From a virus: DNA of 28,995 nt. The DNA lies in IMG/VR virus record IMGVR_UViG_3300029319_000345, positions 1-28,995 of that record, one strand, 5' to 3'. Positions within the stretch are counted from its first letter, which is position 1, and each line of letters opens with the position of its first letter. Positions 1 through 28,995 of this stretch are shown piece after piece. The notes under the pieces are model-generated. The model had not been told where the DNA came from and searched no databases. It saw nothing but the letters and a program-made list of their open reading frames with translations. A program made the translations under genes and the position numbers.

Positions 1-1
1 C

Positions 2-1474
2 GAAGACAACATGTCGTCTAACAGTGCCACCGCGCTTGCCACACAACAGTCGATCAAAGCCTATGTCGATACACAACTCACAGCAGAAGACCTCGATTTC
101 CAAGCTGATACGGGTGGCGCACTCTCTATCGACTTGGACAGCGAAACACTCACATTTACTGGTGGTACTGGCATTGACACTAGTGGCTCTGGCAATGCCG
201 TTACTTTTGCTATCGACTCTACTGTAGCCACCCTTACGGGTTCGCAGACTCTGACGAACAAAGGAATCGATGCTGACAACAACACAGTGTCAAATCTCGA
301 AGTGGACAACCTCAAGTCGGGTGTTCTCGATACGGACCTGTCTAGTGTTGCTGGCACCGACACCACCCTTGCATCAGCCAAAGCCATCAAGGCATACGTA
401 GACGCTCAAATACAGACAGAAGACACCCTAGAGGAACTGAACGACACAAACATCTCGTCGCTTGCGTCGGGTCACGTCCTGATCTACGACGGCACTGACA
501 GCTTTGACAACAAGGCTATCTCTGGGGACGTTACCCTTTCATCTACGGGTGCGGTAACGATTGCCAACGATGCTGTCGAAACAGCAATGGTTAACGAGAA
601 CGTCATCAGTGGTCAGACTGCAATCACCTCTGGCGATGTCAACATCACCAACGACACGTTGCTTCTGCACGATGCAGATGCCAGTGCCCTCAAGAAGGTC
701 ACAGTCACTAACCTGATTTCTAGTGCCGGTGGCCTGACGGAAGTCGTCGCTGACACCAGTCCCCAGCTTGGTGGCGACCTCGACATAAACGGCAATGACA
801 TCGTGTCTACGTCGAACGGCAACATCGACATCCTGCCCAACGGCTCCGGTGTAGTCAACCTTGACGGTAATGGCTCGTCTGGTGGTGTTTCCATCTCCGA
901 TGGTCTTATCGACATCCGCACCGGCACGGGCAGCGTAGCGAAAGTAAATTTCTACTGCGAGTCGAGCAACGCACACGCACAGACCCTGCAAGCACAACCA
1001 CACTCTGCAGGTGTCACCAACACCCTGACTCTCCCTGCCGGTGGCAATCAAGAGATTGTGGGCACAACCGCCACGCAGACCCTAACCAACAAGACCCTGA
1101 CTACACCGACTATCGACCTGTCGGGTGTTACGTCGTCGGGCGACTTGACTGTTGCCAACGGCGGTACGGGCGCGTCTACTGCGTCGGCTGCACGTACGAA
1201 TCTGGGCTTGGCTATCGGCTCTGACGTACAAGCGTACGATGCAGAACTCGCTGCACTGGCTGGCCTTACGTCTGCCGCTGACAAGGGTATCCAGTTTACT
1301 GGTTCCGGCACCGCAGCCACGTACGATCTGACAGCAGCGGGTAAGGCACTGCTGGATGATGCCGACGCGGCAGCACAACGTACGACTCTCGGTCTCGGTA
1401 CGGCGGCTACGGCAAACACAACAGCCTTCGATCCGGCTGGTGAGGCGGTTGCTCTGGCTATCGCACTGGGTTGA
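2..1474 (+). CDS. Tail fibre / adhesin protein, 5'-truncated by the window
   Basis: This is a large, repetitive, Ser/Thr/Asp-rich protein of the kind that forms phage tail fibres. The first ATG is at 11, but the frame is open from base 2, reading EDNM before [19 protein letters not shown]. That string matches a recurring fibre repeat whose Met is internal, and a second copy ([13 protein letters not shown]) occurs near residue 125. The gene therefore very likely starts upstream of the window. Other repeats are GSQTLTNK (about residue 78) and [15 protein letters not shown] (about residue 355). The C-terminal 120 residues are Ala-rich ([22 protein letters not shown]), a sequence type common in prophage and marine phage fibres. 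The stop codon lies inside a consensus promoter for the next genes. Receptor binding is inferred from family and position; no enzymatic motif is seen. Confidence 0.8.
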
Positions 1475-1499
1475 CAAATCTCAATAAATAATCTATAAT
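1471..1499 (+). promoter_or_regulatory. Consensus sigma-70 promoter inside the fibre block
   Basis: The sequence has TTGACA at 1471-1476, a 17-base spacer at 1477-1493 and TATAAT at 1494-1499. Both hexamers match the consensus exactly at the ideal spacing. The -35 box overlaps the TGA stop codon (1472-1474) of the upstream fibre gene. Transcription would begin near 1505-1508, just ahead of the ribosome binding site AGAGGG and the ATG at 1521. It would supply the downstream fibre genes independently of readthrough. Recognition by the host vegetative sigma factor is inferred. Confidence 0.8.
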
Positions 1500-1520
1500 G
1501 TATCCGAAGAGGGATAACAC

Positions 1521-1865
1521 ATGGCAAACTCATTCAAATCGGAAACGGACAAGGAAATCGGTACGTCTACTGCTACCGTATTCACATGTGCGTCATCGAC
1601 AGAGACAACAGTAATTGGTCTGTCAGTTGCCAACCGGGTATCGTCTCAGATTCTGATTGATGTAGAACTTGACGCATCATCACGTACATCTGGAGCAGAG
1701 GATAAGGTGTTCTTGGTAAAGGACGCCCCTATTCCTGTGGGCGGTTCACTGGTTGTAGTTGGCGGTGACCAGAAGCTGGTGATGGAGCCGGGTGATACCA
1801 TCAAGGTAACATCCGATACTGCATCATCTGCAGATGTTGTTGTCAGCCATCTCGACATTACGTAA
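1521..1865 (+). CDS. Small structural protein, fibre-block associated
   Basis: This 114-residue protein is rich in Val, Thr and Ser with alternating hydrophobic residues, consistent with a beta-sandwich. It has no signal peptide and no membrane segment. The start is supported by AGAGGG about 8 bases ahead of the ATG. It is the first gene downstream of the consensus promoter and sits 10 bases ahead of the next fibre gene. Similar short beta proteins are common beside marine phage tail-fibre genes (recalled, not searched), so it may be a virion decoration or fibre-connector protein. No catalytic motif is visible and the function is not known to me. Confidence 0.65.
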   Translation: MANSFKSETDKEIGTSTATVFTCASSTETTVIGLSVANRVSSQILIDVELDASSRTSGAEDKVFLVKDAPIPVGGSLVVVGGDQKLVMEPGDTIKVTSDTASSADVVVSHLDIT

Positions 1866-1875
1866 GGGGTAACAC

Positions 1876-3018
1876 ATGCCTTATATTGGTAATCCACCGG
1901 CAGAACGCTTTACATCCTTTGCCTATCAAGACCTGACCGGCGGGAGTGGCACTAGCTTCACTCTCGACAATGCTGTTGGCAATCCACAAGAGATTGAGGT
2001 GTTCGTCAACAACGTGCGCCAAGAGCCGGGTGTTGCCTATACGGTGAGTGGCACTGCGCTGACTATGACAGGCAGCATTGCTTCGACTGATGACTTCTAC
2101 GTTGTGTTTCAAGGCAAGGCTATCCAGACAGCCACACATCCCTCTGACCGTGCCTTAACAGCCACTGATGGCACGTTTACTGGCGACCTGACCGTTGACA
2201 CCAACACGCTCAAGGTCGATGCGGCTAACAATCGGGTGGGCATTGGCACTACTAGTGTAGACGCTGCGCTTCATACAGAGGTTTCAAGCGGCAACACAAT
2301 CGCCAAATTTGAAAATACAATTTCTACTGCCGGAACTTTGGGCGAGGTGGTTTTTGCGGCACCTAATCGTCCAGCGTTTCGTTTCAATATGCAAACCAGC
2401 AACGACACCAACGGTTTCCTAAACTATGACAATGCAGAATGGAAATTTTTTGGCGACAACGGTTCTGGGTCTGCTGAAGAAAGATTGCGCTTAAACAGCT
2501 CAAACGATGTGTTTTTGCCTGACGGCAACCTTATCTTAGCCAGTGGTCATGGCATCGACTTCAGTGCAACTGGTTCGGGTGATGATAGCACTGGACAAAC
2601 AGTTCAGGCTGAACTGCTGAACGACTATGAACATGGGCTGTGGACACCTACGGTCAATGGCGACACCACTTATCACCATCAGTACGGTATGTATCAAAAA
2701 ATCGGTCGTCAGGTTACGGCATGGTTCAGGCTAAAAATTAACGCCGCAAACACGCCGGGTGCAAACTTTTATATGGATGGTCTTCCGTACAATAACGACC
2801 ACAACGGCTTTATTAGTGGCTTTGGCCTTGTTTTCTATTTTAGTTCAATTGCCACATCAACGACTATGATTACCTGTAGAATTGATGGAGGCGGTAGTAC
2901 AATAAATTTCACCAGTAATGTTGGAAGTAGCACAACCGCCAATAACGTAAATATTCCGTGGGTTGCTAATAACGCAGAAGTTCAAGGCGGGATTACTTAC
3001 ATGACGGATTACACATAA
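1876..3018 (+). CDS. Tail fibre protein with conserved attachment-type N terminus
   Basis: This 380-residue protein starts MPYIGNPPAERFTSFAYQDL, an N-terminal module often found on marine phage fibres and probably the virion-attachment part. A segment around residues 105-120 (VDAANNRVGIGTTSVDAAL) resembles fibre shaft sequence. The C-terminal domain begins near residue 250 with LLNDYEHGLWTPTV and continues with a YQKIGRQVT strand and a GLPY motif. The gene at 4677 carries the same C-terminal pattern (LLEDYEEGTWTPT, YIKVGNLVT, GLPF), so the two are domain-level paralogues. An AGGGG ribosome binding site overlaps the preceding stop codon. The final third is visibly richer in A+T than the start, as expected for an exchanged receptor-binding tip (inference). 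Confidence 0.75.
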   Translation: MPYIGNPPAERFTSFAYQDLTGGSGTSFTLDNAVGNPQEIEVFVNNVRQEPGVAYTVSGTALTMTGSIASTDDFYVVFQGKAIQTATHPSDRALTATDGTFTGDLTVDTNTLKVDAANNRVGIGTTSVDAALHTEVSSGNTIAKFENTISTAGTLGEVVFAAPNRPAFRFNMQTSNDTNGFLNYDNAEWKFFGDNGSGSAEERLRLNSSNDVFLPDGNLILASGHGIDFSATGSGDDSTGQTVQAELLNDYEHGLWTPTVNGDTTYHHQYGMYQKIGRQVTAWFRLKINAANTPGANFYMDGLPYNNDHNGFISGFGLVFYFSSIATSTTMITCRIDGGGSTINFTSNVGSSTTANNVNIPWVANNAEVQGGITYMTDYT

Positions 3019-3087
3019 CCCCGCCGGAGGTAGGGGTCATTTACCCGGAGCAGAGCATCCGGGCAGACAGGTCGCAAGCCATGCGAC
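3018..3087 (+). other. Three consecutive RNA hairpins between fibre genes
   Basis: Three inverted repeats follow each other in the 90-base gap after the fibre stop codon. The first is ACCCC (3018-3022) with GGGGT (3033-3037). The second is CCCGGA (3044-3049) with TCCGGG (3058-3063). The third is GTCGCA (3071-3076) with TGCGAC (3082-3087) around a 5-base loop. All arms pair perfectly. None is followed by a T-run, so they do not look like intrinsic terminators. The last ends 21 bases before the next start codon. They may form a structured 5' leader, an RNase processing site or an mRNA 3' end-stabilising structure. Confidence 0.5.
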
Positions 3088-3108
3088 GATAAACAGAAGG
3101 AGTAAACA

Positions 3109-3384
3109 ATGGCACTGACAAAAGAAACTGAATACGATTGCGAAATTCGCGGCCCATATAAAGCCGTACAGGTTCGTAAAGCAACTATCATCAAGGACGA
3201 TGGCGTAGAAATCAGCCGCACTTATCATCGGCATGTCCTGCAATGTCGCACCAAGTCCGGCGACACGTGGGGCGACACCGACATCAGCGGTGAAGACGCA
3301 TCTGTACAGGCGGTGTGCAATGCCGTGTGGACTAACAGCATCAAGTCTGCTTACGAGACATTCGTAGACGCACAAGAAATATAA
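3109..3384 (+). CDS. Conserved small phage protein, function unknown
   Basis: This 91-residue protein begins MALTKETEYDCEIRGPYKAV. Its N-terminal half has alternating hydrophobic residues suggesting a beta sheet (VQVRKATIIKDDGVEISRTYHRHVLQC), and the C-terminal end is probably helical. A strong AAGGAG ribosome binding site lies 6 bases ahead of the ATG. It follows the three-hairpin leader and precedes the paralogous fibre cassettes. Small proteins starting MALTKET are frequent beside fibre genes in marine phages (recalled). No catalytic or membrane motif is seen. A structural or assembly role fits the context but is not shown. Confidence 0.65.
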   Translation: MALTKETEYDCEIRGPYKAVQVRKATIIKDDGVEISRTYHRHVLQCRTKSGDTWGDTDISGEDASVQAVCNAVWTNSIKSAYETFVDAQEI

Positions 3385-3400
3385 CTAAGGGAGACCGCCC

Positions 3401-4486
3401 GTGGCACTAAGTAAACTAAACAACGACAGCTTTGACGACACCGCTGTTCACGGGCGGCGTAACCTCATTATTAATGGGGCGATGCAGGTGGCGCAGCGGG
3501 GCGATGTCACCGGCAAGACTAGTTCAAGCTACGGTGGCCCTGACAGGTTTAGGTTAGGTCTGTCTGGCGCTGGTACTCACAGCATTTCTCAAAGCAGTAC
3601 CGTTCCGTCTGGCTCTGGGTTTTCTAATAGCTGGAAGTTGGACTGTACGACAGCAGACACTACTCCTACCTTGATGGCAGCACAGTATCGCTTTGAAGGA
3701 CAGGACTTGCAGCAGCTTAAAAAAGGTACATCATCTGCTGAGTCTGTGACTGTATCTTTTTGGGTTCGTTCAAATGTGACAGGGACTTATGTTCTTGAGT
3801 GGCGAGATAGAGACAACACTAGACACATTGCCAAAACATATACGATTTCTGCTGCGGATACCTTTGAATATAAAACTCTAACTTTTGCAGGTGATACCAG
3901 CGGCACAATAGACAATAACAACGGACACAGTATGGAACTTAGCTGGTGGCTTGCCGCTAGTAGCACTTATACTTCCGGCACATTGCCGTCTTCTTGGGCG
4001 GCAGAAACAGATGCTAATCGTGCTGCTGGTCTAAATGTAAACATTGCAGGTGATACGGCTAACGAATGGCTCATCACCGGCGTTCAGCTTGAAGTCGGCG
4101 ACAAAGCCACCCCCTTTGAACACCGCAGCTTTGGCGAGGAACTGGCTCTGTGTCAGAGGTACACATGGAAGCTGGGTGGGTTCGGCTCTGACCAGTATTT
4201 TGGTGCGCCGTGGTTATATTTTGATGGCAATAATGTTCACAACGGCCCATTTTTCAACCCGATTCAGATGAGGGCGCAACCATCAATGACACAGGTTGGG
4301 TCTCCTATATTCAAGTCAAATGGTACCGCACAATCAGGGTTTACCTTTTCTTTACAAAGTTCGGGGAAAGAACAATGTTTCAGTATTCAAGGTGTAAAAT
4401 CAGGACATGGTTTATCTAATGTTCCAACAAATTGTCTCAACTCACCTTCAACCTCTGACTATTTTATTATGGATGCGGAGTTGTAG
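3401..4486 (+). CDS. Tail fibre protein, first copy of a paralogous pair
   Basis: This 361-residue protein starts at a GTG preceded by AAGGGAG. Conserved blocks are RRNLIINGAMQVAQRG (about residues 20-35), a jelly-roll-like central part with FEGQDLQQLKKGTSSAESV and TFAGDTSGTIDNNN, then TGVQLEVGDKATPFEHRSF and a CQRY motif. The gene at 5679 has the same blocks in the same order. The central region resembles the carbohydrate-binding-like modules of marine phage fibres (family knowledge). The last 75 or so residues diverge fully from the paralogue and are A+T-rich at the DNA level, consistent with a receptor-specific tip. A small partner gene follows after 2 bases. Confidence 0.75.
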   Translation: MALSKLNNDSFDDTAVHGRRNLIINGAMQVAQRGDVTGKTSSSYGGPDRFRLGLSGAGTHSISQSSTVPSGSGFSNSWKLDCTTADTTPTLMAAQYRFEGQDLQQLKKGTSSAESVTVSFWVRSNVTGTYVLEWRDRDNTRHIAKTYTISAADTFEYKTLTFAGDTSGTIDNNNGHSMELSWWLAASSTYTSGTLPSSWAAETDANRAAGLNVNIAGDTANEWLITGVQLEVGDKATPFEHRSFGEELALCQRYTWKLGGFGSDQYFGAPWLYFDGNNVHNGPFFNPIQMRAQPSMTQVGSPIFKSNGTAQSGFTFSLQSSGKEQCFSIQGVKSGHGLSNVPTNCLNSPSTSDYFIMDAEL

Positions 4487-4488
4487 TC

Positions 4489-4677
4489 ATGGATGAAATG
4501 AACATTACGAGCGCACAATATATAATCAATGCCGCAACAGGACAGAATGGGTGTATCAAAGCTGTTATAGATGGTCAAGAATTTACTGTACCCTTAAACG
4601 CCCCCGGCAACCGCCACTACGACGAGATACAACGTCAAGTAGCTGCTGGCACTCTAACAATCGAGGACGCTGACTAA
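4489..4677 (+). CDS. Small fibre-partner protein, first copy
   Basis: This 62-residue protein has a conserved frame: NITSAQYI near the start, IKAVIDGQEFTVPL in the middle, then RHYDEIQRQVAAGTLTIEDAD at the end. It is a clear paralogue of the gene at 6782. Both copies lie immediately after a fibre gene of the same paralogous pair, so each belongs to a fibre-partner cassette. A GGAG sits 8 bases ahead of the ATG. The motif of a substituted VPL/VPM strand followed by N-HY-EI is widespread in short proteins downstream of phage fibres (recalled). It may be a fibre chaperone or tip component. The stop overlaps the next ATG as TAATG, so translation is probably coupled. Confidence 0.7.
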   Translation: MDEMNITSAQYIINAATGQNGCIKAVIDGQEFTVPLNAPGNRHYDEIQRQVAAGTLTIEDAD

Positions 4678-5663
4678 TGGCATATATTGGCAAATCACCA
4701 TCAGGCACTGGCGTCCGCATACGCTACTACTTCACGCAGACAAGTGGTGGTGCAACAAGCATCAGTGGCCCGGACGACACCAACAAGACCCTGTCGTTTA
4801 GCGACGGCGAGTACGTAGACGTGTACCTGAACGGTGTGTCGCTGGTTGCTGGCACGGACTACAACACCACGACAGCAAACACCATCGGCGGTCTGTCGGC
4901 ACTAGCTAATGGTGACGTGGTTGAGGTGGTGGTCTATGACATCTTTACTGTGGCTGACACGGTATCTCAATCGTCTGGCGGTACGTTTTCTGGTGCGGTC
5001 ATCATGTCCAACGGCCTGACCGTCGATGACGATGGCGCAGCGCCGCTGACTGTAGACCGTGCGACAAGTGATGGTGACGCAATCATCATTCAGAAAGACG
5101 GCTCACAAGCTGGTGGTATTGCTACACATGGCGGTGATACCCTTGAGATTTATGGCGAGGGTTCAACAAAGTCGGGTCTTAGGTTTGGTGGTAGCGCACT
5201 GCTTCCGCTTAGAAACGCTGGCGCACTGGCTTCTAATGTCGTTGATATTGGGTCTCCAGCATATTTGTTCAAAGACATTTATCTTAGCGGCGGAGTTCGT
5301 GTAGGCGGAACCGGCAGTGCTAACCTTCTCGAAGACTACGAGGAGGGTACTTGGACACCGACAGCAGATGCAGGTATCACCTTCACTGGCACACCTTCTG
5401 GTACTTATATCAAGGTTGGAAATCTTGTAACCGTGTTTGACAGCCTGACGTGCAGCCTAACTAACAACCAAGCTTTTACTATTGGGGGGCTGCCGTTTGA
5501 CCCAGCCGCTGGAAATGAACCAGTGGTTTTGATTTTGAACAACGGTTCGACCTTTGATTATGTTCCACGTGGCAGAACAGGCACTGGCAGTATAATAAAA
5601 GGACGTTCACCTGCAACAGTTAGTGGCATTAACCTTATGATACAGGCAACGTATCGAGTATAA
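4677..5663 (+). CDS. Tail fibre-like protein
   Basis: This 328-residue protein starts MAYIGKSPSGTGVRIRYYFT. That N-terminal module resembles in position and style the one in the gene at 1876, and is followed by a strand-rich stretch (YVDVYLNGVSLVAGTDYN). A shaft-like part around residues 105-150 contains repeated LTVD. The C-terminal domain opens with LLEDYEEGTWTPT near residue 220 and includes YIKVGNLVTVFDSL and IGGLPFDP, matching the C-terminal layout of the 1876 protein. Its start codon overlaps the preceding stop (TAATG). The virion-attachment role of the N terminus and the receptor or trimerisation role of the C terminus are inferred from family resemblance. Confidence 0.72.
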   Translation: MAYIGKSPSGTGVRIRYYFTQTSGGATSISGPDDTNKTLSFSDGEYVDVYLNGVSLVAGTDYNTTTANTIGGLSALANGDVVEVVVYDIFTVADTVSQSSGGTFSGAVIMSNGLTVDDDGAAPLTVDRATSDGDAIIIQKDGSQAGGIATHGGDTLEIYGEGSTKSGLRFGGSALLPLRNAGALASNVVDIGSPAYLFKDIYLSGGVRVGGTGSANLLEDYEEGTWTPTADAGITFTGTPSGTYIKVGNLVTVFDSLTCSLTNNQAFTIGGLPFDPAAGNEPVVLILNNGSTFDYVPRGRTGTGSIIKGRSPATVSGINLMIQATYRV

Positions 5664-5678
5664 CCCACGGAGCATCCT

Positions 5679-6785
5679 ATGAGCAGAGCTAGAGAATTCG
5701 CAGACTTGGCCGGTTCGGCAGATGCCGGTGGACTGACAGGCAGGAACCTGATTATCAACGGTGCGATGCAGGTGGCGCAGCGGTCAACTTCAGAGACAGG
5801 TTTGGGTGGGTCTGTTGGGTACTTTACAGTAGACAGGTTTCACTTTTCTGCAGGTTCTACTGCTGGCAGACTTACAATGTCTCAAGCCTCTGTGACAGAT
5901 TTGCCGGGGTTTGCTAACGCAATGAAATTAGATTGCACCACAGCAGACACATCCATAGCTGCTGGTGAGTTTCTTATTATTCAACACAAATTTGAGGGGC
6001 AAGACTTACAGGTTCTCAAAAAAGGTACGTCCAGCGCACAACCAGTAACTGTGTCGTTTTATATGAAAACCAACAAAGCATTTACCTTTATGTGCGAATT
6101 AGATGACACCGATAACAACCGTGTCAACACCCAACAGTTTACAACAAGTACAAGCTGGACTCGTCACGAAATTACTTTCGCAGGAGATACTTCAGGCACT
6201 TTAGATGATGATAACGCAAGAAGTATGCAACTTAACTTTTGGCTTCATGCTGGCTCGACTTACACAGGCGGCACATACAGTGCAAACACTTGGCAGTCAC
6301 GAGCCTCTAGCGACAACATGAGGGCGGTAGGCATCGGTTCGTTTTTTGATAGCACAGACAACGAAATACAAATCACCGGCGTCCAGCTTGAGGTCGGCGA
6401 ACAGGCCACGCCGTTTGAGCATCGATCGTTTGGCGATGAGTTGGCTAGGTGTCAGAGGTACTTTTATCGGGAAGTAGATGATGATGGCGCAATGTTTAGT
6501 TGGGTGGGTTTTGCCGACAATAGCACTACCGCATATCTACAGCACCCCCACCCTGTCGAAATGAGAGCAGAACCCTCTATGTCAACAACAGGAACAGCGG
6601 GAGATTATTCATTACGAATAGGTGCAAACACTGTTGGTTGTAGTAATGTACCTGCTTTAAGTAGTTCAACTAAACGAGTTGGTCACGTTCAGTGGAGAGT
6701 TTCATCTGGTTTAACAACAGGTCAAGCTATGGTTGGCAAGCATGATGCGGCAGATAAATATATAGATTGGAGTGCGGAACTGTGA
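5679..6785 (+). CDS. Tail fibre protein, second copy of the paralogous pair
   Basis: This 368-residue paralogue of the 3401 protein carries the same landmarks: RNLIINGAMQVAQR near residue 23, FEGQDLQVLKKGTSSAQPVT, ITFAGDTSGTLDDDNARSM, TGVQLEVGEQATPFEHRSF and a CQRY motif. A 21-base DNA stretch over GAMQVAQR is identical between the two copies, so the duplication or exchange is not ancient there. The last 100 residues differ completely from the first copy. GGAG lies 6 bases ahead of the ATG. The gene ends inside the start of its small partner (GTGA overlap). Carrying two such fibres with different tips suggests binding to more than one surface receptor (inference). Confidence 0.75.
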   Translation: MSRAREFADLAGSADAGGLTGRNLIINGAMQVAQRSTSETGLGGSVGYFTVDRFHFSAGSTAGRLTMSQASVTDLPGFANAMKLDCTTADTSIAAGEFLIIQHKFEGQDLQVLKKGTSSAQPVTVSFYMKTNKAFTFMCELDDTDNNRVNTQQFTTSTSWTRHEITFAGDTSGTLDDDNARSMQLNFWLHAGSTYTGGTYSANTWQSRASSDNMRAVGIGSFFDSTDNEIQITGVQLEVGEQATPFEHRSFGDELARCQRYFYREVDDDGAMFSWVGFADNSTTAYLQHPHPVEMRAEPSMSTTGTAGDYSLRIGANTVGCSNVPALSSSTKRVGHVQWRVSSGLTTGQAMVGKHDAADKYIDWSAEL

Positions 6786-6964
6786 GTGAGTACAATATAA
6801 CTTCTGCACAATATGTACAGGATGTCGATGGCAACAATTCTGTTATTCAAGCCACGATAGATGGTACTACATGGGATGTGCCTATGAAAGCTGGCAACTC
6901 TCACTACGACGAAATAATGAAACAAGTCGCAGCCGGTGACTTGACAATCGTTGACGCCGACTGA
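6782..6964 (+). CDS. Small fibre-partner protein, second copy
   Basis: This 60-residue protein reads VSEYNITSAQYVQD, then IQATIDGTTWDVPM and NSHYDEIMKQVAAGDLTIVDAD. It is the paralogue of the 4489 protein. I chose the GTG at 6782 rather than the in-frame TTG at 6767 for two reasons: it aligns with the start of the paralogue (MDEMNITS against VSEYNITS), and it overlaps the fibre stop codon as GTGA. The end overlaps the next start (TGATG). As with the first copy, its position after a fibre gene suggests a fibre chaperone or tip role, which is inference only. Confidence 0.68.
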   Translation: MSEYNITSAQYVQDVDGNNSVIQATIDGTTWDVPMKAGNSHYDEIMKQVAAGDLTIVDAD

Positions 6965-7164
6965 TGAAGCTGGCGATGGAACCCGTACTCAAAACCCAGA
7001 TGGAACTCGAAGCGCACGAGAAGGAGTGTGCTATCCGCTATGCTGCTGTCCAAGAAAAGCTCGACGCCCTCGACAAGCGTATGTGGCGTCTTGAAGCGAT
7101 GATTATGGGTAGCACGATTCTAGTTGTAGCTATGGTCGTCACAGTATTTATGGGAATGAATTAA
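6964..7164 (+). CDS. Small coiled-coil membrane protein, holin candidate
   Basis: This 66-residue protein has two parts. A charged, helical N-terminal part (residues 10-44; HEKECAIRYAAVQEKLDALD) should form a coiled coil. It is followed by one hydrophobic segment (residues 46-64; AMIMGSTILVVAMVVTVFMG) that should span the membrane and end near the C terminus. This layout resembles the XhlA family and the short holin-like proteins common in marine phages. It lies between the fibre block and the internal virion proteins, and its ATG overlaps the preceding stop. It could equally be a tail-associated membrane protein. No endolysin gene is visible next to it, so the lysis role is uncertain. Confidence 0.6.
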   Translation: MKLAMEPVLKTQMELEAHEKECAIRYAAVQEKLDALDKRMWRLEAMIMGSTILVVAMVVTVFMGMN

Positions 7165-7166
7165 CG

Positions 7167-8519
7167 ATGGCAGAAGCAAACAAAATATCTACTGATGCAG
7201 ACATGCTTGCCGAAGTCGGTACTATTGCTGCAGGGAAACCGGGGGGTATTCCCCAGCTTGACCCTGTCCTGCAGACCGTACAGACAGGCGAAGATGTGTC
7301 GCCAACCATGCTCAGCCAGCCTTCTCCGACCATTCAACCTTCCACCGCAGACATAACGGGTCTTGTTAGTGCAGTGCCTTCTGCATCTACAGGGCTTGGT
7401 CAAGCCGGACCCGTACAACAAATTGCGCCGAATATAACGTCGATGGACGCAGCCCAGATAGCTGCTGCTCCTGAAATTGACACTACTAAAATTGAGGGTC
7501 AAGTTTCTGCGGAGTCTATGGCTACTGCTGCAACGCAGGAGCTTGATCAACGAGCTACTGTCCAGTATCAACTTGGTGAACTTTTGAGCAGCATTGAGAC
7601 CGGCGCACCCATGCCAGCGTGGGCTGCACCTGCCGTACGTAAGGTTGCAGGTGTCATGCAAGCCCGTGGCTTGGGTGCGTCGTCAATGGCCGCAGCCGCT
7701 ATGACACAGGCCGTCATGGAATCTGGCATAGTCATTGCCACACAAGACGCAAACAAGTATGCGACCATCCAGTTGCAAAACCTGAACAATCAACAGAAGA
7801 CTGCCTTGCAGAACGCTGCCATTGTTGCAGGAATGGACAAGGCTAATCTGTCCGCACGATTACAAGGCGCTGTCACTAACGCGCAGACGCTGCTTGCAAC
7901 AGAAACAAAGAATCTTGAAGCACGACAGCAAGCCAACACTCTTTCGTACAATGCGTTGACACAGGGTATCTTTAAGGATGCTGCTGAAGAAAATGCGCGT
8001 CAACAGTTTAACGCAAAGAATGAGTTGCAGGTAGAAGAGTTTTTTGCAGAGCTTACTGCACAGGTAGAAACTGCCAACAACAACCGTGTTGCTGCTATGG
8101 AGCAGTTCAACGCTGGTGAGGTAAATGCAACGCAACAGTTCAACGCGTCGATGGCTGATGCGCGTGAAAAGTTCAACGTCAACATGCAGTACGCAGTTGA
8201 TCAGTCTAACACACAGTGGCGCAGGCAGATTAATACGGCTAACACTGCAGTTCAAAATGAGTCAAACAGAATTGATGTCCAGAACGTCTACAACGCCAGC
8301 CAAAACGCACTAAATAATCTGTGGCAACGCTACCGTGATAACGCCGCGTGGAACTTTCAGAAGACTGAATCCTACCTGCAGAGGCAGCATGAGATTGGCG
8401 TGATGGCTATGGAATTTGCCAACACTAAAGAGTTGTATGACAAAGAACAGAAAGACAATCTAGCGATGGGTATCGGCAACTGGATTGCAACGTGGATGGG
8501 TTCTTCTAAATCGAACTAG
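7167..8519 (+). CDS. Internal virion-like protein with QFN repeats
   Basis: This 450-residue protein is mainly helical and has no signal peptide. Residues 1-130 are Pro/Ser/Thr/Ala-rich and probably flexible. Residues 148-196 contain PMPAWAAPAVRKVAGVMQAR and GLGASSMAAAAMTQAVMES, a block I recall from many marine phage virion proteins. Residues 275-340 contain four related QFN/KFN repeats (at 280, 313, 324 and 336) within Gln/Asn-rich helices. The tail end (LAMGIGNWIATWMG) is amphipathic. By gene order it falls where T7-like phages encode internal virion or ejection proteins. A role in the ejection apparatus is therefore likely but not proven. It starts 3 bases after the membrane protein gene. 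Confidence 0.65.
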   Translation: MAEANKISTDADMLAEVGTIAAGKPGGIPQLDPVLQTVQTGEDVSPTMLSQPSPTIQPSTADITGLVSAVPSASTGLGQAGPVQQIAPNITSMDAAQIAAAPEIDTTKIEGQVSAESMATAATQELDQRATVQYQLGELLSSIETGAPMPAWAAPAVRKVAGVMQARGLGASSMAAAAMTQAVMESGIVIATQDANKYATIQLQNLNNQQKTALQNAAIVAGMDKANLSARLQGAVTNAQTLLATETKNLEARQQANTLSYNALTQGIFKDAAEENARQQFNAKNELQVEEFFAELTAQVETANNNRVAAMEQFNAGEVNATQQFNASMADAREKFNVNMQYAVDQSNTQWRRQINTANTAVQNESNRIDVQNVYNASQNALNNLWQRYRDNAAWNFQKTESYLQRQHEIGVMAMEFANTKELYDKEQKDNLAMGIGNWIATWMGSSKSN

Positions 8520-8534
8520 AGGAGTTACTAAAGT

Positions 8535-8939
8535 ATGGCAAATTTTGGTCTTATGGCGGGTATTGCCGCAGCAGTGCCTCTCATTTCTAGCATGGCTGGT
8601 GGTCAACAGACTGGTGAGGCTGGCCTTGTTAGTCAAGCGGCTGACGCTTTTATCAATATGCAAAAAAAGGGCGCACAAGTCCCTTTTCAGGCTGCTGCAC
8701 CACAACTCAAGTCTCGTAGCATTCAAGAACTTACAAGACTGAAACCTGAAGTAAAGCCGCAGATGACTGCACAGCAGCAGCGCATGTATTCTGCCCCGCA
8801 GATACAGAACGCACACGGCAATCTACTTCAGCGCATGGAGAATGGCACCTTGCGAAACTCGCAGGTTGCAGCCATCCTGACTGAATTTGTAACACCCACG
8901 CTCCGCTCTGGACGCCAAGTACCTATAGAAAAGGCATAG
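8535..8939 (+). CDS. Small virion-region protein, function unknown
   Basis: This 134-residue protein begins with a hydrophobic, Ala/Gly-rich stretch (GLMAGIAAAVPLISSMAGG, residues 5-23) that could insert in a membrane. A basic, Gln-rich helical part follows (LKSRSIQELTRLKPEVKPQM) with a helical C terminus. GAGGAG lies about 10 bases before the ATG. The gene is embedded in the series of internal virion genes and is separated from the next start by 4 bases. A hydrophobic N terminus on a short basic protein would suit a component that enters the membrane during DNA ejection, but that is speculation. I do not recognise the family. Confidence 0.6.
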   Translation: MANFGLMAGIAAAVPLISSMAGGQQTGEAGLVSQAADAFINMQKKGAQVPFQAAAPQLKSRSIQELTRLKPEVKPQMTAQQQRMYSAPQIQNAHGNLLQRMENGTLRNSQVAAILTEFVTPTLRSGRQVPIEKA

Positions 8940-8943
8940 CCAC

Positions 8944-9498
8944 ATGATTGTTGATCAACCTGCTCCCCCGGGGTCGATTGAAGCAAAAGACCCGTTTGCT
9001 GTAGCTCCCCCGGGCCACAGTCTTACGCAAGACAATGAGCGTTGGCCGTGGGGCAAGCCCCCGCAAGTTACCGATCCGTCAGTTGCATTCGACGAGGCAG
9101 TCAACTCTCTGGAGCAGCCGCGTGTTCGCAAGGAGATGATGAAGCTGCTCATCGTTGGTGCATCTGTAGAAGCTTTGGTGGAGGGGTACATCCTTCAAGC
9201 ATTTCACGAGGGTAGATTTATGCCTGACGTTGGCATGTTAATTAAGCCTATGCTTGCTCTGTATATCGCTAACGAGGCAGAGGAAGAAGATATTCCCTAT
9301 CGTTTCTTTGAAAACGAAAATCAGCTTGAGGAAGGCGAGATGGATGATCAGACCTTCTTCCGCATGATGAAGCAAAACAATCCGCGTATGTTTACTTTTG
9401 TTAGCGACAAAATCAACAAGTCTATCCGTCGAGGATTTTCTGAAGAAGAGCAACAGAACTTCATGGGTATGACAGCAGATATGGAAGAGACACAGTAA
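8944..9498 (+). CDS. Conserved marine phage protein, function unknown
   Basis: This 184-residue acidic protein has a Pro-rich N terminus (PPGHSLTQDNERWPWGKPPQ, about residues 22-41). A helical domain follows with LLIVGASVEALVEGYIL and MLIKPMLALYIANEAEEED. Proteins with a PGHSLT...PWGKPP opening and a VEALVEG helix recur in the structural regions of marine podo- and myophages (recalled). The C-terminal third is charged and helical. No catalytic motif or membrane segment is convincing. It ends in TAATG with the next gene, so the two are translationally coupled. A virion assembly role is inferred from location. Confidence 0.65.
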   Translation: MIVDQPAPPGSIEAKDPFAVAPPGHSLTQDNERWPWGKPPQVTDPSVAFDEAVNSLEQPRVRKEMMKLLIVGASVEALVEGYILQAFHEGRFMPDVGMLIKPMLALYIANEAEEEDIPYRFFENENQLEEGEMDDQTFFRMMKQNNPRMFTFVSDKINKSIRRGFSEEEQQNFMGMTADMEETQ

Positions 9499-12092
9499 TG
9501 GGTATCGGTGCAGCATTTGCCTCTGGTCTTGTTCGAGGCTTCACTCGCAACATTGAGATGGAGCAACAGCGCCGGTTGGCTGACAGACAAAAAGTTGACG
9601 CGCTAGAGACGCTTGTTGCAGAAGCCGTGATGAAGGGCGGCGATGATGTCAACATAAACGGCGTCAATCAAGTCAAGGACATGATTACGTCAGCGAGGCA
9701 GACACTAGACTCACGACAGCCTATTGACCTGTTTGGCCGTGCAACTGACGGTCTTGACCTTGACATGTCAAAGCTGTCGATGGACTTGACTGCTGCAACC
9801 AAGTACAACAGCACTCTAAAGGGTAACACGCATAGCTGGGGATTCAACACGAAAATTGACAGCGGCTTTAACGAGGCGAGTGCTAACGGCTACTTGGCAG
9901 AAGTTGTAGCCGGTCTACAAGACCCGAGTACAAACAGTCTGGCTTTGAAAATTGCAGAAGACCCGGGTTTGTTTAATCAGATTTATTCTCGTGTTAACAC
10001 TGCTCGGGGTGTGCTTGCACAGGCTGATCAGAATGAGATGATGGCTTCCGGAAAAGACCTTGGCACCTACACTGCTAGAGATGTTATCGGAATGCCCGGT
10101 ACAAATAGTGCGTTTTCTGGCCTCTCAGCTATCGATGCTATCGGCGTAAAAATGGGCTACATCGATCCCCCCTCTCACATGATGTCTGAAATTCACACAC
10201 AAAATCTTCAGGCAGGATTTGATGGTTCTAATATTGTCGGTATTACGTTAGCTCCCGTAGTAGATGGAGACGGGTTTGTAATCAATCACGAGGCTACTCC
10301 TGTAAAAGTCAGCGACAACGGCATGGCGGCTCTAGAGGCCATTTCAAGCAATGTCGGCATACCCAAAGAGAAGCTATTCCCCTTTATGACTGGCTCTGGG
10401 AGCAACAGTCTGGTTCGTGTGGGTATGACTACTAATGAAGATAAAATGATCGTATTCAGCATGGCGATGGGCATCAACGAAGAGTTGCCTACTGCTACAG
10501 GCTTTGACCCAGACTATCTTGATCAGATCAGTGATACTCTGCAAGTATCCGCTGGACAGCGTTTGAACACGCTGGCGAAAAATGCCACACGTGTGCATGG
10601 AGGTGATAGCGCCAAGAAGCTGACATACGCCGCTCATGCTATGGCTATGTACATGCAGCCTACTCGTAACGCAGTGGTGCAACCCATGTACGGCAGAACA
10701 GGCGGAACTCGTGCTGGCATTAGTCGTGCGGGATATATCGAACGCGCAGAGTACGGTGAGCTTGCAGGTCAAAAGGGATACACCCTTGCAGACATGGGAG
10801 AGCAACTGAAAAACGAAAAAGACGTGTTGCGTGACCTCAAAAGATTTAGAGAGAACAGAGAAAATCTTCGCAGTCCACTGGCGTATCAGGGCATCAAAAA
10901 AATCATTGGCGGATTTGTCTTCGGTGAAGAGGGCGTCATTGGTGCGTTCGCTCAAGACATAGGTCTAAAAGATAAGGTGCGCGTTGTTTCAGACGGCTCG
11001 GATGAAGTAGGCATAACCGAAAGTTACGCAGCTAGTCTTGACGCGCGAATGGCCGCTGCAAGAGAGCGAGACAAAAATGAGCCTCGCTCAGATGGTGCTA
11101 GTTATGCTGAAATTGAGGCACTGCGTATCTCACTGGCCTTTAAGATGGCCCGTGCAGCAGACCCGTCGGGACGACTATCTAACCAAGACATTGAACAACA
11201 GTTCGTTCGTTTGGGTGATGCCTTCGATACACCGGAAGCAGCACTGCAAAAACTCGACATCATCATCGAAGAATATCAGTCCAACATCGACCGTAAGCAG
11301 GTTCTGGTAAGCTACGGTTCAGGTGGTCAACAGAACATCAACGACATGGAAATGCGTATCATCGACGGCGCGATTGTTTCTGATACACTGTTTCGCAAGG
11401 CACGTGCCACTAAAATTGATACAGACTATACCCAGAACAAAACGTCCAGTACAGCGGCGCAGGGTTACTCTACCGCTGATGGTGGGGAAGTGTTCTCCAT
11501 TCTTGATGCAAACAGTATTCCTGTTCCGGGGATGTACAAGTCAACAGACGGAACTATTCTCAGCGTAGATCAACTCAGACGCGAGGCTCCAACAGTTGCA
11601 GCGGCACCCGAAGCCGCACCAGAGGCGGCACCCGAAGCCGCACCAGAGGCAGAGGCTCCTGCTGCCGTTGTGACCTTGCCAGACGCCAGCACCGCTACGG
11701 TTCCAAAGCCGGGGCCGAAGCCTAAACCTGTGCCTGCTACCGGATCGGCTGCACCTGCCGCACCTGCTGCACCACCTCCCCCTGCACCGGCTCCTGCTGC
11801 ACCGGCTCCTGTTGAACCGGCTCCCGAGTCGGACATTCTTCCGGGTGAGCCGGGGTCAGGTCTAGAAGCACCCGTTCAGAGGACAACTGCCTCTGAAGAC
11901 CCCGCTGAAGAGGGTGTGCTTCCACAAGTTGCTCCGAAACCAGCGGGAGCATACGCTTTTGACGAAGTGGATGTTATGAGTGGCGGAAGACAGAATGGCT
12001 ACGTGCTTCGTGATAAAGCCACGGGCAATCCTATTAAGGGAAGATTTAAGAACGAAGGCGGATACCTCGTTCCAATGAAGGTAGGCGCATAA
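9498..12092 (+). CDS. Large internal virion-like protein with Pro/Ala-rich linker
   Basis: This 864-residue protein starts with an Ala/Gly-rich helix (MGIGAAFASGLVRGF) and a charged coiled-coil-like segment. The body (about residues 60-690) is mixed helical with no recognised enzymatic motif. Residues 697-777 form a low-complexity Pro/Ala/Glu linker (repeated APEA, then PKPGPKPKP and APAAP), encoded partly by exact tandem DNA repeats. A compact C-terminal segment follows (FDEVDVMSGG...GGYLVPMKVGA). Size, position before the largest gene and TAATG coupling at both ends fit an ejection protein comparable in role to T7 gp15. I see no sequence motif that proves that. Confidence 0.6.
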   Translation: MGIGAAFASGLVRGFTRNIEMEQQRRLADRQKVDALETLVAEAVMKGGDDVNINGVNQVKDMITSARQTLDSRQPIDLFGRATDGLDLDMSKLSMDLTAATKYNSTLKGNTHSWGFNTKIDSGFNEASANGYLAEVVAGLQDPSTNSLALKIAEDPGLFNQIYSRVNTARGVLAQADQNEMMASGKDLGTYTARDVIGMPGTNSAFSGLSAIDAIGVKMGYIDPPSHMMSEIHTQNLQAGFDGSNIVGITLAPVVDGDGFVINHEATPVKVSDNGMAALEAISSNVGIPKEKLFPFMTGSGSNSLVRVGMTTNEDKMIVFSMAMGINEELPTATGFDPDYLDQISDTLQVSAGQRLNTLAKNATRVHGGDSAKKLTYAAHAMAMYMQPTRNAVVQPMYGRTGGTRAGISRAGYIERAEYGELAGQKGYTLADMGEQLKNEKDVLRDLKRFRENRENLRSPLAYQGIKKIIGGFVFGEEGVIGAFAQDIGLKDKVRVVSDGSDEVGITESYAASLDARMAAARERDKNEPRSDGASYAEIEALRISLAFKMARAADPSGRLSNQDIEQQFVRLGDAFDTPEAALQKLDIIIEEYQSNIDRKQVLVSYGSGGQQNINDMEMRIIDGAIVSDTLFRKARATKIDTDYTQNKTSSTAAQGYSTADGGEVFSILDANSIPVPGMYKSTDGTILSVDQLRREAPTVAAAPEAAPEAAPEAAPEAEAPAAVVTLPDASTATVPKPGPKPKPVPATGSAAPAAPAAPPPPAPAPAAPAPVEPAPESDILPGEPGSGLEAPVQRTTASEDPAEEGVLPQVAPKPAGAYAFDEVDVMSGGRQNGYVLRDKATGNPIKGRFKNEGGYLVPMKVGA
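11601..11648 (+). repeat. Two perfect 24-base tandem repeats in the linker
   Basis: The unit starting GCGGCACCCGAAGCC occupies 11601-11624 and is repeated without change at 11625-11648. It is in frame and encodes alternating Ala-Ala-Pro-Glu. The identity at synonymous positions points to recent slippage or unequal recombination. Confidence 0.85.
11784..11828 (+). repeat. Three imperfect 15-base tandem repeats in the linker
   Basis: Units at 11784-11798, 11799-11813 and 11814-11828 share the core ACCGGCTCC. They encode AP(A/V)-type Pro/Ala repeats. The first two differ at one base and the third is more diverged. Confidence 0.7.
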
Positions 12093-15000
12093 TGGTTACG
12101 ACTAACGCGATGGGAATGCCGGATGAGAGTTTCACCCCTGCTTCTGTAGGAAGAGAGACAGGTAGCCGCAGTGTTGTAGCTGCTGCTCCCGGCATCATTC
12201 GTTCTGCTGCTGAAAAGGACGTAAAGGCAAAGATGGAAGCCGTTGACTTCCTGAAGCTGGACAGCGTCATGGGTTCACAGGCTCCTATTCGCGTCGGCAA
12301 CACAGAGATTCCTCTGGAGACAATACAAGCTGCAAACAGCGGCAACACTACAGCCTACGATTTTGTTGTACAAGCTGTTGACACCGAGAATGCCCGTCGC
12401 GAGGCTGAACGGCAACGCGGTGTATTGGCTATGACCACCGTCACAGAGTCAGGTCAGCGTATAGTTGACACCACTGGCTTGACAGAGGGCACTACCGAAT
12501 ACGAAGCAGCCGAAGATTTAGGTCTTCGAAACATACGCATTGAAGAGCAGTTCCGACCGTTTATCGGTGACGATGCGCGTATGAAGCAGTTGATCTCGGA
12601 CTTTTATACGACAGGTAATTTCTTTCAGGAGACTGGTCGTCAGGTACGTGAGGGTTTTCGTGAGCTTCCTGCGTTTCTTAGTTCAATGATTGCAACGGGT
12701 GTTCCGGCGGTAGTGGACGCCATGTTTACCGATGACACACTAGAGAAGGCGTGGATGCAACGCCAAGGCCGAACAAAGTCAATCTACGACATGGCACGCT
12801 CCGCATATAGTTCAGTAGGCGTAGCTAGTACAACTGCTGAATCTTTGAATGAATACTTCAAGCAGCGTTACATTGACAGGTACGGACAAGACGCATACGA
12901 GGACGCTTTTTACGATGAGTTCTATGTAACAGACGCACGGACTGGTGAGCAGGTTCTGCAGAAGTTTGAAAACCCTATGGTGAGCGGTGAGCTTGCAGCG
13001 GAATTGCTTGACTTCGGATTCCGTGAGCTTTCAGGAACACAACAGGCTCTGTCCTTTTATGCTCAGAATGCTCCGGTAACGGCCACGTTTGGCGCACTTC
13101 ATCTGCGAAACGGCAAAAAGATACAGACTACGATTAAGGAATTTGCCGACGCAAACAACGCGCCAGAGATGCTGACTATGGACCCCCGTGAGGCTATGGG
13201 CATCATTCAGACAGCCAAGAATCGGGCGAAGAATGCGGGTGCAATACGGAAGGCAGGACAGAGAATCGCAGGGTTGTTCGGTTCAGGAGCTACTGCCGCT
13301 CGTAACTCTGCTGCTAATGTTAATCAGTCGGCTCAGATGCGTAAGGTTGACGGGCTGCTGGACGAGTATGAGACATCCCTATCTTTGCACAGACAAAAGA
13401 ACACGCCTCCTAATGACGCGGTAATTACGTTGAAGAGTGGAGAAAAGGTATCTCTTAATCAATTGGAAACTATGCGTGACAGTGTCTTGTCTCGTCGTAG
13501 TCGTCTTCTTCTAAATGGTGCGTCCAACCCCTACATGTTCAACTTACAAGTTGACGAGGGATTGATCGCTATTGGACAGGCAATCGGCTACAACACACTC
13601 GATACCTTCTTCGGCAACCCTGACTTTGGAGGTGCAGCGGGTGCCCTCTCAACTGCTCTGCTTGGTCGTAAGGTTGTCGGTGGGACAGTCCGCACCCCGG
13701 GCAACATACTTGGATTCTTCGGAAGGAGCGGTCCTCAAGTAACGCAGAAGGGCGCACGAGCTGTTTCCACAATTATGACAGACATGTTCAAGATTATTGA
13801 GGATGTAGGTGTGCTACCTCGTGGTATACTGGTCGATAGAACAGTGGACGATGTTGCTGCTCTCATAGGCAGGCCACTATCAGGCAATGAAAGAGATGCT
13901 CTTGGTCAGATATCTTCTCTAATGAAACGCCTTGAGCCTGCTGATCGTGACAAAGTCTTCGACTCTATTATGTTTTATAACGAGACACGCCAGAAGGTTA
14001 TAGGCATGTTTGGCGAGGATCGTCAGAAAGAGGTTGGAGAACTCTTCCGTCTTAACTTCGCCCACGTAACCGGCTTGGCTCCTCTACTTGCCTTCGAGGC
14101 TCGTGCAATCAAAATCGGAAACACCAACGATCTTACCAAAGCTATAGAAGCACAGATACAAGCTGAAAACTCTATGACGCAAGCCCAAGTGGCTATGGAT
14201 CGTATTTCAGAATTAATCGAACAAGATACAGGCATTGACGTTAATGATAGAGAGTACCTGACACAGTTGGTCAATACCTTCCGTGAGGCTTCTGACGGTC
14301 AGTTTCGTATGATGAATGAGCGTCGTAGAGAATACTTAGGCATACTACAATCCTACCGTAACAATTTGCTTGAAGACCCGACAGAAGACATGGACCCCAA
14401 CATACTTGAGAGGGTAGTCGCACTAGAAGAAGAACTGGGCCGTATGCCGGGACAGACTCTGTCTACGGAAGAGCTTGCAAAGCGTAGACAACGTATACAA
14501 GAAAACGGAGCAGCACTTCAGAAGAGGGTTGCAAGCAGGTTCAACTTCCTCAAAAGTCTCCGTGGATCGTCTAAGCATAAGATGTATCTTGCACGAGCTA
14601 TTGAAGACTCCCAAGATATCCTAGAAAATCAGAGATACCTCGAAAGTCGTGAGATTTATCGCAGGGCAGATGATGCTCTTGGCGACACTCACGTTGACAT
14701 CACAACACCTCTGAAAAAGTTTCTTGAGACACAGGGTATCGCAGACTCCAGTGACCTGAGAATCTTCAGTGCCGAGCGTCTGTTTGCAAACTCTCGCTCT
14801 GGACGCTCCATGATGAAGGCGTTCAACGCTGCATCTGAGAGAGCTATCCGTAGACAGATTGGCGAGACTGACGAAGATTTCGAAAATTTCATTCGCTCTG
14901 TCACTGAAGAGTTCAGGATCGACGCAGACGGTAACGAAGTTCCTAATGAATTTTACATTCCGGGAGCAGGAACCGCTGACAATCCTGACTACATCGCTAT

Positions 15001-16804
15001 TGCTCTGGAGATGGAGAAACGTATCGACCCAGAAGAGGGTGAAGCCTTTATTCCGTTCATGGCCACTGCATTCGAGGCTGACGAAATCAAGAGGCACTTT
15101 ATCATACAGGGTAATCGGATATCTAATGCACAGGGAGGGGCAACGGTAGGTCAGCAATTCAAGGACTTTGCGGGTGAGATTGAGAGCAGCCTCATGGCGA
15201 ACGAGAATGTTGCCACTGAACTCAAGACTGCACGGGCAGAGTATGCCAAACTAAAGTTCGATCCGTTCCGGCAAGACACGTTTGGTGACATGGCTGACAA
15301 TGCTGCTGTCGGACCCGATCGTCGTGATCCCACCTCTGTCCAGACACGCCGTCCTTATAAGGCAGGTCAGCAGCCGCACGAATGGTTCTCTGGAATTACT
15401 CGTGCCATGCAGGGCATTCTGGACGGTGACGCAAATGCTCCGCTAGACTTAGCCCAGCAGGTAGACGGAATTGTAGATTACTGGTCTCTAGGTCGTCGTG
15501 AAACAGTTACACTAGAGGATGGCAGTACAGTTCGTGTTCCTATATTTGACGAGGGCATGACCGTAGTCGGCGCAGACGGCGAGATAATTGAGGCTGGAGC
15601 AATTCACCTCGAAACGGTGAAGGCTATGGCCCGTGAGACCGTGTATGCCTTCTGGGGCGAGGTGCGAACTCGTGATCTCAAAGAGGCAGCGCGTCGTGCA
15701 GCAGCGGGAGAGCCTCTCAAGCGTGGCGAATACGACTTTGAAATGGTCGAACGCATGAATGAAATGTCTGCGAATATGAAGATATACGTTCGCAATAAGG
15801 ATGGTACGGTTCGTGAGGAGAGCCTTGTTACCTTTGGTGATGCAACTGATCCTAACTCTGTACTCGGTTCCGAAACTGACATCACACAGATCATGGCTCT
15901 GGATAAAAACCTGCAACGAGAGTACAAAAAATTTGCCGACGAGGTGAACGGAGATATAGGTGATCTAGCAGAGATTGCACGAGAAGAAGTTTCTCGTGAT
16001 ACACGATTTGTGCAATTACTCGAACGAGCATCAGGTGTAACCGGAGATCAACTATTTGATCGATACTTCGTAGAGGGATCGCAGGGAACTCTGGATGAAC
16101 TTCGCACTCTGTTTATAGACGGACGGGTAACTAAGGGTGTGGACAAAGAACAAGCATCCAAAGATTTCAATCAGATTATGACCTACATAGCCTTTAACGG
16201 TATGCTGCGTCGTGCGGAAGTAGCTCCCAGTGCTGAATTAGGTTATACAAGCATCGACGGTGTACGTCGTCAAATCAACACTGCCTCTAATGCAGCACAG
16301 CTTGCCTCTGATCTTAACGGCCCTATGGGAGATATGCTTGAAACCGTTATGAGCAAGAAGCATGTTGATAACATGAAGGCGCTTGCCGACTGGATGGTCC
16401 TTTCTTCAGGAACGTCTCTGGGCAAAGCAACTCCGGGTGGCATCCGAGGTATATCGCCCAACGAGCTAATCAGCCGTGCCTTTAACATTGCACGTGGCAT
16501 GGTGACTCCCACATACGTTGCAGCAGAATTCGGATTCCGGTTGCTTGAACAGCAGAAAGTATCCCTCATAGCTGCTGCTGCATCTGATGAAAACGCTGCA
16601 GATATCCTTGCACAGATCGTCAAAGGAGACCCAACTTCCCCAGAACAGGTAGAGACTCTTGGCACTATCCTGAAGAGTATTGTCGCCCGAGAAGCTGCTC
16701 GTAACGGTGAAGAACTACAGGCTTATGTTCCGCCTGACGCATATATCGGTGTGCGACTTGCTGCCGAACAAGATTATGAAACCATGATGACGGCAATGCC
16801 GTAG
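12092..16804 (+). CDS. Giant internal virion / ejection-like protein
   Basis: At 1570 residues this is the longest gene in the window. The N-terminal 180 residues are mixed and charged. Hydrophobic helices occur near residues 191-212 (ELPAFLSSMIATGVPAVVDA) and in the Ala/Gly-rich stretch around 512-532. Long charged helices follow, including a coiled-coil-like part near 683-706 (IEAQIQAENSMTQAQVAMDR). In size and place, last large gene of the virion block after the 864-residue protein, it matches the role of T7 gp16 (about 1300 residues), which forms part of the ejection channel. I see no clear lytic transglycosylase signature, so any peptidoglycan-cleaving function is unproven. The start overlaps the previous stop (TAATG) after an AAGGTAGG ribosome binding site. 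Confidence 0.62.
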   Translation: MVTTNAMGMPDESFTPASVGRETGSRSVVAAAPGIIRSAAEKDVKAKMEAVDFLKLDSVMGSQAPIRVGNTEIPLETIQAANSGNTTAYDFVVQAVDTENARREAERQRGVLAMTTVTESGQRIVDTTGLTEGTTEYEAAEDLGLRNIRIEEQFRPFIGDDARMKQLISDFYTTGNFFQETGRQVREGFRELPAFLSSMIATGVPAVVDAMFTDDTLEKAWMQRQGRTKSIYDMARSAYSSVGVASTTAESLNEYFKQRYIDRYGQDAYEDAFYDEFYVTDARTGEQVLQKFENPMVSGELAAELLDFGFRELSGTQQALSFYAQNAPVTATFGALHLRNGKKIQTTIKEFADANNAPEMLTMDPREAMGIIQTAKNRAKNAGAIRKAGQRIAGLFGSGATAARNSAANVNQSAQMRKVDGLLDEYETSLSLHRQKNTPPNDAVITLKSGEKVSLNQLETMRDSVLSRRSRLLLNGASNPYMFNLQVDEGLIAIGQAIGYNTLDTFFGNPDFGGAAGALSTALLGRKVVGGTVRTPGNILGFFGRSGPQVTQKGARAVSTIMTDMFKIIEDVGVLPRGILVDRTVDDVAALIGRPLSGNERDALGQISSLMKRLEPADRDKVFDSIMFYNETRQKVIGMFGEDRQKEVGELFRLNFAHVTGLAPLLAFEARAIKIGNTNDLTKAIEAQIQAENSMTQAQVAMDRISELIEQDTGIDVNDREYLTQLVNTFREASDGQFRMMNERRREYLGILQSYRNNLLEDPTEDMDPNILERVVALEEELGRMPGQTLSTEELAKRRQRIQENGAALQKRVASRFNFLKSLRGSSKHKMYLARAIEDSQDILENQRYLESREIYRRADDALGDTHVDITTPLKKFLETQGIADSSDLRIFSAERLFANSRSGRSMMKAFNAASERAIRRQIGETDEDFENFIRSVTEEFRIDADGNEVPNEFYIPGAGTADNPDYIAIALEMEKRIDPEEGEAFIPFMATAFEADEIKRHFIIQGNRISNAQGGATVGQQFKDFAGEIESSLMANENVATELKTARAEYAKLKFDPFRQDTFGDMADNAAVGPDRRDPTSVQTRRPYKAGQQPHEWFSGITRAMQGILDGDANAPLDLAQQVDGIVDYWSLGRRETVTLEDGSTVRVPIFDEGMTVVGADGEIIEAGAIHLETVKAMARETVYAFWGEVRTRDLKEAARRAAAGEPLKRGEYDFEMVERMNEMSANMKIYVRNKDGTVREESLVTFGDATDPNSVLGSETDITQIMALDKNLQREYKKFADEVNGDIGDLAEIAREEVSRDTRFVQLLERASGVTGDQLFDRYFVEGSQGTLDELRTLFIDGRVTKGVDKEQASKDFNQIMTYIAFNGMLRRAEVAPSAELGYTSIDGVRRQINTASNAAQLASDLNGPMGDMLETVMSKKHVDNMKALADWMVLSSGTSLGKATPGGIRGISPNELISRAFNIARGMVTPTYVAAEFGFRLLEQQKVSLIAAAASDENAADILAQIVKGDPTSPEQVETLGTILKSIVAREAARNGEELQAYVPPDAYIGVRLAAEQDYETMMTAMP

Positions 16805-16813
16805 GAGAAAATT

Positions 16814-17086
16814 ATGAAAATGTACAACAACGGCCAGCGTAAGGCCATGATGTACGGCGGTATGTCGAAGCGCAAGCCGATGATGTACGGCGGTATGGCA
16901 AAGAAAAAACCCCGCAAGAAGGCTTACGGGGGTGGTATGATGACCTCTGCTGGCGGACCCATGACTCCGGGCCGCAACAAAATGCAGAACAATATGGCCA
17001 AGATGGCAAAGGGTGGATTTCCAGACCTGACAGGCGACGGTAAGGTCACGCAGGCTGACATCCTCAAGGGCAGGAAAGTAATTTAG
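16814..17086 (+). CDS. Small basic repeat protein with EF-hand/dockerin-like loop
   Basis: This 90-residue, strongly basic protein has 11-residue N-terminal repeats (MMYGGMSKRKP, MMYGGMAKKKP), then a Gly/Met/Lys-rich middle. The C-terminal segment DLTGDGKVTQAD (residues 71-82) has the Asp-x-Thr-x-Asp-Gly-x-Val-x-x-x-Asp pattern of an EF-hand or dockerin calcium loop. GGAG lies 6 bases ahead of the ATG. Comparable MMYGG-repeat proteins ending in GDGKVTQADIL are common in marine phages (recalled) but have no known role to me. The basic repeats could contact DNA or the virion interior. The gene overlaps the convergent minus-strand gene by 4 bases. Confidence 0.7.
   Translation: MKMYNNGQRKAMMYGGMSKRKPMMYGGMAKKKPRKKAYGGGMMTSAGGPMTPGRNKMQNNMAKMAKGGFPDLTGDGKVTQADILKGRKVI
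16847..16897 (+). repeat. 33-base spaced repeat encoding MMYGGM
   Basis: An identical 18-base block starting ATGATGTACGGC occurs at 16847-16864 and again at 16880-16897, a period of 33 bases. It encodes MMYGGM twice in the small basic protein. The flanking codons (Lys/Arg-rich) are similar but not identical. Confidence 0.85.
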
Positions 17087-17292
17087 ATATACCCGCCTGA
17101 CTTATCCATCATCTCATCTGTTACTGAACTAAAGTAACGCAACATGGACGCTATGGAGTGTGCCCCATCGAACTCGGGCACCCCGGCGTCCATTTCCTTT
17201 TGAAACTCATCTGGTCGAATCATCTGTTTATCTAATTCAACTTTTCCGTCCTGTCGTAAGTATACGTTAAATGAAAATAGATTTGCCTTCAT
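17083..17292 (-). CDS. Small protein at the end of the replication operon, unknown
   Basis: This is a 69-residue protein reading MKANLFSFNVYLRQDGKVEL with an acidic C-terminal half (DEMMDKSGGYI). The longest open frame extends to 17424. I placed the start at 17292 because this ATG overlaps the previous stop codon as ATGA and has GGGGGAAGA just ahead. It has no hydrophobic signal and no known motif. It is the last gene of the minus-strand operon and overlaps the end of the plus-strand late operon by 4 bases. Confidence 0.6.
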   Translation of the reverse strand: MKANLFSFNVYLRQDGKVELDKQMIRPDEFQKEMDAGVPEFDGAHSIASMLRYFSSVTDEMMDKSGGYI

Positions 17293-17495
17293 GTCTCTTC
17301 CCCCAGTAGACATTGATATGTAATTGTGTACGGTGGGGGAAGCTGCATGGGTACACTCATTATACCCTCTGTCATTTCTTCTTGACGTTCCCTGCACGCC
17401 TTTATCGTGGGCCTCAAGCCCCAAGTATCTTCAAAATTAAGACACGGGCCTTCGGGAAAATAGATCGAACACACTATAACAACAGCCTTAAACAT
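17289..17495 (-). CDS. Small cysteine-containing protein with hydrophobic N terminus
   Basis: This 68-residue protein begins MFKAVVIVCSIYFPEGPCL. The first 13 residues are hydrophobic and may be a short membrane or export segment. Four cysteines (9, 18, 34, 62) could form disulphides. The pattern DTWG.RPT...C..R..EM recalls very short, frequent marine phage proteins of unknown role. GAGGA lies 8 bases ahead of the ATG, and the start overlaps the nuclease stop by 8 bases. The end couples to the next gene by an ATGA overlap. Function unknown. Confidence 0.6.
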   Translation of the reverse strand: MFKAVVIVCSIYFPEGPCLNFEDTWGLRPTIKACRERQEEMTEGIMSVPMQLPPPYTITYQCLLGEET

Positions 17496-17961
17496 TTCGT
17501 AGTTCCTCTATATAAAGGTTGTAACAGTCTGCTCTAACCTCGTATCCGTTGTCCGGATCGAAGTCCCCCTTCTTCATAAACTTAGACTTGTCGAAGTACT
17601 CCTGTTTAGGCAGGAAGCCAAGGAACCAGCCCTTCGAGAAATCCTTGAGTACACGAGTGAAGGCGTAGATGTCACAATCCTGTCTCGTATTGAAGTTGCT
17701 AATACTACACGAATAGTGAGGCAACGGAGTGGCAGAAGTTTGCTTTGTCTTCACTTCGACTTTACGCCCGTCATCTAAGACGATGTCATAGTCGTAGGAG
17801 TTATCCCACTTCCCCCCCATCACAGACAGGACGATCTGTTCGCCGAGAAAGCCTGCTACGCTTCCACCGCCCCTTAGTATCGAATTGTGAAGTAGACCCA
17901 TCTCAGTAGCCTTCCTACGGCCAGCAAGGAGCATCTCATCACTTATCTTGACTTCGATCAA
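17488..17961 (-). CDS. PD-(D/E)XK-type nuclease
   Basis: This protein of about 157 residues contains GGGSVAGFLGEQIV (Glu at 41), YDYDI (Asp at 59) and KVEVKTK (Glu 69, Lys 71). Those are the Glu, Asp and Glu-x-Lys of the PD-(D/E)XK nuclease core. The later block NTRQDCDIYAFTRVL and the WFLGFLPKQEYFDKSKF segment are characteristic of a small phage nuclease family I recall. I favour a TTG start at 17961 because GGAG lies 8 bases ahead and the family usually begins with an IEVKIS-like strand. An ATG at 18009 would add 16 residues but has no clear ribosome binding site. Its substrate is unknown; host DNA breakdown or recombination are possible. Confidence 0.75.
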   Translation of the reverse strand: MIEVKISDEMLLAGRRKATEMGLLHNSILRGGGSVAGFLGEQIVLSVMGGKWDNSYDYDIVLDDGRKVEVKTKQTSATPLPHYSCSISNFNTRQDCDIYAFTRVLKDFSKGWFLGFLPKQEYFDKSKFMKKGDFDPDNGYEVRADCYNLYIEELRNV

Positions 17962-18067
17962 CGATCTTTCTCCACTCCTCATAGCAGGGATGATTTCGAG
18001 GCGGATCATATTGAATCCATCCGTTACCCCGCTTCCACACCGGACGTGTTTCTTTTTTAGGCGGCAT
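17939..18067 (-). CDS. Candidate 42-residue protein between reductase and nuclease
   Basis: A short frame starts at the ATG at 18067 inside the reductase C terminus (11-base overlap), preceded by GAGGTGG about 9 bases upstream. It reads MPPKKETRPVWKRGNGWIQY and ends within the start of the nuclease gene. It fills what would otherwise be the only sizeable gap here, and the overlap pattern matches the rest of the operon. The protein is basic and rich in Trp and Pro. It may be a genuine small gene or merely an open frame bridging two genes. Confidence 0.45.
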   Translation of the reverse strand: MPPKKETRPVWKRGNGWIQYDPPRNHPCYEEWRKIVDRSQDK

Positions 18068-19997
18068 TGAGATCAACCACCTCGCACACGCCAGCCGTGC
18101 AGGCCAACTCGCGAGAGCCTGATGTGTTGTCTTCCCGTTCGTATTCGGACAACGCCTGCCAATCAATATTGAGGTAACCGTACGCTTGCTGCCACTCCAG
18201 ATACTCTTCGCGTTCGATGTCCTGATAGGGTGCCTGTTGATAGGTATGATCACTATGCGGCAGGAACGACACGCCCGACGCCACGTCAAAGTTCTCGTAC
18301 ACCCACGCGCCCACGTCCATCCACTCGTCCTCTTTGACCGTGATGGTCACAGACGGCTTGTGTTCGCACCAGTGGACAGCGTACGTCTTCCAAAGCTCTA
18401 GCTGTTCGATGGCTGTCATATCGTTGCGAGTGACCGCACCGTCGGGCGACTCCATTGCAAAGGAGAACACAGTCGTGTTGTCTGGCTTCATTACGTCTGG
18501 CTCGTTGTACACACCCTGTTCCTTCAGAAACTGTGTCAGCGGGTCTTTGTTGTCTCCGCGAACTGTGCGTATGTAATACTTATTATGTCTAGCGTGAATG
18601 CCGCTTGCAGCGTCCACCAGTTGCGATACAGTACCCGACGGTTTTACACAGGTGATGGCAGCCGACTGTGGAATACCAAGCCCGTTTGTTGCCAAGTCCC
18701 AGTTTGTGTCTACGGCTACGCGCTTCATCTCTTCGAGCCAACGAGCGGAATCGACGGTCTTTGATAAAACGTGATGATCCATGATACCAGTCAAGGATAC
18801 GCCCAACAATCGTTCTTCTTCTGTGTTGGTCTTCCATATTTTCCTCAAGTACTTGAAGTCGGTGAGTGTTGACTGCAGTGTGCCCAAGATAGTCGCAAGA
18901 TGGACCTTTTCTTTCAGGTCTTCGAGCGTGTCGTAGTCGCGGACAACCACCTCTGACAAGTTGCAAAACTGATAGGGACGCAGGATAATCTCGCTGCAGG
19001 GGTTGGTGCCCCACATATGTCCTGTCTCGCGACGTTCGTTACGAGCAACCTGCTTGTCGGCAGCGTCACGATTGAAGATGCCACGCTCTCCAGATTTGGA
19101 GTCGTACAGAGAAAGCCACTCGCGCATGAACGTGCCCATCTCAGGCTTGCCCTTGTAAGCAACAGAGTTGTTAGCCAGCGCACGCTGTCCCTCGTTCTCC
19201 CACCACGCACCCGACTTGGCGTGTGCCATCTGATCGTCGTTGAGGTTCGACAGACTAATCAGAGCGGAGCGACGAACGCCGCCTACCACGACGACCTCAC
19301 CCACCTTGCACATCAGGTCGTGACACTCAATAGGAAACAGACGACGACCTTGTGCTTTTACAAATAATTGTACAGCAAAGTTAAACAAATCTTCGAGCGG
19401 ACCCGGGCCAGAGGCACGACCGCCCATCGTCTTCAGACGCGCACCAGACGGGCGTATGGCAGACAAGTCCCACTTCGGAATGTGTCCTGCGTACAGCAGT
19501 GCAATCATTTCACGCAACGCCTTGGCCCACCCGGGCTTGGAGTCGCCAACTTTGATAACCGTGTCTGTGGGTTGCATGCCGTCACTGATTACTGGCAGCT
19601 TGTCCACGTTCTCGCGCTCGACAGAGAAGCCCACGCCTGTGCCACACATCAGGATATACATGCACTCGTCAAACGCACGAGGGCTGTCAACAGGAATGTA
19701 ACTACAGTTGTATCCACAGATGTTGTCCCGTGCAAGAGCATGACCGGCAGTCATCATGGCACGCATAGACGGCATAATGTCCTGATTAAGTATTGCCTGA
19801 CGTAACTTGCCCACATCACCGGGACACATATACTCTATATCAAAGTTGTGCTTCTCTTTGACGTGATCGACCATAAACTGCAGATAGCGTTCTACAGTCT
19901 CGTCCCAGTTCTCTCGGCGTTGTTCATCGTCAAGCCAGCGTGCGTAGCGAGACTTATGAATAAATTGCTGATAGGGTGTGGGCAACATATTATTCAT
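18057..19997 (-). CDS. nrdJ: Class II (B12-dependent) ribonucleotide reductase
   Basis: This 646-residue enzyme reduces ribonucleotides to deoxyribonucleotides using adenosylcobalamin, supplying precursors for phage DNA. All key residues of the monomeric class II type are present. Cys94 and Cys345 are the active-site disulphide pair. NPCSEI contains the thiyl-radical Cys334 with Asn332 and Glu336. PSGT (453-456) binds phosphate. The C-terminal CTAGVC (Cys633, Cys638) relays electrons. The spacing of 11 between Cys334 and Cys345 equals that of the Lactobacillus leichmannii enzyme. I set the start at 19997 because AGGAGG lies exactly 6 bases ahead; the in-frame ATG at 20012 begins just upstream of that ribosome binding site, which falls within its next two codons. 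The start overlaps the DUF3310 gene by 8 bases. The phage depends on host or environmental cobalamin (inference). Confidence 0.95.
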   Translation of the reverse strand: MNNMLPTPYQQFIHKSRYARWLDDEQRRENWDETVERYLQFMVDHVKEKHNFDIEYMCPGDVGKLRQAILNQDIMPSMRAMMTAGHALARDNICGYNCSYIPVDSPRAFDECMYILMCGTGVGFSVERENVDKLPVISDGMQPTDTVIKVGDSKPGWAKALREMIALLYAGHIPKWDLSAIRPSGARLKTMGGRASGPGPLEDLFNFAVQLFVKAQGRRLFPIECHDLMCKVGEVVVVGGVRRSALISLSNLNDDQMAHAKSGAWWENEGQRALANNSVAYKGKPEMGTFMREWLSLYDSKSGERGIFNRDAADKQVARNERRETGHMWGTNPCSEIILRPYQFCNLSEVVVRDYDTLEDLKEKVHLATILGTLQSTLTDFKYLRKIWKTNTEEERLLGVSLTGIMDHHVLSKTVDSARWLEEMKRVAVDTNWDLATNGLGIPQSAAITCVKPSGTVSQLVDAASGIHARHNKYYIRTVRGDNKDPLTQFLKEQGVYNEPDVMKPDNTTVFSFAMESPDGAVTRNDMTAIEQLELWKTYAVHWCEHKPSVTITVKEDEWMDVGAWVYENFDVASGVSFLPHSDHTYQQAPYQDIEREEYLEWQQAYGYLNIDWQALSEYEREDNTSGSRELACTAGVCEVVDLNAA

Positions 19998-20286
19998 CTG
20001 TAACCTCCTCAATAAGTTTTTCTAAGTACCACTTCGCCTTTTCTAGGTCTTGGACGCCGTTCTTGTAACGATAGCGCCACAGATACTTGATGATGTTTCC
20101 TTGTAGATAGTATTGATAGCCTTCGTCTGTGGCAGCGCGTATGGCTTCGATACACTCAACTCCTGCTTGATTGTAGTGTGGCGGGTTGTTAACCATGTCC
20201 GCCAGCCAATTCGCATTCGCTGCGCCTTGCATACTTGCCATGCTTTCCTGTTCCATGCGCTTCCTCATATACTCTTCATGTCTCAT
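19990..20286 (-). CDS. DUF3310 family protein (T7 gp1.7-like)
   Basis: This 98-residue protein contains VNNPPHYNQAGVECIEAIRA, then QGNIIKYLWRYRYKNGVQDL and KAKWYLEKLI. That is the signature of the short phage DUF3310 domain. The domain also occurs in T7 gp1.7, reported as a nucleotide kinase, but most short members have no demonstrated activity. The position directly ahead of the ribonucleotide reductase fits a nucleotide-metabolism role. The first 30 residues are Met/Glu-rich and not part of the domain. The start overlaps the upstream stop as ATGA. The protein has no membrane segment. Confidence 0.85.
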   Translation of the reverse strand: MRHEEYMRKRMEQESMASMQGAANANWLADMVNNPPHYNQAGVECIEAIRAATDEGYQYYLQGNIIKYLWRYRYKNGVQDLEKAKWYLEKLIEEVTDE

Positions 20287-20630
20287 TGTTTCTTACCAAA
20301 ATCTATTTTAATAATGTTAGTTTCGGGAACGGGTTTGACATCTACGCCGTTACCCGTCTCCTCCAGCATTGTCTCTCTTGTTGCCTCAAAGGCAAGTCGA
20401 GCCAAACCCGCTTGCATGACACGATCAAAGTCTGACTCCATCAACTCAACAAGACCTGACAAAATGACATTACCAGCGGGGATGTACTCATCGCTCTCAT
20501 CCTCTTCTGTAGTATCATAGGCTGTCATAGCAACATGATTATCGTCATCGCCCTGCTTTAAGATCAAGTACCACCTGTCCTTTAATAGACTGGCACGTTC
20601 CATCGCCATCGTAAAATTATTTTCGTCCAT
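20283..20630 (-). CDS. Conserved hypothetical protein
   Basis: This 115-residue protein reads MDENNFTMAMERASLLKDRW, then ILKQGDDDNHVAMTAYDTTE and a helical acidic part. I chose the ATG at 20630, which has GGAGGAG about 10 bases upstream. The longer frame to 20762 would run through most of the endonuclease I C terminus. The overlap with the endonuclease gene is 14 bases. I see no catalytic motif. The pattern of a strand-rich start with a helical end is seen in small marine phage proteins, but I cannot assign a role. Its place between two DNA-metabolism genes suggests a replication accessory. Confidence 0.6.
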   Translation of the reverse strand: MDENNFTMAMERASLLKDRWYLILKQGDDDNHVAMTAYDTTEEDESDEYIPAGNVILSGLVELMESDFDRVMQAGLARLAFEATRETMLEETGNGVDVKPVPETNIIKIDFGKKQ

Positions 20631-20997
20631 TCTTGTACCACTCCTCCGGTATGCTACCCTCTGACCATTCAAAGCCGTGACGGTCAGCCCAAGCACCATA
20701 CGTGGTCTTAGACCCCTTGTAAATCTTGTTACGTGCATTCTGAAAGAGAATACGAATATCAAGGTCAGGATTTTGTTCCTTGACTAACAGCATCTTCACA
20801 CGATCATTTTTGTCAAACTTTCCCTTGGCCTCAACATACACGTCTGTGCTAGGGAAGTAGAAGTCTGGCGTGTAGGTTCGTGGTTTTGGCACGAAAGTTA
20901 CTTTACGTTTTTCGTATTCAAAGATCACCCCCTTCTGACGCAGAGATTTAGCTATCCCTAACTCGAAGTGTGATCTGTACCCGCCTCTGCTTTTCAT
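20617..20997 (-). CDS. Endonuclease I, Holliday junction resolvase (T7 gp3-like)
   Basis: This 126-residue enzyme resolves branched DNA and helps degrade host DNA. Catalytic residues align with T7 gp3: Glu12 (YRSHFE), Asp45 (YTPDF), Glu56 and Lys58 (VEAKG), corresponding to T7 Glu20, Asp55, Glu65 and Lys67. The following KEQNPDLDIRILF, KIYKGSKTTYG and SIPEEWYK match the family closely. The start at 20997 (MKSRGGYRSH) overlaps the previous stop as ATGA and gives the normal family length. The longer frame to 21105 would add 36 unrelated residues. It acts probably as a dimer in the cytoplasm. Confidence 0.93.
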   Translation of the reverse strand: MKSRGGYRSHFELGIAKSLRQKGVIFEYEKRKVTFVPKPRTYTPDFYFPSTDVYVEAKGKFDKNDRVKMLLVKEQNPDLDIRILFQNARNKIYKGSKTTYGAWADRHGFEWSEGSIPEEWYKNGRK

Positions 20998-21377
20998 AGT
21001 GCCATTCCGATTGAGTCCATTCTTTTTTTCAGATATCCTGCCAGTTTTGGGGATAGTCTTTGTATACTGTCTAATTCTCTTGACAGTGGCGATATCGGCA
21101 CACAAACAATAGCTCCGTTGAAAGATAATCTGCTGATGTTTTGCAATTCGATTTCGACTTGCTTGATGTCACGAACCTCTGTGTCTGCGGACAGGAAGCC
21201 CATATCGGGTGAGTAGTTCTCACGCAGAGTGAGAGGATAGCCACGTTCACTCTGACGAAGATACGCCACTTTACGTTCCCCCCCGGCTTGCAAAACAGAC
21301 TCAACAAAGACGTGACAGATTTCCCTGTTCATCTCCATCAGGTCAATATCGTAATCTCGTACAAAAATATACGGCAT
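20994..21377 (-). CDS. Unknown protein between Cas4-like nuclease and endonuclease I
   Basis: This 127-residue protein starts MPYIFVRDYDIDLMEMNREI. It is mixed alpha/beta with a strand-rich centre (SRLSFNGAIVCVPISPLSRE) and a basic helical C terminus. Its ATG overlaps the nuclease stop codon (TAATG), and its stop overlaps the endonuclease I start (ATGA), so it is translationally locked between two nucleases. No recognised motif. An accessory role in DNA processing is suggested only by context. Confidence 0.6.
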   Translation of the reverse strand: MPYIFVRDYDIDLMEMNREICHVFVESVLQAGGERKVAYLRQSERGYPLTLRENYSPDMGFLSADTEVRDIKQVEIELQNISRLSFNGAIVCVPISPLSRELDSIQRLSPKLAGYLKKRMDSIGMAL

Positions 21378-22270
21378 TACAGTTCCTTTTTCTTGAGGCG
21401 ACTATACCAGACCTTTGGCTTGTTCTTAGCGCGAGATGTCACTTTATCGTGATACACAGCCTTGGGCCAGCAGTGATGCTTGAAGCCGCACATGCCACAC
21501 TGTTTTGCAAGAATCTTGTTGCCCGTGCGGACATCCTCCCCGTCCTTACGGTACGTCTCGAACTCATCCTTGAAGTCTCGCGTCGGTTTTTTGGCAGGGT
21601 CTGTCAAGATTTTGACACGCCGTGCAGCATCCTTGAGATACTCTTTCTTGTCGTCTTGACACCAGTCAGGCACATCTACAACAGCTATCTCTCCGCTGGA
21701 CTTGTTGACCACAATCCATCCGCCGAAGGGCAGTCCCGTGGCCTCTGCATACAGGAATCCCTGCATAGCATAGCCGAACGGGTCATCGTTCCTGATGGCC
21801 TCGTAGCCACCTGATCCAGTGTACTTGTACTTGAAGGCCCACTCACTTGCGGACTTGATGTCCCACACCTTCTCTACGCCAAGCTCGTCACGCAGTATCA
21901 CATCAAGGGTGCCCCTGATCTTGTGCCCCGCAATCTCTAGCTCAACCTGTCGCTGGAAGTCTACGATCTCAACACCCGCCTCGCGCAGTGCCAACATCAG
22001 CACAGCCTCGGTCAAGTCGCCAAACAAAAAGCGGAAGAGGGAGTTGTACTCCATCTCTTCCTTCATGCCTTCACGTTCGAGAAGTTGTTGACAGAGGGGG
22101 CGTCCGAGTCCGGACATGCGAATGCGATACCCCTCATCCCCACGGCTCATCTGCTTTGTGATGGCCTCGTTACAGTCTGATGTAAACTGGGAAATGCTGT
22201 CCGAGGAGACAGATACGTCCCCTCGAACTGCGTTTTGTAAAAAGTCTTGAACTTTAAGCTGCGTCAACAT
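21377..22270 (-). CDS. Cas4/RecB-like exonuclease with iron-sulphur-type cysteines
   Basis: This protein of about 297 residues has the nuclease core GTLDVIL (Asp at 123) and WDIKSASEWAF (Asp 137, Lys 139), a PD-(D/E)XK site. Four cysteines are arranged as one before the core (Cys60) and three at the C terminus in C-x2-C-x5-C (Cys258, 261, 267; QCGMCGFKHHCWP). That is the iron-sulphur arrangement known from Cas4, AddB and Dna2 nucleases. Such proteins are common in marine phages beside DNA polymerase genes. It probably resects DNA ends during recombination or host DNA breakdown. Two starts are possible: the ATG at 22270 (17-base overlap with the upstream gene) or at 22303. Neither has a strong ribosome binding site. 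Confidence 0.85.
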   Translation of the reverse strand: MLTQLKVQDFLQNAVRGDVSVSSDSISQFTSDCNEAITKQMSRGDEGYRIRMSGLGRPLCQQLLEREGMKEEMEYNSLFRFLFGDLTEAVLMLALREAGVEIVDFQRQVELEIAGHKIRGTLDVILRDELGVEKVWDIKSASEWAFKYKYTGSGGYEAIRNDDPFGYAMQGFLYAEATGLPFGGWIVVNKSSGEIAVVDVPDWCQDDKKEYLKDAARRVKILTDPAKKPTRDFKDEFETYRKDGEDVRTGNKILAKQCGMCGFKHHCWPKAVYHDKVTSRAKNKPKVWYSRLKKKEL

Positions 22271-23111
22271 CGACGAAGTCCGACGCAAGATCGGATTCGT
22301 CATCGTTGGACATCAACTTGACTGACTCGCGATACTGGTTAGCGATGGTCTCATTGTGAGCCTTCACTGTTTCCCCAAACATCCTCATCAGTTCCTTGTC
22401 CTTGTCCGTAATCGATACCTCTGAAGAGTAAGACATGACTGGCGTCCAAAACGTGACGCTGCCCTTCTTGTTCTTCGCAGTCTCTAGTCGTGCAATGACC
22501 TTCTGCATCACCTTCTTCTGGCGAGACAGTCCGTCGATGAAGTCTGCAACAGGCTTGAAGCCCGAACGCTTGAAGTAAGCGATAACCGGCTGATTATCCA
22601 GCTTAATATCGTTACCATCTGCATCCTTGAAGTTGCCGCTAACCTTGCCATAAATGACCTGATTGCACACAACCGCACGAGAGTGCAAGTAACGAGGATC
22701 ATCCTTCGGCATCTTGTCCTCTTCGTCACGGGTCAGTCGTCCGCACTTGTTCGTGCCAGTGTTGTCAGGAAACTCCCCTGACAGCACAGTCTTCTGAACT
22801 GACTTCTGTGAAAAGGAGTTCGATTCCTGATCCCAGACACTGTACTCGTACGTACGCATCAAGACCTGCAACATCACCGTATCTGCGTAAATGAACTTAC
22901 CGTCCATGTACATCTTCCACGAGCCACGAGTCAGAGGCATACCCTCGTCATTCTCTGCATCGTAATTGATGTTCAGGCGGGGCAATCCCACCTGACGACT
23001 GCCGCCGGTTGACTGACCGGTAGCTTCCATCAACGCTTGATCGTCTCCAGCTTCAAATGCTGCGACGAGTTTATCCACATCGTCATGTGCCATTACGTCT
23101 GTCCCTAACAT
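22254..23111 (-). CDS. Probable phage single-stranded DNA-binding protein
   Basis: This 285-residue protein has a strand-rich middle (GSWKMYMDGKFIYADTVMLQ) and a basic central part (SRQKKVMQKVIARLETAKNK). Its very acidic tail is DDESDLASDFVDVDAA. An acidic C-terminal tail is typical of ssDNA-binding proteins such as T7 gp2.5, where it recruits polymerase and helicase. The location directly after DNA polymerase supports this. No OB-fold can be proven by eye, so the assignment is tentative. I placed the start at 23111, which has GAGGTG upstream, rather than at 23159, which would begin inside the polymerase end. The gene follows a 37-base gap, the largest in the operon. Confidence 0.55.
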   Translation of the reverse strand: MLGTDVMAHDDVDKLVAAFEAGDDQALMEATGQSTGGSRQVGLPRLNINYDAENDEGMPLTRGSWKMYMDGKFIYADTVMLQVLMRTYEYSVWDQESNSFSQKSVQKTVLSGEFPDNTGTNKCGRLTRDEEDKMPKDDPRYLHSRAVVCNQVIYGKVSGNFKDADGNDIKLDNQPVIAYFKRSGFKPVADFIDGLSRQKKVMQKVIARLETAKNKKGSVTFWTPVMSYSSEVSITDKDKELMRMFGETVKAHNETIANQYRESVKLMSNDDESDLASDFVDVDAA

Positions 23112-23148
23112 GTTTTCACCTCGTAAGTTTAGGGGTTGTAGAACGATA

Positions 23149-24684
23149 TTACAGATCAACTTCTTCTAAGTCAAGCCAGTTTTTTCCTATTTTTATTTCG
23201 ATACCAACAGGCATGTCGTAGGTGACATTATATCTCCTCATGGTTTCAAAGGGTAACGAGAGCATGGCATGTTTCATCATGTCTATGCAAATATTTTTTT
23301 CGTCTGGATGCACGTCCATGACGATGGAGTCGTGAACTGTGTTACATATCACACTCTGAATTCCTGCAGAGTCAATGACCCGCTGCAATGACACCAGAGC
23401 TATGGGCAACAAATCAGCGGTGGCAAATCCCTGCACCGGATAGTTGCATATAGCTGTGCGATTAGTTGCTGTGCCCCAGTCTGTCCACCGTGCATCAGGA
23501 AAAGCATATACTCGTCCTGACGGCAGGGATATCTCGCGATACTTCACAGCATCAGCTTGCAATATCTCGTGCCATACAGCGATACCCATGTACTTGTTTT
23601 TGAAGTCATCATAGTAACGCTTTTGATCTTCAGTGCCAGTCGTGCCACCATACAGAGGCTTGAAGGTGTGTGCTTTCGCCTCTTGTCGTGTGCAGCCGAT
23701 GACGCTTGCTGTGTAAGCGTGTACGTCTGTGCCGTTGCGAACATCAGCGTAAACAACCTTGTCTTTGGCGAGAAAGCCTGCCACACGAAACTCTAGTTGC
23801 GAGTAGTCCCCTTCAAGAATGTAACCATCAGGGAAGCGACTTTCGACGACCTTACGTATTGCGAATGTCGAACCGCGTGGCATGTTTTGGAAATTCGGAT
23901 TGCGAGACGAAAGCCTGCCCGTCGCCGTAACACACTGCATGAATTCCGGATGGATGAAGCCGTGGTCATCGACGTTGTTTTCCATGCCTTCGACGAACGT
24001 GTTGATGTACGTCTTGAGGGCGTTGTAGCGAGTATAAGCTGAAACAAATTCACGGGCGTCTCCCTGTAGTTCGCCTAGTCTCTCTTCCAGTGTAACCTTG
24101 TCTGCGCGAAAGCCAGCCGCAGCAGTGTCCCACGTGTTGCGTGGCACAATCTTAAACCCTGCCACTTGTCCTGTAGGCACGTAAAGGACACCAGAACCGC
24201 CGCAGGGCTTACATATACGTACTGCCTTACCGGGGGTGCCATCTTTGCGTAACGCCCGTGTGCGGCCCTCTCCAGAGCATTTAGGACACTGTTGCCCTTT
24301 TGTCTTGTAAACCACGTCAGTCATGCGGCGCACGACGCCACGGAACTCTTTCTCTGCCATGCGTACCCGCTGCTTGGGTTTCATGGTTGATCCGCGCATC
24401 TCGTGACCGAGGTTAAACGCACGCGCCCACTCCTTCTTGTCGCGCACTTTGCGTGAGTAGAGCAACACGCTGCGGTCGTCTGGGCTGGACAGATTGATGG
24501 GCGTGTCACCCATTGCATCCCGTGCAAGTTGCATGAGCCGTGTCTCTAGCTCCTGCATCTCTTCTTCATACTGCTTGCGAATGTCGGCAAGCGTGTCGAG
24601 ATTGATTCGAAGTCCGTTACGCTCAATCTGTGAGAGCGTGTTGGTCATCTCCAGTGACAATTTCAGTGTCGGCACGAGGCTCAT
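23149..24684 (-). CDS. Family-A DNA polymerase with DnaJ-type zinc finger
   Basis: This 511-residue polymerase domain replicates the phage genome. Motif A is DYSQLEFRVAGF (Asp293), motif B is R-x3-K-x7-YG (Arg333, Lys337, Phe341, Tyr345), and motif C is VHDSIVMDV (Asp452). Phe341 corresponds to E. coli Pol I Phe762. An insertion upstream of motif A holds CPKCSGEG (Cys133, 136) and CKPCGGSG (Cys158, 161), half of the four-module DnaJ zinc domain, presumably binding one zinc. I recall this combination as the hallmark of phage HMO-2011. The proofreading domain is absent and lies in the upstream gene. I chose the ATG at 24684 because GAGGA lies 8 bases ahead; the TTG at 24699 begins just upstream of that site, which falls within its next codons. 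Confidence 0.93.
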   Translation of the reverse strand: MSLVPTLKLSLEMTNTLSQIERNGLRINLDTLADIRKQYEEEMQELETRLMQLARDAMGDTPINLSSPDDRSVLLYSRKVRDKKEWARAFNLGHEMRGSTMKPKQRVRMAEKEFRGVVRRMTDVVYKTKGQQCPKCSGEGRTRALRKDGTPGKAVRICKPCGGSGVLYVPTGQVAGFKIVPRNTWDTAAAGFRADKVTLEERLGELQGDAREFVSAYTRYNALKTYINTFVEGMENNVDDHGFIHPEFMQCVTATGRLSSRNPNFQNMPRGSTFAIRKVVESRFPDGYILEGDYSQLEFRVAGFLAKDKVVYADVRNGTDVHAYTASVIGCTRQEAKAHTFKPLYGGTTGTEDQKRYYDDFKNKYMGIAVWHEILQADAVKYREISLPSGRVYAFPDARWTDWGTATNRTAICNYPVQGFATADLLPIALVSLQRVIDSAGIQSVICNTVHDSIVMDVHPDEKNICIDMMKHAMLSLPFETMRRYNVTYDMPVGIEIKIGKNWLDLEEVDL

Positions 24685-25225
24685 TAAACATTTCCTCAAA
24701 GGTTACGCCAAAGGCGTCTAGTTGTTTCAGTGCGATCTCTTCTGTGGCAAGCACGTCCGCACGACCGTACTCTTCAATTATCTCCCACGGTATATCGTAG
24801 AACGTCTTGCCTTCCTTGAGATACGGCTCCACAAGGTCTTTCTCCTTGCGGGTAACGTCATACTTTTCTGTAAGAGCAGCAAGTCCAAGAGGCCAACGCC
24901 GCGCCTTGGAGAGTATATATTCTGCAACCATCGTATCATAAATATGTCCCTCATAGGTAAAGCCGCACTCGCGTATCCACGTCAAGTCAAACTTGATGTT
25001 GTGGCCGACAAGAACGTCAGCATATTTCAAGGCAGCTTGAAATTTTGTGAACGCATTTGAAGTCGGCGGCTGTGTCGAATGATAGTAACAGTCATAGTCC
25101 ACGCTACTGATCAGCCACTTGTACCCGATAGAGACCAACCGATTGCCAAAGTATGGCAAGGGTGAGTAACCGCCGCCACGCTTCTCCGTGTGAGTTGTCT
25201 CCACATCAAACGTCAGTACGTTCAT
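24623..25225 (-). CDS. 3'-5' proofreading exonuclease (split polymerase subunit)
   Basis: This 200-residue DnaQ-like exonuclease has all DEDDy motifs: FDVETT (Asp7, Glu9), GHNIKFDLTWI (Asp80) and YGRADVLATEE (Tyr153, Asp157). In most family-A replicative polymerases this domain is the N-terminal part of the same chain. Here it is a separate gene whose last 62 bases overlap the polymerase gene in another frame. AAGGT lies about 9 bases ahead of the ATG. The start overlaps the preceding nuclease gene by 20 bases. It is presumably a subunit bound to the polymerase. The alternative, a +1 frameshift product joining both, cannot be excluded. Confidence 0.92.
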   Translation of the reverse strand: MNVLTFDVETTHTEKRGGGYSPLPYFGNRLVSIGYKWLISSVDYDCYYHSTQPPTSNAFTKFQAALKYADVLVGHNIKFDLTWIRECGFTYEGHIYDTMVAEYILSKARRWPLGLAALTEKYDVTRKEKDLVEPYLKEGKTFYDIPWEIIEEYGRADVLATEEIALKQLDAFGVTFEEMFNEPRADTEIVTGDDQHALTD

Positions 25226-25532
25226 TCAGTATTACCTTCTCTCCAAACAGAACACGACCATCCCACTTCGCAACTAACTTGACATTTAGCTTTTGTTGTA
25301 AGCCAGTAAGACCACCTATCGACACAACATTTTCACCGTTTTGTTTGAGTCGCGCATGTGCAGTTTTGCTATCGTACAGCACCACATCGCCTGTCTCTAC
25401 ATCTAAAGTTACAAAGTCTACAGGTCCGGTTGACGACAGATTCCTGAAGACTTCGTAACCCTCGTTGAGAAAATGATGACAAAGTTCTAATTCTGTGACA
25501 TCCCCGACTCTTTTAGTTGACTTGTCAGTCAT
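25206..25532 (-). CDS. Small PD-(D/E)XK nuclease, Holliday-resolvase-like fold
   Basis: This 108-residue protein has the compact nuclease layout: RVGDVTELELCHHFLNEGYE (Glu14), TGPVDFVTLD (Asp39) and LYDSKTA (Asp54, Lys56). The sequence and length recall Hjc-type resolvases and the PDDEXK_5 endonuclease-like families. The position between helicase and exonuclease suggests processing of replication or recombination intermediates. Because the phage also encodes endonuclease I, its substrate is unclear. The ATG overlaps the helicase stop (TGATG). No membrane or signal segment. Confidence 0.75.
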   Translation of the reverse strand: MTDKSTKRVGDVTELELCHHFLNEGYEVFRNLSSTGPVDFVTLDVETGDVVLYDSKTAHARLKQNGENVVSIGGLTGLQQKLNVKLVAKWDGRVLFGEKVILNERTDV

Positions 25533-26752
25533 CAGTAATACACCCCCTTCTCCACGTCGATTTGCGCGTTGACCATACCATGCCAGCCGTTCAGCTTGTT
25601 CTTAGATACACAGATGTGACGCACGGTATTCTCTACCTCGCTTGATCCGGTCTTGCCTATGCCGATGATGATGTCGGCCTCACCAGCCTTACCCGTACGC
25701 GAGTTATCCAGCATAGAGTAGTCAATAAATTGACGGTCGTGTGCGTCAAAGTTTGCCTGACTAACTGCCCAGACCAGTAACTTGTTACGCTTGGCAATCT
25801 CCCGTGCGTAGACATAGGTCTCTTTGAGACGCTCGTCACCACGATTGAAGTCACCCTTGATGCGGAACTTGTCTAGCTGATCCATAAACATGATGTCAGG
25901 CTTGTTCAGCTTGGCGTATTCATCAGCCTCTTCGACAGACGTGCCCACCGAATCCATGACCGTCAGGTATGGTGCAATCTCGTCACGATACTTGACCGCG
26001 AGAGTTGCACGACTCTGCCGCATTTCTTGCTTGGTCAACTCAAAATATGACTGAATGATCCGTAGCTTTATGCGGTCAGCCGGTTCCTCGTTAGCCCAGT
26101 ACACAACCTTGAGTCCCTGCCGGATGTACGACGCAGCAAGGAAGCAGCAGAAAGTTGTCTTGCCAACTTCCGGTCGAGCGAACAGAATGCCGAGGTTGCC
26201 CCTATCTAGTCCGGGAACTTCTTCCTGTAACAGATTGAATTGAAACGGAAAGTCAGGGTCGCCAGTCACGGCGTCAAGTAATTCATCCAAGTCGTTATCC
26301 ACTTCTGTATAGGTTGTTTTGTCAGACATGCGTCCGTCATCAACAGCATCAATAAGGCGTTGCAACTCCCCGAACTCTTCGCTCTCGCCTGTGAAGATTT
26401 CGATAGCCTTCTCACCAATTTGTCGGGCACGATCACGCAACCAGAAGTTACGCACCATGTCGATGTGCATGTCTGTGTTCTCTGGGTTGCCAGACTCAAG
26501 CGTAACGATGATATCGTGTACCTTCTCACGCGCACTGTCGGGCATGGCAGGATTGCGATCATCGAACAACGCAGCTAACTCCGATGATGTCATCGTGTTG
26601 CCATACTTTGTGTGGCTATAGGTCAGCGTGTCGAAGATGTCACGCATCTCTCGCGTGAACATGTCACGATCAAGCGTGTTCTTTACTTGTGAAAAGAATT
26701 CTGCGTTGAGGCAAAAGCCAAGTATCTGTGTGTCAAGCGATACGTTCGTCAA
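25532..26752 (-). CDS. DnaB-like replicative DNA helicase
   Basis: This 406-residue hexameric-type helicase has an N-terminal DnaB-like helical domain (residues 5-60). Its RecA-like motor has Walker A ARPEVGKTT (192-200), a catalytic-Glu region NEEPADR (221-227), Walker B IMFMDQLD (Asp291) and the AVSQ motif after it. The motor is of the SF4 (DnaB/T7 gp4) class. Unlike T7 gp4 it is not fused to a primase and keeps a DnaB-style N domain. The start is a TTG at 26752, inside the end of the primase gene (20-base overlap). AGGG lies about 9 bases ahead and no upstream in-frame ATG fits. It unwinds DNA for the polymerase encoded three genes downstream. Confidence 0.92.
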   Translation of the reverse strand: MTNVSLDTQILGFCLNAEFFSQVKNTLDRDMFTREMRDIFDTLTYSHTKYGNTMTSSELAALFDDRNPAMPDSAREKVHDIIVTLESGNPENTDMHIDMVRNFWLRDRARQIGEKAIEIFTGESEEFGELQRLIDAVDDGRMSDKTTYTEVDNDLDELLDAVTGDPDFPFQFNLLQEEVPGLDRGNLGILFARPEVGKTTFCCFLAASYIRQGLKVVYWANEEPADRIKLRIIQSYFELTKQEMRQSRATLAVKYRDEIAPYLTVMDSVGTSVEEADEYAKLNKPDIMFMDQLDKFRIKGDFNRGDERLKETYVYAREIAKRNKLLVWAVSQANFDAHDRQFIDYSMLDNSRTGKAGEADIIIGIGKTGSSEVENTVRHICVSKNKLNGWHGMVNAQIDVEKGVYY

Positions 26753-27542
26753 TGAACTCGTCCCTTTCGTCGTCCCTCATGTTTTTCAAGTCGTATGGCA
26801 GCACTGCCAAGGATGTCGGCACAAGAAAATGCAAACGTCGAACCATGTCAAGTGCCTTGTCAGTCGCATCCTTGTCCATCGCAATAAACACATGACGATA
26901 CTCGGACAGACGTTTAACATGCTCGTTGAGCAAGTTCGTGCCTAACAGAGCCATGCCTGTGACCTTGTTGCTTATCGCACAGGCACTGGCACAATCCTCT
27001 ACCACAAAGACAACATCTGATGTGCCGCAAACAAACGGCATCTGTGACTTACCATACCGATACCACTTGGGTCTGATGTCACGCAACGCTCTGCCCACGG
27101 CATCTACAACCTTGCGACCATCCCGCACCATGTATACGACGCGGTGGCGCTTGAAGTCGTAGCGAATGTCAGCACGACCTGACAAATATGAGTCATAAGC
27201 ACTGACCTTTTTTACATAAAGCTCTGCATCTATGTTGCGTGACAGGCTCACAAATGTAGATGGTTCTTCAAAAGAGGCCCAGTGAGGATAAGCGACATTC
27301 GGAAATTTTTGCCGGTCTTTTATCAACGCTTGACTAGCGAACTCTTTCGTCAACTTCACACCCGTACGCCCCTTCACGTTACAGTCAGCGTGAAAGCAGT
27401 ACCACAGACGCTGAACTCCGTCATCCGTCACGCTGAACGTGTTCGACTTAGCGCAGACAGGACAATCTGATCGATAACTTGTCAGCGGCTGCATATCAAG
27501 TGATTCAACGTAAGCCGTAAGCCATGACGGGGATTTGGTCAT
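26733..27542 (-). CDS. DNA primase with zinc finger and TOPRIM domain
   Basis: This 269-residue primase makes RNA primers for lagging-strand synthesis. An N-terminal zinc ribbon is visible (Cys27, Cys30, Cys49, Cys54; C-x2-C-x18-C-x4-C). The TOPRIM catalytic core has Glu182 (VFVVEDCASACAI) and Asp223/Asp225 (FIAMDKDAT). The order and size match the primase half of T7 gp4, here as an independent gene. I chose the ATG at 27542 because AAGGTGG lies about 9 bases upstream; the frame from 27602 would add a hydrophobic stretch not expected in primases. It is the first gene of the minus-strand replication operon, next to the divergent regulatory region. Confidence 0.92.
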   Translation of the reverse strand: MTKSPSWLTAYVESLDMQPLTSYRSDCPVCAKSNTFSVTDDGVQRLWYCFHADCNVKGRTGVKLTKEFASQALIKDRQKFPNVAYPHWASFEEPSTFVSLSRNIDAELYVKKVSAYDSYLSGRADIRYDFKRHRVVYMVRDGRKVVDAVGRALRDIRPKWYRYGKSQMPFVCGTSDVVFVVEDCASACAISNKVTGMALLGTNLLNEHVKRLSEYRHVFIAMDKDATDKALDMVRRLHFLVPTSLAVLPYDLKNMRDDERDEFIDERIA

Positions 27543-27671
27543 AAGCGATTCCACCTTCCTATCAGTAACAAGAAGTAACAAACAATGACAAAGAGATGCC
27601 ACGACTCAGACAGCTTGTAAACAAGTAAAGCAAGTAAATGTTCCATGCCGCCACGGTAGACGACAAAGATA

Positions 27672-27686
27672 TTGCTTGACAAGCAA
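27672..27686. promoter_or_regulatory. Perfect 7+1+7 palindrome, candidate operator
   Basis: TTGCTTG-A-CAAGCAA is a perfect inverted repeat with a single central base. It covers the whole -35 box of the rightward promoter, so a bound repressor would block transcription. The ribbon-helix-helix-like protein encoded 170 bases downstream is the obvious candidate ligand (inference). Confidence 0.6.
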
Positions 27687-27704
27687 AAAATATGAGGACA
27701 CTAT
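27676..27704 (+). promoter_or_regulatory. Candidate rightward sigma-70 promoter
   Basis: TTGACA at 27676-27681 is followed by a 17-base spacer and CACTAT at 27699-27704. The -35 box is perfect and the -10 box matches at three of six positions. The predicted start near 27711 lies 18 bases before the first small gene, whose ribosome binding site is GGGAG. Confidence 0.55.
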
Positions 27705-27728
27705 CTATTACCCCTTTGGGAGATACCC

Positions 27729-27899
27729 ATGACAAAAAAAATACAAAAGATAAATCCTGTAGCTAAATCCCTACGGGAGTCTACTTATCGTAACAGGGTA
27801 ATCCAAGACAAAAGAAAAACCCACAGGGATAAGCAGCACAAAAAGGAAATAAGAGATGCCAAGACCTCACAAGATACGAGAAGAGACCAAGACGTATAA
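27729..27899 (+). CDS. Small highly basic phage protein
   Basis: A 56-residue protein reading MTKKIQKINPVAKSLRESTY, then a continuous Lys/Arg/Asp/Gln-rich helix. About four in ten residues are Lys or Arg. The opening NPVAKSLR is a pattern I recall from very small proteins in many marine phages. GGGAG lies 7 bases ahead of the ATG, and the gene follows a candidate promoter. It overlaps the next gene by 44 bases in another frame. The composition suggests nucleic-acid or ribosome contact, but the role is unknown. Confidence 0.7.
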   Translation: MTKKIQKINPVAKSLRESTYRNRVIQDKRKTHRDKQHKKEIRDAKTSQDTRRDQDV

Positions 27900-28071
27900 C
27901 TTGTTGATGACACTACGCCAGTATGATACCTTGGCAAAACACTCACAAGAGATGACAAAACGTGGTCTCGAACAAGTTGCCGTGGCTGATCTCATTCGCG
28001 AGGCAATTGATATTTACATAGAAGCACTTGAAGACGAGGAGTATGAAGGCAGTGTCACAGAGAAAGATTAA
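27856..28071 (+). CDS. Ribbon-helix-helix-like DNA-binding protein
   Basis: This 71-residue protein has the layout of an Arc/CopG-type regulator. A short strand (TKTYNLLMTLRQYDTL, residues 12-27) is followed by a helix, and then a second helix VADLIREAIDIYIEALEDEE. Such proteins dimerise and insert the paired strands into the major groove at inverted or tandem repeats. AAGGA lies about 9 bases ahead of the ATG. The palindrome over the upstream promoter (27672-27686) is a plausible autoregulatory target. It overlaps the preceding small gene by 44 bases and the following gene by about 29. Confidence 0.7.
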   Translation: MPRPHKIREETKTYNLLMTLRQYDTLAKHSQEMTKRGLEQVAVADLIREAIDIYIEALEDEEYEGSVTEKD

Positions 28072-28327
28072 AGTGTTTAAGGATCGTAAGGGTAACGACC
28101 TCATGCCGTACGTTGTATCAGAGAATAATAGACATGAGGTTGTCGCCCCAGTATCATCTGTGCGAATAGGAGAGACAAAACGAGACGCGGTTAAGTCAAA
28201 GCATTGCGTTGATTATCCACGCTGGGTTGCACTGTTTGTAGGACGCAGTCACAATGAATGCACAAAGTGGCTTGACAAGTACAGCAAGGTGGTGCTAAAG
28301 CTGTGTATACCGTACGAGGTCAGGTAG
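28043..28327 (+). CDS. Hypothetical protein
   Basis: A protein of about 94 residues reading MKAVSQRKIKVFKDRKGNDL, then a strand-rich part and a basic end (KVVLKLCIPYEVR). The start is uncertain: the ATG at 28043 lies too close to the GAGGAG at 28036-28041, whereas the in-frame GTG at 28052 is 10 bases from it. The overlap with the regulator gene is about 20-29 bases. No motif recognised. It is the last gene before a strong terminator. Confidence 0.55.
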   Translation: MKAVSQRKIKVFKDRKGNDLMPYVVSENNRHEVVAPVSSVRIGETKRDAVKSKHCVDYPRWVALFVGRSHNECTKWLDKYSKVVLKLCIPYEVR

Positions 28328-28377
28328 TCCTTTCCCGACTTTGTGCGGTACCTCCTTTTGTGGTTAGAATCATTGAG

Positions 28378-28412
28378 CAGGGCTGGTAGAAATACTGGCC
28401 CTGTTCTTTTTT
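28378..28412 (+). terminator. Strong intrinsic terminator
   Basis: An 11-base-pair stem (CAGGGCTGGTA at 28378-28388 with TACTGGCCCTG at 28393-28403, two G-U wobbles) closes a GAAA tetraloop. TTCTTTTTT follows directly. It ends the transcript of the three small genes that start at 27729. Confidence 0.88.
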
Positions 28413-28414
28413 GT

Positions 28415-28443
28415 TTGACAGGGTTAATCGTTATCTGTATGGC
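28415..28443 (+). promoter_or_regulatory. Weak candidate promoter after the terminator
   Basis: A perfect TTGACA at 28415-28420 begins two bases after the terminator T-run. The best -10 at 17-base spacing is TATGGC (28438-28443), only a partial match. Placement after a terminator and ahead of a well-marked gene supports it, but the -10 is poor. Confidence 0.35.
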
Positions 28444-28467
28444 TAACTATCGAAAGGAGATCGACAC

Positions 28468-28710
28468 ATGGAAGTAATCGTAAAAGATGACGACCGCCGA
28501 CAGCTTCTGAAGGCACACAATGATCTGCGTAACATGATCACCACAATCCACGAGTGCAGCGACATTTGGTTGTCCGATATAGGGAAGCTTGAACATCTGC
28601 AACACATGCTGCATCACGCACTCAAGTTCACCCCACCTGTTGACAGTGACGGTAACAAAATGTGGTATCGTGACTTTGTTTACGCAGAAGAGGTTCCGAC
28701 TGATGACTAG
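28468..28710 (+). CDS. Hypothetical protein, early-region type
   Basis: This 80-residue acidic protein is predicted to be helical (DDRRQLLKAHNDLRNMITTI, residues 8-27), with a His-rich part (LEHLQHMLHHALKF) and an acidic end. AAGGAG lies 9 bases ahead of the ATG. It is the first gene after the terminator, presumably starting a new transcript. It overlaps the next gene by 8 bases. No recognised motif. Confidence 0.6.
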   Translation: MEVIVKDDDRRQLLKAHNDLRNMITTIHECSDIWLSDIGKLEHLQHMLHHALKFTPPVDSDGNKMWYRDFVYAEEVPTDD

Positions 28711-28984
28711 ACTTTATCAACTGGTGATGGACAGCGCAAAGAACCCGCTGTCCAACATCCCCGACGTAAACACTCGTCACATGATCATGCAAATCCTTGC
28801 GTGGATGTGGTGCATCGTGTTTTCGTCTTGGGTGGGATCGATTGTCGTGTTCGGCATCAGTGCGCTTGTCCACGCAATCCTGTTGGCTGGCATCTTTATC
28901 ACGCTGGGCGTGTTCGAAACTGCAAAACGTAAGCCACAGTATTTCGGTGGACTGGGTAGAGGCAGCGGAGGTGAGCATGAATAG
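28703..28984 (+). CDS. Small two-helix membrane protein
   Basis: This 93-residue protein has two hydrophobic segments, about residues 29-50 (ILAWMWCIVFSSWVGSIVVFG) and 52-70 (SALVHAILLAGIFITLGVFE), probably a hairpin in the inner membrane. A basic tail follows (KRKPQYFGGLGRGSGGEHE). I started it at 28703, where the ATG overlaps the preceding stop region and has GAGGT upstream. The longer frame from 28589 reads through the neighbour. The AWMW...FETAK pattern recalls small membrane proteins of cyanophages and other marine phages (recalled). A role in host takeover, superinfection exclusion or lysis is possible but unproven. Confidence 0.65.
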   Translation: MTRLYQLVMDSAKNPLSNIPDVNTRHMIMQILAWMWCIVFSSWVGSIVVFGISALVHAILLAGIFITLGVFETAKRKPQYFGGLGRGSGGEHE

Positions 28985-28995
28985 ATACTATGTAG
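28977..28995 (+). CDS. Start of a gene cut by the window edge
   Basis: An ATG at 28977 is preceded by the strong ribosome binding site GGAGGTGA and overlaps the end of the membrane protein gene by 8 bases. Only MNRYYV can be read. The overlap style matches the rest of the operon, so a gene probably continues to the right. Confidence 0.5.

Follow-up and report, generated by a model that had tools for sequence, protein, structure and literature searches.

The window analysed here is a 28,995-nucleotide stretch of viral DNA. An ORF on its minus strand, running from 24684 to 23149 including the stop codon, encodes a 511-aa family-A DNA polymerase subunit (P0001) from an ATG start; the plus strand of this region contains many stop codons. 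P0001 matched the Pfam family DNA_pol_A with an E-value of 4.4e-49. Alignment identified motif A (EGDYSQLEF, residues 291–299, 23788..23814), motif B (RQEAKAHTFKPLYGG, residues 333–347, 23644..23688) and motif C (VHD, residues 450–452, 23329..23337), all encoded on the minus strand, such that P0001 contains the family-A palm of an HMO-2011-type polymerase. Conservation was assessed with a set of 276 HMO-2011-type polymerases, drawn from IMG/VR and from cultured phages, in which D293 of motif A was invariant. A 3′–5′ exonuclease subunit (P0002, 200 aa) is encoded by a separate minus-strand ORF at 24623..25225 and matched PF01612 with an E-value of 2.8e-10.

A first-pass annotation of this DNA had described the Lys that follows the Phe762 equivalent in motif B as unusual. 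K342 is present in the TFKPLYGG sequence of P0001; however, this position was occupied by Lys in 162 of the 276 polymerases (Ala in 101, Ser in 11 and Gln in 2). FKPLYGG was also found in the Zobellviridae-type Vibrio phages 1.015 and 1.070, neither of which has the zinc insert described below. Judged by this comparison, the motif B Lys is a lineage feature and not an oddity of P0001.

The zinc module

P0001 contains two CxxCxGxG modules, C133PKCSGEG140 (24265..24288) and C158KPCGGSG165 (24190..24213), both encoded on the minus strand and recognised by sequence, conservation and a DnaJ profile. Their cysteine pairs, Cys133/136 and Cys158/161, are at the positions that the first-pass annotation had given. 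The DnaJ_CXXCXGXG profile (PF00684) matched residues 128–167 with an E-value of 0.0012, which is under Pfam's own cut-off, and 39 of 41 diverse family members matched the same profile with a best E-value of 2e-6. C133, C136, C158 and C161 were retained in 276/276 polymerases, while each of the five remaining Cys residues of P0001 was kept in only about 30%. As the two groups of residues differed to this extent, we rejected the possibility that the four-Cys pattern arose by chance. The Gly residues of the modules were less strictly conserved than the Cys residues (G163, 82% of 276), and one polymerase (L350) has CDECKGNK. In the polymerase of CRP-738 (L011, 955–3105) the loop between the Cys pairs is 12 residues longer, and therefore the hairpin tip tolerates insertions.

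Profile comparison aligned the zinc module with about residues 155–194 of E. coli DnaJ, comprising modules 2 and 3 of its Cys-rich domain. The DnaJ counterparts of the four Cys residues are C161/164 and C183/186, which constitute zinc centre II; thus, the insert corresponds to one complete zinc site rather than to an arbitrary half of the domain. The earlier proposal that a single zinc could be bound agrees with this alignment, in which the predicted site equals one whole centre. Paired strands were also predicted around both CxxC motifs by AlphaFold2. P0001 differs from DnaJ/Hsp40 proteins, which have a J domain and four zinc modules, in that it has two modules, gave no J-domain match and carries the modules inside a polymerase. 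As zinc motifs of antiterminator Q-like and anti-TRAP proteins matched the module about equally well, the term DnaJ denotes resemblance here and not proven descent.

The module is not new. Two publications (PMC9038755, PMC6918029) describe, as a hallmark of HMO-2011-type polymerases, a partial DnaJ domain containing two CXXCXGXG motifs, in agreement with the first-pass annotation; this domain served as a filter that recruited 207 metagenomic genomes (PMC9038755). P0001 carries this partial domain. HMO-2011, CRP-1/2/3 and HTVC033P have the same two-module insertion in the same place, with 36–47% identity over the whole polymerase. We found no description of a function for the module in the accessible portions of the HMO-2011-type literature, again in agreement with the first-pass annotation, and sequence and fold searches recognised no solved or predicted structure with the same insert.

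The thumb-tip insertion and a proposed DNA clamp

Alignment and an AlphaFold2 model of P0001 (mean pLDDT 86.7) showed that the zinc module is part of an insertion of about 110 residues (about residues 80–195; 24100..24447, minus strand). In the model, helix H (29–58) and helix H1 (68–76) precede the insertion, and helices H2 (196–205) and I (208–237) follow it, which places the insertion between H1 and H2 in the thumb tip. Strands 126–132, 141–145, 151–157 and 166–174 flank the Cys pairs. The model of a fused relative (L094; pLDDT 87.3) had the identical order of elements, and in a profile alignment with E. coli Pol I the insertion falls at about Klenow residues 594–608, inside the thumb. The first-pass annotation had correctly assigned the module to the thumb; however, it had implied that thumb sequence was replaced, whereas the profile alignment and the model indicate that the H1–H2 loop is extended instead. 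The published location of the module, between exonuclease and polymerase, is refined by these results to a site within the thumb-tip insertion. In Pol I, the segment at the insertion point is the thumb tip, deletion of which lowers DNA affinity and processivity.

The insertion has a net charge of +17 in P0001 and a mean net charge of +11.9 among the 276 polymerases (range +1 to +21). Outside of the insertion the mean net charge of the same 276 proteins was −3.4. A basic insertion on a near-neutral enzyme favours a zinc-stapled DNA clamp.

The thumb insertion of T7 contributes to processivity, and thumb insertions of both the T7 and the human mitochondrial polymerase contact processivity factors (PMC7699545, PMC5984650). 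The thioredoxin-binding insertion of T7 resembles that of P0001: both are basic, both lie in the thumb of a phage replicase of family A, and a clamp role is proposed for both. We nevertheless rejected the possibility that the two occupy the same position. The T7 insertion ends just before FNPSS334, which is equivalent to the FNLSS sequence preceding H1 in Pol I. From this anchor and the Pol I profile, the two insertions are on opposite sides of H1: the T7 insertion is on the N-terminal side, between helices H and H1, contains no zinc and needs thioredoxin, whereas the P0001 insertion is between H1 and H2. A plain MAFFT alignment misplaced the T7 sequence, and hhalign of P0001 against T7 gp5 aligned residues from 226 onward only, with the thumb outside of the aligned region.

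A large insertion with a similar C-terminal stretch is also present between H1 and H2 in the Autographiviridae-type polymerases of Scott and RHph_I38, but these contain no cysteine pairs, are larger and are fused to their exonuclease. As this insertion is Cys-free, zinc is not needed for every H1–H2 insertion. No Cys-bearing Autographiviridae intermediate was present among the few loci, a minority of the total, that were parsed by a motif filter. The Scott-like polymerase of L306 has one CxxC and three Cys residues in the thumb region, which is otherwise Cys-free. Zobellviridae-type Vibrio polymerases have no insertion at H1–H2.

The best explanation for these features, to which we assign a probability of roughly 0.55, is that the insertion is a DNA clamp, stapled by zinc, at the thumb tip of a two-subunit, HMO-2011-related replicase. 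One subunit would be the family-A polymerase, in which a single DnaJ-type zinc site would hold together the basic insertion (about 110 residues), and the other would be the 3′–5′ exonuclease produced from the overlapping upstream gene. Two β-hairpins, stapled by the zinc site, would make up a rigid knob. With its positive charge, the insertion would follow the duplex behind the active site, forming a built-in clamp that slows dissociation. Such a clamp would do the job that thioredoxin does on T7's own thumb insertion. A DNA-clamp or processivity role, which the first-pass annotation had listed among several functions, is plausible and is now better supported, mainly by the charge of the insertion and its modelled position. 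Three observations count against it: the charge of the insertion is as low as +1 in some family members, the Autographiviridae-type insertion at this site lacks Cys, and Zobellviridae-type relatives replicate without any insertion. Together, the thumb-tip site and the basic charge turn an odd annotation, a DnaJ domain between domains, into a clamp hypothesis that can be tested.

A second explanation, which we consider about half as probable, is that the zinc knob mainly docks another replisome protein, such as the helicase, primase, SSB or a host or phage processivity factor, rather than serving as a clamp alone. Antiterminator Q-like and anti-TRAP proteins likewise have zinc motifs resembling half of the DnaJ zinc domain, and protein binding is common among DnaJ-type zinc domains. 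In T7, the thumb insertion is a binding site for thioredoxin and also for the SSB tail (PMC7699545). However, strong positive charge across the insertion suits nucleic acid better than protein docking, and no partner was identified. It is unlikely that the zinc site is a mere structural staple of the thumb extension that binds neither DNA nor protein directly. The Scott and RHph_I38 insertions, of similar size and in the same place, show that zinc is dispensable elsewhere, but the invariance of the four Cys residues and the high conservation of K147, G149, A175 and G176 among the 276 diverse polymerases suggest a working surface.

Separation of the exonuclease and polymerase genes

The exonuclease and polymerase genes overlap by 62 nt (24623..24684, minus strand), with the polymerase in the +1 frame relative to the exonuclease. 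A Shine–Dalgarno-like GAGGA sequence (24693..24697, minus strand) is situated 8 nt before the polymerase ATG. The same frame relation was found in all 80 of the closest IMG/VR loci, which are 71–98% identical, i.e. in 81 loci including the window. A start codon preceded at 5–8 nt by a Shine–Dalgarno-like site was present in 81/81 split loci, compared with 7/194 fused loci at the equivalent position. The junctions of L045, L047, L049, L055 and L067 have diverged and lack the usual AGG[AG] core; L055 instead has a GGAG core situated 6 nt upstream of the polymerase start.

The exonuclease was split from the polymerase in 74/74 relatives with a scorable exonuclease, whereas it was fused in 184/184 HTVC033P-, HMO-2011- and CRP-3-like loci. 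HMO-2011, HTVC033P and eight CRP phages encode a single exonuclease–polymerase protein of 678–716 aa that also includes the DnaJ part; the window instead has two genes and a 511-aa polymerase. As the window and all 74 relatives have two ORFs, we conclude that this is a split sister variant and not a standard HMO-2011-type member. The first-pass annotation had mentioned a separate exonuclease but had missed that this separation is itself the departure from known HMO-2011-type polymerases. P0002 matched both PHROG 17 and the 'DNA polymerase exonuclease subunit' families PHROG 403/192, which are stand-alone proofreading exonucleases of other phages. Its best match was the polymerase family PHROG 17, consistent with fission of a fused enzyme. 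The MEP401-type OM43 phage also has a marine family-A polymerase in two ORFs, but there it is the polymerase domain itself that is interrupted, by a small ORF that is possibly an intron, and no DnaJ-type domain is present (PMC10580990).

Under the clamp model, the polymerase would have an internal ribosome-binding site for its own translation. The exonuclease would join non-covalently at the place where the exonuclease of the fused homologue sits. Alternatively, programmed frameshifting in the overlap could still yield one exonuclease–polymerase protein. The constant frame relation in all 81 loci and the fused state of the relatives count in its favour. We nevertheless regard it as improbable, because the start codon and Shine–Dalgarno-like site are conserved in the split loci and rare in the fused loci, and inspection by eye recognised no frameshift signal. 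A role of the zinc module in docking the separate exonuclease, also suggested in the first-pass annotation, was weakened and is slightly less probable still. In its favour, the module and the exonuclease are each located on the thumb side, and an enzyme in two parts requires an interface; however, all four Cys residues are retained whether the exonuclease is fused (194 polymerases) or split (75 polymerases), and therefore the module cannot have arisen to dock a separate exonuclease. A one-base indel would part the two frames, but we rejected a sequencing or assembly error since the other testable contigs, drawn from many datasets, carry the same split in 74/74 cases.

A phylogenetic tree divided split from fused polymerases with a support of 100, and the split clade grouped with pelagiphage HTVC033P with a support of 95 in the unrooted newick, which also contained Zobellviridae-type outgroups. 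On the basis of this tree, the split loci form one clade, sister to HTVC033P. A set of 50,697 records contained no cultured phage belonging to the split clade; the best isolate was HTVC033P at 47%. The published polymerase tree (PMC9038755) admitted only sequences longer than 540 aa, and 511-aa polymerases would consequently drop from it, so that the split marks a lineage omitted by the published length filter. The same source ranks HMO-2011-type phages among the most abundant ocean phages (PMC9038755). No report of this exonuclease/polymerase split was found in literature accessible without subscription, and its conserved fission in an uncultured branch appears to be undescribed. The thumb-tip placement, the match to zinc centre II and the charge of the insertion are, together with this conserved fission, what the present analysis adds. 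The split also provides a natural exonuclease-free, zinc-module-bearing polymerase of 511 aa that is suited to direct biochemistry. More tentatively, this uncultured marine lineage may use a self-processive, zinc-clamped polymerase with a proofreading subunit supplied in trans, the dose of which relative to the polymerase could be tuned via the conserved overlapping start.

Searches for cellular relatives returned only phage-looking contigs in MAGs or single-cell genomes, and none was accepted as cellular. One polymerase (L349, 3–1142), from the single-cell genome AG-899-M17 of an uncultured alphaproteobacterium, is 49% identical and has the zinc module and FKPLYGG; this genome is a possible hint at a host. 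Contigs of the same length and with the same assembler name (L347/L348 and L352/L353) were present in Flavobacteriales and Neomarinimicrobiota MAGs. As matching contigs sit in two different MAGs, MAG host labels are unreliable for these phages.

Several neighbouring ORFs were also noted. A 108-aa ORF (25206–25532, minus strand) with a very weak PD-(D/E)XK match (E 0.075) lies between the helicase and exonuclease genes; in HMO-2011 and HTVC033P the helicase adjoins the polymerase. A primase-like ORF (26733–27602, minus strand) gave weak Toprim matches and has its own CxxC zinc-like motif. On the plus strand, a 90-aa ORF (16814–17086) contains MYGGMxKxKP repeats together with an EF-hand or dockerin-like DLTGDGKVTQADI at its C terminus, and an 864-aa ORF (9498–12092) has EAAP- and PAAP-type Ala/Pro repeats in its C-terminal part. 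The minus-strand ORF at 18057–20012 encodes a Class II (B12-dependent) ribonucleotide reductase, in which the RNR-II insertion domain was matched.

Follow-up and report, generated by a model that had tools for sequence, protein, structure and literature searches.

A conserved heptamer as a putative shared -35 box between early and replication genes in a clade of viruses related to HMO-2011-type phages

In lambda-type back-to-back control regions, an early or regulatory gene is transcribed away from the replication genes and the control region lies between the two. The locus studied here is alike in this respect: in a virus record of 28,995 bases, probably a fragment and called the window throughout (that is, the whole stretch analyzed), the early unit points away from the replication genes, with the control region in between. 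It differs in that no sign of lysogeny or of a second regulator was seen. A second kind of system is the bidirectional promoter of Escherichia coli and Salmonella in which, according to the available parts of the reports by Warman, Grainger, and colleagues, the two directions share a -10 box and the starts are commonly 18 bp apart (PMC12825309, PMC10268837). The arrangement proposed below for the window is similar in that one pseudo-symmetric element would serve polymerase in two orientations. It differs in that the -35 box would be shared, with the -10 boxes lying outside it and the predicted starts ~65 bp apart; the candidate -10 boxes of the window are indeed separate (27653-27658 and 27699-27704). 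If true, a shared -35 box would set this form apart from the promoters with a common -10 box in those parts of the two reports (PMC12825309, PMC10268837).

The primase, helicase, and polymerase of the window are related to those of HMO-2011-type marine phages (HMO-2011, HTVC033P, CRP-1, and others). All 12 matches of the primase were to HMO-2011-type records (27-38% identity), as were the best 12 matches of the polymerase (36-47% identity). All annotated genes run in one direction in the stretch shown of HTVC033P, HMO-2011, and CRP-1, whereas the early unit of the window is divergent. The first-pass annotation, made from the letters of the window alone, knew of no ribbon-helix-helix (RHH) regulator of this kind in HMO-2011-type phages. 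In agreement with this, tblastn of the RHH-like protein against 50,697 phage records gave no relative at E up to 1, and no described regulator of this kind was found for these phages within the literature searched; the available parts of PMC9038755 and PMC12629253 name no repressor or RHH protein.

Gene layout, synteny, and the RHH-like protein

To the left of the control region, the minus strand carries the genes for a DNA primase (26733-27542), a DnaB-like helicase, and a family A polymerase. Divergent from the primase, the plus-strand early unit opens with ORF1 (27729-27899), which codes for a basic 56-aa protein with a DUF7230-like Pfam match just below the cut-off (1.1e-5). It continues with the gene for the 71-aa RHH-like protein (27856-28071), overlapping ORF1 by 44 nt, and with ORF3 (91 aa, 28052-28327), which overlaps the end of the RHH gene and is conserved in the window's clade. 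A terminator-like hairpin of 14 pairs followed by a T run (28375-28406, plus strand) is the likely end of the unit. The divergence of early unit and replication genes, as first annotated, is thus confirmed in the window; the accompanying statement that the first transcript unit encodes an RHH-like protein is right about the unit, although its first gene is the 56-aa ORF and the RHH gene is second. Beyond the hairpin, a promoter-like TTGACA-17-TATGGC (28415-28443), without a palindrome, precedes an ORF at 28468.

For the comparison with relatives, 160 loci (window included) were reduced to 89 distinct 235-nt upstream stretches, loci with <240 nt upstream being dropped. A divergent primase gene lies upstream in 85 of the 89; of the four others, L022, L026, and L053 have short upstream sequence (243-430 nt) and L052 has a different neighborhood. 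When the search was started from the primase, an RHH gene was found in 76 of 80 loci, the contigs of the other four ending 19-252 nt upstream of the primase. The synteny of primase, small ORF, and RHH gene is conserved. Five of the 89 stretches (L022, L047, L052, L111, and L141) contain no TTGAC in the part examined. In L047, L111, and L141, the promoter pair is retained farther upstream, separated from the RHH gene by a different, inserted gene.

The 71-aa protein is likely an RHH protein, and the original description of this gene as RHH-like is supported by the predicted structure and by weak family matches in relatives. In an AlphaFold2 monomer model (pLDDT 81.2), an extended N-terminus with no strand formed precedes helices at residues 20-36 and 43-63. 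A Foldseek search of the PDB with this model gave no matches at E up to 10; a VIA re-examination of its eight top chains listed six entries, all of them RHH proteins, with modest Z values (5.5 for TraM; 5.4, 5.2, and 5.1 for three PutA entries; 4.2 and 4.1 for two Arc entries). Taken alone, the window protein matched no RHH or repressor profile, Pfam RHH families included. Among 52 aligned relatives, weak matches were seen to Pfam RHH_3 in 14 (best 0.0066), to RHH_1 in 7, to the NCBIfam ORF56 plasmid copy control family in 3 (1.2e-4), and to phrog_876 "transcriptional repressor" in 14 (3.1e-4). The predicted strand is near-invariant in these 52 relatives, with K12 and Y14 in all of them and T11, T13, N15, L16, and L17 in at least 90%. 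Solved structures searched by sequence yielded 4 sequences, none of them convincing (best E 0.58, SarX), and an RHH profile search of genome contigs matched 28 stretches, none of them relatives. The protein resembles the PutA DNA-binding domain, Arc, and TraM in ~50 residues predicted to form an extended N-terminal segment and two helices, and in the near-invariance of the strand predicted to contact DNA. It differs from them in that the window protein has no Pfam RHH match, weak matches being seen in some relatives, and in that its operator is a candidate. A small, strongly conserved RHH family adjoining the region is a concrete candidate for a regulator. By analogy, the protein likely acts as a regulator through a putative site, a role made plausible by the RHH gene always lying next to the control region; autoregulation by the protein is likewise plausible.

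The palindrome and its conservation

The first-pass annotation had drawn attention to a palindromic operator covering a promoter. As it described, TTGCTTGACAAGCAA is a perfect 7+1+7 palindrome, TTGCTTG-A-CAAGCAA (27672-27686, assigned to neither strand), present in a single copy in the window. The -35 box TTGACA (27676-27681) lies inside it and is followed, after a 17-base spacer, by the -10 box CACTAT (27699-27704). The second pair, CTTG-TAAA-CAAG (27614-27625), and an additional CAAG (27631-27634) are also present. This second pair falls within a stretch in which the window is longer than its closest relatives: its intergenic stretch measures 186 nt, with ~80 nt extra (27543-27640), whereas the 12 nearest relatives have 100-107 nt. 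Independent perfect palindromes with 7-base arms and a center of 0-3 bases number three in the window (2600, 13539, and 27672). When the 186-nt intergenic stretch (27543-27728) was put through 1000 dinucleotide shuffles, such a palindrome arose in 15 of them, which makes it unusual for its place, not extraordinary.

If the 15-bp palindrome were the operator of the RHH protein, the protein would shut off its own promoter by binding there, and perhaps the replication promoter too. A perfect dyad over a promoter, with an RHH gene adjoining and few shuffles giving its equal, speaks for this reading. Comparison with relatives makes it very improbable nonetheless. The TTGAC box is in place in 84 of the 89 distinct upstream stretches, which gave 57 distinct 19-mers around the -35 box, upstream of conserved RHH genes. 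The full palindrome (arm of 7) occurs in one of the 57, the window itself, and is absent from all others even where RHH gene and promoter are conserved, the outcome that the first-pass annotation had itself set down as a refutation. Arms of at least 5 were found in 6 of the 57 and arms of at least 4 in 16; the core with 4-base arms, CTTGACAAG, is present in 16. This core favors the operator reading to a degree, as does the L090 sequence, which one or two substitutions would turn into the window's version of the palindrome. On the other side, the 12 closest relatives include one with an arm of 5, seven with an arm of 4, and four with an arm of 3 (TTGACAA only), and L096, the nearest relative by primase (92%), retains TTGACAA only. 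Across the dyad, the pairs at positions ±4, 5, 6, and 7 match in 32, 20, 17, and 15 of the 57, vs. 23.7, 17.3, 14.1, and 13.4 expected from column make-up, a modest excess of covariation that is seen at the first flanking pair only. Moreover, since the predicted DNA-contacting strand is near-invariant among the 52 relatives, a shared operator would be expected, and the palindrome is not shared. The window's 15-mer also occurs in 111 other viral stretches, none of them with a primase relative; an RHH-like match was obtained in one, and it is weak (L261, E 0.004). Without the primase context, these copies were treated as chance.

The palindrome was therefore rejected as a conserved operator on conservation, while the predicted forward promoter lying over it and its RHH-like neighbor are supported. 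Whatever site the proposed repressor uses, it is probably not the palindrome, whose outer arms TTGC and GCAA are seen nowhere but in the window and most likely extend the core by chance. The operator call was a tempting one, and testing it in relatives both corrects it and shows which parts are retained. The idea that the palindrome arose by inverted copying of the right arm seen in relatives was considered and left as weak: the outside flank aligns with L002 (TTTGTCG), and 66 of 2000 shuffles equal that alignment. Among six relatives tried, shuffles as good were fewer only for L095 (59 of 2000), and the alignment was much worse for L096, L090, and L004 (193, 518, and 211 of 2000, respectively). 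A second CTTGACAAG at 28271-28279 is explained by coding, as it lies in ORF3 and encodes the Leu-Asp-Lys of a conserved Trp-Leu-Asp-Lys/Arg stretch.

The heptamer TTGACAA as a putative shared -35 box

At the center of the palindrome, the conserved TTGACAA (27676-27682) can be read as a -35 box in both directions. On the plus strand, TTGACA (27676-27681) together with CACTAT (27699-27704; spacer of 17) would drive the early unit of ORF1, the RHH gene, and ORF3. On the minus strand, TTGTCA (27682-27677) together with TACCGT (27658-27653; spacer of 18) would drive the genes for primase, helicase, and polymerase. The two -35 boxes have all but one of their bases in common, which would keep two polymerases from binding together; the region would accept one polymerase at a time, and early and replication transcription would be coupled. 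From the observed sequence, conservation pattern, and gene layout we infer promoter activity and mutual exclusion, and on balance we lean toward two divergent sigma70 promoters, early and replication, that share this one heptamer. If this is true, these marine phages would separate early from replication transcription by direct polymerase competition.

The window's clade consists of 13 distinct loci (the window and its 12 closest relatives), which are close kin, and their conservation is not independent. Within the clade, TTGACAA is complete in 13 of 13 loci vs. 13 of 71 others. The forward -10 box is kept in every member as TTGACA-17-CACTAT, in keeping with the promoter first annotated over the palindrome. 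On the minus strand, all 13 loci have a TA...T hexamer at a distance from TTGTCA of exactly 18 bases, and the 80-nt alignment contains no other such hexamer; where a GTCAA remains in the clade, it lacks a TA at the proper distance. By sequence, then, an overlapping divergent sigma70 arrangement (two outward -35/-10 pairs with overlapping -35 boxes) occurs in 13 of 13 clade loci. In the relatives, the reverse -10 box is followed by a purine-rich stretch resembling a ribosome site and then by the primase start. The window has diverged at columns common to the other 12 (CATA, TTTTGTC), yet it retains TTGACAA, CACTAT, and the reverse TA...T. The composite pattern has one match in the window and none in 100 shuffles, and in 371 loci it was found in the clade control regions and in two unrelated loci (L265 and L267); as the pattern was derived from the clade, these counts indicate rarity and are not independent proof. 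Both -10 boxes are weak (CACTAT and TACCGT), and the reverse -35 box matches at 5 of 6 positions. A consensus promoter scan, which listed fewer sites than its shuffles did, included neither the forward nor the reverse promoter; the forward one is missing because its -10 box is weak.

The same letters could belong to an ordinary single forward sigma70 promoter whose -35 box falls in the palindrome by chance, with the primase promoter elsewhere and nothing shared. Such a reading draws on the fact that TTGACA-17-(T/C)A...T is an ordinary promoter form found across the family, and on another possible reverse promoter in the window, nearer the primase (TTGTCA at 27591-27586, 18 bases, and TACTGA at 27567-27562). 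We regard it as somewhat unlikely, given that the whole clade has the reverse TA...T at an unvarying 18 bases and also keeps the A at box position 7, which elsewhere is present in 13 of 71 loci.

In most clades, two separate back-to-back promoters are found, with the reverse one standing before the primase. The forward promoter of most clades has the form TTGAC-N17/18-TA. The reverse promoter in the rest of the family has this form as well, the first position of its -10 box being T in 63 and the second A in 61 of 67 distinct sequences; five sequences without a separate reverse promoter belong to the window's clade. GTCAA and TTGAC lie 19 bases apart, start to start, in 41 pairs and 18 in 16 pairs, and the -35 boxes of other clades are separate, usually by 13-14 bases. 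For the wider family, the putative shared -35 box is not the ancestral state. A more elaborate version of the shared -35 box, namely a hard-wired switch in which the box chooses a direction at each binding event, the RHH protein made from the early unit tips the choice, and the box itself was fused, in one clade, from back-to-back promoters that elsewhere in the family remain separate, is a tentative idea that we think unlikely. In other clades (L049, L048, and others), the reverse -10 box adjoins the start of the primase so closely that a transcript would be almost leaderless.

Other candidate operators

A different target for the RHH protein would be tandem TTGAC-like units one helical turn apart, represented in other clades by TTGAC-N5-TTGAC, which spans the forward -35 box and the spacer, and in the window by three minus-strand TTGWYA units 10 bases apart (TTGTCA, TTGTTA, TTGTTA) at 27566-27591. 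Two TTGAC copies exactly 10 apart occur in 35 of the 84 distinct stretches, vs. a mean of 0.01 in mononucleotide shuffles. The downstream copy sits in the spacer of the promoter and is mostly without a good -10 box of its own. Of 12 long records, 5 contain the pair; they have it at 6 places in all, of which 5 fall within the control region. The window lacks the TTGAC-N5-TTGAC pair and has the period-10 triple instead, which was equaled in 1 of 1000 shuffles, with a TTGWYA triple in 0 of 2000; the TTGWYA pattern, however, was chosen after viewing the window. The pair is also not universal. A TTGAC pair at 10 or 11 is missing from 49 regions, and of these the window alone has a 10-base TTGWYA pair; its clade relatives have no such array. 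Furthermore, TTGAC is also the -35 box, which confounds its role. Weighing these points, we find binding of the RHH protein to tandem units quite doubtful, and the array at 27566-27591 is best viewed as a speculative, weaker candidate operator.

Near the expected transcript start, many relatives carry a short, conserved CC-N3/5-GG element before ORF1 (CCTATAGG and variants; 27710-27722 in the window). It was set aside as an operator, since loci differ in its spacing and, in many, a probable ribosome site overlaps it. Far from the control region, a full-consensus promoter, TTGACA-17-TATAAT (1471-1499), stands among the late genes of the window, just ahead of an ORF at 1521-1865.
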